Part shown: positions 1 through 53,431 of the stretch, one piece after another
Position numbering within the stretch: position 1 is the stretch's first letter
How the letters are laid out: every line of letters starts with the position of its first letter
Source of the DNA: an uncultured Clostridium sp.
GTDB lineage: Bacteria > Bacillota > Clostridia > Clostridiales > Clostridiaceae
Direction: 5' to 3'
Length of the DNA stretch: 53,431 nucleotides
Assembly: GCF_947039605.1 (NCBI RefSeq)
Contig: NZ_CAMQZG010000025.1
Coordinates: forward strand, 1-53,431
Notes under the pieces: generated by a model
What the model saw: only the letters and a program-made list of their open reading frames with translations
Databases searched by the model: none
Told to the model about the DNA's origin: nothing
Made by a program: the position numbers and the translations under genes

Positions 1-963
1 TTTTATGAGGATGTTGTACCAAACTATGATCAGCAATATACTGCAAGAAAAGATGTTTATACAACTACTGAAAACTTAGAGAAGTTTTTTAAAAATAAAA
101 AATTAGAGTTAAATGATGTATTATATTTTGATGTAGAGACTGATGATTATGTAGTTCCAGAGCTTGAAGTGAATGAGTTTTTAATTATTCATAGTAATGA
201 TAATGAAAAGCAGACAGCTCTTGGAAGATTTGATGGAAAGAAAATAGCTCCATTACGTTATAAGAATAGTTATAATATTATGGGGATTTCTCCAAGAAAT
301 GTTGGGCAAAAGTTTATGCTTGAGTGTCTTAGTGTTGAGGCTAAACTTGCACCACTTGTAATTGTTAAGGGGCCAGCTGGTACTGCTAAAACTTTATTCT
401 CTTTAGCTGTTGGTCTTCAAAAGATTTTAGAGGAGCAAAGTAGTGAGTATAGAAGGATTTTAGTTTGCAGACCTAATGTTACTATGGATGAAGATATAGG
501 TTTTTTACCAGGTTCAGAGCAAGAAAAAATAGCTCCATTTATGAGACCTATATATGATAATTTAGAGATATTAATAGATTCTGATGAGGATTCTAGATAT
601 TCTAATGAACTTGAGTTAAATGATAAAATAGAAGAGTTATTTGAGCGTAGGATTATCACTACAGAGGCTGTAGCATATCTTAGAGGACGTAGTATTGTGA
701 AGTCTTGGGTTATTATAGATGAAGCTCAGAATTTAACTCCAAAGCAGGTTAAGTCAATTATTACAAGAGCTGGTGAAGGTTCTAAGATAATTTTAATTGG
801 TGACCCAGAGCAAATAGATCAGGCTTTCCTAGATAGTAGAAGCAATGGTTTGTGTTATGCTTCTGAAAAAATGAAAGGAAGCCCTTTATGTTATCAGGTG
901 ACACTTGATTATGATGAATGTGAGAGAAGTGATTTAGCTTACGAAGCTTCAAAAAGATTATAA
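1..963 (+). CDS. PhoH family ATPase, 5'-truncated by window edge
   Basis: The reading frame is open from base 1, so this is the last 321 codons of a gene that begins upstream. An internal GTG at 169 could be mistaken for the start, but coding continues before it. Codons 124-131 give a Walker A loop GPAGTAKT, and codons 236-241 a Walker B strand ending IDE followed by AQN. This is the PhoH-type P-loop NTPase core. In the longer PhoH2/YlaK-like proteins this core follows an N-terminal PIN ribonuclease domain. The visible N-terminal part (FDVETDDY near codons 43-50) would fit the linker after such a domain, but the PIN domain itself lies outside the window. The likely role is RNA remodelling or RNA decay in the cytoplasm. 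The family call is solid. The PIN fusion is inference. Confidence 0.88.
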   Translation, partial: FYEDVVPNYDQQYTARKDVYTTTENLEKFFKNKKLELNDVLYFDVETDDYVVPELEVNEFLIIHSNDNEKQTALGRFDGKKIAPLRYKNSYNIMGISPRNVGQKFMLECLSVEAKLAPLVIVKGPAGTAKTLFSLAVGLQKILEEQSSEYRRILVCRPNVTMDEDIGFLPGSEQEKIAPFMRPIYDNLEILIDSDEDSRYSNELELNDKIEELFERRIITTEAVAYLRGRSIVKSWVIIDEAQNLTPKQVKSIITRAGEGSKIILIGDPEQIDQAFLDSRSNGLCYASEKMKGSPLCYQVTLDYDECERSDLAYEASKRL

Positions 964-997
964 GAAATATAGACTCATAAAATTATATACAGATAAG

Positions 998-1033
998 AAG
1001 ATTAAAGTAGTTGATACTTTAGTCTTTTTTTAG
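998..1033 (+). terminator. Intrinsic terminator after the PhoH gene
   Basis: A 12-bp inverted repeat (AAGATTAAAGTA / TACTTTAGTCTT, with one G-T pair) around a 5-nt loop is followed by a run of seven T. It ends the upstream transcription unit. Confidence 0.85.
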
Positions 1034-1195
1034 TTTTTTTCTATGAATATAAACAATTTGTTATGACTAAAATAAAATATACCCATATTTTTACAATATA
1101 AAAAGGTTTTTATTAAGGAAATAGAGAACTTAATGGAAGTAGCTATATTTTAAAAATTTATACTCAACTAAATATTTTTAAAAAGGGAGATGAAT

Positions 1196-4100
1196 ATGGA
1201 GTCAAATCTTGAACAATTATTAGAAGGACAGCAACTACTTAAAGATAAAATTAATGCTGCGTTAATTGAGTCGGCAAAATTAAATTTGGATATATTAAAA
1301 TTAGCAAATCAAAAACAAGAACTCGAACAAGAAGAAAAACAAAAGAGAGAGCAATGGGAAGAACAAAAGGAAGTGAAAAATACTTTTGTTCCGGTAGATA
1401 GGATAGAAACTAATATTAGTAGAATATATCATTTATTAAATGATGATTCAAAATCATTAAGTGGTGAGCAAAGAAAAAATCTATTTAGGTGTAGAGCAGA
1501 TCTGATTTCACTGCGAACTCAAAGAAATTTACTTTTGCAAAAAAGTGAGGAGTTTGTAAATAAAGTAGAACAGTCGACCTCAAGAATTACTAAAATTGAA
1601 AGGTCAGAAGTTTTAAAAGTTTCTAAAACATTAGAAACTACAGATGTGATAAATTCTCCTCAAGTAAGCAGGCATGAAGATAAAAGCAAAATAAAAAATA
1701 ATGAGTCATTTATAGAAACTTTAAAAAATGAAATAAAACCTCAAATTGTTAATAATGAAAAGATAACTAGTAATGAAGAAAATTCTAAAAATACTAATGA
1801 AAATAAAATATTAGAAAGTGTTATAGCTGATAATATCAAAAAAATGAATAGAGTAGATACAACTAAGAAAATAGAACCTGTTAAAAAGAAGGGTGTGAAG
1901 AAGCGTGAGAAAAGTGCGGTAGTAAAGAAGATAGAAGCAAACCTTGGTTTGTATTTTATGATTGCTATTGGAACTTTACTTTGTTTATTTGGAGTTTCAG
2001 TATTTGGGAAATATGTTTATTTAAATATGCTTGGAAACGTTGAAAAAGGAATGATAATGTATGTAGTATCAGTACTAGTATTACTTACAGGGCAATTATT
2101 CTTAAAGAAGGTCAAAGATATTGTTATTGTAAAAGAATCGATTGTAGGGCTCGGACTTGGGCTATTATATTTAACTACACTTGTGAATTTTTTGGTGCTT
2201 GATAATATTAGTTATATTGTCACTCACTGTTTATTAATTCTTATATCTTTATATGCCTTATATTTAAGTCGTAACAGTACTTTTGATGTTATTAGGATAG
2301 TTGGTATGATTGGTATTTATATTGCATTAATCCCTATTTCAGAGCCGACTATTGGAAGCTCACTTTATATTCTTTTACTTGGGTACTTCTTTACAGTTCT
2401 AAATATACTTGTGCCACTTAAAAATACTAAGTATTTTGAATTGCTTAATATAATAGCAATTATTGCATTTAGTATTTTAGTAAATATATATACTTCTATT
2501 TTGGTAGTAAATATATTAAATTCTGTAATTGCGATTGGTTTAACTTTATATATATATTATAAAAGTGAAGTTAAATCACCTGAACTGTATTTATTTTCAT
2601 TTGCTGCAAATATTATAGTTCTTAGTGATATAGTTAATCATTCAGAAGTATTGTCAATCTTAATTACGGTAGTAGTATTATGCTATCTTCCTTTATTAAA
2701 TGATATTGCAGATGAGAAAAAACAAATTACTTATAAAACTATCGCACTTGTAATAAGCACAATATTATTATGTACTTGTGTGAAGAATAGCTCATTATTT
2801 ATAATATTATTGAATGTAGTATATTTTGCTAATATTTACTATTCGTCATTAGTTAAAAATGTTTATGAACACAAATTTGAATTTATATTACTTATAAGTT
2901 TTAATACTATATTACTTGTAAGTAATTCATTATCAATTATATATTTAATATCTGGGTTAATACCTACTTTATATACACTATCTAGATGTAATTATAAAAA
3001 AGAGATTAATTATATAGTAGCAATTATACTTGAGATATTGTCATTTAGAATTTATTTTGATGCTTTTGATGTAAGTAATGAGTTTACTGTTGATATGATT
3101 ATAATTGTATATTCTATAGCTGCAATGCTATATAATTTTGTTTTATTTAAAGAACAGAAGGTAAGAAAAATAAATATGTTAGTATTCTTCTTATTCTCAA
3201 TGATTTTATTTAGAAGTATAATATTTGTTTCAATAGTACTAATGATATTTGTAGCTCTTTTATTTAAAAGGAAAATTCAAAATAATATGAGTTTATATAT
3301 TACAATGATTTCAATTATAAAATTATCATATGTATCTTATTATTCAATTGAAAGTAATTATATCTTAATATTATTTATGATTACAGTATTCTTAGCGGTG
3401 ATATATATGTATAAATTCTATAGTGACTTCCCTAGACAAAATGTATTTATAGTATCATTAATAACATTTGGAGTTGTTAGTTTTGTAATTAAGAGCCCAA
3501 TATTAATAGTTATATTAATACTTGCGATTTTAGGAGTATTTTATAAAAGAGAAAAATCATTATTAGATGTTTTGAATTTAGGTGTTGTAGCATTCTTTGT
3601 TATGACTGCAAGTTATGAAAATTCATATATGATTTATATATTATTATTTGCATTATATATAACTATAAGTCTTTTAAAATGGAGTAAGATTGAATTCTTT
3701 AATATTAGTTATTATGTATTCTTTACACTCATCATTCAGATGGTTCTTAGGACATCTGATAAATGGTTTATATTAATAGTTATAGCTATTAATATATTAG
3801 TAGCTCAACCTGTTTTAAAGAATATTAGAAAGCATTTTAAGACTGGTTCCTATGCTTATAGTGTATTCTCATTAATTGGACTTATTATATTTGGATTTAT
3901 TTTTAAAGATACTATAATATTGTGTGGTTTAACTCTATATTATTTAGGGTGTTTAATAGTTTGTAGTGAAGAGGATTCAGAATCTATATCTATAATTTTA
4001 TTAGTAGCTTCTTGTGTATTAGCATTTAATGCATCAGGGTATATCATACCAATAATTTTAATATGTATTTTAAATTATAAAAAAATAATTATTCAAAAAA

Positions 4101-4591
4101 ATATAGATCCTTTTATAATAATATTGCTAATTATATCTATGCTAAAATGTATTGGCTATAAAAATCCAATTATATTTGTTTTAGCTACAGTAATTATTTG
4201 TATATCAAGATATATAAGTAGTATAAAAGATTTAAATGTTTATAAAGAATATAAGCAGATTAAATTCACTATATATACACTTATTGGTATACTAGCAATA
4301 ATAATTAGAGTATTTGTTTATGTATATCTATTAAATAACGTTATTGGAACATTTATATATGCTATAGTTTCTGGTTTTGTTATTATTTTAATAGGTTTTT
4401 ATGTTGATGTGGCCTGGTTTAGGAAACTAGGGCTTGGCTCTGCTATGGCAACTTGTGGTTCTATATTAATCTTTATAAATGGTATGGACACAATTCAAAA
4501 AACTTTTGTTTGTTGTGGTGTAGGGGTTACCTGTATTATAATTGCTATAGTATATTCTAAACTAGAAAAGAAATATATAAAGCAAATTTAG
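1196..4591 (+). CDS. Very large polytopic membrane protein, DUF2339-like
   Basis: The protein has about 1,132 residues. An earlier in-frame ATG at 1190 directly abuts the GGGAG ribosome binding site (1185-1189), so the ATG at 1196, six bases downstream of it, is the better start. Residues 1-60 are Glu/Lys/Gln-rich and predicted coiled coil. Residues 60-240 are a charged, Lys/Asn-rich cytoplasmic linker ending in a basic patch. The rest, from about residue 250, is almost continuous hydrophobic helices, probably more than 25 spans, ending in a short basic tail. A coiled-coil N-terminus followed by a glycine-containing first membrane segment (LGLYFMIAIGTLL) matches the plan of DUF2339 proteins, whose function is unknown. 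No catalytic motif is visible. It appears monocistronic. Confidence 0.75.
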   Translation: MESNLEQLLEGQQLLKDKINAALIESAKLNLDILKLANQKQELEQEEKQKREQWEEQKEVKNTFVPVDRIETNISRIYHLLNDDSKSLSGEQRKNLFRCRADLISLRTQRNLLLQKSEEFVNKVEQSTSRITKIERSEVLKVSKTLETTDVINSPQVSRHEDKSKIKNNESFIETLKNEIKPQIVNNEKITSNEENSKNTNENKILESVIADNIKKMNRVDTTKKIEPVKKKGVKKREKSAVVKKIEANLGLYFMIAIGTLLCLFGVSVFGKYVYLNMLGNVEKGMIMYVVSVLVLLTGQLFLKKVKDIVIVKESIVGLGLGLLYLTTLVNFLVLDNISYIVTHCLLILISLYALYLSRNSTFDVIRIVGMIGIYIALIPISEPTIGSSLYILLLGYFFTVLNILVPLKNTKYFELLNIIAIIAFSILVNIYTSILVVNILNSVIAIGLTLYIYYKSEVKSPELYLFSFAANIIVLSDIVNHSEVLSILITVVVLCYLPLLNDIADEKKQITYKTIALVISTILLCTCVKNSSLFIILLNVVYFANIYYSSLVKNVYEHKFEFILLISFNTILLVSNSLSIIYLISGLIPTLYTLSRCNYKKEINYIVAIILEILSFRIYFDAFDVSNEFTVDMIIIVYSIAAMLYNFVLFKEQKVRKINMLVFFLFSMILFRSIIFVSIVLMIFVALLFKRKIQNNMSLYITMISIIKLSYVSYYSIESNYILILFMITVFLAVIYMYKFYSDFPRQNVFIVSLITFGVVSFVIKSPILIVILILAILGVFYKREKSLLDVLNLGVVAFFVMTASYENSYMIYILLFALYITISLLKWSKIEFFNISYYVFFTLIIQMVLRTSDKWFILIVIAINILVAQPVLKNIRKHFKTGSYAYSVFSLIGLIIFGFIFKDTIILCGLTLYYLGCLIVCSEEDSESISIILLVASCVLAFNASGYIIPIILICILNYKKIIIQKNIDPFIIILLIISMLKCIGYKNPIIFVLATVIICISRYISSIKDLNVYKEYKQIKFTIYTLIGILAIIIRVFVYVYLLNNVIGTFIYAIVSGFVIILIGFYVDVAWFRKLGLGSAMATCGSILIFINGMDTIQKTFVCCGVGVTCIIIAIVYSKLEKKYIKQI

Positions 4592-4636
4592 TTGTAGTAA
4601 AAAAGAAGAGATTTAGCTTTGTAAATATAAAATGTT

Positions 4637-4680
4637 AAACACCTAGCAATAAGTTATTAACTTGTTGTTGGGTGTTTTTA
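4637..4680 (+). terminator. Intrinsic terminator
   Basis: AACACC-tagcaataag / cttgttgttgg-GTGTT forms a long imperfect stem followed by TTTTT. It separates the large membrane protein gene from the M50-like gene. Confidence 0.8.
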
Positions 4681-4691
4681 CAGTAAATATA

Positions 4692-4700
4692 TGATATAAT
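4692..4700 (+). promoter_or_regulatory. Extended -10 promoter for the M50-like gene
   Basis: TGATATAAT is a consensus extended -10 element (TGnTATAAT) lying just after the terminator and 28 bases before the TTG start. The -35 region is poor, as is common with extended -10 promoters. Confidence 0.55.
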
Positions 4701-4728
4701 TATAATAATAATTAGGAGGTGTAATTTA

Positions 4729-5367
4729 TTGGGTAGTTATCTATTGAAAATGTTTTTAATGATACCAGCGATACTTATAGCATTTACAGCTAAGGAGTAT
4801 ATAAGAGCTAGAGTAGCATATAATTTAGGGGATAAATCACAGAAGTTACAGGGCAGAATGACATTAGATCCATTCGCACATATAGATATAATTGGTTTTG
4901 TACTTATCGTATTAACAGGGTTTGGTTGGTCAAAACCATCTCAGATAAATAGATATGCATTTAAGAAGCCTAAAGAAGATAGTATAAAGGTTAGTTTAGC
5001 AGCCTTTTCATCTTATTTAATAGTAGCTTTTATAGCTACATTACTTGCAGGTATTATTATTTTATCAGGTTTTGCAGGAAATGAAGTTGGAAGTATACTT
5101 CTTTTAGTCTTACAAGTAACTGCTAGTGTTAATATAAGTCTTTTTGCATTTAATATTATACCTATGCCAGGTTTAGAGATGCATACATTACTTGTAGAAT
5201 TTGCACCAAGTACTGCTTATAAAATAAGTGCTTTTACAGCGCAGTATCAACTATATATTTTACTTGCAATAGTATTTTTAGCACAATATATTTTAGTAGT
5301 ACCAGTTCATTTAGTAACATCTGGTATGGATAAAATAGTACTATTAATACTTAGTATATTTTTCTAA
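4729..5367 (+). CDS. Site-2-protease (M50) family membrane protein, zinc motif lost
   Basis: The protein has 212 residues with four to five hydrophobic spans. It starts at TTG, 8 bases after a strong AGGAGGT. The frame matches the short M50B family: YNLGDKSQKLQGRMTLDP, then HIDIIGF, then GFGWSKP follow the first segment exactly as in YwhC-like site-2 proteases. Where active members carry HEFAH-type HExxH, this protein reads KEYIR (codons 22-26), so both histidine ligands are missing. The third ligand motif, usually PxPPLDG, reads PMPGLEMH. This is clear from the sequence. It is therefore probably a non-proteolytic relative. Its own promoter and terminator argue against a decaying pseudogene, and the frame is intact. 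The substrate or partner is unknown. Confidence 0.8.
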   Translation: MGSYLLKMFLMIPAILIAFTAKEYIRARVAYNLGDKSQKLQGRMTLDPFAHIDIIGFVLIVLTGFGWSKPSQINRYAFKKPKEDSIKVSLAAFSSYLIVAFIATLLAGIIILSGFAGNEVGSILLLVLQVTASVNISLFAFNIIPMPGLEMHTLLVEFAPSTAYKISAFTAQYQLYILLAIVFLAQYILVVPVHLVTSGMDKIVLLILSIFF

Positions 5368-5370
5368 TAA

Positions 5371-5399
5371 AAAAGAGTGGAAAATCCACTCTTTTTTTG
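5371..5399. terminator. Bidirectional terminator between convergent genes
   Basis: AAAGAGTGGA / TCCACTCTTT with flanking A and T runs serves both the M50-like gene and the minus-strand Ppx-like gene. Confidence 0.85.
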
Positions 5400-5403
5400 T
5401 TTT

Positions 5404-6915
5404 CTATAATTTAGTTATAAAGAAATCTCTTCTATAAAGTTCTTTAAAAGCATGTTTAGCTCTTAGTGCTTCTTGAATTTCTAAATCTATATTTTTATCG
5501 GATTTAATAATAAGTTCTACTGATGTTTCTGTTAAATTTAAATCTACAAATTCTACAGTTGATGCTAAACTTCTGTCTAGACCTTCTGCAATTCTTATGA
5601 TAATTCCAATGTACTCTATATATTTTGCATCTAATTTATTTATTAAAGAAGAATACTTTGCAACTGGTACAGTAAAATGGTTATTTCTATGTAGTGCTGA
5701 AGCAAAAGCACTCATTAATAATTCTTTGTGACTTAATCCATTTATAGGTGAGTTTAAAATAATATAAAATGAATGTAAGTGATGATTATAATATCTTATA
5801 CTTATCCCTGAGTCATGAAGTAATGAGGCTGTCTTTAAAATACGTTTAAATTTATTTGAGTCAAGTTTATGAATTGGCATTAACGTATCAAATAATTTTT
5901 GTGATAGTGAGTAAACTTGCTGTGCATGTTTAACATCAATATTTAAAGAGTCCATAACACCTGTAAGACTAGAGTCTAAAATATCTTTCTTTGATTCTAA
6001 GTTAGTTTCTAGATGATCAAATACAAGACCTTCTCTTAGTCCATTTCCACAAATTTCGATATCATGAGTATCAGTATATGTTGCAATTAACTTTAAAATT
6101 GAAGCTGATGCTAAAATGGTAGGTACAGCTTTTGCTGGTAATCCTGAAATTTGTTTTCTATGTTCTAAATCTTTACTTTTAAGCAAATTATAAATTTCTT
6201 TTACATCATGTAATTCAAAGTTATAACCATGAGATACATGAATTGGGTAATGTTTTTTAGCTCTATCTATTTTTCCAAGTGAGATTATAGAATCTCCCAT
6301 TCCAATAATTGAATCAAATTTTATTTCTGTTAACCATTCATGTTTAGTTAATTCGTCATTTATATAAGTTTTTAAATTAGCTAATGTCGCAAAATCAATA
6401 TTGTGGTTTAAATCAAATTTATTTGAAATATCTACAAATCCAAATGGTAAAAATGCTTTTTCTTTTATTATATTATCTTCTATAAAAGCCATATTTATAG
6501 AATGGGCATTTATATCTAAAAGAAGTGATTTTTCTATAAACATAGAGTTACTTGCACCAAGATAAGTGTAATATAAATCTTCTTCATTTGATAATATTCT
6601 AAATTCTGTATCAAGAACCTCTGAAAGTTTTTTTCTAAAATTCATTTGACTATCAGATTTTCTTACTTCCTCAGAGGCAACAAATATTATATCTGTAGCA
6701 CCTGCATTTAAACACATATTTTTAAAAATATTTAGTATTGAGATAGTTTTATCCATTTTTTCGCTTGATATCTCACAACAAGATATTGCATCTGAACCAA
6801 AAGTTATATATTCCTTTAATTCATCTATTATTTTAAAATATCCTTTTTCACTAGTTGAAGCGAGTAGCATGTCTATTGACTCAGCTCCAATATCTATAAT
6901 ACCTACTTTATTCAT
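5404..6915 (-). CDS. Ppx/GppA-like protein with HD-type C-terminal domain
   Basis: The protein has 503 residues. A TTG 27 bases upstream keeps the frame open, but the ATG at 6915 lies 8 bases from a GAAAGGA ribosome binding site and gives the normal family N-terminus MNKVGIIDIG. The N-terminal half is the actin-like ASKHA fold of exopolyphosphatase/pppGpp phosphohydrolases. It has phosphate loop 1 (DIGAES), and SNEEDLYYTYLG retains the catalytic-glutamate region. The second phosphate loop, normally DIGGGS, reads DINAHS. The C-terminal half has an HD-like helical domain (LLHDSG near residue 370). In the family this protein would cleave polyphosphate or pppGpp in the cytoplasm. The damaged second loop makes activity uncertain. 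It is transcribed opposite to its neighbours. Confidence 0.82.
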   Translation of the reverse strand: MNKVGIIDIGAESIDMLLASTSEKGYFKIIDELKEYITFGSDAISCCEISSEKMDKTISILNIFKNMCLNAGATDIIFVASEEVRKSDSQMNFRKKLSEVLDTEFRILSNEEDLYYTYLGASNSMFIEKSLLLDINAHSINMAFIEDNIIKEKAFLPFGFVDISNKFDLNHNIDFATLANLKTYINDELTKHEWLTEIKFDSIIGMGDSIISLGKIDRAKKHYPIHVSHGYNFELHDVKEIYNLLKSKDLEHRKQISGLPAKAVPTILASASILKLIATYTDTHDIEICGNGLREGLVFDHLETNLESKKDILDSSLTGVMDSLNIDVKHAQQVYSLSQKLFDTLMPIHKLDSNKFKRILKTASLLHDSGISIRYYNHHLHSFYIILNSPINGLSHKELLMSAFASALHRNNHFTVPVAKYSSLINKLDAKYIEYIGIIIRIAEGLDRSLASTVEFVDLNLTETSVELIIKSDKNIDLEIQEALRAKHAFKELYRRDFFITKL

Positions 6916-7015
6916 AATAATAATCCTTTCAAAATTAAACAAGATAGTTATATCTTAATTAAAAATTACTTATTTTTCAAGTTTTCAAATATTAATTTTT
7001 TAATAAGATAATATA

Positions 7016-7045
7016 TTGACATAACTGATTTTTATTTGTTATAAT
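7016..7045 (+). promoter_or_regulatory. Sigma-A promoter of argS
   Basis: TTGACA (7016-7021) and TATAAT (7040-7045) are both perfect consensus hexamers, with 18-bp spacing. Transcription would start near 7052, just before the T-box leader. Confidence 0.85.
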
Positions 7046-7070
7046 TACGAGTAAAATGAATATTAAAAAT

Positions 7071-7297
7071 CTTTGAAGAGGGAAGTAACTTAAATGAGAT
7101 CTTAAAGCGAGTAGGAGTAGAGTGTGAGTCCTAAGGAATAGTTTGAGTGAAGAGAGCCTATGAGATATATACCATATATATTTATGGTATGTCGTTTAAA
7201 AAGCGTTAATTTACAAAGTGGATGTTACATCAAGTAGAGTGGTACCGCGGATTATATTCGTCTCTTATTTTAAGAAAATAAGAAGGCGTTTTTTTAT
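7071..7297 (+). promoter_or_regulatory. T-box leader controlling argS
   Basis: The hallmark T-box sequence AGAGTGGTACCGCGG lies at 7236-7250. It is followed by a terminator hairpin (7259-7297: CTTATTTT / AAAATAAG plus the outer CG/GCG, then seven T). The roughly 160 bases before the T-box contain purine-rich Stem I-like sequence. By family knowledge, uncharged tRNA-Arg binding would favour the antiterminator and allow argS expression. I could not assign the specifier codon with confidence by eye. The 406 bases between the Ppx-like gene and argS are explained by this leader and its promoter. Confidence 0.92.
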
Positions 7298-7321
7298 TAC
7301 CAAAAAATAGGAGGATTTAGT

Positions 7322-9013
7322 ATGAATAATAAAAATATTATAGCAAGTAGATTAAAAGAACTTGTAGATTTAGACATTGAAAAAATAGAAAGTTTAGTTG
7401 AGGTTCCTGCTAAAAGTGATATGGGGGATTTTGCATTTCCTTGTTTCCAGTTGTCAAAAGTTATGAGAAAAGCTCCTAATATGATAGCTGCTGATTTAGC
7501 ACAGAGCATCAATACGGAAGGCTTTGAAAAAGTTGAGGCACTTGGACCTTACTTAAACTTCTTCTTAGATAAATCAGCATTTAATAAAGTTGTTATAGAA
7601 AAAGTTTTATCAGATGGTGATAATTATGGTTCAGGTACAGAGGGTGAAAATAAAACTATTTTAGTTGAATTCTCATCACCAAATATTGCAAAGCCATTCC
7701 ATGTTGGACATTTATTTACAACAGCTATAGGAAATTCATTATATAAAACATTTAAGTTTGATGGATATAATCCAACTAGAATCAATCACTTAGGTGATTG
7801 GGGAACTCAATTTGGTAAGCTTATATATGCTTATAAAAACTGGGGAGATGAAAAAGCTTTAGAGGAAGATCCAATCAAAGAATTATTAAGAATATATGTT
7901 AAATTCTATTATGAAGCTAAAGAAAATCCAGAGCTTGATGATGAAGGTAGAATGCACTTTAAAAGACTTGAAGATGGTTGCGAGGAAGAAACAGCTTTAT
8001 GGAATAGATTTAAAAACTTATCATTAAAAGAGTTTAATAAAATTTATGATATTTTAGGTGTAGATTTTGATTCATGGGCTGGGGAAAGTTTTTATAATGA
8101 TAAAATGAATGATGTTGTTGCATTCTTAGAAGATAAAAAAATCCTTGAAGAGAGTAATGGTGCAAAAGTTGTAATGCTTGATGAATATAATATGCCTCCA
8201 TGTCTTGTAGTTAAGTCAGATGGAGCATCTATATATGCAACAAGAGATTTAGCTGCTGCTAGATATAGAAAAGAGCACTATGATTTTGATAAATGTATAT
8301 ATGTAGTTGGAAAAGACCAAATACTTCACTTTAAGCAAGTATTTAAAACATTAGAACTTGCTGGTCAAGAGTGGGCTAAAGATTGTATACACATACCATT
8401 TGGTGTTGTTAAGTTTGCTGATAAAAAGCTTTCAACAAGAAAAGGGGATGTTATTCTTTTAGAAGACCTATTAAATGGTGCTATTGAGAATGCACAAAAA
8501 CTTATAGAAGAAAAAAATCCAACACTTGCAAATAAAGAAGAGACTGCTAAAAAGATAGGTATTGGTGCAATAATATTCACATACCTTAAAAATACAAGAG
8601 AAAAAGATATTACATTCAACTGGGAAGAAATGCTTAGTTTTGATGGTGAAACAGCACCTTATGTACAATATGCTTATGCAAGAGCTAATAGTATAATAAA
8701 AAGAGCTGGTGATAACTTAGCTACTCCAGACTTTAGTAAGTTAACAACTAAAGAAGAATTTGAATTAAGTAAAACATTAGAGGACTTCCATAAAGTTATC
8801 TTATTAGCAATAGATAAACTTGAGCCTTCTGTTATAACAAGATACGCACTAGATGTTGCTAAAGCTTTTAATAAATTCTATAATGCTCATACAGTTATAA
8901 ATGTTGAGGATGAAGGACTTAAAAGTGCTAGAGTTGCTCTTATAAAAGCATCTGCACAAGTAATTAAAAATGCACTTGGTTTAATAGCAGTAGATGTTGT
9001 TGAAGAAATGTAA
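7322..9013 (+). CDS. argS: Arginine--tRNA ligase
   Basis: This class I aminoacyl-tRNA synthetase charges tRNA-Arg with arginine in the cytoplasm. It has 563 residues, normal for the family. The N-terminal additional domain (about 1-110) is followed by the HIGH-type motif HVGH at 127-130 within [14 protein letters not shown]. The KMSKS-equivalent KLSTRKG lies near 369-375, and the helical anticodon-binding (DALR) domain is at the C-terminus. It starts at ATG, 7 bases after AGGAGG. It is a single-gene unit under the T-box leader and closed by a bidirectional terminator. Confidence 0.97.
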
Positions 9014-9025
9014 TTAGATAAATAA

Positions 9026-9057
9026 AAAACTCTCAGGAATTTTTCCTGAGAGTTTTT
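9026..9057. terminator. Bidirectional terminator between argS and the feo operon
   Basis: AAAACTCTCAGGA / TCCTGAGAGTTTT is a near-perfect stem with A and T flanks, suited to both converging units. Confidence 0.88.
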
Positions 9058-9058
9058 A

Positions 9059-9241
9059 TTATTTATCTTTATTATCTTTTTTCATAGTTAAAGGTGCATT
9101 GTGATTACAACTTCCTTCTTTTGGACATTTAGCAGAACAACTTCCACTACAACTACATGACCCTTTTGCAGATTTTTTTATGCTTTTAAATAAAATATAC
9201 ACAACAGCGATTATTATTAAAGCAGTTATTATTATTTGCAT
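9059..9241 (-). CDS. FeoB-associated Cys-rich membrane protein
   Basis: This is a 60-residue protein with a single N-terminal membrane helix (about residues 2-19), a basic stretch, then a cysteine cluster CSCSGSCSAKC and one more Cys before a charged tail. This matches the small family regularly found after feoB in Firmicutes. Its role in ferrous iron uptake is unproven, and metal binding by the cysteines is inference. It starts at ATG behind AAAGGAG and is the last gene of the minus-strand feoA-feoB operon, 17 bases after feoB. Confidence 0.88.
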   Translation of the reverse strand: MQIIITALIIIAVVYILFKSIKKSAKGSCSCSGSCSAKCPKEGSCNHNAPLTMKKDNKDK

Positions 9242-9258
9242 ATATACATCTCCTTTAT

Positions 9259-11025
9259 TTAAAATATTAATAAACCAACATTATATATTAAGAATGCACA
9301 AACCCATGCAAGAGTAAGTTGGAAGAAGAATGAGAATAGAGTGAATTTAGTACCAAATTCTTTCTTCATAACTCCTATAACACTTACACATGGTGTGTAT
9401 AAAAGTACAAATACCATAAATGAGTAAGCAGATAATGCTGTAAAGTGTGAAGATAATAACACATGTAAATCTCCACTATAGATTACTTCCATGCTTGAAA
9501 TAACAGTTTCTTTAGCCATTATTCCTGCAAGTAATGATACTGATGCCTGCCAGTTTCCAAAACCTAATGGAGCAAAGAATGGAGCAATAAATGATCCTAT
9601 ACTTTGAAGGAAACTATCAGAAACATTATCAGTTAAACCATGTATATTAAAGCTTTGTAGGAACCAGATAAGTACACTCATTGCAAATATGATAGTTCCA
9701 GCTTTTATAAGAAAGGCTTTACTTTTGCTTATAATTTGTTTTGATACGTTTCTTGCACTTGGTATTTTATACTCTGGTAATTCAACTATAAATGGTTCAT
9801 CATCTTTTTTAAATACTGTATTTTTAAGAGCTAAACCACATAAGAAAGCAACTACTATTCCTATTAAATACATAGATACTACTACCGCCCCCCTATAATC
9901 TGGGAAGAATACAGATGCGAAAAGTACATAAACAGGTAATCTTGCATTACACGACATTAATGGTGCTAGTAAAGCAGCTAGTTTTCTGTCTTTTTCACTT
10001 TCAAGTGTTCTTGCAGAAGTTATAGATGGTACAGAGCATCCAAATCCAATAGTCATAGTTATAAAAGCTTTTCCTGATAAGCCCATTTTTTTCATAAGAC
10101 TATCCATTAAGAAAGCAACTCTTGCCATATAACCACTATCTTCTAACAAGAATATGCAGAAATATAGTGAAACTATAAGTGGTAAGAATGCTACAATTCC
10201 TCCAACTCCTGAGATAATACCATCAACGATTAATGATTTAAACCAGTCAGCATTTCCAGCTAGTAGAGTAGTTGTATGTGGCATGATTACATTATCTACA
10301 AAGTTGGCCATCATATCAGATAAAGGTTGTCCAACCCATTTAAATGTGAATTGGAATACAACATATAAAATTAAAATAAATAATGGATATGCTAAGAATG
10401 GATTTAAGAATATAGAATCCAATCGTTCTGTTAATTTTGTAGAACTTTTTTCTAAATCACGATTATAAGTACTAACTAATTTTGTTTCAATAAATTTATA
10501 TAAATCTTCTTCATCTTTAAACTCATAAGATTTATTATCTAGGTAATCAGTAAATATATCATTTTTTATTGAGCTTTTTAGATCTTCAACTCCGATAGAT
10601 TTTGTAGCTGAAAGTGGAATCACTTTTATATTAAAGTTTTTTTCAAGAGATTCAAAATCTATTGAAATCCCCTTTTTTTCTGCGACATCTATCATATTAA
10701 CAACTAATATAATAGGTTTATTGAATTTTTTTAGTTGCATAGTAAGATATAGATTTCTATCAAGGTTAGAGGCATCTACTATATTAACTATTGCATCAAC
10801 ATTACCTTCTTCAATAAATTTTTTAGAAACTTTTTCTTCATTTGAAAAAGCATCCATTGCATAAATTCCAGGTAAATCGATTATTCTAATATCTTCAAAA
10901 AAACCTTCTTTTTTATCAACAGTAACGCCTGCCCAGTTACCAACATGTTGGTTAGAACCCGTTAACATATTGAAGAGAGTAGTCTTACCCACATTTGGGT
11001 TCCCTATTAAGGCTATAGTCTTCAT
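9259..11025 (-). CDS. feoB: Ferrous iron transport protein B
   Basis: This is the GTP-dependent Fe(II) permease of the cytoplasmic membrane. Its 588 residues are shorter than the roughly 770 of E. coli FeoB but usual for many clostridial forms. The N-terminal G domain shows G1 GNPNVGKT (8-15), G3 DLPG and G4 NMID. A helical GDI-like region follows, then membrane segments with the gate motif GFGCSVPSI and a second gate segment. It starts at ATG behind TAAGGAG, 18 bases after feoA. Confidence 0.96.
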   Translation of the reverse strand: MKTIALIGNPNVGKTTLFNMLTGSNQHVGNWAGVTVDKKEGFFEDIRIIDLPGIYAMDAFSNEEKVSKKFIEEGNVDAIVNIVDASNLDRNLYLTMQLKKFNKPIILVVNMIDVAEKKGISIDFESLEKNFNIKVIPLSATKSIGVEDLKSSIKNDIFTDYLDNKSYEFKDEEDLYKFIETKLVSTYNRDLEKSSTKLTERLDSIFLNPFLAYPLFILILYVVFQFTFKWVGQPLSDMMANFVDNVIMPHTTTLLAGNADWFKSLIVDGIISGVGGIVAFLPLIVSLYFCIFLLEDSGYMARVAFLMDSLMKKMGLSGKAFITMTIGFGCSVPSITSARTLESEKDRKLAALLAPLMSCNARLPVYVLFASVFFPDYRGAVVVSMYLIGIVVAFLCGLALKNTVFKKDDEPFIVELPEYKIPSARNVSKQIISKSKAFLIKAGTIIFAMSVLIWFLQSFNIHGLTDNVSDSFLQSIGSFIAPFFAPLGFGNWQASVSLLAGIMAKETVISSMEVIYSGDLHVLLSSHFTALSAYSFMVFVLLYTPCVSVIGVMKKEFGTKFTLFSFFFQLTLAWVCAFLIYNVGLLIF

Positions 11026-11043
11026 TTTGCAATCTCCTTATGT

Positions 11044-11271
11044 CTATATAATTTCTTTTAAATAAATACTTTTTGCATCATTTTTTCTAATAGCTATATC
11101 AAATCCTCGTATATTTAAAATAATAGGATCTCCTAAGGGTGCTTTTCTTTTTAGCTTGATGCTTGTCCCGTTTGTACATCCAAGAACTAAAAGCCTTTTT
11201 GTTAATTTATCATTTCCTTCAACATGGCTAATTATACCGGTTTGTCCAACTTTAAGATTGAGTACATTCAT
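11044..11271 (-). CDS. feoA: Ferrous iron transport protein A
   Basis: This is a 75-residue SH3-like FeoA protein with the family pattern LKVGQTGII near the N-terminus, LGCTNGT in the middle and GDPIILNIRGFDIAIRK at the end. FeoA is a cytoplasmic partner that supports FeoB. It is the first gene of the operon, behind a GGAGGT site, and its promoter carries Fur-like repeats. Confidence 0.93.
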   Translation of the reverse strand: MNVLNLKVGQTGIISHVEGNDKLTKRLLVLGCTNGTSIKLKRKAPLGDPIILNIRGFDIAIRKNDAKSIYLKEII

Positions 11272-11302
11272 TTTGAAACCTCCGCTCGTTATTGAAAACT
11301 GT

Positions 11303-11344
11303 TATCATTACAATAATAATATCATTATGAAGAAACTATGTCAA
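11303..11344 (-). promoter_or_regulatory. feo promoter with Fur-like repeats
   Basis: On the minus strand TTGACA (11344-11339) and TATTAT (11321-11316) are spaced by 17 bp. Two direct copies of TAATGATA (plus-strand TATCATTA at 11303-11310 and 11320-11327), 17 bp apart, overlap the -10 and the start region. ATAATGATA matches the left half of the classical Fur box. Iron repression is the expected reading. The site assignment is inference. Confidence 0.6.
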
Positions 11345-11518
11345 ATACTTTAAAAATTAGATACTTAATTAAAAGAATTATTAAAAAAAGACAACTAAAT
11401 AGCAAATATAAGTTATGTAATAGATATTAAAATTCAAATTAATAAGGACTATTAAAGAATATAGTGTTATAATGTTTTTAGTAGATTCTAAATTATTAGA
11501 TTAGAAAAGAGTGATAAG

Positions 11519-12247
11519 GTGATTATAAGAGAAAGAGATGTCGAAGCAGGTGAATTTAATAGTGATTTAGCTATTAAGTTTGGTAAGCATGAAGAGATAT
11601 ATAAACAGGCTGTTTATTTTGACTTAGAGCATTATGTTTATAAAAAGCCTAAATGTATAGGTGTATTTGGAGCTTGTTACTATGATGAAGCTACAAATAA
11701 AATAAAAGTAACACAATATATGATTGAAAATAAAAGCGAAGCTAAAGATGTTTTATATTTAGCAAAAAAATATTTTATAGATGTATGTGCAAATAAAAAA
11801 AAGAAATATATCGTAACTTTTTCAGGAAATAACGATTTTACAGTTATCAATTTCCTTTTTGAAAAATATGGAATAAACTTTAACTTTAATGATTATTTTA
11901 CATCTGTAGACATACAAAAAGTTTATGAAAGTACTTTCAAAAAAGGTATTGGTTTAAAAGTATTAGAGAAAAAATTTGGGATTATTAGAGAAGGGGAGCT
12001 TATTTCAGGTTCTAATCTTGCAAAAACTTTCCATAAAGTTTTAAAGGATAAAGAATACTTTAAAAGAATGCCAAAAGAAAAAATAGAAAAAATTCTTATT
12101 TACAATGAACAGGATGTTGTGAATTTATTCCATATTCTTGTTAATTGGGATAATATAATGGAAATTGAAAGTGAAGAGCTTAAAAGATTGGAAGCTGAAA
12201 AAGCTGAATTAGAAGAAATTAATTTATTAGAAGAAAATGAGCACTAA
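11519..12247 (+). CDS. RNase H-like (YprB-type) predicted exonuclease
   Basis: The protein has 242 residues. The pattern follows the YprB RNase H-like/DEDD exonuclease fold. The first strand YFDLEHYVY supplies the Asp-x-Glu pair, TFSGNNDFTVINFLF corresponds to the second acidic motif, and VLEKKFGI then YNEQDVVNLFHIL matches the typical GLKxLE and HNxxDV motifs near the end. It ends in a Glu-rich tail (residues 215-242). It starts at GTG with only a weak GAG-type ribosome binding site, so the start is less certain than most. The likely role is metal-dependent trimming of nucleic acid. The substrate is unknown. It is a single-gene unit. Confidence 0.78.
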   Translation: MIIRERDVEAGEFNSDLAIKFGKHEEIYKQAVYFDLEHYVYKKPKCIGVFGACYYDEATNKIKVTQYMIENKSEAKDVLYLAKKYFIDVCANKKKKYIVTFSGNNDFTVINFLFEKYGINFNFNDYFTSVDIQKVYESTFKKGIGLKVLEKKFGIIREGELISGSNLAKTFHKVLKDKEYFKRMPKEKIEKILIYNEQDVVNLFHILVNWDNIMEIESEELKRLEAEKAELEEINLLEENEH

Positions 12248-12280
12248 GTTAAATTTGACGAAGTGCTTATTTTTTTTTTA
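12239..12280 (+). terminator. Intrinsic terminator
   Basis: AGCACT / AGTGCT form the stem base at the stop codon of the YprB-like gene, followed by TTAT and a run of eleven T. Confidence 0.7.
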
Positions 12281-13088
12281 TATTTTTACCGTTGCTAGCC
12301 AAAATGATAGTACCATCTTCATCGGTTCTATATATAAGACTATCTTGAAAATTAAGATTTTCTAATGTTTGACTATGAGGATGATTAAATTGATTATTTA
12401 TACCACAAGAGATTATTGAAATTTTGGGTGTTACAATATCAAGAAATTCTTTAGTTGATGATGAAGCACTTCCGTGATGTCCAACTTTTAAAACATCACT
12501 ATCTAAATTTTTATGTAAAATTGAAAGCTCAACTTCTTTTTCAGCATCACCTGTAAAGAGAAAGGAATTATTTCCATGTGTTAGTTTTATTATAGGTGAG
12601 TAGTTATTTGTATTTTCATATTTTTTATTTGGCGAAAAAAAATCAATATTAATAGAAGCATCTAAATTAATTATATTTTTTGTACTTCCTGAGATAACAT
12701 TTATTTTTAAATTTTCAGCTTGAAGTTTTTTTATCATATTAGTAAAATCTTGTGACTCATATAAAACTTTAGGTGCTAGAAAATTTTTAACTTTAAAATT
12801 TTCTAGAATATAATCGATATTTCCAATATGATCCTCATGAGGGTGTGTTGCTATTAGATAATTAATAGTTGTAATATTATTTTTTTTTAGATATTTTGAA
12901 ATTTTTTCTTCAGCTATATTAGGGCCAGAGTCTATTAGTAATGTTTTCTCATTAAATTCTAATAAGGTTGCATCTCCTTGCCCTACATCTATAAAGTGTA
13001 TAATTAATTGGTTTGAATTTGAATTACAGCTAGCGAAAAGAAATGATAAAGTGATACTTATAATAATTTTTATTAATTTAAAATACAC
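12267..13088 (-). CDS. Exported ComEC-like metallo-beta-lactamase-fold hydrolase
   Basis: The protein has 273 residues. The start is GTG (13088), 7 bases after AGGAGG; an ATG two bases upstream is out of frame. The N-terminus is basic plus hydrophobic and ends FASC (Cys at about 21), which looks like a lipoprotein signal although Phe at -3 is not canonical. The remainder is the ComEC C-terminal type of metallo-beta-lactamase domain: FIDVGQGDATLL, LLIDSGP, THPHEDH with all metal ligands, FTGDAE and VGHHGS. The ComEC membrane domain is absent. The likely role is an extracytoplasmic metal-dependent nuclease or phosphodiesterase. The substrate cannot be read from sequence. Confidence 0.85.
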   Translation of the reverse strand: MYFKLIKIIISITLSFLFASCNSNSNQLIIHFIDVGQGDATLLEFNEKTLLIDSGPNIAEEKISKYLKKNNITTINYLIATHPHEDHIGNIDYILENFKVKNFLAPKVLYESQDFTNMIKKLQAENLKINVISGSTKNIINLDASINIDFFSPNKKYENTNNYSPIIKLTHGNNSFLFTGDAEKEVELSILHKNLDSDVLKVGHHGSASSSTKEFLDIVTPKISIISCGINNQFNHPHSQTLENLNFQDSLIYRTDEDGTIILASNGKNIKKK

Positions 13089-13218
13089 ATTAATACCTCC
13101 TAGATAGTTTTACAAATATTGTAAGTGTAAAAATTACGTAAGTAAAGTGTGAAATATTGAATTTTTTAAAATTAATGAAGTATAATGTATATATTAGAGA
13201 TAAAAGAGGGAGACGAGG

Positions 13219-13950
13219 ATGGATAAGATTTTAAAAAAAATAAAATATGCCTTTGCAATAGGGGGCTATATGCTGTATATGGGATTGTTTTTTATTAAAA
13301 GTTGGATTGTTCCAATTATAAGTAAACTAAGAGGCAAAGAAGCAGCGGAAAGATTTAAACATAGATCAGTTCAAAAGTGGTGTAAATTCACTTTTGATAT
13401 AATTGGAGTTAAAGTAGAATATGAAGGAATAGAAAATATACCAAAAGAACATTGCTTGTTTGTTGGTAATCATCAAGGTATTTTAGATATACCAGCACTT
13501 ATGATGGGTGCAAATAGAACTGTTGGGTTTATTGCAAAAAAAGAATTATTAAAAACACCTATTATGGGTAGATGGATTAAACTTTGTCATAGTGTTGCTA
13601 TAGATAGAGAAGATCCTCGTGATGCTGTTAGAGTTATTAAAGAAGGCGTTGAAAATCTTAATGCAGGATATTCATTAGGGATTTATCCTGAAGGAACTAG
13701 AGCTAAGGATGGTAAAATTAAAGATTTTAAAGCGGGGAGTCTTAAACTTGCAATTAGAGCAAAAGTTCCAGTAGTTCCAGTTATGGTTGATGGAAGTTAT
13801 AAAGCTTATGAACTTAATAAAAAATTTGAAGCTACAACTATAAAGATTAAGTATGGAAGACCTATTTATACAGATACATTATCTAAAGAGGAACAACGTG
13901 ATTTAGCTAATTTAATACATAATCTTATTGAGAAAGATTTAGAAAAATGA
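13219..13950 (+). CDS. plsC: 1-acyl-sn-glycerol-3-phosphate acyltransferase (PlsC family)
   Basis: The protein has 243 residues with one hydrophobic N-terminal segment (about 10-35) that should anchor it to the membrane. The acyltransferase motif NHxxxxD is present as NHQGILD (His85, Asp90) and the glycerol-phosphate motif as YPEGTR near 156. It should add the second acyl chain to lysophosphatidic acid in phospholipid synthesis. It starts at ATG behind a GGGAG-type site. It is a single-gene unit. Confidence 0.92.
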   Translation: MDKILKKIKYAFAIGGYMLYMGLFFIKSWIVPIISKLRGKEAAERFKHRSVQKWCKFTFDIIGVKVEYEGIENIPKEHCLFVGNHQGILDIPALMMGANRTVGFIAKKELLKTPIMGRWIKLCHSVAIDREDPRDAVRVIKEGVENLNAGYSLGIYPEGTRAKDGKIKDFKAGSLKLAIRAKVPVVPVMVDGSYKAYELNKKFEATTIKIKYGRPIYTDTLSKEEQRDLANLIHNLIEKDLEK

Positions 13951-13963
13951 TAAAAAAAGCAGT

Positions 13964-14003
13964 AACACGTATATTTTTGTAAAAAGATATATGTGTTTTT
14001 TTA
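13964..14003 (+). terminator. Intrinsic terminator after plsC
   Basis: AACACgTATAT / ATATAtGTGTT stem followed by TTTTTT. Confidence 0.8.
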
Positions 14004-14162
14004 TTAATTAATACATATAATAGTAAGAATATAGTGAAAAATGTTTTTATGTTAAAAATATAACCTATGCAATAAAATATAGTTAAACATTCAAAAATAG
14101 CGGTATAATTTTCTTAAAAGGTTATTTGAAATAAAAAAAATGAAAAAAATGAAAAAAAAGTT

Positions 14163-14190
14163 TTGAAAAATTGCAAATTGATGTTATAAT
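14163..14190 (+). promoter_or_regulatory. Promoter of the HPr-kinase-like gene, with A-tract
   Basis: The 309-base gap 13951-14259 holds the plsC terminator, an A-rich tract (about 14130-14160) and this promoter. TTGAAA is at 14163-14168 and TATAAT at 14185-14190, 16 bp apart, the latter preceded by TGT to give an extended -10. The A-tract just upstream resembles an UP element, so the gene may be strongly expressed. Confidence 0.7.
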
Positions 14191-14259
14191 AGATAAAAAT
14201 GACATAGGAATAAAAATAACTTTATAGTAAAAATGTTTGGGGAATAAGGGGGTATACTT

Positions 14260-16002
14260 ATGAGAAAAGAATTTTCTTTAAGTAATGATAAGGTAACTAT
14301 AAATTTCACAGCTAAATACTGTGATAGTTTTGAGTCAATAATGAACAGTGAAGGTTTTAAAAGAATCGTTGAGGCTTATTTGAATAAGGCTAAAGATAAA
14401 AAGACTCATAATTTTAAGTTTTTAAAAAATTCATTAGGAACAGATGACGTTAAACTTTTAAGATGCGAACTTATAGGGGCATTTAAACTTTTATCAATGA
14501 TGAAAGCGGAAGAGGTTATAGCTGTAAATACAAAATATGAGTTATTATTAGAAACTGAGAGTAAGTTATTAGCAGTAATCGAAGATATATATTCTTTCTG
14601 GAGAAAAATGGAGAGATATACTGTTATTCATAATAATAAAGTAAAAGCTGGAATTGCAGCAGTAAGTTTTGCAGAAGCTAATACATCATTCTCACAGTTA
14701 ATATTAAGATTCTATAGAAGAATTACTAAAAACTTATTAAATGAAAGTCCAAGAGTATATAGACAGGTTCCAGCTGGTGGAAATGCATGTTTAATGTTAA
14801 ATGAAGTTTTATGGCCAATTCCATCAGGATATGAAGTTTTAGAAAATATAGGATTTATAGATTCAATTTCATTAGAAACTCCATTTATAACATATCCTAA
14901 GAGAAATACAAGAGATGGGATGTTTAATGAAACTTTTGAGAATCCAATTAAAGGTATGAATATAAATAAGGACCATTGGTTCTGTTACCCTATCAAAGTA
15001 GGAAGTTTAATAGCACATATTTACTTCCATAGAGATTTTATGTCACATGGTATAACATTATGTAACTTATTTGAAATGGCAAAACCTTCAGAGTATAGAG
15101 GTAAAAAACCAGATCTTATATATGCATATGGTGATAAAGATGGTGATGAAGTTAAAACTGTATTCTACAATGATAAGAAGAATGATTTAATGGTAGGTTA
15201 CGTAAATTATAGTGAAAATGTTGATTATTTTGGTTATATGAAAAAAATGATATTAACATTACACAATTTAGTTATGATTCAAAGAGAAAGTTTACCAGTA
15301 CATGGTGCTATGGTAAAAATACTTCTTAAATCAGGAAAAGAAGCGAATGTTGTCATAATGGGAGATAGTGGAGCTGGTAAATCAGAGAGCTTAGAAGCAT
15401 TTAGAACATTAAGTGAAGATTATATAAGTGAAATGACTATTGTTTTTGATGATATGGGACGTATTAGCATTGAAAATGATAATGTTTATGGATATGGTAC
15501 TGAAATAGGTGCATTTGTTAGATTAGATGATTTAGATCCAGGATATGCATTTAAAGAAATTGATAGAAGTATATTTATGAATCCAGATAAAATAAATGCT
15601 AGACTTGTAATTCCGGTTGCAACATATGAAGAAATAATGGAAGGTTATAAAGTTGATTTATTCTTATATGCTAATAACTATACTGATGTAAGTGATGGAA
15701 GAGATTCTATAAGTTACTTTAAAACACCAAAAGATGCTATAGATACATTTAGAAGAGGTGCTAGAGTAGCTAAAGGAACAACTACAGAACTTGGACTTGT
15801 TGAATCATATTTTGCAAATCCATTTGGACCTGCACAAAAAAGTGAAGAGTGTGATATTCTTTTAGAAAGATACTTTAATAAAATGTTTGAAAAAGATGTT
15901 AAAGTTGGAGAAATTAATACATGCTTAGCGATAAGCGGAATGGAAAAAGAAGGTCCTAAAAAAGCAGCTTTAGAATTATTTGAAATTATAAAAAATCTAT
16001 AA
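14260..16002 (+). CDS. HPr-kinase/PEP-carboxykinase-like P-loop protein
   Basis: The protein has 580 residues. The C-terminal third carries a Walker A loop GDSGAGKSES (368-377), very close to the GDSGxGKSE loop of HPr kinase, then a Walker-B-like strand TIVFDDMG about 33 residues later. Ahead of it, HGAMVKI resembles the His-containing strand that precedes the loop in the HPrK/PEPCK fold. The N-terminal 350 residues are not recognisable, and no HPrK N-terminal domain is evident. The fold call is well supported, but whether it is a kinase or a carboxykinase relative, and of what, is open. Context does not help: it is a single-gene unit between terminators. Confidence 0.7.
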   Translation: MRKEFSLSNDKVTINFTAKYCDSFESIMNSEGFKRIVEAYLNKAKDKKTHNFKFLKNSLGTDDVKLLRCELIGAFKLLSMMKAEEVIAVNTKYELLLETESKLLAVIEDIYSFWRKMERYTVIHNNKVKAGIAAVSFAEANTSFSQLILRFYRRITKNLLNESPRVYRQVPAGGNACLMLNEVLWPIPSGYEVLENIGFIDSISLETPFITYPKRNTRDGMFNETFENPIKGMNINKDHWFCYPIKVGSLIAHIYFHRDFMSHGITLCNLFEMAKPSEYRGKKPDLIYAYGDKDGDEVKTVFYNDKKNDLMVGYVNYSENVDYFGYMKKMILTLHNLVMIQRESLPVHGAMVKILLKSGKEANVVIMGDSGAGKSESLEAFRTLSEDYISEMTIVFDDMGRISIENDNVYGYGTEIGAFVRLDDLDPGYAFKEIDRSIFMNPDKINARLVIPVATYEEIMEGYKVDLFLYANNYTDVSDGRDSISYFKTPKDAIDTFRRGARVAKGTTTELGLVESYFANPFGPAQKSEECDILLERYFNKMFEKDVKVGEINTCLAISGMEKEGPKKAALELFEIIKNL

Positions 16003-16006
16003 AATA

Positions 16007-16044
16007 AAAAAAGTTATTCTGAGGAAACTCAGAATAACTTTTTA
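16007..16044. terminator. Bidirectional terminator
   Basis: AAAAAGTTATTCTGAG-gaaa-CTCAGAATAACTTTTT is a perfect stem with a GAAA tetraloop, between convergent genes. Confidence 0.92.
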
Positions 16045-16060
16045 TAATCTAGAATATACT

Positions 16061-16528
16061 TTAAAGTCTTATATTTCTATCGATAGGTTGAGATAATGAT
16101 ATAAATGTATCAGTTCTATTTATCCCATCGATTACGTTTACCTTGTTTAATAATATGTCTTGTAAGTCAGATATGCTTTTACATACTAACTTAGCAAAGA
16201 TAGTGTACGCTCCTGTTATTAAGTGAAGCTCTACAATCTCTTTGATTGCTGACAGATTATCAAAAATTTCATTGTATGATGAAGTACAATCGACATATAT
16301 TCCAACAAAACAAGTTACATCGTAACCAAGTTTTGAAAGATTTAAAAGTATTCTAGTTCCTTTTATTATTCCTAAATCTTCCATTTTCTTCATTCTAACA
16401 TGAATAGTACCACCGGAAACGTGACATATTCTTGCTATCTCAAGATATGGAGTTCTACAATCTTTGATCAGTATATCTAAAATTTGTAAGTCTAATTCGT
16501 CTAAATGCATTGAATTTGATAAAGACAT
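16061..16528 (-). CDS. Lrp/AsnC family transcriptional regulator
   Basis: The protein has 155 residues. The N-terminal winged helix-turn-helix (LDELDLQILDILIKDCR then VSGGTIHVRMKKMEDLGII) is followed by the RAM ligand-binding domain, including HLITGAYTIFAKLVCKS. It probably binds an amino acid and regulates metabolic genes. The target is unknown. It starts at ATG behind GAGGTGG. The upstream inverted repeat (16556-16578) is a plausible autoregulatory site. Confidence 0.92.
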   Translation of the reverse strand: MSLSNSMHLDELDLQILDILIKDCRTPYLEIARICHVSGGTIHVRMKKMEDLGIIKGTRILLNLSKLGYDVTCFVGIYVDCTSSYNEIFDNLSAIKEIVELHLITGAYTIFAKLVCKSISDLQDILLNKVNVIDGINRTDTFISLSQPIDRNIRL

Positions 16529-16541
16529 AAAACCACCTCGT

Positions 16542-16578
16542 ATTATATAATATTTTTTGATATTATTATTCTATCAAA
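16542..16578 (-). promoter_or_regulatory. lrp-like gene promoter with inverted-repeat operator
   Basis: A minus-strand TATAAT lies at 16547-16542. Upstream, TTTGATA (16556-16562) and TATCAAA (16572-16578) form an inverted repeat with a 9-base spacer over the -35 region. A symmetric site in this position suits a dimeric regulator such as the Lrp protein itself. This is inference. Confidence 0.5.
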
Positions 16579-16767
16579 TTTCTTGGAATTTTTAAAGGAA
16601 AACTTACAGAATATTAAAATAAAATCAATAAAATCAATAAAATGTTCAAATTTAAGCCTAAATTTTGGAAAAAAAGTGCAGTTTTTATTTTTTTTTGTTG
16701 AAAATACAAGTAATTTAATTTAAAATTATACATAAGAAGATTTTTATGTATAAAGGAGGGGACGATT

Positions 16768-17100
16768 TTGTTTGAAATATTATTAGTAGTAGGATTTGCT
16801 ATCGTTATATTCGCAGTATATGCGTTATTAAGTAGGTATGTATTTCCAAAAGTAAGAGTAAACAAATGGGTATTACTTGGAGTATCTATAGTAATCTTTG
16901 CGATTTCTATTTTTATCCCAGGAAACGGATCAAGTATTGATGTTACTAAAATATTATTATCAGGGCTTGCAGCAATAATATTCTTTTGGTTCTTTGATGT
17001 TAATAAGGATGGACAGCCTAGTATGAAAAAAGGCGAGAAGAAAATTAACATAAAAGCAAAAGCTAAACCTAATAGAGTTAAAAATAAAAACAATAAATAA
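16768..17100 (+). CDS. Small membrane protein of unknown function
   Basis: The protein has 110 residues. It starts at TTG, 7 bases after AAGGAGGGG. Three hydrophobic segments (about 2-21, 34-51, 62-77) are followed by a Lys/Asn-rich cytoplasmic tail. I do not recognise a family. It is a real gene: strong ribosome binding site, codon use like its neighbours and a terminator right after the stop. An overlapping reverse-strand reading frame is a shadow. Confidence 0.7.
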   Translation: MFEILLVVGFAIVIFAVYALLSRYVFPKVRVNKWVLLGVSIVIFAISIFIPGNGSSIDVTKILLSGLAAIIFFWFFDVNKDGQPSMKKGEKKINIKAKAKPNRVKNKNNK

Positions 17101-17141
17101 AAAAAGAGTAGTATCTAATTTAATATTGATACTACTTTTTT
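17101..17141 (+). terminator. Intrinsic terminator
   Basis: AAGAGTAGTATC / GATACTACTTTT stem with T run, directly after the small membrane protein gene. Confidence 0.85.
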
Positions 17142-17172
17142 GAATTTATAATGTATAAAGGGAGATATTATT

Positions 17173-17940
17173 ATGAATCTAGAAATTAAGAATTTATTAG
17201 AGAAATCTCAATTAACTAGTAAAATGGTTGACTTAAATAATATAAAAATTGAAAATTTAGAAGATATATATGAAGATTACATAAAATATAGAGAATCTTA
17301 TGAAAATCAGGCAGAGTTTATCGCAAGTATTTTAAGGTCAAATTCTAAGGTTCATAGCGTTAAATCTAGGATTAAAAAAAGTGATAGACTTATAGATAAG
17401 ATAATAAGAAAAACTAGTGAACGTAAAGAAAAATATGGAAAGGATTTTGCATTTACAGTTGATAACTATAAAAATGAGATTAATGATTTAATTGGAATTA
17501 GAGTAATTCATATTTTAAAATGTGAATGGGAAGAAATTCATAAATTTATAAATGAAACTTGGAATGTTATAGAAATTACAGCAAATGTGCGTGAGGGGGA
17601 TAATACTACAACTTTTAAAGAACTTGGAATAGAGGTTAGATCAAGACCATCTGGTTATAGATCAGTTCATTATCTAGTTGAGTTTTTTCCAACAAGTCAA
17701 AGAGTTATAGCAGAAATACAAGTTAGAACTATATTTGAAGAAGGTTATGGTGAAATTGACCATAGACTTAGATATTCTCATGATGAAATTCCAGAAATTT
17801 TAAAATCAAATTTATTATTGTTTAATAGAATAATTGGTAGTTCTGATGAAATGGCTTCACTTATAAATACTCTAAACTGTGAATTACTAAAAAAAGAAAA
17901 TGAGATTGAAAAACTGAAAGGACTGTTAAAAAACAACTAA
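17173..17940 (+). CDS. Small alarmone synthetase (RelA/SpoT synthetase domain)
   Basis: The protein has 255 residues with only the synthetase domain. RIKKSDRLIDKIIRK, DLIGIRVI, SRPSGYRSVH and AEIQVRTIFEEGYGEIDH are the ATP- and GTP-binding and catalytic motifs of (p)ppGpp synthetases. There is no HD hydrolase, TGS or ACT domain, so it should transfer pyrophosphate from ATP to GTP or GDP, with regulation by expression. A short C-terminal coiled coil (about 225-250) resembles the oligomerisation tail of small alarmone synthetases. It starts at ATG behind GGGAG. Confidence 0.9.
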   Translation: MNLEIKNLLEKSQLTSKMVDLNNIKIENLEDIYEDYIKYRESYENQAEFIASILRSNSKVHSVKSRIKKSDRLIDKIIRKTSERKEKYGKDFAFTVDNYKNEINDLIGIRVIHILKCEWEEIHKFINETWNVIEITANVREGDNTTTFKELGIEVRSRPSGYRSVHYLVEFFPTSQRVIAEIQVRTIFEEGYGEIDHRLRYSHDEIPEILKSNLLLFNRIIGSSDEMASLINTLNCELLKKENEIEKLKGLLKNN

Positions 17941-17941
17941 A

Positions 17942-17989
17942 AATAAAGAAAGGCTTTGATTAAATTTGTAATCAAGACCTTTCTTTATT
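17942..17989. terminator. Bidirectional terminator
   Basis: AATAAAGAAAGG / CCTTTCTTTATT with an inner TTGATT / AATCAA extension; it overlaps the stop codon of the minus-strand PHP gene. Confidence 0.8.
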
Positions 17990-18989
17990 AAAATTCCAAA
18001 AAAATAGGAGAGCTTATAGCTTCTCTTTTATCATTTAGAAGTATTTTTACAACATACCATTTTTCAGCAAATGAAGGTATCTGTTGATACATAAATTTTA
18101 CTGTATGAATTTCTAAATTAGAAATTTCCTTCACTACTCTACCCGTTGAGGTTATTATTTGAACTTTAGAAATTTTCCTTATAGAATCTTCAATATTTAC
18201 AAAGAATTTTAATAGTTTAGAGTCTTTAGCTAGAATTGTTGAACCCATAAAAGCAGAATTAATAGTAAAGTACATTTTAAGACTTTTGGATTCTGTAGAA
18301 AAAGTATGGTGATTTTTAAGTGCATATATTAAAGATTCTTCTGTTAAGAGAGGTGAAATTATCGCAGTTAGATTTTCTTCTTTACCTATATTTAATTTAT
18401 GATTATCTTGTCCATTAATGGAACTGAGTTTCCAGCCTTTATCAAGCATATTATAATAAATCTTATCATGTTTAGTATATTTTTTCCCAAATATACCATT
18501 AGCGACTTCAATATTTGTAATAGCAGTATTTATTAATGGTGAAAAAGGAATCTCTAATACTGAATTATGAGGATGATTTATTGAAATTAAAGTGTTTTTA
18601 TCTTTTAAACTCCAAAGCACAAGCGCATTTATATTAGTTACAGTTCCAGAAAAATAATTTTTAGGGTTAATTATATTAAAATGCCCCCATTCAGAGCTGT
18701 GGGTTTCAAAACCATGTAGTACTAAAAAAATACTCGCTCTTTTATTATATTTAGAAATTAATTTATTTGTTGTACTCCAATGTGACATTTTTGTATCTTT
18801 TTCAAATGCACTATTATGATCTGTTAATATTAAAAAATCTAAATCGTTTCTATAAGCCATTTCTATACATTCTGATGGACTTCCTTTCCCAGTAGAAATA
18901 TTAGTATGACAATGTGGAACCCCATAAAAAAAATTAATTTTATTTATATCAACTAAATAAGGATTTTTTTTTGATTTTTTTTTGCTCAA
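17988..18989 (-). CDS. PHP-domain metallophosphoesterase (CehA/McbA-like)
   Basis: The protein has about 333 residues. PHP-fold metal motifs are all present: PHCHTN near the start, LTDHN, HGFE, INHPHN and NGQDNH. This arrangement matches CehA/McbA-type metal-dependent phosphoesterases. The substrate is unknown. The C-terminal 90 residues form a probable beta-rich accessory domain. Start choice: a TTG at 19007 opens the frame, but an AGGTG site lies 5 bases before the in-frame TTG at 18989, which then gives a Lys-rich N-terminus, so I chose the latter. No signal peptide is visible with this start. Confidence 0.83.
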   Translation of the reverse strand: MSKKKSKKNPYLVDINKINFFYGVPHCHTNISTGKGSPSECIEMAYRNDLDFLILTDHNSAFEKDTKMSHWSTTNKLISKYNKRASIFLVLHGFETHSSEWGHFNIINPKNYFSGTVTNINALVLWSLKDKNTLISINHPHNSVLEIPFSPLINTAITNIEVANGIFGKKYTKHDKIYYNMLDKGWKLSSINGQDNHKLNIGKEENLTAIISPLLTEESLIYALKNHHTFSTESKSLKMYFTINSAFMGSTILAKDSKLLKFFVNIEDSIRKISKVQIITSTGRVVKEISNLEIHTVKFMYQQIPSFAEKWYVVKILLNDKREAISSPIFLEF

Positions 18990-19179
18990 AATTACACCTG
19001 CTTTCAAATGCTTATTATTCTTTTAAACTTTACTTTTTAAATAAACAAGGTTATATTATTAAGATAGATAGTAGACTTGTATTTTAGTAATATTGATAAA
19101 AAAATATATATAATAGCTTATTCAAATAATAATAGGCTTATAACTAAGAGAAGTAAGTAGTTTACCGCAGGAGGAAGAA

Positions 19180-20022
19180 ATGATAAAAATAGGTGATTAT
19201 AACATATTAAAAGTAGTAAGAAAAGCAGAAATTGGGATATTTTTAGATGGAGGAACTAGATCATCAAGTGATGATATACTAGTACCTAACAATAATTTGA
19301 TAACTAAAGATATTGAAATTGGTGATAATTTAGAAGTATTTATGTATAGAGATACTTTTGATAGAATTATAGCTTCAGAGAAAAAACCTAAGGCTATAGT
19401 TGGAGAGGTGGCATACCTTGAAATTAAAGAAATTAAAGAGAGTCTTGGAGCATTTGCTGATATTGGACTTGAAAGAGATGTTCTTGTTCCACATAAAGAG
19501 CAGGGATATGATTTAGAAGTTGGAAAATCATATTTATTATATATGTATGTTGATAAAACAGGCAGACTTGCAGCTACAACAAATGTTGATAGATATTTAG
19601 AGAATATGGAAGATCCTCTAATGCATGAGGAAGTAACAGGAGTTGTTTATGGATTCCAAACAAATGGTTCTTTATGTGTTGCTATTGATAATCAATATAG
19701 AGCGGCTGTCTTAACAAGAGAGTTCTTTACAGCTTTTAAAGCAGGAGATACTATAACTGGAATTATAAACAGAGTTTATGAGGATGGAATGGTTACTTTA
19801 AGATTAAGAGCTAAGAAACTTGATGAAAAAGGTAAGTTAGAGGGTCAAATTTTAGATTATTTAAAAGCGAATAATGGAGAAATGAAACTTTGGGATAAGA
19901 GTTCTCCAGAGGATATTAAAGATGTATTCCAGTGTTCAAAAAAATATTTCAAAATGGCTTTAGGTGGATTATTTAAAGATAAATTAATAACAATTGATGA
20001 AAATGGAACAAAATTAGTATAA
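19180..20022 (+). CDS. cvfB: CvfB/YitL-like S1 RNA-binding protein
   Basis: The protein has 280 residues, the normal length. Successive S1-like OB domains occupy about 1-65, 70-140 and 145-215. The middle one is most typical (GAFADIGLERDVLVPHKEQ). A winged-helix domain at the C-terminus contains FQCSKKYFKMALGGLFKDKLI. In staphylococci CvfB affects virulence gene expression through RNA binding. Here the role is probably general RNA binding. It starts at ATG behind AGGAGG and is a single-gene unit. Confidence 0.9.
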   Translation: MIKIGDYNILKVVRKAEIGIFLDGGTRSSSDDILVPNNNLITKDIEIGDNLEVFMYRDTFDRIIASEKKPKAIVGEVAYLEIKEIKESLGAFADIGLERDVLVPHKEQGYDLEVGKSYLLYMYVDKTGRLAATTNVDRYLENMEDPLMHEEVTGVVYGFQTNGSLCVAIDNQYRAAVLTREFFTAFKAGDTITGIINRVYEDGMVTLRLRAKKLDEKGKLEGQILDYLKANNGEMKLWDKSSPEDIKDVFQCSKKYFKMALGGLFKDKLITIDENGTKLV

Positions 20023-20026
20023 AGTT

Positions 20027-20056
20027 AAAGGATGTCTTAAAATAGACATCCTTTTT
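20027..20056 (+). terminator. Intrinsic terminator after cvfB
   Basis: AAAGGATGTC / GACATCCTTT stem followed by T residues. Confidence 0.85.
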
Positions 20057-20120
20057 CTATTGTTTGTAGGTAAATAGCATATTATAATTGATGATATAAA
20101 GTTGCTTTTTGGAGGTAAAT

Positions 20121-20546
20121 ATGGAAATTAATAATATAGCTAGAAATAATAGAGCACAAATTAATAAGGAAAAAAAAATTCAAACAAAAAAAGATTTTTC
20201 TCAAAGTTTTAATGATGCTAAAGATCGTAAATCAGATGAGCAACTAAAAAAAATGATTGATAATATAAAAAACAAGGGGAATAAATTAGTTTTAACCAAA
20301 TGTTATGCCGATGTTAGAGCTTATAAAAGGCTTATAAAAGAATATTTAACTGAAGTCTTAGAAGATATGTATAAGATAAAGAATAATACTAGTTTTTGGC
20401 AAACACAATATTTTATAACGGTTGATACTATTGATGAGAAATTAGAAGAACTTACACAAATTCTTTTAGCAGATGAAAAGGAAAATATATCTGTTGCAGC
20501 TACAATAGATGAAATTCAAGGGATGATTGTAGATATATATAGATAA
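20121..20546 (+). CDS. YaaR family protein (DUF327)
   Basis: The protein has 141 residues. An upstream TTG (20109) would place the GGAGG inside the gene. The ATG at 20121 is 5 bases after that site and is the true start. The helical body matches DUF327: a conserved ADVRAYKRLIKEYL segment, a central VDTIDEKLEEL and the ending IDEIQGMIVDIYR, which is the family's usual tail. The function of YaaR is not established. The cytoplasmic location follows from the lack of hydrophobic segments. Confidence 0.85.
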   Translation: MEINNIARNNRAQINKEKKIQTKKDFSQSFNDAKDRKSDEQLKKMIDNIKNKGNKLVLTKCYADVRAYKRLIKEYLTEVLEDMYKIKNNTSFWQTQYFITVDTIDEKLEELTQILLADEKENISVAATIDEIQGMIVDIYR

Positions 20547-20611
20547 CTCGTCATTTTTTTATTCGGTGAAATCATAGTATTATTTATAGTACTATATAGG
20601 GTGAGAATTTT

Positions 20612-21049
20612 ATGTTAAAACAAGGGACGTTAGTATTATGCATAAGTAATGAATTTGGAGTGCCCATTTATAATGCAAGGATAAGAATTGTAAATAAAGA
20701 TTTCAAAACAACTATAAATACTAACTTATGTGGAATTACTACTCTTAAATTAGAACATGGAGAATATATTATAACGGTAACAGCTAATGAGTATAAAGGA
20801 AGAAAGTTCAAGGTTAAATTTTATGAAAAATGTTCTTTTTTATCTTTTAACCTTAGATTCATGTCTAATAAGATTTTTGGTTATATTCTAGATGACTTTA
20901 AGGGTGAAAGTTTAAAAATAAACCTTTTATATGAAGTAAGTGAAGGTACTTATATAAAAGTAAATGAATGTAAGTGTGATGAACAGGGGAAATATGTCTT
21001 TTATAATATTCCAAGAGGACATTATAAAGTTAAAGCAGAAAAAGAGTAG
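20612..21049 (+). CDS. Protein with two carboxypeptidase-regulatory-like beta domains
   Basis: The protein has 145 residues with no signal peptide or membrane helix. It reads as two successive small beta-sandwich units. Residues 5-70 (ISNEFGVPIYNARIRIVN ... LEHGEYIITVTANEYKG) and 86-145 (DEQGKYVFYNIPRGHYKVKA) have the pattern of carboxypeptidase regulatory-like/prealbumin-like domains: variable entry, DxxG turn, then GxYxVxV. Such domains usually occur in surface proteins, so the apparent cytoplasmic form is odd. The start is ATG behind GGGTGAG. The exact function is unknown. It lies 65 bases after yaaR with no clear terminator between them, so co-transcription is likely. Confidence 0.68.
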   Translation: MLKQGTLVLCISNEFGVPIYNARIRIVNKDFKTTINTNLCGITTLKLEHGEYIITVTANEYKGRKFKVKFYEKCSFLSFNLRFMSNKIFGYILDDFKGESLKINLLYEVSEGTYIKVNECKCDEQGKYVFYNIPRGHYKVKAEKE

Positions 21050-21052
21050 GGG

Positions 21053-21079
21053 GGAGTGTTTGCTAAACACTTCTTTTTT
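21053..21079 (+). terminator. Intrinsic terminator
   Basis: GAGTGTTT-gct-AAACACTTC stem followed by seven T. Confidence 0.85.
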
Positions 21080-21187
21080 TGTAGCATTTTATGCGTGAAA
21101 ATAATATAGATATAATATATGTATATAATAAAGGTTATTATAAAACTTATATTATAATAAAAAAAAACTCTTTTTATAGTAAAAGTA

Positions 21188-21216
21188 TTGACAATGTAAT
21201 ATTTTAGGAATAGAAT
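21188..21216 (+). promoter_or_regulatory. Sigma-A promoter of the NfeD-SPFH pair
   Basis: TTGACA (21188-21193), 17-bp spacer, TAGAAT (21211-21216); 31 bases before the start codon. Confidence 0.75.
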
Positions 21217-21246
21217 TTAAATAACTTAAAATAAAGGAGGATTTAT

Positions 21247-21672
21247 ATGGAGTGGATATGGCTTTTTGTGATAATTATAGCTGTTATACTTGATTTTGCA
21301 ACATCAGATTTTATATTTGCCGGATTTGGAGTTGGTGCTATTTTAGCCCTTATTCTTAGTGTTTTTGAAATTTCTATACCAATTCAAATTATAACGTTTG
21401 GAGTAGTTGGAGCATTGTTTATTTTTGCAATTTACCCAATTATAAAAAAGAAAATAAAAAAAGAAAATTTAGGAACAAAAGTTATGGAAGCAAATTATAT
21501 AGGACAAACTGTTATATTAGATAAAGATATTACAACAGAAATTCTAATGAAATTTGAAGGTATTTACTGGACATTTAAAAATACAGAAGATGAATCTATA
21601 AAAAAAGGTGATACTGCTGAGATTACAGGGATATCTGGAAATAAATTATTAATTAAAAAAAATAAAATATAG
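21247..21672 (+). CDS. NfeD family membrane protein
   Basis: The protein has 141 residues. Two to three hydrophobic segments (about 3-70) contain the small-residue pattern FAGFGVGAILALIL typical of NfeD. A C-terminal OB-fold domain follows (GQTVILDKDI, GDTAEITGISGNKLLIK). This is the short NfeD form without the serine protease domain. NfeD proteins pair with SPFH (stomatin/flotillin-like) proteins and are thought to help organise membrane domains. The next gene, 11 bases on, is exactly such a partner. It starts at ATG behind AAAGGAGG. Confidence 0.9.
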   Translation: MEWIWLFVIIIAVILDFATSDFIFAGFGVGAILALILSVFEISIPIQIITFGVVGALFIFAIYPIIKKKIKKENLGTKVMEANYIGQTVILDKDITTEILMKFEGIYWTFKNTEDESIKKGDTAEITGISGNKLLIKKNKI

Positions 21673-21683
21673 GAGTGATAATT

Positions 21684-22643
21684 ATGGAAGGTTTAATAGT
21701 ACTTGCGGTAGTGATAATTATTGTATTAATAGCAATTTTATCATCAATAAAAGTAGTTAATACAGGATATGTATATATTTTAGAAAGATTTGGGCAGTTT
21801 TATAAGGTGTTAGAGCCAGGTTGGCATATGACTATTCCATTTGCTGATTTTGTAAGAAGAAAAATTTCAACTAAACAACAAATTTTGGACATACAACCTC
21901 AAACTGTTATAACAAAAGATAACGTAAATATTCAAATAGATAATGTTATTTTCTATAAGGTTTTAAGTCCAAAGGATGCCGTTTATAATATAGAAGATTA
22001 TAAATCAGCTATAATATACTCAACTATTACAAATATGAGAAATATAGTTGGTAATATGTCTCTTGATGAAGTTTTATCAGGAAGAGATAAAATAAACTGT
22101 GAGTTACTTGAGATAATAGATCAAGTAACAGATGCATATGGGATTAAAATTTTATCAGTTGAGATAAAAAATATAATGCCACCAAGAGAAATTCAAGAGG
22201 CTATGGAAAAACAAATGAAAGCTGAAAGAGATAAAAGAGCTCACATATTACAAGCTGAAGGTATGAAAATGAGTGAAATAGCTAAGGCTGAAGGAGAAAA
22301 AACTTCTAAGATTTTAAGAGCGGAAGCAGATAAAGAGGCTAATATTAGACGTGCTGAAGGTTTGAAAGAATCTCAATTATTAGAAGCTGAAGGTAAGGCA
22401 AAAGCTATTGAAGCTATTGCTTTTGCAGAATCTAAAGCTATTGAACTTGTAAATACAGCGATTATAGAATCAGGAACAAATGAAGTTGTAATAGCTTTAA
22501 AACAAGTTGAAGCACTTAAAGAAATGGCTAGTGGTCCAGCTAACAAACTTATCTTACCAAATGAAACATTATCTTCACTTGGTAGTATAGCGGCAATTGC
22601 TGATATATTAAAAGGATCAACAGATTCAAAAGAAATCAAATAA
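21684..22643 (+). CDS. SPFH/Band 7 (stomatin-like) membrane protein
   Basis: The protein has 319 residues. The GTG at 21675 lies within the AGGAG; the ATG at 21684, 8 bases after it, is the better start. An N-terminal membrane helix (about 1-22) leads into the SPFH domain (VYILERFGQFYKVLEPGWH ... VDVQ-like stretch with TKDNVNIQIDNVIFYKV). A long Ala/Glu/Lys heptad coiled coil (about 175-260: AEGEKTSKILRAEADKEANI and similar) and a short C-terminal tail follow. It should oligomerise on the inner membrane together with NfeD and affect membrane organisation or protease access. Confidence 0.92.
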   Translation: MEGLIVLAVVIIIVLIAILSSIKVVNTGYVYILERFGQFYKVLEPGWHMTIPFADFVRRKISTKQQILDIQPQTVITKDNVNIQIDNVIFYKVLSPKDAVYNIEDYKSAIIYSTITNMRNIVGNMSLDEVLSGRDKINCELLEIIDQVTDAYGIKILSVEIKNIMPPREIQEAMEKQMKAERDKRAHILQAEGMKMSEIAKAEGEKTSKILRAEADKEANIRRAEGLKESQLLEAEGKAKAIEAIAFAESKAIELVNTAIIESGTNEVVIALKQVEALKEMASGPANKLILPNETLSSLGSIAAIADILKGSTDSKEIK

Positions 22644-22645
22644 TT

Positions 22646-22684
22646 CATAAGCACATGGTTATACTAAATAATCATGTGCTTATT
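22646..22684 (+). terminator. Intrinsic terminator-like hairpin
   Basis: ATAAGCACATG / CATGTGCTTAT stem around a paired TTA/TAA; the T tail is short (ATTTGTT), so termination may be partial. Confidence 0.65.
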
Positions 22685-22777
22685 TGTTATATAAAGTCTA
22701 GTTGATGATAACTTTTTTTTATTATGTTATAATATTATTAAACATTAAGAAAAAAAGTATTTGGAGAGGTTTTGACT

Positions 22778-23824
22778 ATGAATTTTTGGTGCGAAGTTTA
22801 TTTAAATCGATTAGAAAACAATATAGAAAAAATTAAAAAATTAACAAAAGAGAAATCACTTATAGGTGTAATAAAAGGTGATGCTTATGGTTTAGGACTA
22901 GCTGATATAGCAAACTTTATTGAAGATAAAGTTGATATAATAGCAGTTGCAGATATTGAAGAGGCTAATAAGGTATCATATGAAACTGATGTACTTATAT
23001 TATCACCCCTTTGTCAGGAAACATGTTTTTCTCATAATAGAAAAAATTTAATATTAAGTATTGATAATAAAGAAATTTTAAATTCAATCTCAAAAGATGA
23101 AGAGTATAGAGTACATATTTATTTAGATACTGGTATGAATAGAATGGGAATTAAGCCAGTTGAACTTGATGAGTTTATAAAGTATATAAAGACAAACTAT
23201 ACTAATGTTAAGATAGAAGGTTTATATACTCATTTACACAAGGCTGCTGATGAGGAATACACTTTAAGACAGATAGCAGTATTTAAGAATGCAACAGAGA
23301 AATATAATGGTGAAATACCATTAATACATTGTCTTGCATCAAGTGGAATTATAAATGATAAACTTAGAGAGGCAGCTAGTTTTACTACTGCTGTTAGAGC
23401 AGGGAATATTCTTTATGGTTACATTGGTGCTGGAAAAGGTATGCAAAAAGTTTTTGATTATTATGCTAAGGCAGTTTCTGTTTATGAAATAAAGAATGGT
23501 GAAACTGTAGGCTATGGAGCAAAGTATAAAGCTAATAAAGATATGACTGTAGGTATCCTGCCAGTTGGGAATGTTCAAGGTCTTGGTGTTACAAGAGAAA
23601 TACATAAAAATATTGTATATGATGTTGTAAGAGCCTTTATCAGATCATTTAAAGAAAGACCTATAATTTATCAAGAAAAGAATGCAGTTCAAGTATTAGG
23701 AAAGCCTAATATGAATGTTACTATTATAGATTTTGAAAATTATAATAAAGATTCAAAATTTAAGTTAGAGATGTCACCTATTATTTCTAATAGTTTAGTA
23801 GAAAAAAAATATATTTTAGAATAA
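22778..23824 (+). CDS. Alanine racemase-like PLP enzyme, divergent C-terminus
   Basis: The protein has 348 residues, about 20-40 shorter than typical Alr. A TTG at 22772 is too close to the GGAGAGG site, so ATG 22778 is preferred. The PLP lysine motif is present (VIKGDAYGLG, Lys33), as is YLDTGMNRMGIK in the barrel and GYGAKY, which carries the catalytic tyrosine. The usual PIGYADG motif reads PVGNVQG, the usual CMD loop reads NMN, and the C-terminal beta domain is shortened. It probably makes D-alanine for the cell wall, but another racemase specificity is possible. It is a single-gene unit closed by a strong terminator. Confidence 0.8.
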   Translation: MNFWCEVYLNRLENNIEKIKKLTKEKSLIGVIKGDAYGLGLADIANFIEDKVDIIAVADIEEANKVSYETDVLILSPLCQETCFSHNRKNLILSIDNKEILNSISKDEEYRVHIYLDTGMNRMGIKPVELDEFIKYIKTNYTNVKIEGLYTHLHKAADEEYTLRQIAVFKNATEKYNGEIPLIHCLASSGIINDKLREAASFTTAVRAGNILYGYIGAGKGMQKVFDYYAKAVSVYEIKNGETVGYGAKYKANKDMTVGILPVGNVQGLGVTREIHKNIVYDVVRAFIRSFKERPIIYQEKNAVQVLGKPNMNVTIIDFENYNKDSKFKLEMSPIISNSLVEKKYILE

Positions 23825-23872
23825 AAATAAAGCTCATAATTCGAAAAAACGAATTATGAGCTTTATTTTTTA
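23824..23872 (+). terminator. Strong intrinsic terminator
   Basis: A perfect stem of about 20 bp (AAATAAAGCTCATAATTCG and its complement) with an A6 loop, followed by T residues. Confidence 0.93.
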
Positions 23873-23881
23873 AAAAAACGT

Positions 23882-23962
23882 TTGACTGTAAAGGAATATA
23901 ATGGTAATATATACTCATAACACGAATAATAATCATTATAATTAATTTAAAGTTCGTAATTG
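23882..23962 (+). promoter_or_regulatory. pur operon promoter with PurBox-like sites
   Basis: TTGACT (23882-23887), 17 bp, TAATAT (23905-23910). Downstream, TAACACGAATAAT (23918-23930) and, on the opposite strand, CAATTACGAACTTT (23962-23949) form an inverted pair. Each has a central CGAA flanked by A/T, and the two cores are 26 bases apart. This resembles the paired PurBoxes bound by Gram-positive PurR, which responds to PRPP. No purine riboswitch aptamer is recognisable here. Confidence 0.5.
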
Positions 23963-23971
23963 GGGGTAATT

Positions 23972-26900
23972 ATGGTAGGGATGTTTTTTGTAGAAAAGAA
24001 AGCCGGATTTGATGTGGAAGCTAAAAGTCTTTTGCAAGATTTTAAAGAAAATTTAGCAATTGAAAGCCTAAAAGATGTAAGACTTTTAAATAAATATTTG
24101 GTTAGTGGTGATTTGATAGAACGTATAGAGGAAATAATACAGGAACCGCCGGTAGACAATTTATATGTAGATAAATTCCCTTTAAAAAAAGATGATATTT
24201 GTTTTGCAGTTGAATATTTACCAGGACAATATGACCAAAGAGCTGATGCTGCAAGTGAATGTTTTGCTATTTTAAATAAGGGTAAAAAAGTTGATGTGAA
24301 AAATGCTAGGATAGTAATTTTAAGTGGAGATTTAAGTGATAAAGAAATAAATGCTATAAAAAAATATTATATAAATACAGTAGATTCAAGAGAGGTTGAT
24401 TCTTTAAGTACATCTATTGATGATTCATATTCTACACCAAAAGAAATTGAGATATTAAATAATTTCTTAAGTTATACAAAAGAGGGAATAACAGAATTTC
24501 ATAAAAATAACTCATTAGCAATGAGTATAGAAGATTTATTATTAGTTCAAAATTATTTTAAATCAGAAGAGAGAGAGCCAAGTATTACAGAAATTAAGGT
24601 AATTGATACTTATTGGTCAGATCATTGTAGACATACAACTTTTGAAACTAGTATAACTAAAATCGAGGTTGAGGAAGGTCCTTATTCAAAGGTTATAAAT
24701 ACTGCGATAAAGAGTTATTCAGAAAGTAGAGAATATGTTTATGGAAAAAGAAAAAAAGATATAACACTTATGGATATTGCAGTTATATCTATGAAAGAAA
24801 TGAGGAAAAGAGGCACACTTGCTGATTTAGATTTATCTGAAGAAATAAATGCCTGTTCAATAAATGTGAAAATAGAAACTGAAAATGGTATGGAAGATTA
24901 TTTATTGATGTTCAAAAATGAAACACATAATCATCCAACAGAAATTGAGCCTTTTGGTGGTGCTGCAACTTGTCTTGGTGGTGCAATAAGAGATCCTTTA
25001 TCAGGACGAACTTATGTATATCAAGCTATGAGAATAACGGGGAGTGCAAACCCAACAGTATCAATAAATGATACTATTGAAGGTAAATTACCACAAAGAA
25101 CAATAACTCTTGGAGCTGCTCATGGTTATAGCTCTTACGGAAATCAAATAGGACTTGCAACTGGTGAGGTAAGAGAAGTTTATCATCAAGGCTATATGGC
25201 TAAGAGAATGGAAGTTGGTGCTGTCTTAGGTGCTGCTCCAAAAGAAAATGTTGTTAGGGAAACTCCAAAAGAAGGAGATTTAATAATATTACTTGGTGGA
25301 AAAACTGGAAGAGATGGCTGCGGTGGTGCTACTGGTTCTTCAAAAGAACACAATGTAGATTCTATAGAAGAGTGTGGGGCTGAGGTTCAAAAAGGTAATC
25401 CTCCTACTGAAAGAAAAATACAAAGATTATTTAGAAATAAAAATATAACAAAGCTTATTAAAAGATGTAATGATTTTGGAGCTGGTGGAGTTTCGGTTGC
25501 AATAGGTGAACTTTGTGATTCATTAGATATTAATCTTGACTTAGTACCTAAAAAATATGCTGGTCTTGATGGTACAGAGCTTGCAATATCAGAATCACAA
25601 GAAAGAATGGCTGTAGTAGTAAGAAAAGAAGATGCTAAGAAATTTATAGCAATGTCAAATGATGAAAACTTAGAGGCGACAATAGTAGCTAAGGTAACTA
25701 ATACAGGCTATATGAGAATGTACTGGAATGAAAAGCAGATAGTTAGTTTAAAAAGAGAATTTTTAAATACTAATGGTGCAAAACAATATATGACTGTAAA
25801 TGTAGTTAGTCCAAGTAAGGATGAAAATTATTTTGCTACAAAAAAAGTTACTGATCTTAAAGAAGAAATAATTTCAACATTGAAAAACTTAAATATAGGG
25901 TTACAAAAAGGTCTTGTAGAAAGATTTGATTCCACTATAGGTACTGGAACAGTATTAATGCCATTTGGTGGAAAATATCAATTAACACCATCAGAAGGAA
26001 TGGCTTGTAAAATACCAGTTTTAAATGCTTCTACAAATACATGTTCATTAATGGCATCTGGAATTAATCCATATATTTCTAGTTGGAGTCCTTTCCATGG
26101 AGCATATTACAGTATTGTAGAATCTGTAACAAAAATTGTAACTATGGGTGGAGATTATAGAAATATAAGATTAACACTTCAAGAGTATTTTGAAAAACTT
26201 GGGACTAACCCTGATAGATGGGGCAAGCCTTTTGCTGCACTTATAGGAGCTTTTAATATTCAAAAAGAACTTAACCTTCCAGCTATTGGTGGTAAAGATT
26301 CTATGTCAGGTAGTTTTGGTGAAATGGATGTTCCTCCAACTTTAGTTTCTTTTGCTGTAACAACTGAGGAGAGCAAGTTTATTACATCTCCTGAATTTAA
26401 AAATTCAGATTCAAAAATATTACTTATCAAAACAAATAGAAATAATGATGAACTATTAGATATAAATGGATTTAAGAATAACTTAAATAAAGTTTATAGT
26501 TTAAATAAAGAAAATAAAATATTAGCTATGACATCAGTAAAGAATGGTGGATTAGTAGAAGCAATTTCTAAAATGGCTATTGGTAATAAAATTGGTGCAA
26601 TAATTAATAGTATTAATAATGATATATTATTTGAAGCAAATTATGGGTCTATAGTTTTAGAAGTTTCAAATGATTTTGATTTTAGTCAGCTTGAAAATAT
26701 AAACTATGCCCAAATTGGTCAAACAACTTCAAATCAAAATATTATCTTTAATAGTGAGAGCTTTGAAATCGAAACTGTAATTAATATGCTAAAAGAAACT
26801 TTAGAGGGTGTATTTAAAATAAAAACATCTGATAAAAATGAAGTAGTTGAAAATATAACTTATGAGGCTACGGATATTAAAAAATTTAAATTTAAAATTG

Positions 26901-27700
26901 AAAAGCCAAGAGTTTTAATTCCAGTATTCCCAGGTACAAACTGTGAGTATGATAGTAGAAAAGCTTTTGAAAAAGCAGGAGCAGAAGTTTGTGAAGTTGT
27001 ATTTAGAAATTTAAATGCGTTAGTTTTAGAAGAGTCTTTAGATAGATTAGAGTCTGAGATTAAAAAATCACAAATAATAATGATTCCGGGTGGTTTTTCA
27101 GCTGGAGATGAGCCAGATGGTTCAGCTAAATTTATAGCAACAGTATTCAGAAATGAAAAAATTAAAGATGCTGTAACAGATTTATTAGAAAATAGAGATG
27201 GTTTAGTTCTAGGTATCTGTAATGGCTTCCAAGCATTAATAAAACTTGGACTTGTACCTTATGGAAAAATTGTAGATATAGATGAGAGTATGCCAACTTT
27301 AACTTATAACAACATTGGTAGACATATGAGTTCTATAGTGAAAACTAGAATATGTTCAAATAAATCACCTTGGTTTGCAAATGTGAGTGTAAATGATAAT
27401 CACAATGTTGCAATATCACATGGTGAGGGGAGATTCTATGCAACTTCTGAAGTTTTAAATAAACTTTTAGAAAGTGGACAAGTTGCAACTCAGTATGTAG
27501 ATTTAAATGGAAATGCTACACCTAATATGCCATATAATCCGAATGGTTCAGTAATGGCAATAGAGGGTATAACTAGTTTTGATGGAAGAGTGCTTGGTAA
27601 AATGGGACATTCAGAAAGAGTTGGTGAGAATCTTTATAAAAATATTATTGGTGAATTTGATCAAAGAATTTTTGAGGCAGGAGTAAATTACTTTAAATAA
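23972..27700 (+). CDS. purL: Phosphoribosylformylglycinamidine synthase, single-chain
   Basis: The protein has 1,242 residues: a fused synthetase plus glutaminase converting FGAR to FGAM with ATP and glutamine. An upstream TTG (23960) precedes the GGGGGT site; ATG 23972 fits its spacing. The synthetase half shows TYWSDHCRHTTF, KNETHNHPTEIEPFGGAATC, GGKTGRDGCGGATGSS, FGAGGVSVAIGE and GGKDSMSG. The C-terminal class I glutamine amidotransferase domain starts near residue 985 (PVFPGTNCEYDSR), with the nucleophile in GICNGFQAL and the histidine in SHGEGRF. It is the first gene of the purine operon, whereas purL often comes last in clostridial operons. Confidence 0.96.
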   Translation: MVGMFFVEKKAGFDVEAKSLLQDFKENLAIESLKDVRLLNKYLVSGDLIERIEEIIQEPPVDNLYVDKFPLKKDDICFAVEYLPGQYDQRADAASECFAILNKGKKVDVKNARIVILSGDLSDKEINAIKKYYINTVDSREVDSLSTSIDDSYSTPKEIEILNNFLSYTKEGITEFHKNNSLAMSIEDLLLVQNYFKSEEREPSITEIKVIDTYWSDHCRHTTFETSITKIEVEEGPYSKVINTAIKSYSESREYVYGKRKKDITLMDIAVISMKEMRKRGTLADLDLSEEINACSINVKIETENGMEDYLLMFKNETHNHPTEIEPFGGAATCLGGAIRDPLSGRTYVYQAMRITGSANPTVSINDTIEGKLPQRTITLGAAHGYSSYGNQIGLATGEVREVYHQGYMAKRMEVGAVLGAAPKENVVRETPKEGDLIILLGGKTGRDGCGGATGSSKEHNVDSIEECGAEVQKGNPPTERKIQRLFRNKNITKLIKRCNDFGAGGVSVAIGELCDSLDINLDLVPKKYAGLDGTELAISESQERMAVVVRKEDAKKFIAMSNDENLEATIVAKVTNTGYMRMYWNEKQIVSLKREFLNTNGAKQYMTVNVVSPSKDENYFATKKVTDLKEEIISTLKNLNIGLQKGLVERFDSTIGTGTVLMPFGGKYQLTPSEGMACKIPVLNASTNTCSLMASGINPYISSWSPFHGAYYSIVESVTKIVTMGGDYRNIRLTLQEYFEKLGTNPDRWGKPFAALIGAFNIQKELNLPAIGGKDSMSGSFGEMDVPPTLVSFAVTTEESKFITSPEFKNSDSKILLIKTNRNNDELLDINGFKNNLNKVYSLNKENKILAMTSVKNGGLVEAISKMAIGNKIGAIINSINNDILFEANYGSIVLEVSNDFDFSQLENINYAQIGQTTSNQNIIFNSESFEIETVINMLKETLEGVFKIKTSDKNEVVENITYEATDIKKFKFKIEKPRVLIPVFPGTNCEYDSRKAFEKAGAEVCEVVFRNLNALVLEESLDRLESEIKKSQIIMIPGGFSAGDEPDGSAKFIATVFRNEKIKDAVTDLLENRDGLVLGICNGFQALIKLGLVPYGKIVDIDESMPTLTYNNIGRHMSSIVKTRICSNKSPWFANVSVNDNHNVAISHGEGRFYATSEVLNKLLESGQVATQYVDLNGNATPNMPYNPNGSVMAIEGITSFDGRVLGKMGHSERVGENLYKNIIGEFDQRIFEAGVNYFK

Positions 27701-27708
27701 AATTAACT

Positions 27709-27739
27709 AAATAGAGAGTATTTAAAATTCTCTCTATTT
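27709..27739 (+). other. Intra-operon hairpin between purL and purE
   Basis: AAATAGAGAG / CTCTCTATTT is a perfect 10-bp stem with an 11-base loop. The tail (CATT) is not a T run, so a processing, stabilising or attenuating element is more likely than a full terminator. Confidence 0.6.
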
Positions 27740-27765
27740 CATTAAAACATTAGGGGGAGAGTTTT

Positions 27766-28245
27766 TTGAAAGTAGCAATATTTTTTGGTAGTAAATCAGA
27801 TACAGAAATTATGAGAGGTGCAGCTAATGCATTAAAAGAATTTGGAATAGAGTATAAGGCATATGTTTTATCAGCTCATAGAGTTCCAGAAAAACTTGTA
27901 GAAACATTGAAAGAGTGTGAATCACAAGGGTGTGAAGTTGTTATTGCAGGGGCTGGGCTTGCAGCTCATCTGCCAGGAGTTATAGCATCTCAAACTATTA
28001 TGCCGGTTATAGGAGTTCCTATAAATGGTGCGATAGGTGGACTTGATGCTCTTTATGCAATAGTTCAGATGCCAAAATCAATACCAGTTGCGACAGTTGG
28101 TATAAATAATAGTTATAATGCTGGAATGCTTGCAGTTCAAATGCTATCAATCAAATATGATGATATAAAAGAAAATTTAAACTCATTTAGAGTAGAAATG
28201 AAAAAGAAATTTATTGAAGAAAATGGACAAGGGGTGGATTTATAA
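27766..28245 (+). CDS. purE: N5-carboxyaminoimidazole ribonucleotide mutase (class I PurE)
   Basis: The protein has 159 residues. It converts N5-CAIR to CAIR, or with a class II active site AIR to CAIR directly. It shows GSKSD with the phosphate-binding loop, SAHRVPEKL and [14 protein letters not shown]. No purK is found in the operon, so it may be the CO2-dependent form or purK lies elsewhere; sequence alone does not decide this here. It starts at TTG behind AGGGGGAG. Its stop overlaps the purC start by one base. Confidence 0.95.
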
Positions 28246-28952
28246 TGGAAAAAAGAGAAATGTTATATGAGGGAAAAGCAAAAAGGATTTTTGAAACTGA
28301 TGATGCACAAAAAGTAGTTGTTTATTATAAAGATGACGCAACAGCATTTAATGGAGAAAAAAAATCTCAAATTGGTGATAAAGGTATCTTAAATAATGCA
28401 ATAACATCAGTTATATTTGAAATGTTAAAAGAAAATGGAATTAGAACTCACTTTATAGAAAAGTTAAATGAGAGAGAACAATTATGTGAAAAGGTTGAAA
28501 TTATTCCTTTAGAAGTAATAGTTAGAAATGTTGCTGCAGGAAGTATGGCTAAAAGACTTGGACTTGAAGAAGGATTTGCTCTTAAAACAACTGTTTTAGA
28601 ATTATCATATAAAGATGATGCACTAGGAGATCCTTTAATAAATGATTATCATGCTGTAGGGATTGGTGCTACAACTTTTGAAGAGCTTGATGTTATATAT
28701 GATATGACAAAGAAAATAAATGAGCTTTTAAAAGCATTCTTTATAAAGCAAAATGTTAAATTAATAGATTTTAAAATTGAATTTGGTAGAGATATAAATG
28801 GTGATGTAGTGTTAGCTGATGAAATTTCTCCAGATACATGTAGATTCTGGGATGCAGAAACAAATGAAAAGCTAGATAAAGATAGATTTAGAAGAGATAT
28901 GGGAAATGTTAAAGATGCCTATGTAGAAATTTTAAATAGAATAAGCAAATAA
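28245..28952 (+). CDS. purC: SAICAR synthetase
   Basis: The protein has 235 residues. It ligates aspartate to CAIR using ATP. It shows [15 protein letters not shown] at the N-terminus, [16 protein letters not shown] and [14 protein letters not shown], all standard for bacterial PurC. It starts at ATG, overlapping the purE stop (TAATG), so the two are translationally coupled. Confidence 0.97.
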
Positions 28953-28978
28953 TTATTATATAAAGAGGGGTATTAATT

Positions 28979-30391
28979 ATGTACGATGTTATAAATGATA
29001 AATTAAAAGATGAGTGTGGAGTTTTTGGAATGTTTGCAAAGAATGGTGCTGATGTAGCTAAATATGCTTACTACGCATTATATGCGTTACAACACAGAGG
29101 ACAACAAAGTGCTGGGATAGCAATATCTAATGGGGAAGAGATAGCTATACACAAAGATTTAGGACTTTTAACAGATGCTTTTCAATTAAAAGATTTAGAT
29201 AAAATGAAAGGGCATATCTCAGTAGGACATGTAAAATATTCAGCAGAAACAGAGCCTAAAATAGAAAATGCACAGCCATTAGTTAGTTCAACTAAATTAG
29301 GTAGTATTGCAATTGCAAACAACGGAAGTTTAGTAAATTCTGATATTATAAAAAGTTTACTTGAAGATTCAGGATATGTATTCCATACAGATACTGATGT
29401 TGAAGTTTTAATGAGTCTTATAGCTAGAAGTGCTAAAAGAGGAATGGTTAAATCAGTTTATAGTGCTGTTCAAGCAGTTAGGGGATCTTTTGCTGTAGTT
29501 ATGTCTACAAAAGATCAACTTATCGGAATAAGAGATCCACATGGAATAAGACCTCTTTGTATTGGTAAATTAGAGGATGATTATATTTTATCGTCAGAGA
29601 GTTGTGCTCTTGATGCTATCGGAGCAGATTTTGTGAGAGATGTTTTACCAGGAGAAATTGTTGTTATTACAGCATCAGGACTTGAGAGTATAATTTATTC
29701 TGAAAAAACACAATGTGAAACTTGTGCATTTGAATATATTTATTTTGCAAGACCAGATAGTACAATGGATGGAGTGAATGTCCATACTGCTAGAGTAAAT
29801 GCTGGGGCAATGCTTTATAAGCAAAATCCAATAGATGCTGATGTTGTTATAGGAGTTCCTGATTCAGGTTTATCTTCAGCTATTGGCTATTCAAAAGCTT
29901 CTGGAATTCCATATGATATTGGATTTGTAAAAAACAAATATATTGGAAGAACTTTTATAGCTCCAAATCAAGCATTAAGGGAAAGAGCTGTTTCAGTTAA
30001 GTTAAATCCTTTAAAAGTTAATGTTGAAGGTAAAAGAGTTATATTAATAGATGATTCTATTGTAAGAGGTACCACTTCAAGACACTTAGTTGAATCTTTA
30101 AGAAGAGCTGGAGCTAAAGAAGTTCACTTTAAAATAGCATCTCCAATGGTTAAATATCCTTGTTACTTTGGAATTGATACTCCATATAGAAAAGATTTAA
30201 TAGGTGCTAATAATTCTATGGAAGAAATAAAAGATATTATAGGTGTTGATTCATTAGATTACTTAACAATCGATAATCTTTTAGAGAGTTTATCTAGTGG
30301 GTGTGAGGGTAAAGGTTATTGCCTTGGTTGTTTAAGTGGAGTTTACCCAGTTTCAACACCAACTGAAGAGAGTGGAGATTATTTAGACTAG
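28979..30391 (+). CDS. purF: Amidophosphoribosyltransferase
   Basis: The protein has 470 residues. It makes phosphoribosylamine from PRPP and glutamine, the committed step of the pathway. A 12-residue propeptide precedes the N-terminal nucleophile Cys13 (DECGVFG). The glutaminase domain contains YALQHRGQQSAG, and the PRPP loop is VILIDDSIVRGTTS. Cysteines at CETCAFEY, YPCYFG and the C-terminal YCLGC match the Bacillus-type enzyme that holds a 4Fe-4S cluster and is processed at the propeptide. It starts at ATG behind AGAGGGG. Confidence 0.97.
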   Translation: MYDVINDKLKDECGVFGMFAKNGADVAKYAYYALYALQHRGQQSAGIAISNGEEIAIHKDLGLLTDAFQLKDLDKMKGHISVGHVKYSAETEPKIENAQPLVSSTKLGSIAIANNGSLVNSDIIKSLLEDSGYVFHTDTDVEVLMSLIARSAKRGMVKSVYSAVQAVRGSFAVVMSTKDQLIGIRDPHGIRPLCIGKLEDDYILSSESCALDAIGADFVRDVLPGEIVVITASGLESIIYSEKTQCETCAFEYIYFARPDSTMDGVNVHTARVNAGAMLYKQNPIDADVVIGVPDSGLSSAIGYSKASGIPYDIGFVKNKYIGRTFIAPNQALRERAVSVKLNPLKVNVEGKRVILIDDSIVRGTTSRHLVESLRRAGAKEVHFKIASPMVKYPCYFGIDTPYRKDLIGANNSMEEIKDIIGVDSLDYLTIDNLLESLSSGCEGKGYCLGCLSGVYPVSTPTEESGDYLD

Positions 30392-30419
30392 AATTTAATG
30401 TTAAGGGGGAGTTTTTAAT

Positions 30420-31421
30420 ATGATAACATATAAAGACGCAGGAGTTAATATAGAAGAAGGTTATAGATCAGTATCTTTAATAAAAGATTATGCAAAGAGA
30501 ACTTTAAGTGAGCATGTTTTAAGTGGGCTTGGAAGTTTTGGTGCTTTTGTTGAGATACCAGAAGGGTATAAAAGACCAGTTTTAGTATCTGGAACAGATG
30601 GAGTTGGAACTAAACTTGAAATTGCTTTTAAAACAAAAAAATATGATACTGTTGGAATAGATTGTGTTGCTATGTGTGTTAATGATATTTTATGTCATGG
30701 AGCAAAGCCATTATTTTTCTTAGATTATATTGCTTGTGGAAAACTTGAGGCAGATGTTTCTTCAGAGCTTGTAAAAGGAATATCAGATGGATGTCTAATG
30801 AGTGAATGTTCTTTAGTTGGTGGAGAAACAGCTGAAATGCCTGGTTTCTATCAAGAAGGTGAATATGATATGGCTGGTTTTGCAGTTGGTGTTGTAGACA
30901 AAGAAAATGTAATTGATGGTAGTAAGATAGAAGAAGGTAATGTTTTAATTGGTTTAAAATCTTCTGGAATACATTCTAATGGATTCTCATTAGTAAGAAA
31001 AATATTTACAGATTTAAATGAAGATTTTAATGGTGAAGAGGTTTGGAAAACTTTAATAGAGCCAACAAGAATTTATATAAAACCAGTATTAGAGCTTATG
31101 AAAAGCGTAGATATAAAAGGAATGGCACATATTACAGGTGGTGGATTTATTGAGAATATTCCAAGAATGTTCAATAAAGAGGGCTTAACAGCAGTAGTAA
31201 ATACAGATTCTTATGAACTTCCAAGTATTTTTAATACAATCATTAGCAAAGGCGTAGAAAAATCTCATATGTATAATACATTTAATATGGGAATTGGATA
31301 TGTAATATGTATCGCTAAAGAAGATACTTCAAAAGTATTAGAAGTATTAAAATTAAATGGAGAAGACCCTGTAGAACTTGGCTTTATAACTTCTGGAGGT
31401 GAGGGTATTTGCTTAAAATAG
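30420..31421 (+). CDS. purM: AIR synthetase (phosphoribosylformylglycinamidine cyclo-ligase)
   Basis: The protein has 333 residues. It closes the imidazole ring of AIR from FGAM with ATP. It shows the N-terminal YKDAGVNIEEG, VSGTDGVGTKLEIA, CVNDILCHGAKPLFFLDY, GGETAEMPG and MAHITGGGFIENIPR, the standard PurM motifs. It starts at ATG behind AAGGGGGAG. Its end overlaps the start of purN by 13 bases. Confidence 0.97.
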   Translation: MITYKDAGVNIEEGYRSVSLIKDYAKRTLSEHVLSGLGSFGAFVEIPEGYKRPVLVSGTDGVGTKLEIAFKTKKYDTVGIDCVAMCVNDILCHGAKPLFFLDYIACGKLEADVSSELVKGISDGCLMSECSLVGGETAEMPGFYQEGEYDMAGFAVGVVDKENVIDGSKIEEGNVLIGLKSSGIHSNGFSLVRKIFTDLNEDFNGEEVWKTLIEPTRIYIKPVLELMKSVDIKGMAHITGGGFIENIPRMFNKEGLTAVVNTDSYELPSIFNTIISKGVEKSHMYNTFNMGIGYVICIAKEDTSKVLEVLKLNGEDPVELGFITSGGEGICLK

Positions 31422-32020
31422 CAATACTAATCTCTGGTGGTGGAAGTAATATGGAGTCTATACTAAATAGTATAGACTCTAAATTCCTTAGCAATGTAGA
31501 GGTTATAACAGTAATTAGTGATAGGGATGCTAAAGGTATTGAAATTGCAAAGCAAAAAGGTTTTAATACAAGAATTTTAGATAGAAAAGTTTATAAATCA
31601 AATCTTAGTGATAAAATTTTAGAGATTTTAGATGGAAATGTAGATTATATTGTTCTAGCAGGATTTTTATCTATAATAAGTAATAATCTTATTAGAAAAT
31701 TTAAAAATAGAATTATAAATATTCACCCATCATTAATACCAAGCTTTTGTGGTGCTGGGATGTATGGTATGAAAGTACATAAGGCTGCAATAGATAAAGG
31801 TGTTAAATTTTCAGGATGTACAGTTCATTTTGTAAATGAAGAGGTTGATGGTGGTGCAATAATAAAACAAGAGATTGTTGAAGTTTTAGAAACTGATACA
31901 CCAGAAATATTGCAAAAAAGGATATTAAAGAAAGAACATATAGCACTTCCGAGTGTTTTAAAGTTAATTAGTGAGAATAAATTAGAAATAATTAATAATA
32001 AAGTTAAAATTTCATTATAA
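31409..32020 (+). CDS. purN: Phosphoribosylglycinamide formyltransferase
   Basis: The protein has 203 residues. It transfers a formyl group from 10-formyl-THF to GAR. It shows [20 protein letters not shown], the catalytic region [11 protein letters not shown] and [14 protein letters not shown]. It starts at TTG (31409) inside the end of purM, behind GGAGGTGAGGG, so translation is probably coupled. Confidence 0.95.
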
Positions 32021-32036
32021 TTTAGGGGGATCAACA

Positions 32037-33536
32037 ATGATAAAAAGAGCTTTGATAAGTGTTTATGATAAGACAGGTATTTTAGAATTAGCTAGTAGCT
32101 TAGCTAAAAAAAATGTTGAAATAATTTCATCAGGTGGAACTTATAATTACTTAAAAACTAATGGGTTTGATGTAAAAGAAATAAGTGAAATAACTGCAAG
32201 TGATGAGATGTTAGATGGAAGAGTTAAGACATTACATCCTATAATACATGGTGGAATACTTGCTATTAGAGATAATCAAGAGCACATGGAAACTTTAAAA
32301 GATAGAAAGATAGGAACTATTGATTTAGTTGTGGTTAATTTATATCCTTTCTTTGAGAAAGTTAAAGAAGATTTAGAGTTTGAAGAAAAAGTTGAGTTTA
32401 TTGATATTGGTGGACCTACAATGCTTAGATCTGCTGCTAAAAATTTTAAAGATGTAGTTGTTTTAAGTAGTACAACTGATTATAGTGATTTTATAGAAAT
32501 GTATTCAAATACTAATATAACATTTGAATTTAAAAAGAAAATGGCAGCAAAAGTATTTAATTTAATGAGTGCATATGATGGTGCAATTGCTAATTTCCTT
32601 TTTGAAGAAAGTGAGTACCCAGAGTACCTTTCAATATCATATAAGAAAATGCAAGATTTAAGATATGGAGAGAATCCACATCAAACTGCTGCTTATTATG
32701 GTGCAACTGAGTTTGATGGAGCTATGAATACTTTTGAAATCTTAAATGGTAAAGAATTATCATATAATAATTTAAAAGATGTTGATATTGCATATAAAGT
32801 TGTTTCAGAATTTGATGAAGTTACATGTTGTGGTTTAAAGCATAATACACCTTGCGGGGTTGCTATTGGTGAAAATGATTTTGAGGCTTATAAAAAAGCT
32901 TATGATTGTGATAATATTTCAATCTTTGGTGGCATAGTAGCTTTTAATACAAAAGTTACAAAAGAAACTGCACTTGAAATGAGTAAAACTTTCTTAGAAG
33001 TTATAGGTGCACCAGAGTATGATGATGATGCATTAGAAGTTTTAAGAGCTAAAAAGAATTTAAGAGTTATTAAGTTTAAAAATAGGCCATGTGCTAAAAA
33101 ATTCTTAGTTTCTGTAGATGGCGGAATTTTAGCACAAGAAGAAAATAATAAATTTATTGATGAACTGAAAACTATGACTAATAGAGAAGCAACAGCAGAA
33201 GAACTTGAAGATATGATTTTTGCTATGAAAGTTGTTAAGTATGTTAAATCAAATGCTATTGTAGTTGCTAAAAATAAAATGGCAATTGGAATAAGTGGTG
33301 GTGAGGTTAATAGAATATGGGCAGCCTGCCAAGCTTTAGAGCGTGGAGAAGGTGCTACAGTTATGGCTTCAGATGCTTTCTTCCCATTTGATGATACAGT
33401 AAAAGAAGCTAATAAATATGGAATTAAAGCAATTATACAACCAGGTGGTTCTATGAGGGATAAAGATTCTATAGAAGCTTGTAATGAGAATGATATGACT
33501 ATGGTAATGACAGGTATAAGACACTTTAAACATTAA
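32037..33536 (+). CDS. purH: Bifunctional AICAR transformylase / IMP cyclohydrolase
   Basis: The protein has 499 residues and catalyses the last two steps to IMP. The N-terminal MGS-like cyclohydrolase domain contains [18 protein letters not shown] and [17 protein letters not shown]. The transformylase domain contains [25 protein letters not shown] and the ending [14 protein letters not shown] with GIRHFKH. It starts at ATG behind AGGGGGATC. Confidence 0.97.
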
Positions 33537-33543
33537 TTAATAT

Positions 33544-33578
33544 AAATAAGGATGCCTATTAATAGACATCCTTATTAT
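33544..33578 (+). terminator. Hairpin with short T tail before purD
   Basis: AATAAGGATG / CATCCTTATT stem followed by ATTTTAG. It could terminate part of the transcripts and lower purD expression relative to the upstream genes. Confidence 0.6.
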
Positions 33579-33596
33579 TTTAGGGGGATTTTGAAA

Positions 33597-34841
33597 ATGA
33601 AATTATTATTAATAGGCTCAGGTGGTCGTGAACATGCAATAGCTAGAAAGTTAGCTAAAAACAATCAAGTTGAAAAAATATTTTGTGCACCTGGTAATGG
33701 TGGGACTAAAATTGAAAGTAAATGTGAAAATATAAATCTTTCTAAGATTGATGATTTATTGAAATTTGCAAAAGAAAATAATATTTATTTAACTTTTGTA
33801 GGTCCAGAAGTACCGCTTATTGATGGTATTGTTGATATATTTAAAGAAAATGGATTAAGTATCTTTGGGCCAGATAAAGCTGGTGCTATGCTTGAGGGAA
33901 GTAAAAGTTTTTCAAAAGATTTTATGAAAAAATATAGCATCAAAACTGCGAGATATGAAGTTTTTGATGATGCAAAAAAAGCTTTAATTTATTTAGAAAA
34001 AGAAGAATATCCTTTAGTAATAAAAGCTGATGGTTTAGCTGCTGGAAAAGGTGTTTATATCTGTGAAACTTTAGAAGATGCTAGATTGGCAATAAAAGAA
34101 ATTATGTTAGATGATATATTTAAAGGGGCCGGAAGTAAAATTGTTGTAGAAGAATTTTTAGATGGTGTAGAAGCTTCTATATTATCAATAACAGATGGTG
34201 AAACAATTTTACCTTTTGTAAGTGCTAAAGACCATAAACAAATATATGATGGCGGAAAAGGTCCTAATACTGGTGGAATGGGTGTAATTGCTCCTAATCC
34301 ATATGTTACTAAAAATGTTGAAAAAGAGTTTATAGAAGATATTATGCTACCAACTCTTTATGGAATTCAAAAAGAAAATTTTGATTTTACAGGAATTATT
34401 TTCTTTGGCATAATGATTACTAAAAAAGGAACATATCTTCTTGAATATAATGTTAGAATGGGAGACCCTGAGACTCAATCTATTTTAGAACTTATGGAAT
34501 CAGATCTGTTAGAACTTTTAAATTCTGCTATGAATAAGTCTTTAAAAGATTTTAATTTAAAATGGAGTGAAAAAAGTTGTTGTAATGTAGTTTTAGCTTC
34601 AGGAGGTTACCCTAGCTCATTTATAATTGATTATGAAATTAAAATAGAAAATAATTTATTAGAAAATATATATTTTGCAGGTACAAAAGAAAAAGATGGC
34701 AAGCTTTTTACAAGTGGTGGACGAGTATTATCAATTGTAGCTACTGGAGAGTCTTTAGATGAAGCTATTATTAGTGCTTATAAAAAAGTAAAATTTGTTG
34801 ATTTTAAAAATAAATATAATAGAAGTGATATTGGAAAGTAA
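33597..34841 (+). CDS. purD: Phosphoribosylamine--glycine ligase
   Basis: The protein has 414 residues. The open frame extends upstream into the hairpin, but the ATG at 33597, behind AGGGGG, gives the normal N-terminus MKLLLIGSGGREHAIA. ATP-grasp motifs: VIKADGLAAGKGVYI, VEEFLDGVEASI, KDHKQIYDGGKGPNTGGMG and LLEYNVRMGDPETQ. It makes GAR from phosphoribosylamine and glycine. It is the last gene of the purine operon. Confidence 0.96.
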   Translation: MKLLLIGSGGREHAIARKLAKNNQVEKIFCAPGNGGTKIESKCENINLSKIDDLLKFAKENNIYLTFVGPEVPLIDGIVDIFKENGLSIFGPDKAGAMLEGSKSFSKDFMKKYSIKTARYEVFDDAKKALIYLEKEEYPLVIKADGLAAGKGVYICETLEDARLAIKEIMLDDIFKGAGSKIVVEEFLDGVEASILSITDGETILPFVSAKDHKQIYDGGKGPNTGGMGVIAPNPYVTKNVEKEFIEDIMLPTLYGIQKENFDFTGIIFFGIMITKKGTYLLEYNVRMGDPETQSILELMESDLLELLNSAMNKSLKDFNLKWSEKSCCNVVLASGGYPSSFIIDYEIKIENNLLENIYFAGTKEKDGKLFTSGGRVLSIVATGESLDEAIISAYKKVKFVDFKNKYNRSDIGK

Positions 34842-34904
34842 TTTTTTTATTTATACTCTGTAAAATAAGGATATAAAGGTAATTTTATCTTTTAAAGAAA
34901 AAAC

Positions 34905-34933
34905 TTACAAAAATTAAATTTATATTGTAGAAT
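34905..34933 (+). promoter_or_regulatory. Promoter of the altered MBL-fold gene
   Basis: TTACAA (34905-34910), 17 bp, TAGAAT (34928-34933), about 47 bases before the start codon. Confidence 0.5.
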
Positions 34934-34979
34934 GATAAGTAATGATATTTTATTCTTGGAGTTTGAAAGGGGTATAAAA

Positions 34980-35723
34980 ATGTTGAAAAAAGTTACAGAA
35001 AGAGTTTATTATATGGATTATGAAAATACTCAAAGACCTGTTATAGGATTAGTTATTGGTAATAATTCATGTTTAGTTATAGATGGTGGGAGTTCTAAGG
35101 AGCATTTTAATGAATTTAAAAGATATGTAGAAAAGATGGATATACCACCATTAAAATATTTAGCATTAACTCACTCACACGAAAATCATGTTGCAGGAGC
35201 AGTAAGTAGTGGATTAATTAATATAGTGAACGGCATGACTAATGAAAAATTGAAAAATAAATCATATGTAGATAATAATATTTTTATATCAGATATTATA
35301 TATGATGAATTTTTAAAAATAGATTTAGGTGGTATTGTTGTTGAACTTGAGAGAATACCAAGTGATCATACTAGAGATTGTTCAATTATTTATATCCCAA
35401 GTGAAAAAATTGTGTTTCTAGGTGATGCATTATATTCAAATAAAAAACATAAAAATCTTTGTTATACAAATGAATTAATGATTCCATTATTAAAAGAATT
35501 ACAATGTTATGAAGCAAGCTCTTATATTCCAGCTCATAGTATGGTATTTAATTATGATGAATTTTTATCATATTCAAATAAAATGATTACTATTGCAAAA
35601 TCTACTAAGGATTTAGTCTCTTTTGAAGAAGCAGAAAAAAAAGTTAAAGAAAAGTTAAATTTAGAAATTGACTCTTATGATAAAGAGTTGATATTAGCAT
35701 TTTTAGCGGGAAATAAAAATTAA
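34980..35723 (+). CDS. Metallo-beta-lactamase-fold protein with altered metal motif
   Basis: The protein has 247 residues. An upstream in-frame ATG (34932) lacks a ribosome binding site; ATG 34980, behind AAAGGGG, is preferred. The MBL fold is clear: VIDGGSSKEH, LTHSHENHVAGA, RIPSDHTRDCSIIYIP, VFLGDALYS and YIPAHS. The metal motif HxHxDH reads HSHENH, so the aspartate ligand of the second metal site is replaced by Asn. The downstream histidines and the GDA aspartate remain. A one-metal or altered hydrolase is likely. Its function is not known. It is closed by a strong terminator. Confidence 0.82.
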   Translation: MLKKVTERVYYMDYENTQRPVIGLVIGNNSCLVIDGGSSKEHFNEFKRYVEKMDIPPLKYLALTHSHENHVAGAVSSGLINIVNGMTNEKLKNKSYVDNNIFISDIIYDEFLKIDLGGIVVELERIPSDHTRDCSIIYIPSEKIVFLGDALYSNKKHKNLCYTNELMIPLLKELQCYEASSYIPAHSMVFNYDEFLSYSNKMITIAKSTKDLVSFEEAEKKVKEKLNLEIDSYDKELILAFLAGNKN

Positions 35724-35730
35724 CTTAACT

Positions 35731-35763
35731 AAAAAAAGGTATGCACTTGCATACCTTTTTTTA
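35731..35763. terminator. Bidirectional terminator
   Basis: AAAAAAAGGTATGC-actt-GCATACCTTTTTTT is a perfect stem between convergent genes. Confidence 0.92.
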
Positions 35764-35793
35764 GTAAGATTAATTTAAGGAACTAGTAATTTA

Positions 35794-36372
35794 TTAATAA
35801 TTACAGTCGCAATCACAATCACAGTTATCTTTACATTTGAATGAACCATAAAAATCACATTTTGAGCATTCTTCATAATTATCGCTCATGCAAGGAATTG
35901 GCTTGCTACATCCATTATTTGGAACCACTACTGATTCTGAACCACAATCATAAGATTTTTCAATTACTTCTCTATCATAATGGAAAACATCTTTATTATA
36001 ATAAAAATCATTTACATAGTAAAAATCTTTAACATAATGATTATTAGTGTTAGTATGATGATTATTTCTAACATAATGGTTATTTGTTTCAAAATCTTTT
36101 GATGTGTTATAGTAGTTATCATTTCTCATATATTTATCTTTTGTTGAAGATTGACCGTTAGCATTTCCTTGACCGTTGTTAATACCACCTTGACCATTGG
36201 CATTTCCATTATTAAAATTACCTTGACCGTTTCCATTAGTATTACCTTGACCATTTCCATTAGAACTACATTGATTGTTTTGACCGCTATTATTTCTTGG
36301 ATCTATATACATAGAACCATTTCTATTATTTTTAAAATTACTCTTACTTTTTTCACAATTGTTACAATACAT
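35794..36372 (-). CDS. Asn/Gly/Gln-repeat protein with Cys-rich tail, coat-like
   Basis: The protein has 192 residues. Residues 1-30 contain CNNC. Residues 35-75 are degenerate repeats of the type NGNGQGN (e.g. NGQGNTNGNGQGNFNNGNA). Residues 80-140 are rich in His, Tyr and Asn with repeated HYV and FYY units (NHYVRNNHHTNTNNHYVKDF). The C-terminus carries a Cys cluster ending CDCDCDC. No membrane helix or signal peptide is present. Low complexity with His/Tyr/Cys richness is typical of spore coat or exosporium proteins, and a sigma-K-like promoter lies upstream (36425-36451). That role is inference. It starts at ATG behind AAGGAG. Confidence 0.6.
   Translation of the reverse strand: MYCNNCEKSKSNFKNNRNGSMYIDPRNNSGQNNQCSSNGNGQGNTNGNGQGNFNNGNANGQGGINNGQGNANGQSSTKDKYMRNDNYYNTSKDFETNNHYVRNNHHTNTNNHYVKDFYYVNDFYYNKDVFHYDREVIEKSYDCGSESVVVPNNGCSKPIPCMSDNYEECSKCDFYGSFKCKDNCDCDCDCNY
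36165..36262. repeat. Degenerate short tandem repeats inside the coat-like gene
   Basis: Repeated units such as TTACCTTGACC followed by (A/G)TTTCCATTAG recur several times at about 21-27-base spacing. They encode the NGQGN-type repeats. The copies are imperfect, suggesting repeat expansion followed by drift. Confidence 0.65.
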
Positions 36373-36424
36373 ATTATGCTCCTTATTTCTTCCTTAGATT
36401 TCTTATTATTTCTGATTTATAATA

Positions 36425-36451
36425 TATACTATGAAAAAAAATATAAGTGGT
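36425..36451 (-). promoter_or_regulatory. Sigma-K-like promoter of the coat-like gene
   Basis: Reading the minus strand, AC (36451-36450), exactly 16 bases, then CATAGTATA (36433-36425). This fits the sporulation mother-cell consensus AC-N16-CATAnnnTA. It lies about 53 bases before the start codon. This is a motif match only. Confidence 0.5.
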
Positions 36452-36470
36452 GACATAATATTAATTTGGT

Positions 36471-36713
36471 TTAATAATTAATTTCAGAACTTTCTACATT
36501 AATAATATCTTTTGAACTACAAGGTGTAACTCCAAAAGTCATAGAACATTTAGGACACTTACAAACTAAAGTTTCCATTTTAAAAATTTCGCCACAAGAA
36601 CAAGTTATAGTTAAATCACCCATTGGTGCTTTATTCTCAAATCCTTTACTTCTGACTAAATCTATTATTTTTTTTCCATTATTATTTAAATCTTTACAAG
36701 AACAATTACTCAT
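36471..36713 (-). CDS. Cys-rich zinc-ribbon-like small protein
   Basis: The protein has 80 residues with nine cysteines. The N-terminus is CSC, a helical part contains GKKIIDLVRSKGF, and then CSCGEIFKMETLVCKCPKCSMTFGVTPC forms two or three CxC/CxxC knuckles that should bind zinc or an Fe-S cluster. I do not recognise a named family. There is no good Shine-Dalgarno site before the ATG, only AAGTAG at a long distance, unlike almost every other gene here. The gene lies 18 bases after the terminator hairpin of the structured region upstream, which may control it. Confidence 0.65.
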   Translation of the reverse strand: MSNCSCKDLNNNGKKIIDLVRSKGFENKAPMGDLTITCSCGEIFKMETLVCKCPKCSMTFGVTPCSSKDIINVESSEINY

Positions 36714-36730
36714 AATAAAATCTGCTACTT

Positions 36731-36755
36731 AAAATATAGACAAAAGTGTCTATAT
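36731..36755 (-). terminator. Terminator-like hairpin ending the structured RNA
   Basis: ATATAGAC-acttt(t)-GTCTATAT followed by TTT on the minus strand, 18 bases before the Cys-rich gene. The T tail is short, so partial or regulated termination is possible. Confidence 0.55.
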
Positions 36756-37024
36756 CAAGAAAATTACTGCTTCCTAGCACCTCATTTTGCCAAAGCTACT
36801 CAGTGCTCCACAGTCATAAACTCCCGACTCGCCATCGGTACATATATAAACATCCATTTTACGTTAGATATTTTATACTAAGTAGTCTCTCCTTTCAATT
36901 ATTTATTTTGTTTTTAGTATTGTTAATCATCTACAAATAAGCACCAACAAGGTTTTACCCTATAATTATCTCAGCCCTTACGCTCTGATTTTGGCTTTCA
37001 TTTTCGCTTGTTCCATACCTTTTT
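36731..37024 (-). ncRNA. Candidate structured RNA upstream of the Cys-rich gene
   Basis: The 459-base gap 36714-37172 is noticeably richer in G+C in parts than its surroundings. On the minus strand it has a promoter (TTGAAT 37057-37052, TATAAT 37036-37031) and a terminal hairpin (ATATAGAC / GTCTATAT, 36755-36734, then TTT). Between these are many complementary blocks. AACAAG (37012-37007) pairs with CTTGTT (36951-36946), enclosing TCAG/CTGA (36988-36971). CTACTTAGT (36885-36877) pairs with ACTGAGTAG (36804-36796). CCGA/TCGG close a small hairpin (36838-36824). ACTG+AGCAC (36814-36803) pairs with GTGCT+CAGT (36780-36766). The third and fifth sets overlap, so they could be alternatives, as in a riboswitch. 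I do not recognise a known class. Confidence 0.6.
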
Positions 37025-37030
37025 AAAATC

Positions 37031-37077
37031 ATTATAGATTATATACTAAAAATTCAAAAGCTTCTATCTTTTGAATT
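37031..37077 (-). promoter_or_regulatory. Promoter of the structured RNA with overlapping inverted repeat
   Basis: Minus-strand TTGAAT and TATAAT are 15 bp apart (16 if TTTGAA is taken as -35). A 10-bp perfect inverted repeat, AATTCAAAAG / CTTTTGAATT (37051-37077), covers the -35 and could be an operator. Confidence 0.5.
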
Positions 37078-37172
37078 TAGAAATTTTTAATTATGGTTTT
37101 CCATTCTATTTTATTTTATAATATTAACTGGAAAGAATATCTAATTATTAAGTTATTGGGGGAATAAGATTT

Positions 37173-37802
37173 ATGGAGTTTATAAAAAAATATAATGAAG
37201 AAAATTTTAATTGGGATAATGTTGAGAAAGTTAAAATAGGAAATTATCCATGGGATTCAACTGGATATATGCCAGATACTTTCATACAGATGGCTATAAC
37301 TAATAAAGGAATGCTTGTTAGATTTATAGGTACAGAAAAAAAAGTTATTATCACTAATAAAATATTGCATTCTAGAGTTTATCAAGATAGTTGCGTTGAG
37401 TTATTTTTGAATCCTGACTTTAAAAATAGTAATGATTATATAAATATTGAAATTAATGCACTAGGCACTGGTTTATCACAAATAGGACCTAATGCTATAG
37501 ATAGAGAATTTTTAACAGCAGATGATATAAAATCATTAAATATACATTCAGATGTAACAGAAAAAAATGTTAATGAATTTGATGATTTTAAACCTTGGAA
37601 TTTAGATTATATAGTGCCTTTTGAATTAATAGAAAACTATTATCCTAAATTTAATAGAAATAATTTAACTAGCTTTAAATGTAATATTTATAAATGTGGT
37701 GATAAAACACTAGCATCTCATTATGGTTGTTTATTTATGATAGATTACCATAAACCATCATTCCATAGACCAGAATTTTTTAATGAAGTTACTATTAAAT
37801 AA
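37173..37802 (+). CDS. CBM9-like carbohydrate-binding-fold protein
   Basis: The protein has 209 residues without a signal peptide. The central part follows the family 9 carbohydrate-binding/DOMON-like beta-sandwich: VYQDSCVELFLNP, then YINIEINALGTGL, then WNLDYIVPFELI, and HRPEFFNEVTI at the end. Stand-alone, apparently cytoplasmic members of this family are known in Firmicutes but have no settled role. It starts at ATG, 10 bases after GGGGG. The preceding TATAAT (37117-37122) may be its -10. Confidence 0.78.
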   Translation: MEFIKKYNEENFNWDNVEKVKIGNYPWDSTGYMPDTFIQMAITNKGMLVRFIGTEKKVIITNKILHSRVYQDSCVELFLNPDFKNSNDYINIEINALGTGLSQIGPNAIDREFLTADDIKSLNIHSDVTEKNVNEFDDFKPWNLDYIVPFELIENYYPKFNRNNLTSFKCNIYKCGDKTLASHYGCLFMIDYHKPSFHRPEFFNEVTIK

Positions 37803-37927
37803 GTATAATAAATCTAAATATGTAGATACTATAAGAGATAGTTAGCTACTATTACGAATTATAATTTCATTTTATAGATTATGCGTATGTATTATTGTGG
37901 ATATTTTATTTTATTTTTTAAAAAAAG

Positions 37928-37956
37928 TTGAAATGAACTTGCGTGTGATATATAAT
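37928..37956 (+). promoter_or_regulatory. Promoter of the F420-ligase-like gene
   Basis: TTGAAA (37928-37933), 17 bp, TATAAT (37951-37956). The leader then holds two hairpins (see below). Confidence 0.72.
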
Positions 37957-37973
37957 CTTAATTGTAGAAGAAA

Positions 37974-38020
37974 CAAACACGAATGATGTGTTTGAAATTT
38001 AAAAATCAGTGTAATACTGA
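37974..38020 (+). promoter_or_regulatory. Two-hairpin 5' leader of the F420-ligase-like gene
   Basis: CAAACAC / GTGTTTG (37974-37994) is a perfect 7-bp stem. TCAGT / ACTGA (38006-38020) ends directly against the GGGGGAG ribosome binding site. The second hairpin could control translation or stabilise the mRNA. Confidence 0.5.
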
Positions 38021-38033
38021 GGGGGAGTTATAA

Positions 38034-39212
38034 ATGAGAACAATTGGAACAGTAGCAATCGGAGTAAGAGCACCTATCGTAAAGGAAGGAGATAATCTTA
38101 AGGAGATTGTAGTTGACTCACTTTTAAAAGCAGTAGAAAATGAAAATATAGAATTAAGAGATGGCGCTGTAGTTGGTGTAACAGAATCACTAGTTGCTAG
38201 AGCACAAGGAAACTATATTAAATTAACAGATATCGCTCAAGATATTAATAGCAAATTTGAGGGAGATAGTATTGCAGTTGTATTCCCAATTTTAAGTAGA
38301 AATAGATTTGCACCAATATTAAAAGCTATTGCATTAACAGGAAAGAAAATTAAGTTATTCTTAAACTATCCATCAGATGAAGTTGGAAACCACTTAATGA
38401 ACTTAGATGTAATGGATGAAGCTGGTGTTAACCCATATACAGATCATTTAACAGAAGCAGATTATAGAAGAATATTTGGGGAGAATGTTATTCACCCATT
38501 CACAGGAATAGATTACGTTCAAATGTATAAAGAAGTTGTTGGAGAAGATATGATTGAGGTTTACTTAACAAATGATCCAAGAGTTGTACTTAAATATACA
38601 AATGAAGCTATAGTATGTAATATACATGAAAGATTTAGAACTGAAAGGATATTAGAAAAAGCTGGTGCTAAGGTACTTACATTAGATGGTATTGCAAATG
38701 CTTCAGTAAACGGTAGTGGATATAATTCAGAATATGGTTTACTAGGTTCAAATATGGCGACAGATGATTCAATAAAATTATTCCCAAGAGATTCTAAAGA
38801 ATTAGTTTATGATATTCAAACTATATTAAAAGAAAAAACAAATAAAAATATAGAAGTTATGGTTTATGGAGATGGAGCTTTCAAAGATCCAGTAGGGAAA
38901 ATTTGGGAACTTGCAGATCCAGTAGTTTCACCAGGATTTACAGCAGGACTTGTTGGTACTCCTAACGAAATTAAAATCAAATATATTGCTGATAATACTT
39001 TAGTAGAAGGTATTTCAAGAGAAGAGCAAATAATTGAAAAAATTAACTCTAAAAAAGATCAAAGTGAAATTGGAAATGATGCTTTAGGAACAACACCTAG
39101 ACAAATAACTGATTTACTTGGAAGTTTATGTGACTTAATGAGCGGGAGTGGTGATAAAGGTACTCCTATAATATTAATACAGGGATACTTTGATAATTAC
39201 GCTACAAAATAA
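38034..39212 (+). CDS. Coenzyme F420-0:L-glutamate ligase-like protein
   Basis: The protein has 392 residues. The F420 ligase (CofE) fold is suggested by RDGAVVGVTESLVARAQGNY near the N-terminus, the mid-region LTNDPRVVLKYTNEAI, and VMVYGDGAFKDPVGKIWELADP. True CofE adds glutamate to F420-0 in methanogens and actinobacteria. No F420 biosynthesis gene is visible here, and Clostridia generally lack the cofactor, so another amide-ligase substrate is likely. The length exceeds the roughly 250 residues of archaeal CofE. It starts at ATG behind GGGGGAG with its own consensus promoter. Confidence 0.8.
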   Translation: MRTIGTVAIGVRAPIVKEGDNLKEIVVDSLLKAVENENIELRDGAVVGVTESLVARAQGNYIKLTDIAQDINSKFEGDSIAVVFPILSRNRFAPILKAIALTGKKIKLFLNYPSDEVGNHLMNLDVMDEAGVNPYTDHLTEADYRRIFGENVIHPFTGIDYVQMYKEVVGEDMIEVYLTNDPRVVLKYTNEAIVCNIHERFRTERILEKAGAKVLTLDGIANASVNGSGYNSEYGLLGSNMATDDSIKLFPRDSKELVYDIQTILKEKTNKNIEVMVYGDGAFKDPVGKIWELADPVVSPGFTAGLVGTPNEIKIKYIADNTLVEGISREEQIIEKINSKKDQSEIGNDALGTTPRQITDLLGSLCDLMSGSGDKGTPIILIQGYFDNYATK

Positions 39213-39236
39213 GAGAATATAATGTATAATGTACTA

Positions 39237-39274
39237 AGAAACTATCTTTTAATAAGATAGTTTCTTAATTTTTG
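39237..39274 (+). terminator. Intrinsic terminator
   Basis: AAGAAACTATCTT-ttaat-AAGATAGTTTCTT perfect stem followed by AATTTTT. Confidence 0.88.
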
Positions 39275-39296
39275 GAAAGAAAAAGGAGTTTTTACT

Positions 39297-40025
39297 ATGA
39301 ATTATAAATTATTATTACAATTTGATGGAACTAGATACTTAGGATGGCAGAAACAAAAAACAGGAACACAAACTATACAAGGGAAAATAGAAGCGGTGCT
39401 AGAAAAATTATTTGATGAAGAAGTTCAAGTAATTGGTTGTAGTAGAACAGATTCAGGGGTTCATGCAATAAACTATGTTGCGAGTTTTAAAGCAAAAGAT
39501 ATGGATGTTAAAAAAGTACATAGTTATTTAGAGCAATACTTACCAGATGATATTATAGTTAAAGAAGTTACTGAAGTTAGTTATAGATTCCATGCAAGAT
39601 ATAATGCTAAGTCAAAAACTTATATTTACAAAATTGATAATTCTAAATACGGAAATGTATTTGAAAAAAGATATGCTTGGAATATAAAAGAAAACTTAAA
39701 TATTGAAAAAATGAAATCAGCAAGTGAATTATTCATAGGAACTCATGATTTCAAAGCATTTACTAATAAGGCTAAAAATAAAAATATCACAAGAACAATA
39801 AATTCAATTGATATAGAACAAGATAATAATATGATTACTATTAAAATAAATGGAAATAGTTTCCTTTTAAATATGATTAGAATAATAGTTGGTACATTAG
39901 TAGAGTGTGGAATGCACCAAAGAACTAATCAAAGTATATTAGATGCTTTAGAATCTGGTGATAGAGAGCAAGCTGGTGAAAGAGCTGTTGCAAAAGGATT
40001 ATACCTTTGTAATACAGAGTATTAA
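39297..40025 (+). CDS. truA: tRNA pseudouridine(38-40) synthase
   Basis: The protein has 242 residues. It shows LLLQFDGTRYLGWQKQ, the catalytic motif CSRTDSGVHA (Asp52), RYNAKSKTYIYKI and NSFLLNMIRIIVGTL, all diagnostic of TruA. It converts uridines 38-40 of the tRNA anticodon arm to pseudouridine. It starts at ATG behind AAGGAG and is a single-gene unit between terminators. Confidence 0.97.
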   Translation: MNYKLLLQFDGTRYLGWQKQKTGTQTIQGKIEAVLEKLFDEEVQVIGCSRTDSGVHAINYVASFKAKDMDVKKVHSYLEQYLPDDIIVKEVTEVSYRFHARYNAKSKTYIYKIDNSKYGNVFEKRYAWNIKENLNIEKMKSASELFIGTHDFKAFTNKAKNKNITRTINSIDIEQDNNMITIKINGNSFLLNMIRIIVGTLVECGMHQRTNQSILDALESGDREQAGERAVAKGLYLCNTEY

Positions 40026-40031
40026 AATAGG

Positions 40032-40064
40032 AGAGAAGTTATATTTTTTAACTTCTCTTTTTTT
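40032..40064 (+). terminator. Intrinsic terminator after truA
   Basis: AGAGAAGTT / AACTTCTCT stem followed by T residues. Confidence 0.88.
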
Positions 40065-40097
40065 ATTATTATATAAGTATTAAAGTTAGGGGGCAAA

Positions 40098-41066
40098 ATG
40101 AAATATATATATAATTTAACATTTAAAATGGCAATATCAGCAACTATTTCATTGATTTTATGTCAATTAATAGGGATAAAATATGGAACGGTGGCGGCAG
40201 TTATTTCTATTTTAAGTATTCAAAGTACACGAAAAAAATCTTTTAAAGTCGGAATTAATAGGCTAATAGCATGTTCAATAGGAATTTTACTTTCAGCAAT
40301 AATATATAAATTTATAGGAAATAATTTTTTGATATTTGGATTATTTATACTAATATTTATTCCGATAACTAATAAATTAAAAGTTGAGGAAGGTATGATA
40401 GCTGCTGTAGTTCTTTCAAATCATATATTAGTTGCAGATAATATTACTTATAATTTATTATTAAATGAATTTGCTATAATGGTTATAGGAATAGGTGTAG
40501 CATTTATAGCTAATTTATTTATGCCATCATTCTATAATGAATACACAGAGGACAAGCTATACATAGAAAATAGTTTTAAAACTATCATATTAGATATGAG
40601 TAAAAATTTACTGACTAATACTGTAGAATTGCATGAAGAAAATTTATTTTATGATTTAGATAAACGTTTAATAAATAGTGAGCGAGTAGCTTATGATATT
40701 GTAAATAATAAGCTATTAAAAACTAATACATATTTTTTAGATTATATAACTATGAGAAGAAATCAATTTAATATTATAAAAAAAATGAGAAGACATTTTG
40801 AAAAATTTTATATGTCATTTGAGCAAACTGTTTTAATATCTAATTATACAAAGAAAATATCTGAAGATATGCATGAATATAATAATTGTATAGATTTATT
40901 AGAAGAATTAGATATATTAAAATTAACTTTTAAAAAAATGGATTTACCTAAAAGTAGAGAAGAATTTGAAAATAGAGCTCAATTAATCCAATTTTTAAAT
41001 GATTTAGAAGACTTTTTAAATATAAAAAGAGAATTTGTTCAGAAAAATAAAAAGAGTAACTTTTAA
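40098..41066 (+). CDS. Aromatic acid exporter family (ArAE/FUSC-like) membrane protein
   Basis: The protein has 322 residues. The N-terminal half has five or six hydrophobic spans (about 8-145), with the pattern MAISATISLILCQLIGIKYG and VAAVISILSIQSTRKKS matching the ArAE_1 membrane domain. The C-terminal half (about 155-322) is a charged helical domain, like the ArAE_1 C-terminal domain. The presumed role is export of small organic acids. The substrate is unknown. It starts at ATG behind AGGGGG. Confidence 0.83.
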   Translation: MKYIYNLTFKMAISATISLILCQLIGIKYGTVAAVISILSIQSTRKKSFKVGINRLIACSIGILLSAIIYKFIGNNFLIFGLFILIFIPITNKLKVEEGMIAAVVLSNHILVADNITYNLLLNEFAIMVIGIGVAFIANLFMPSFYNEYTEDKLYIENSFKTIILDMSKNLLTNTVELHEENLFYDLDKRLINSERVAYDIVNNKLLKTNTYFLDYITMRRNQFNIIKKMRRHFEKFYMSFEQTVLISNYTKKISEDMHEYNNCIDLLEELDILKLTFKKMDLPKSREEFENRAQLIQFLNDLEDFLNIKREFVQKNKKSNF

Positions 41067-41082
41067 AAAAGTTGCTTTTTTT
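41048..41082 (+). terminator. Intrinsic terminator
   Basis: AAAGAGTAACTTTT / AAAAGTTGCTTTTTTT stem starting in the last codons of the exporter-like gene. Confidence 0.75.
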
Positions 41083-41138
41083 ACAAAGAATTCTTACCGC
41101 TTGGAAAATTTTTAGGTATATAAAAAATAAATAGCTAT

Positions 41139-41180
41139 AAACAAAAATATTTTTAATTTTTATTAAAAGTGTTTTTGTTT
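41139..41180. terminator. AT-rich hairpin upstream of the dCMP deaminase gene
   Basis: ACAAAAATATTTTTAAT / ATTAAAAGTGTTTTTGT is a long A/T stem. It may be a back-up terminator or a leader element. Nothing else is visible in the 176-base gap. Confidence 0.45.
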
Positions 41181-41242
41181 ATTTATTATAAATATTCGTT
41201 TAAAATAAACTAAAGAGTATATTAAGGAGGTAAGAAATAGTT

Positions 41243-41737
41243 ATGAAAAGAACAGAATATATATCATGGAATGAATACTTTATGGGAATAGCTTTAATAA
41301 GTTCTAAAAGAAGCAAGGACCCTAATACACAAGTTGGCTCTTGTATTGTAGATGCAGATAATAAAATAATAGGAATTGGTTATAATGGATTCCCAATTGG
41401 ATGCTCTGATTCAGATTTTCCATGGGAAAATGAAGGAGATTTTTTAAATACAAAATATGCATATACATGCCACGCAGAGTTAAATGCAATTTTAAATAGT
41501 ATTGGAAAAGAGTTAAAGGGATGTAGGCTATATGCTACTTTGTTCCCTTGTAACGAATGTGCTAAGGCTATAATACAATCTGGTATATCAGAAGTTATAT
41601 ATTTATCAGATAAATATAAAGATACAGATATTGTAAGGGCTTCTAAGAGGATGTTTGATACTGCTAATTTAAAATATTATCAATTAAATACAGAACTTAA
41701 AAATCTAAACATATCATTTGATCCTAAAGATGTATAA
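41243..41737 (+). CDS. Deoxycytidylate (dCMP) deaminase
   Basis: The protein has 164 residues. Its zinc-dependent cytidine-deaminase motifs are CHAEL (His77, Glu79) and PCNECAKAI (Cys103, Cys106). The N-terminal SKRSKDPNTQVGSCIVD is typical of the ComEB/dCMP deaminase group rather than tRNA or riboflavin deaminases. It converts dCMP to dUMP and so feeds dTMP synthesis. It starts at ATG, 12 bases after AAGGAGG. Confidence 0.92.
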   Translation: MKRTEYISWNEYFMGIALISSKRSKDPNTQVGSCIVDADNKIIGIGYNGFPIGCSDSDFPWENEGDFLNTKYAYTCHAELNAILNSIGKELKGCRLYATLFPCNECAKAIIQSGISEVIYLSDKYKDTDIVRASKRMFDTANLKYYQLNTELKNLNISFDPKDV

Positions 41738-41739
41738 AC

Positions 41740-41779
41740 AAAAAGTAGGAATAGTTAATTACTATTCCTACTTTTTTTG
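41740..41779 (+). terminator. Intrinsic terminator
   Basis: AAAAAGTAGGAATAGT-taatt-ACTATTCCTACTTTTTTT perfect stem. Confidence 0.93.
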
Positions 41780-41845
41780 TATAAAAATTTTTAATTAGGT
41801 AATACTTAATAGTAAAATGTTATTTTAAATAATTTTTTAAATATA

Positions 41846-41874
41846 TTGACAATATATTTTGTTTGTAGTATATT
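41846..41874 (+). promoter_or_regulatory. Promoter of the fab-acc operon
   Basis: TTGACA (41846-41851), 17-bp spacer, TATATT (41869-41874). The predicted start, near 41881, lies inside the first FabT-type palindrome. Confidence 0.8.
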
Positions 41875-41907
41875 TTGATTATCAAAGTAAATAATTTGAT
41901 AATCAAA
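41874..41907 (+). promoter_or_regulatory. Two tandem FabT-type operators
   Basis: TTTGATTATCAAA (41874-41886) and TTTGATAATCAAA (41895-41907) are two palindromes of the form TTTGAT-W-ATCAAA. Their centres are 21 bp apart, two helical turns. They overlap the -10 end and the transcription start. The form matches sites of MarR-family FabT regulators, and the first gene of the operon encodes such a regulator. Confidence 0.82.
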
Positions 41908-41988
41908 ATATATATTAGTCTATTTAAAAATCCTTATAATATTGCTATTATATAATAAGTAATAACTATTCATAAGGAGATGACTTTA

Positions 41989-42444
41989 TTGATTAAAAGC
42001 GAAGAAATACTAAATTCATTATTTGTAGAGGTGTTTAATGACATACTACTAATAGAACAAAAAACTTTGAAAGCTGGTGTCTTATCAGATTTATCAGTTA
42101 CAGAAATGCATACACTTGAGGCTATAGGCTATAAAGGTTCTAGAACTATGTCTGAGATAGCCCATGATTTAAATATAACAGTTGGAACATTAACAACAGC
42201 TATAAATAAACTTATAAAAAAAGAGTATGTTTCAAGAAAAAGAATAGAAAGTGATAGAAGAGTTGTTCTTGTAGAACTTACTAGAAAAGGGAAGGTAGCT
42301 CATAGATTACATGAGAGATTTCATAGAGAGATGATAAAGGCAACAGTTGGATCATTAACTGAAGACGAAGCATTAGCTTTGGGAAAAGCATTAAATAATA
42401 TGATAAGCTTTTTTAAAGTTCAGTGCTTAAGTGATGAAAATTAA
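41989..42444 (+). CDS. fabT: MarR family regulator of fatty acid synthesis (FabT)
   Basis: The protein has 151 residues. An ATG at 41980 abuts the AAGGAG directly; TTG 41989, 9 bases after it, is the better start (MIKSEEIL). The MarR winged helix is clear: LSVTEMHTLEAIG, MSEIAHDLNITVGTLTTAINKLIKKEYV, then the wing RKRIESDRRVVLVELTRKG. FabT binds its operators with long-chain acyl-ACP as co-repressor and turns down fab and acc genes. Its position as first gene and the two palindromes at the promoter support the assignment. Confidence 0.88.
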   Translation: MIKSEEILNSLFVEVFNDILLIEQKTLKAGVLSDLSVTEMHTLEAIGYKGSRTMSEIAHDLNITVGTLTTAINKLIKKEYVSRKRIESDRRVVLVELTRKGKVAHRLHERFHREMIKATVGSLTEDEALALGKALNNMISFFKVQCLSDEN

Positions 42445-42455
42445 GGAGAATTAGT

Positions 42456-43427
42456 ATGTTTAATTCTAAAATAATAGGGGTTGGGGCATATACTCCAAGC
42501 AATGTTGTTTCAAATGAAGATTTAAAAAAAGTAGTTGATACTAGTGATGAATGGATAAAGTCTAGAACTGGTATCCATGAACGAAGAATTTCAACAGGAG
42601 AAAACACTTCAGATTTAGCAGCTAAAGCAGCTAGGGTAGCCTTAGATATGGCTAATATTAATTCAGAAGATATTGACTATATAATAGTCGCAACAATTAC
42701 ACCTGATAACTATACACCATCTACTGCGAGTATGGTTCAAGATAAAATAGGAGCAAGAAATGCATCAGCAATTGATATAAATGCAGCATGTACAGGATTT
42801 ATGTATGCTATGGAGATTGCAAATTGTTTAATTAAAAATGGCTCTTATAAAAATATTTTAATAATCGGTGCTGAAACTTTATCTAAAATTCTTGATTGGA
42901 ATGATAGAGCAACTTGTGTACTATTTGGAGATGGTGCTGGTGCAGCAGTTCTTACAAGAACACAAGAAAGAGGTATTCAGTCTATAATTACAGGTTCAGA
43001 TGGTTCAAAAGGTGCTTCACTTGTTGCACAAAATTTAGCAATGATAAATCCATTTATAAATGAATGCAAAAGCATTAATCCTTACATAACTATGAATGGT
43101 GGAGAAGTTTTTAAATTTGCAACTAGGATAATGGAAGATTCTATTCGTAAAGTTTTAAATAACGCAGGTGTTTCACTTGATGAAATAGACTATATTATAC
43201 CTCATCAAGCAAATTATAGAATTATAGAACATGTAAGTAAAAAATTAAAAATTGATATATCTAAGTTCATTATAAATTTAGATAAGTATGGAAATACATC
43301 AGGTGCTAGTATACCAATAGCTCTAGCTGAAGCTATCGAGCTTGAAAAGATAAAAAAAGGTGACAAGATAGTATTAGTTGGATTTGGTGGTGGACTTACT
43401 TGGGGTTCTGTACTACTAGAATATTAA
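42456..43427 (+). CDS. fabH: 3-oxoacyl-ACP synthase III
   Basis: The protein has 323 residues. It starts fatty acid chains by condensing acetyl- (or branched) CoA with malonyl-ACP. The catalytic triad is visible: Cys112 in NAACTGFMYA, His in PHQANYRI and Asn in YGNTSGASIP. GGGLTWGSVLL is at the end. It starts at ATG behind AAGGAG, 11 bases after fabT. Confidence 0.97.
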   Translation: MFNSKIIGVGAYTPSNVVSNEDLKKVVDTSDEWIKSRTGIHERRISTGENTSDLAAKAARVALDMANINSEDIDYIIVATITPDNYTPSTASMVQDKIGARNASAIDINAACTGFMYAMEIANCLIKNGSYKNILIIGAETLSKILDWNDRATCVLFGDGAGAAVLTRTQERGIQSIITGSDGSKGASLVAQNLAMINPFINECKSINPYITMNGGEVFKFATRIMEDSIRKVLNNAGVSLDEIDYIIPHQANYRIIEHVSKKLKIDISKFIINLDKYGNTSGASIPIALAEAIELEKIKKGDKIVLVGFGGGLTWGSVLLEY

Positions 43428-43445
43428 AAAAACGGAGGAATAAAG

Positions 43446-43664
43446 ATGTTTGAAAAAATTAGAACAATAATATGTGAGAAATTAGAAATTGAAGAGGAAA
43501 AGGTTACTCTTGAAACAACATTTGAAGATTTAGGGGCTGACTCATTGGATTTATTTGAAGTTATAATGGATATTGAAGATGAGTTTGATGTTAAACTTGA
43601 AGATCCTACTAAAATTAAGACTGTTAAAGATGCTATTGATTATGTTGAAAGTGCATCTAAATAA
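43446..43664 (+). CDS. acpP: Acyl carrier protein
   Basis: This is a 72-residue acidic protein. The 4'-phosphopantetheine attachment site is Ser33 in LGADSLDLFE. It carries acyl intermediates for all Fab enzymes. It starts at ATG behind GGAGG. The following 55-base gap contains a hairpin and is where fabK would be expected. Confidence 0.97.
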   Translation: MFEKIRTIICEKLEIEEEKVTLETTFEDLGADSLDLFEVIMDIEDEFDVKLEDPTKIKTVKDAIDYVESASK

Positions 43665-43670
43665 TTATTA

Positions 43671-43690
43671 GGAGGCTATTTATAGCCTCT
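43671..43690 (+). other. Hairpin between acpP and fabD
   Basis: AGGAGGCTA-ttta-TAGCCTCT is a perfect 8-bp stem followed by ATAATTTTAC. The weak T tail suggests partial termination or a 3' stabiliser, either of which would raise acpP mRNA relative to the downstream genes. Confidence 0.6.
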
Positions 43691-43719
43691 ATAATTTTAC
43701 TTAAAACTAGGAGGTTTAT

Positions 43720-44667
43720 ATGAAAAAGATAGCTTTTTTATTTGCAGGACAGGGGTCACAGTATATAGGTATGGGAAAAGATTTTTATGAATCTTTTGAA
43801 GAATGCAAAAAAATATATGAAATAGCTGATTCTGAATTAGGATTTAATTTATCTGATATTTGTTTTTATGATAAAGATGGAAAGTTAAATAAAACAGAAT
43901 TTACACAACCTAGTATTATTGCTACAAATATGGCTATACTAGAAGCACTAAAAAAATTTAATATTAAAACAGATATAAGTTGTGGGTTAAGTCTTGGAGA
44001 GTATTCTGCACTTATAAATGATGGGATGATTAGTTTTGAAGATGCTGTAAAGTTAGTGAAAAAAAGAGGTCAATTTATGCAAGATGCAGTTAAACCTGGA
44101 ATAGGTGGAATGGTTGCAGTCTTGAAATTAGAAAAAAAAGATATTGAAGAAATAATTTCAATATGTTCGAAAGATGGAATTGTTGAAATAGCTAACTATA
44201 ACTCACCAAGCCAAATTGTGATATCTGGTGATTTAAAAATATTAGATAAAGCTAGTGAGCTTATACAAGAACGTGGTGGTAGAGCAATTAAATTAAATGT
44301 TTCAGCGCCATTTCATTCATCTATGTTAGAAGCTGCTGCTAATAACTTATATGAGGAATTAAAAGATATTGAAATTAATAAACCTAATGGTATAGTTTTA
44401 TCTAATTTAAAAGGTGATTGTTATACAAAAGATGATGATGTAAAAATTATTCTTAAAGACCAAGTACAAAAATCAGTTTTATTTGTAGATAATATAAAAT
44501 ATATGCAAAGCTTAGGTGTAGATATATTTGTAGAAATAGGTCCAGGGAAAGTTTTAAGTGGATTTGTAAAAAAAATAGATAAAACAGCAACTATTCTTAA
44601 TATTGATACTATTGAAAGTTTTTATAAAACAATTGAGAAATTAAAAGAATTGGAGGTAATTACTTAA
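43720..44667 (+). CDS. fabD: Malonyl-CoA:ACP transacylase
   Basis: The protein has 315 residues. It moves malonyl groups from CoA to ACP. It shows the N-terminal FLFAGQGSQYIGMGKD, the nucleophile Ser91 in GLSLGEYSAL and the catalytic His in SAPFHSSM. It starts at ATG behind AGGAGG. Its stop overlaps the fabG start by one base. Confidence 0.97.
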   Translation: MKKIAFLFAGQGSQYIGMGKDFYESFEECKKIYEIADSELGFNLSDICFYDKDGKLNKTEFTQPSIIATNMAILEALKKFNIKTDISCGLSLGEYSALINDGMISFEDAVKLVKKRGQFMQDAVKPGIGGMVAVLKLEKKDIEEIISICSKDGIVEIANYNSPSQIVISGDLKILDKASELIQERGGRAIKLNVSAPFHSSMLEAAANNLYEELKDIEINKPNGIVLSNLKGDCYTKDDDVKIILKDQVQKSVLFVDNIKYMQSLGVDIFVEIGPGKVLSGFVKKIDKTATILNIDTIESFYKTIEKLKELEVIT

Positions 44668-45407
44668 TGCTAAAAAATAAAAATATAATAATAACAGGTG
44701 CAACTCGTGGGATAGGAAAAGCTATTGCTTTAAATCTTGCTAAAAAAGGCGCTAATATAGTAATTGGGTATAGAAATTCAGATAATGAAGCTTTAAAAGT
44801 AAAAACTGAGCTAGAATTACTAAATGTAAAAGTATTATTAGTAAAAGGTGATGTTAGTACTCCTGAATATGCAAAAGAAATAATAACTCAATGTAAAAAA
44901 GAATTTGGTAGTGTAGATATTTTAGTTAATAATGCTGGTATAACTAAAGATGGTTTAGTTATGAGAATGACAGAAGAAGATTTTTCTTCTGTTATAGATG
45001 TTAATTTAAAAGGAACATTTAATTGCTCTAAAGAAGCTGCTATTGTGATGTTAAGACAAAAAAGTGGGAAAATAATAAACATTTCTTCTGTTATTGGCTT
45101 AATAGGTAATGCAGGTCAAGTTAATTATGCAGCATCTAAAGCTGGAATACTTGGAATAACAAAATCATTAGCAAAAGAATTAGGCAGTAGAGGAATTACT
45201 GTAAATGCAGTTGCTCCAGGGTTTATTCAGACTGATATGACATCAGAATTATCAGATGCAAATAAAGATTTTATTAAAAATAATTTGCCATTGAAAAAAA
45301 TTGGGAAAGCCGAAGATGTTGCAAGTGTTGTTAGTTTCTTAGCCTCAGATGATGCTAATTATATAACAGGTCAAGTAATAAATGTTGATGGCGGAATGGT
45401 AATGTAA
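44667..45407 (+). CDS. fabG: 3-oxoacyl-ACP reductase
   Basis: The protein has 246 residues. It is an NADPH-dependent short-chain dehydrogenase. It shows the cofactor loop TGATRGIGKA, NNAGITKD, the catalytic Ser in NISSVIG and YAASKAG with the Tyr-x3-Lys pair, ending INVDGGMVM. It is translationally coupled to fabD (TAATG). Confidence 0.97.
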   Translation: MLKNKNIIITGATRGIGKAIALNLAKKGANIVIGYRNSDNEALKVKTELELLNVKVLLVKGDVSTPEYAKEIITQCKKEFGSVDILVNNAGITKDGLVMRMTEEDFSSVIDVNLKGTFNCSKEAAIVMLRQKSGKIINISSVIGLIGNAGQVNYAASKAGILGITKSLAKELGSRGITVNAVAPGFIQTDMTSELSDANKDFIKNNLPLKKIGKAEDVASVVSFLASDDANYITGQVINVDGGMVM

Positions 45408-45421
45408 GGAGTTTTATTAAT

Positions 45422-46666
45422 ATGGGAAATAGAGTAGTTATAACAGGTATGGGTGCTATTACACCTGTCGGAAATGATATTTTAAAGTTTTGGGAAAATA
45501 TAAAAGCTGGAGTTTGTGGTATTGATAAAATAGATGCAGAAAACTATTTTGATACAACAGATTTTAATGTTGATATAGCTGGTATGGTTAAAGATTTTAA
45601 TGCTGATGAGTATATTGGAAAAAAAGAAGCCAAAAGAATGGATAGATTTACACATCTAGCTATCAAAGCTGGAGATGAAGCACTTGAAGATTCAAAATTA
45701 GATATAAAGACTTTGAATGCTAATAGAGTTGGTGTCATTATTGGATCAGGAATTGGTGGAAATGCTACTATCGAAGAGCAAGTTACTAATTTAATAACTA
45801 AAGGACCAAGAAGAGTATCGCCTTTTTATATTCCTAGTTCAATAATAAATAGTGTTGCGGGAATGTTATCAATGAGATATGGAGCAAAGGGAATCGCTGC
45901 ATCTGTGGTTACAGCGTGTGCTAGTGGATCGAGTGCTATTGGAGATGCTTATAGACAAATAAAGCATGGTTATATGGATGTTATGATAGCTGGTGGTACT
46001 GAAGCTGCTATATTACCCTCTTCAATTGCAGGGTTTAGTAATTTAAAAGCATTAAGTACAACAAAGGATCCTAAAAATGCATCTATACCATTTGATAAAA
46101 ACAGAAATGGTTTTGTTATGGGTGAGGGTGCTGGAATTGTAATTTTAGAAAGTCTTGAAAGTGCAAAAAAAAGAAATGCTAAAATTTATGCTGAAATAGT
46201 AGGTTATGGAGCAACTAGTGATGCTTATCATATAACAGCACCAGCGCCTGATGGTGAAGGTGCTGCAAGAGCAATGGAGTTAGCTATCAATGAAGCCTTG
46301 ATAAACATTCAAGAAGTTGGTTATATAAATGCTCATGGTACAAGTACACCTATAAATGATAAAACAGAGACTAAAGCTATAAAATTATGCTTTGGTGATT
46401 ATGCAAATAATATTCCTATATCATCAACAAAAGGAATGACAGGTCATTTGCTTGGTGCAGCCGGTGCAATCGAAACAATTATTTGTGCAAAAGCACTAGA
46501 GGATAGTTTTATACCTGCTACTATAGGTTTAAAAACACAAGATGAAGAGTGTGATTTAGATTATGTCCCAAATGAAGGTAGAAATCAAGCTATTGAATAT
46601 GCTATGACAAATTCACTAGGCTTTGGTGGTCACAATGTATCACTATTACTTAGAAAATGGAACTAG
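45422..46666 (+). CDS. fabF: 3-oxoacyl-ACP synthase II
   Basis: The protein has 414 residues. It is the elongating condensing enzyme. It shows the nucleophile Cys166 in VTACASGSS, the first His in NAHGTSTPINDKTE and the second in KGMTGHLLGAAG. It starts at ATG behind AAGGAG. Confidence 0.97.
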   Translation: MGNRVVITGMGAITPVGNDILKFWENIKAGVCGIDKIDAENYFDTTDFNVDIAGMVKDFNADEYIGKKEAKRMDRFTHLAIKAGDEALEDSKLDIKTLNANRVGVIIGSGIGGNATIEEQVTNLITKGPRRVSPFYIPSSIINSVAGMLSMRYGAKGIAASVVTACASGSSAIGDAYRQIKHGYMDVMIAGGTEAAILPSSIAGFSNLKALSTTKDPKNASIPFDKNRNGFVMGEGAGIVILESLESAKKRNAKIYAEIVGYGATSDAYHITAPAPDGEGAARAMELAINEALINIQEVGYINAHGTSTPINDKTETKAIKLCFGDYANNIPISSTKGMTGHLLGAAGAIETIICAKALEDSFIPATIGLKTQDEECDLDYVPNEGRNQAIEYAMTNSLGFGGHNVSLLLRKWN

Positions 46667-46678
46667 AGGTGTAAATTA

Positions 46679-47185
46679 ATGAATTATAATGAAATAGAAA
46701 AATTAATAGAAAAAATAACTAATTCTGATATTAGTTTATTTGAATTGAATATAGATAATGTTTATTTAAAAATGGATAAATCACTTACAAGAACAAATAA
46801 TCAATCTGAAAGTGAAAAAAAGGAATTTAACACTATATCAAAAGAATCTTATGAAGTAGCTCAACCAATAAAAGAACTAAAGTCAATAGAAACAATAGTT
46901 GAAAGTAAAAAAGAATTAGCTATAGATGATACTATAAATAATGAGAACACTAAAATAATAACATCACCTATGGTTGGAACTTTTTACTCTGCACCAGGCA
47001 ATAAATTAGATGAGTTTGTAAAAATTGGTCAACTTGTAAAAGTTGGCGAAACACTTTGTATTATAGAAGCTATGAAATTAATGAATGAAATCGAAGCTGA
47101 TATTGCTGGAGAGATAGTTGAGATATTAGTTGAAAATGGTCAAATGGTTGAATTTGGAACTGAATTATTTAGAGTAAGGAGTTAA
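46679..47185 (+). CDS. accB: Biotin carboxyl carrier protein of acetyl-CoA carboxylase
   Basis: The protein has 168 residues. A variable, Glu/Lys/Ser-rich linker (about 38-90) leads to the biotinyl domain, with biotin-accepting Lys133 in [11 protein letters not shown]. It starts at ATG behind AGAGGTG. Confidence 0.96.
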
Positions 47186-47190
47186 TTAGT

Positions 47191-47613
47191 ATGTTAGGAA
47201 TAAAAGAAATAAAAGAAATTTTACCACATAGATATCCTTTTCTTTTGGTTGATAAAGTTGAATTAATTGAAGAAGGTAAAAAAATAATAGCATATAAAAA
47301 TGTTACTGCAAATGAGGAGTTTTTCCAAGGCCACTTCCCTAATCATCCGGTTATGCCTGGTGTTTTAATAGTTGAAGCATTAGCACAGGCGGGTGCAATA
47401 GCATTGCTTACAATGGATGAATATAAGGGAAAATTACCATTATTTGCTGGGATAAATAAAGCAAGATTTAAAAAACAAGTTCAGCCAGGTGATGTTTTAC
47501 GTTTAGAGGTTGAAATTATTAAATTAAGAGGACCTGTTGGAATCGGGAAAGCAACAGCAACAGTAGATGGGAAAGTTGCTTGTGCTGCTGAAATAATGTT
47601 TGCTATACAATAG
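47191..47613 (+). CDS. fabZ: 3-hydroxyacyl-ACP dehydratase
   Basis: The protein has 140 residues with the hot-dog fold. It shows [13 protein letters not shown] and the active-site residues His48 ([13 protein letters not shown]) and Glu62 (VEALAQAGA). It dehydrates 3-hydroxyacyl-ACP to trans-2-enoyl-ACP. The reductase for that product is missing from this operon. It starts at ATG behind AAGGAG. Confidence 0.97.
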
Positions 47614-47625
47614 GATGGTGAAAAT

Positions 47626-48969
47626 ATGTTAAATAAAATATTAATTGCAAATAGAGGCGAGATAGCTGTTAGAATAATTAGAGCTTGCAAAGAGTTAGGC
47701 GTAGAAACTGTAGCAGTATACTCTGATATTGATAAAGATGCTCTTCATGTTAAATTAGCAGATGAAGCAGTTTGTATAGGTCCTTATATATCAGCAGAAA
47801 GTTATTTAAATATACAAAATATTTTAAGTGCATGTGTATTAACAGGTGCAGAGGCAATACATCCTGGATTTGGTTTTTTATCAGAAAACTCAAAATTCGC
47901 AAAAATGTGTGAAGAATGTAATATTAAATTTATAGGACCTTCATGGAATGCTATTGAACTTATGGGTAATAAAGCACGAGCTAGAGAAGTTATGAAGGCT
48001 GCTAATGTACCTGTTGTTCCAGGCTTTGAGGGCAGAATAGAAACAGAGATCCAAGGGCTTGAGATTGCAAAAGAAATAGGTTTTCCAGTAATGATAAAAG
48101 CAGCTGCTGGTGGTGGTGGGAAAGGAATTAGAGTAGTTAGATGTGCAGAAGAATTTATAGATAATTATAATAGTGCACGACTTGAAGCAAAAGCTAATTT
48201 CTCTGATGATACTATGTATATTGAAAAATTCATAGAAAATCCTAAACATATAGAAATCCAATTATTAGCTGATTCATTTGGAAATACATTACATTTCTTT
48301 GAACGAGATTGCTCTGTTCAAAGAAGAAATCAAAAGGTTATTGAGGAAGCTCCATCAACTATATTAACTGAGCAATTAAGAGTTGAAATGGGTGAAACAG
48401 CAGTAAATGCTGCGAAGGCTGTAGGTTATGAAAATGCTGGAACAATTGAATTCTTAGTTGATTCAAATAAAGATTTTTATTTTATGGAAATGAATACAAG
48501 AATTCAAGTAGAACATCCAATAACAGAGATGATAACAGGTATTGATTTATTAAAAGAACAAATAAAAATTGCTAGTGGATATGAATTAAATATATCTCAA
48601 GATGATTTAAAAATTAATGGTCACTCAATAGAATGTAGAATAAATGCAGAAGACCCTGAAAAAAACTTTAGACCTTCACCTGGATTAATAAAAAATGTAA
48701 TACTTCCAGGCGGATTTGGTGTAAGAGTAGATTCTGGTATCTACCCTGGCTATAAAATACCTCATTGCTATGACTCAATGATAGCTAAACTTATAGTTCA
48801 TGCTAGTACTAGAGATGAAGCAATTCAAAAGATGAAAAGGGCTCTAAGTGAATTTGTTGTTGATGGTATTAAAACGAATATAGACTATCATTTAAAAATA
48901 TTAAATAATGATAAGTTTATTTCTGGGAAATATGATACTTCATTTTTAGCAAATGAGTTGGTGGATTAA
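47626..48969 (+). CDS. accC: Biotin carboxylase subunit of acetyl-CoA carboxylase
   Basis: The protein has 447 residues and carboxylates biotin on AccB using ATP and bicarbonate. It shows the N-terminal [37 protein letters not shown]-grasp [35 protein letters not shown] and [12 protein letters not shown]. It starts at ATG behind AGGATGG, 12 bases after fabZ. Confidence 0.97.
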
Positions 48970-48971
48970 AT

Positions 48972-49841
48972 ATGATAAAAAGTTTATTAGGAAAAAAGAA
49001 ATTTATAACAGTTAGTACAGTTAATTTAAAAGAAGAAGTTGAAGTTAAACCGAATATTCCAACGGGAATGTGGAGTAAATGTACTGGCTGCAATAATATA
49101 ATTTATACAGAAGATTTAAAAAAGAATTTATATGTATGTCCAAATTGTAATTTTCATTCTAGAATAAATTCTAAAATGAGAATTGCTAATTTGTTAGATG
49201 CTAATAGTTTTATTGAACTCAATGAAAGCTTAATTGGTAATGATCCATTACATTTCCCAGGTTATTCTGAAAAACTTAGTTCTGTTAAAAATAGAACTGG
49301 TTTAAGTGAAGCTGTAACTACTGGTTTTGGAAATATAAATAATACTAAAATTGTTATTTGTATAATGGATTCAGAAGTTTTAATGGGAAGTATGGGAAGT
49401 GCAGTTGGTGAGAAAATTACACGTGCTATAGAAATTGCAACTAAAGAAAACTTACCTTTAATTATATTAACCGCTTCAGGTGGTGCTAGAATGCAAGAAG
49501 GGATTTTTTCATTAATGCAAATGGCAAAAATCAGTGGGGCTATACAAAAATATTCAGAGAGTGGAAATCTTTATATTACAGTTTTAACTGATCCAACAAC
49601 TGGTGGTGTTACAGCTAGTTTTGCTATGGAAGGTGATATAATACTTAGTGAGCCTAATTGTACCATTGGATTTGCTGGTAGACGAGTTATAGAAAAAACT
49701 ATAAATGAAAAACTTCCAGATGATTTTCAAAAGTCAGAATTTTTACTAAAAAAAGGTTTTGTTGATAAGATAGTTTTTAGAAAAGATCTTAGAAACGTAT
49801 TAGATAGAATACTAAAAATGCATGAGGTGGATAATGAGTAG
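48972..49841 (+). CDS. accD: Acetyl-CoA carboxylase carboxyltransferase beta subunit
   Basis: The protein has 289 residues. The N-terminal zinc ribbon uses Cys37, Cys40, Cys56 and Cys59. The crotonase-like carboxyltransferase domain includes [19 protein letters not shown] and [13 protein letters not shown]. It starts at ATG, 2 bases after accC. Its last 8 bases overlap accA. Confidence 0.96.
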
Positions 49842-50649
49842 AGAGTTAATAAGAACTATGGATCCTTGGGATAAAGTTTTAACAGCTAGAAGAATTGATA
49901 GACCTAATGCAGAATTTTATATAAATAATATATTTGATGATTTTATAGAGTTTCATGGTGATAGAAATTTTGCTGATGATAAAGCTATAATTGGTGGGAT
50001 TGCAAGAATAGGCAGTGCTAATTATACTGTTGTTGGTATCTGCAAAGGAAATAGTACTAAAGAAAATTTAGAAAGAAATTTTGGAATGCCTCATCCTGAG
50101 GGTTATAGAAAAGCTTTAAGGTTAATGAAGCAAGCTGAAAAATTCAAAAGGCCTATAGTATGTTTTGTGGATACGGCTGGTGCTTTTTGTGGAACTGGTG
50201 CTGAAGAGAGAGGACAAGGGCAAGCTATTGCTCAAAATTTAGTTGATATGATGGGGATAAAAGTTCCTATTATATCTATAGTTATTGGTGAAGGGGGTAG
50301 TGGTGGTGCATTAGCATTGTCTATTGCTAATAAACTATATATGCTAGAGCATTCAATATATTCAATATTATCCCCTGAAGGCTTTGCAACAATTCTTTGG
50401 AAAGATGTTACTCGTGCTAAAGAGGCTGCAGCAGTTATGAAAATAACAGCTCAAGATTTAAAAAACTTTGGAATTATTGATTCAATTATCAAAGAACCTT
50501 GGGGGGGAGCACATAAAAACCCTGGAAGAATGGCTATAATGTTAAAGAAAGTTATCATTGAGTCAATGTTAGAACTAAAGAGCAAAACAACTGAAGAAAT
50601 ACTTAATGAACGATATAATAAATTTAGAAATATTGAAAATACTTTATAA
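49834..50649 (+). CDS. accA: Acetyl-CoA carboxylase carboxyltransferase alpha subunit
   Basis: The protein has 271 residues. An ATG at 49822 is in frame, but the GAGGTGG site (49824-49830) points to ATG 49834, which overlaps the accD stop. It shows [44 protein letters not shown] and [15 protein letters not shown]. With AccD it transfers CO2 from biotin to acetyl-CoA. It is the last gene of the operon. Confidence 0.96.
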
Positions 50650-50660
50650 TATATCTAATA

Positions 50661-50695
50661 AAAAGGAGGTACTAAAATTTAGTATCTCTTTTTTT
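50661..50695 (+). terminator. Intrinsic terminator of the fab-acc operon
   Basis: GGAGGTACT-aaaattt-AGTATCTCT imperfect stem (G-T pairs) followed by seven T. Confidence 0.8.
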
Positions 50696-50764
50696 GCAAT
50701 CCTTTAAATAATTATTTTTTTTTTGGAAAAAATAATTATATAACAAAAGGAGGATTTTAAAATT

Positions 50765-51922
50765 ATGAAAAAGAATACGAAAAAGAATATGACTAAATTC
50801 TTAGTAATGCTAATAGCTATTATAACTTTATTTTCTATAGCTATTCCTGTATTTGCAGATACTGACCTTATAAAGGTTGAAGCTAATTCAGCTTTATTAA
50901 TAGAGGCAACAAGTGGTGATATAATATTCGAAAAAAATTCAAATGTTAAATATGCACCGGCGTCTGTTACAAAGGTTATGACTATGCTACTTACTATGGA
51001 AGCTATTGATTCTGGTAAAATATCATTTAATGATAAAGTAACTATAAGCGAAAATTCTAAAAGAATGGGTGGAAGCAGTATGCTTCTAGATACTGGAGAG
51101 ATACGAACTGTTGAAGATTTAATTAAAGGTGTTGGAATTGCATCTGGTAATGATGCTGCAGTTGCTCTTGGTGAATACTTAGGTGGAAGCGAAGAAAATT
51201 TTGTTGGAATGATGAATAAAAGAGCTAGCGAATTAGGTATGAAAAATACTCACTTTAAAAATTGTACTGGACTTCCTATAGATGGACATATATCAACAGC
51301 AAATGATATATCTATAATGTCTAGAGAATTACTTAAACATGAAAGTATATTAAAATATACAAGTACATACATGGAGACTATCTCAGAGGGGAGGAAATCA
51401 CCTATAGAGCTTGTTAATCATAATAAGCTAGTAAGATTCTTTAAAGGATGTGATGGTCTTAAAACAGGCTTTACACAAGAAGCTAAATATTGTATAACTG
51501 CAACAGCAAAAAAAGATGGTACTAGAATGATTGCAGTTATAATGGGTGCTCCAACTTTTAAAATAAGAAATAGAGATGCTAGTATGTTAATGAATTATGG
51601 TTTTTCAAAATATGAAACGCTAAAATTAGTATCAAAAGATGAAGAAGTGCAATTAGAATACTTAGATAAATCTAATAAAAAATATCTTATTCTAAAATCA
51701 GAAACTGATTTAAATGTGACACTTCTAAAAGGTATAAATACTGGCATAGAAGTTGAAATTAAAGTTAATGATAATTTAAATAAGATTAAGCGTGGAGATA
51801 TTGTTGGAAAATATATTTTCTACTTAAAAGATAAACAAATAGGAGAAGTTTCACTATATTCAGATAGAGATTGTAACTATAGTGGCTTTATAAATAAAAT
51901 AAAAAGATTATTTATGTCATAA
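50765..51922 (+). CDS. D-alanyl-D-alanine carboxypeptidase (DacF/PBP5 type)
   Basis: The protein has 385 residues. The signal peptide (basic start, hydrophobic 11-29) has a predicted cleavage after VFA near residue 31. Penicillin-binding motifs: SxxK as SVTK (67-70), SxN as SGN (127-129) and KTG at 233. The PBP5-type C-terminal beta domain follows (about 285-365), and the end is short and basic with aromatic residues (FINKIKRLFMS), suiting a membrane-attachment helix. It trims the terminal D-Ala from peptidoglycan. It is a single-gene unit starting at ATG behind AAAGGAGG. Confidence 0.95.
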   Translation: MKKNTKKNMTKFLVMLIAIITLFSIAIPVFADTDLIKVEANSALLIEATSGDIIFEKNSNVKYAPASVTKVMTMLLTMEAIDSGKISFNDKVTISENSKRMGGSSMLLDTGEIRTVEDLIKGVGIASGNDAAVALGEYLGGSEENFVGMMNKRASELGMKNTHFKNCTGLPIDGHISTANDISIMSRELLKHESILKYTSTYMETISEGRKSPIELVNHNKLVRFFKGCDGLKTGFTQEAKYCITATAKKDGTRMIAVIMGAPTFKIRNRDASMLMNYGFSKYETLKLVSKDEEVQLEYLDKSNKKYLILKSETDLNVTLLKGINTGIEVEIKVNDNLNKIKRGDIVGKYIFYLKDKQIGEVSLYSDRDCNYSGFINKIKRLFMS

Positions 51923-51932
51923 TAATAGTAAA

Positions 51933-51965
51933 GTAGCCGTTTTAATTTTTAAAACGGCTTTTTTT
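51933..51965 (+). terminator. Intrinsic terminator
   Basis: AGCCGTTTT / AAAACGGCT stem followed by T residues. Confidence 0.9.
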
Positions 51966-52031
51966 ATTGCGTTATCTAGTAATATTTTGATATTATAGAA
52001 TTTGAGATTTATTTAGTTAGGAGTACTTTAT

Positions 52032-52787
52032 ATGAAAATGCCAAAAATTAAAATTTCTAATTTTGATGGTCCATTTGATTTATTAATACATCTTATTAAA
52101 AAAAATGAAATGGATATAACAGATATTAGAATTGAAGAGATAATAAATCAATATTTAGATTACATATCATTAATGCAAGAACTTGATTTAGAAATAACAT
52201 CTGAATTTATAGTTATGGCTGCAACTTTAATAGAAATAAAATCTAAATCACTTTTACCAAAAGAAATTAAAGAAACAGATAGTAATGAAATTGTAGATTT
52301 AGAAACTGAACTAAAGCTGAAATTAATTGAATATACAAAGTTTAAAAAAATATCAGACTACTTTAAAAAGAAAGATTTAATGTATGGTGAAGTTTTTACA
52401 AAGAAAGCTGAGATTATAGAGTTAAAAGAAGATGTAGATATACTTTCTACAGAGTTTTTAAATAAAATAACTATGCGGACTTTATATACTATATATATAA
52501 ACCTCATACAAAGGTATAATGATAAGCAGAATACATCAAGTATAATAGAACGAAATATAAATGTAGATAAATATAAGGTTAATGATAAAATAAAATCTAT
52601 AAGAGCAAAAATGAAGTTAAATAGTATCATAAGATTTTCAGATTTATCTTATGAATGTGAATGTAAGTTAGAGGTTGTAGTTACATTTTTGGCTATTCTT
52701 GAAATGATAAAATTAGAAGAACTAAAAATAATGCAATATGATAATTTTGAAGAAATAATTATAGAAAAGGTGGAAATACATGAGTAA
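52032..52787 (+). CDS. scpA: Segregation and condensation protein A
   Basis: The protein has 251 residues. It is the kleisin subunit of the SMC-ScpAB condensin. The diagnostic N-terminus NFDGPFDLLIHLIKKNEMDI is followed by LVMAATLIEIKSK-type helices and a C-terminal winged helix (VTFLAILEMIKLEEL). It starts at ATG behind AGGAG. Its last 8 bases overlap scpB. Confidence 0.96.
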   Translation: MKMPKIKISNFDGPFDLLIHLIKKNEMDITDIRIEEIINQYLDYISLMQELDLEITSEFIVMAATLIEIKSKSLLPKEIKETDSNEIVDLETELKLKLIEYTKFKKISDYFKKKDLMYGEVFTKKAEIIELKEDVDILSTEFLNKITMRTLYTIYINLIQRYNDKQNTSSIIERNINVDKYKVNDKIKSIRAKMKLNSIIRFSDLSYECECKLEVVVTFLAILEMIKLEELKIMQYDNFEEIIIEKVEIHE

Positions 52788-53361
52788 TTACTCTGAACAG
52801 ATAGAATTCGAAGAAATTTCAAACAAAAATAAGATATATTCGATAATAGAATCTCTGCTTTTTGTTACTGGAGAACCTTTGTCAGTAAATGATATATCTA
52901 AAATAATAAAATGTAATTTTAGTGAAACGCTAAGTTATCTAAAAGAAATGACGATAATATTTGAAACTACAGAGGAACGTGGACTAAAAATAATATCAGT
53001 CAATGGGAAATATCAATTAGTTACTAAAAATGAAAATAGCGCCTTTATACAAAAATTATTAAAAAAGAATACACGTCAATCGCTATCACAAGCTTCTCTT
53101 GAAAGTTTATCTATAATAGCATATAAACAGCCTATTACTAGAATAGAAATTGATGAGATACGTGGTGTTAAAAGTGATAGTGCTATTCAAAGATTAGTTG
53201 AAAAAAATTTAGTTGAAGAAACTGGTAGAAAAGAAGTTGTAGGAAAACCTATCTTATATGGGACTACAGATGAATTTTTAAGACATTTTGCTTTAACTGA
53301 TATAGAAGAACTTCCATCATTAGAATTATATGCAGAGGCAGAAATAGAAGAAGAGAATTAG
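52780..53361 (+). CDS. scpB: Segregation and condensation protein B
   Basis: The protein has 193 residues. Two winged-helix domains: IIESLLFVTGEPLSVNDIS near the N-terminus, then SLESLSIIAYKQPITRIEID and RGVKSDSAIQRLVEKNLVEE with YGTTDEFLRHFAL, all typical of ScpB. It works with ScpA and SMC in chromosome compaction. It starts at ATG inside the end of scpA. Its stop codon sits in the 32-bp palindrome. Confidence 0.96.
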   Translation: MSNYSEQIEFEEISNKNKIYSIIESLLFVTGEPLSVNDISKIIKCNFSETLSYLKEMTIIFETTEERGLKIISVNGKYQLVTKNENSAFIQKLLKKNTRQSLSQASLESLSIIAYKQPITRIEIDEIRGVKSDSAIQRLVEKNLVEETGRKEVVGKPILYGTTDEFLRHFALTDIEELPSLELYAEAEIEEEN

Positions 53362-53380
53362 GTTAACCTAATTCTCTTCT
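53349..53380. repeat. 32-bp perfect palindrome over the scpB stop
   Basis: Sixteen bases on each side of TT|AA at 53364/53365 are perfectly complementary (AGAAGAGAATTAGGTT and its reverse complement). There is no spacer and no T run directly after it. Confidence 0.9.
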
Positions 53381-53381
53381 C

Positions 53382-53420
53382 AGGACGTCGACAAACTACA
53401 ATGTCGATGTCCTTTTTTTT
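53382..53420 (+). terminator. Intrinsic terminator of scpAB
   Basis: AGGACgTCGAC / GTCGAtGTCCT stem with a 10-base loop and a run of eight T. Confidence 0.93.
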
Positions 53421-53431
53421 GTTTTTCGATT

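Follow-up and report, generated by a model that had tools for sequence, protein, structure and literature searches.

An ORF-less IS607-type element with a RAGATH-18 RNA between a Shine-Dalgarno remnant and the start codon of a clostridial Cys-rich gene

The window, by which we mean the whole stretch of 53,431 nucleotides from an uncultured Clostridium sp. that was analysed (contig NZ_CAMQZG010000025.1), carries on its minus strand a gene for an 80-aa Cys-rich protein and, downstream of it, a gene for a 192-aa Asn/Gly-rich protein (35794-36372, minus strand) with NGQGN-like repeats and a Cys-rich end; neither protein has a Pfam match. Upstream of the Cys-rich gene, an earlier note on this DNA had placed a candidate undescribed structured RNA at 36731-37024, an extent that holds roughly, with a 3' side that reaches 36722 and a start at about 37017. 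A repeated ORF-less element of IS607 type, about 296 bp long, occupies the minus strand of 36722-37017; the ORF list holds no minus-strand ORF of at least 40 aa within it. The order in the window is a promoter-like stretch, AAAAAGG, the element and then ATTTTATTATG, with element junctions placed to within a few bases. The features are as follows:

37031-37057, minus strand: TTGAAT...TATAATCTATAAT, promoter-like by eye and assigned to the host Cys-rich gene
37018-37024, minus strand: AAAAAGG, remnant of the host Shine-Dalgarno (SD) sequence, the start codon now lying about 300 nt away (element boundary uncertain by a few bases)
36722-37017, minus strand: the element, about 296 bp; its sister copy L002 is 91% identical over the entire length
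36877-37017, minus strand: left-end part; of the copies compared, L002 alone has the same type
36840-36876, minus strand: stretch that follows the tnpB stop in tnpB-bearing copies (L009), with the inner deletion joint (by eye)
36824-36839, minus strand: hairpin 5' of the core, its loop being the PK2 5' strand, GCGA here versus GCTA in the sisters (broken)
36764-36814, minus strand: RAGATH-18 core (34.0 bits over model positions 1-71), which has lost 11 nt relative to the sister
36734-36756, minus strand: 3' stem-loop of the reRNA
36722-36730, minus strand: right terminus AAGTAGCAG, in which TAGC is the PK2 3' strand
36702-36721, minus strand: would-be 20-nt guide if an reRNA were made, consisting of host sequence from the end of the element into the Cys-rich gene (position as implied by the accessible text of PMC11061315)
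36471-36713, minus strand: host gene for the 80-aa Cys-rich protein

The Cys-rich gene starts 8 nt past the right end of the element, and no SD is found close to its start, as the earlier note had recognised in remarking that a good ribosome-binding site was missing. The gene occurs in three of the 40 genomes searched, its own included, and the two orthologues (L068 and L069), both free of the element, carry AAAGGAGG and AAAAGGAG at the SD position (sites CACAAAGGAGGATTTTTTTATG in L068 and AAAAGGAGAGATATTTAATG in L069). The gene lacks a nearby SD because the element sits between AAAAAGG and the start codon. This one arrangement explains why the ribosome-binding site is missing, why a promoter-like stretch is seen and why the gene follows so closely. 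The supposed RNA had also been credited with a minus-strand promoter of its own. A simple sigma-70 scan listed no promoter at 37025-37062; by eye, a -10-like TATAAT stretch lies upstream of the element, similar stretches precede the gene in the element-free L068 and L069, and the stretch is best read as the promoter of the host gene.

The RAGATH-18 core and its fold

At gathering scores, Rfam gave no match in the element region, the sole match of the window being a T-box leader at 7064-7268 on the plus strand (113.1 bits). A permissive Rfam search returned a match to the whole RAGATH-18 model (RF03064) at 36764-36814, with 34.0 bits and an E value of 1.6e-4, which is below the gathering score of 44.9 bits. 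The 91% identical L002 scores 62.3 bits, and in the alignment the core of the window copy is 11 nt shorter than that of L002; it is because of this loss that the window copy falls below the cut-off. The conserved core, described with a kink-turn / E-loop side in the accessible text of PMC11061315, is thus incomplete in the window copy. Among the three Rfam matches at E ≤ 10 there was none to raiA, which had been named as a class to exclude, and raiA and other Rfam classes were rejected for want of a match (gathering scores and E ≤ 10). RAGATH-18 is the guide-RNA scaffold (reRNA, omega RNA) of IS607 TnpB nucleases, and a 20-nt guide follows the scaffold (PMC11061315, accessible text). The RNA is a damaged member of this known class and not a new RNA class, and the whole-model match removes the ground for calling it undescribed.

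The minus strand folds with -61.8 kcal/mol (z -2.06), equalled or bettered by seven of 200 shuffles and hence somewhat above chance; with the conserved stems of RAGATH-18, this bears out a structured RNA on this strand. A structure alignment was made of 31 copies of the AGTAGCAG right-end class from 16 genomes, drawn from 50 copies of that class with omission of very short and identical ones, and of L006, L007, L021, L026, L028 and L034, in which the hairpin pattern was absent from the interval searched. Two-sided changes that keep the pairing, counted as cells and not events by our own script (one gap column moved, without a shuffle control), were found in three of five pairs of the hairpin before the core, one of three pairs of the outer core stem, four of five pairs of the inner core stem and two of eight pairs of the 3' stem-loop. 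Four pairs of the inner core stem form in all 31 copies and the fifth in eight, and one pair of the 3' stem-loop is formed in just 20 of 30. The window copy retains the core stems, the hairpin and the 3' stem-loop, with its sole broken pair in PK2 and one further column a gap.

By our reading of the sequences, the published PK2 would correspond here to pairing of the loop GGCTA with the right-end TAGC. Each of its four positions is paired in 30 or 31 of the 31 aligned copies, the window copy (GCGA) being one of the two with a break, and matching loops were seen by eye in the other right-end classes. An anchored search, from which 12 copies without the anchor were dropped, gave at least four pairs in 113 of 116 copies, and in 1944 of 2320 trials with the right ends of other classes swapped in, so that it does not discriminate. 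In L006, L007, L021, L022, L028 and L034, about 50 extra nt with hairpins of their own lie inside a RAGATH-18 stem (by eye). Four of these copies (L006, L007, L022 and L034) score 29-38 bits, under the Rfam cut-off, and the variant is therefore underrated by the RAGATH-18 model.

The earlier note had listed two helices that share bases, and had raised alternative folds as in a riboswitch. Its second helix (AGCAC with GTGCT) is present and is the inner core stem of RAGATH-18, in which two-sided changes were counted. The first, CTACTTAGT with ACTGAGTAG, has 9 bp in the window copy only; the sisters can form 6 bp by eye, all of them invariant. The 11-nt deletion created ACTGAGTAG and hence the 9-bp helix in the window copy alone. 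Control of the Cys-rich gene by a new riboswitch or leader RNA with mutually exclusive helices would suit the shared bases and the place of the element in a leader, where it folds better than most shuffles, but full-length helix 1 exists only through the deletion in the window copy, both orthologues are found without the element, and copies of the element precede unrelated genes. We consider this explanation extremely improbable. Neither a two-fold switch nor a free-standing RNA is supported, the sequence being a repeated mobile element with 14 loci in its own genome. As for the terminal hairpin with a T tail, the hairpin itself stands, being the reRNA 3' stem-loop, and its reading as a terminator was rejected, as none was called in the terminator scan.

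Copies of the element and related systems

A blastn search with 36714-37040 gave 17 matches in the own genome, corresponding to 14 loci once pieces were merged. L002 (G000:C13:41992-42310) matches over the whole length at 91% and the remaining own-genome copies share the right half alone, so that the nature of the left half is judged from L002, its single close relative. Matches L010, L011 and L013, in G005 and G002, were rejected on reading as A-rich chance matches, which reduced the tally of genus genomes with relatives from four to two of seven (G000 and G004). All of the first 25 copies compared, 14 from G000 and 11 from G004, have the right terminus AGTAGCAG or one that departs from it by one or two bases; in 24 of them, the exception being L009, a start codon lies 5-12 nt past the right end. 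RAGATH-18 was found in 74 of 146 genomes of the taxonomic family and in 85 of 194 of the order. Among the genes behind the element are one for a class I tRNA synthetase, seen in each of two species (identified by Pfam at L002 and by likeness to L002 at L019) and taken by us to be TyrRS, and at L004 one for a class V aminotransferase, presumably SufS. L002 and L019 have the element at the SD of the same synthetase gene, with left ends that differ, which points to two separate insertions at the site or else to a replacement.

Resolvase and OrfB domains lie upstream of RAGATH-18 in L031 and L032, which are in the same genome and of another right-end class; by these domains the family belongs with the IS607 TnpA/TnpB elements, the window copy being without both. 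In the own assembly, the tnpB frames seen with RAGATH-18 are interrupted in L031-L033, and that of L034 runs off a contig end. This genome also has two uninterrupted tnpB frames of 413 aa, on contigs where no RAGATH-18 match was found. The assembly consists of 99 contigs, and intact copies may thus be missing from it.

The locus resembles the RAGATH-18 reRNA of IS607 TnpB elements such as ISFba1 in the whole-model core, the hairpin before the core, the 3' stem-loop and the PK2-like contact, as well as in the right-end place of the RNA and in a TAM, AGGAG, that equals the insertion site (PMC11061315, accessible text). It differs from them in lacking tnpA and tnpB, in the shortened core, in the broken PK2 and in a score below the Rfam cut-off. 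With a probability of a little over 0.9, we read the segment as what is left of an IS607-family transposon: a decayed derivative without ORFs, with a RAGATH-18 reRNA at its right end, lying between the SD remnant and the start codon of its host. In the leader of the Cys-rich gene it is probably no more than an inactive passenger. That the window copy is probably inactive follows from the absence of a gene, the shortened core and the broken PK2. ORF-less IS200/IS605 derivatives with a guide RNA (PATEs) likewise have ends and a guide RNA without genes and are presumably moved in trans, but they belong to another transposase family and the site here is an SD.

A solo guide-RNA gene still in use, whose reRNA would work with a TnpB encoded at another locus to regulate genes or to keep the element, could be argued from the ORF-less copies in G000 and G004, which keep the scaffold stems, and from TnpB relatives that can turn into RNA-guided regulators (TldR; PMC13418256, accessible text). 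This use is nevertheless very unlikely for the window copy, whose core and PK2 are damaged, in a genome whose RAGATH-18-linked tnpB frames, as assembled, are broken or end with their contig. The group B (IS607) IStrons, with ORF-less versions such as BcISt1, share with the element the IS607 type, the GG target and the derivatives without ORFs (PMC4227781, accessible text). If the element behaved like them, its RNA would be spliced out and SD and start codon rejoined, which would also meet the need to express the tRNA synthetase gene found behind elements in two species. Group I introns were, however, without a match in the window region (E ≤ 10), at 16 loci (E ≤ 0.5) and at 20 loci (gathering scores), some of these loci stopping short of the left end, and in this the element departs from the group B IStrons; we think such splicing, which could also be the work of a new kind of intron, very unlikely here. 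The decayed and probably inactive derivative remains our preferred reading.

Start codons and SD sequences at the element ends

The position of the elements relative to genes was surveyed in a non-random sample of 135 copies, comprising 25 found by blastn from the window copy (G000 and G004) and 110 from the list of best-scoring matches, 30 of them the best-scoring ones chosen by the tool and 80 hand-picked from best-scoring matches with context unseen and short contigs mostly avoided. L059, whose right end was unrecognisable, was dropped, leaving 134 copies from 53 genomes; nine further loci of the order search (L150-L158) were viewed and left uncounted. A start codon was counted if it opened an ORF of at least 30 codons (at least 20 if cut by the locus end) at 4-13 nt past the right end. 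On this basis, 103 of the 134 copies lie before a start codon, 90 of them before ATG, although the right-end patterns were written after the first loci had been seen and copies of one genome are not independent. The distances from 5 to 12 nt are represented by 9, 13, 22, 24, 24, 4, 3 and 4 copies respectively, and 31 copies are without the pattern. Random positions in the same loci gave 8.2% for any start and 4.3% for ATG alone. A start codon followed 20 of the 66 AGGAG sites of the window and 129 of the 496 such sites of the loci (26-30%); the pattern thus exceeds that of the motif alone, an excess that could stem from selection against insertions within genes.

By right-end class, the element precedes a start codon in 45 of 50 AGTAGCAG copies (15 of 16 genomes), 30 of 38 GGCAACGG copies (22 of 28 genomes), 23 of 29 GTAACGG copies (15 of 17 genomes) and four of nine copies of six rare classes pooled. 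The TATGCAACGG class breaks the pattern, with one copy in eight (one of four genomes), and is perhaps a TnpB clade with another TAM. Its copies are L100, L101, L103, L107, L108, L109, L140 and L141.

Left junctions were resolved for 30 of the 134 copies, from four genomes. An SD of at least 4 nt lies within the last 14 nt before the element in 28 of these, as compared with 30% of random 14-mers, and one of at least 5 nt in 21 (our own count from the listing), as compared with 7.3%, although the last 2-5 bases are near-constant and may partly belong to the element. The junctions read GG or GGAG, with an uncertainty of a few bases, in agreement with the GG of IS607 targets (PMC4227781, accessible text); insertion of IS607 proceeds without target duplication (PMC6188088, accessible text). 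The starts behind the elements are poor in SD: one of at least 5 nt precedes 5% of the 103 as against 43% of 250 control ORFs, and one of at least 6 nt none as against 33%, the contrast at 4 nt or more being weaker (44% versus 64%) and the control starts being first ATGs, not curated ones.

A proposed mechanism and its meaning

For RAGATH-18 TnpB, a TAM of AGGAG was reported from 18 of 22 strains and one of GAGGG from the other four (PMC11061315, accessible text), and AGGAG is itself an SD. No link of the TAM to the SD is stated in the literature searched, which excluded most subscription journals, and the main text of PMC11061315, supplements aside and as far as accessible, has no mention of ribosome, RBS, start codon or Shine-Dalgarno. 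On the biology of IS607, the serine recombinase TnpA would insert the element at the GG/AG step of an SD, and an reRNA made across the right end would take the next 20 nt or so, the start of the gene, as its guide. TnpB would then find AGGAG joined to the gene start only at element-free sites and would cut there, and repair from an element-bearing copy would restore the element and favour its retention. We consider it likely that the RAGATH-18 IS607 elements are SD-homing transposons, with guides that spell the first codons of host genes and a nuclease that patrols translation starts. On this view AGGAG, needed both as TAM and as insertion site, is the ribosome-binding site of the host, so that most copies separate an SD from its start codon, and the host would have to express the genes so deprived by other means.

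Should the host depend on the tRNA synthetase and aminotransferase genes behind the elements, it has to translate them although no SD is near. Some of the genes left in this state are expected to be essential, and splicing is one way in which they could be translated. Of more interest than the RNA itself is that a widespread TnpB family has an SD as its TAM and that most of the copies examined lie at translation starts. Besides raising the question of how the genes behind the elements are translated, the pattern predicts where these elements land and accounts for genes annotated as lacking a ribosome-binding site.
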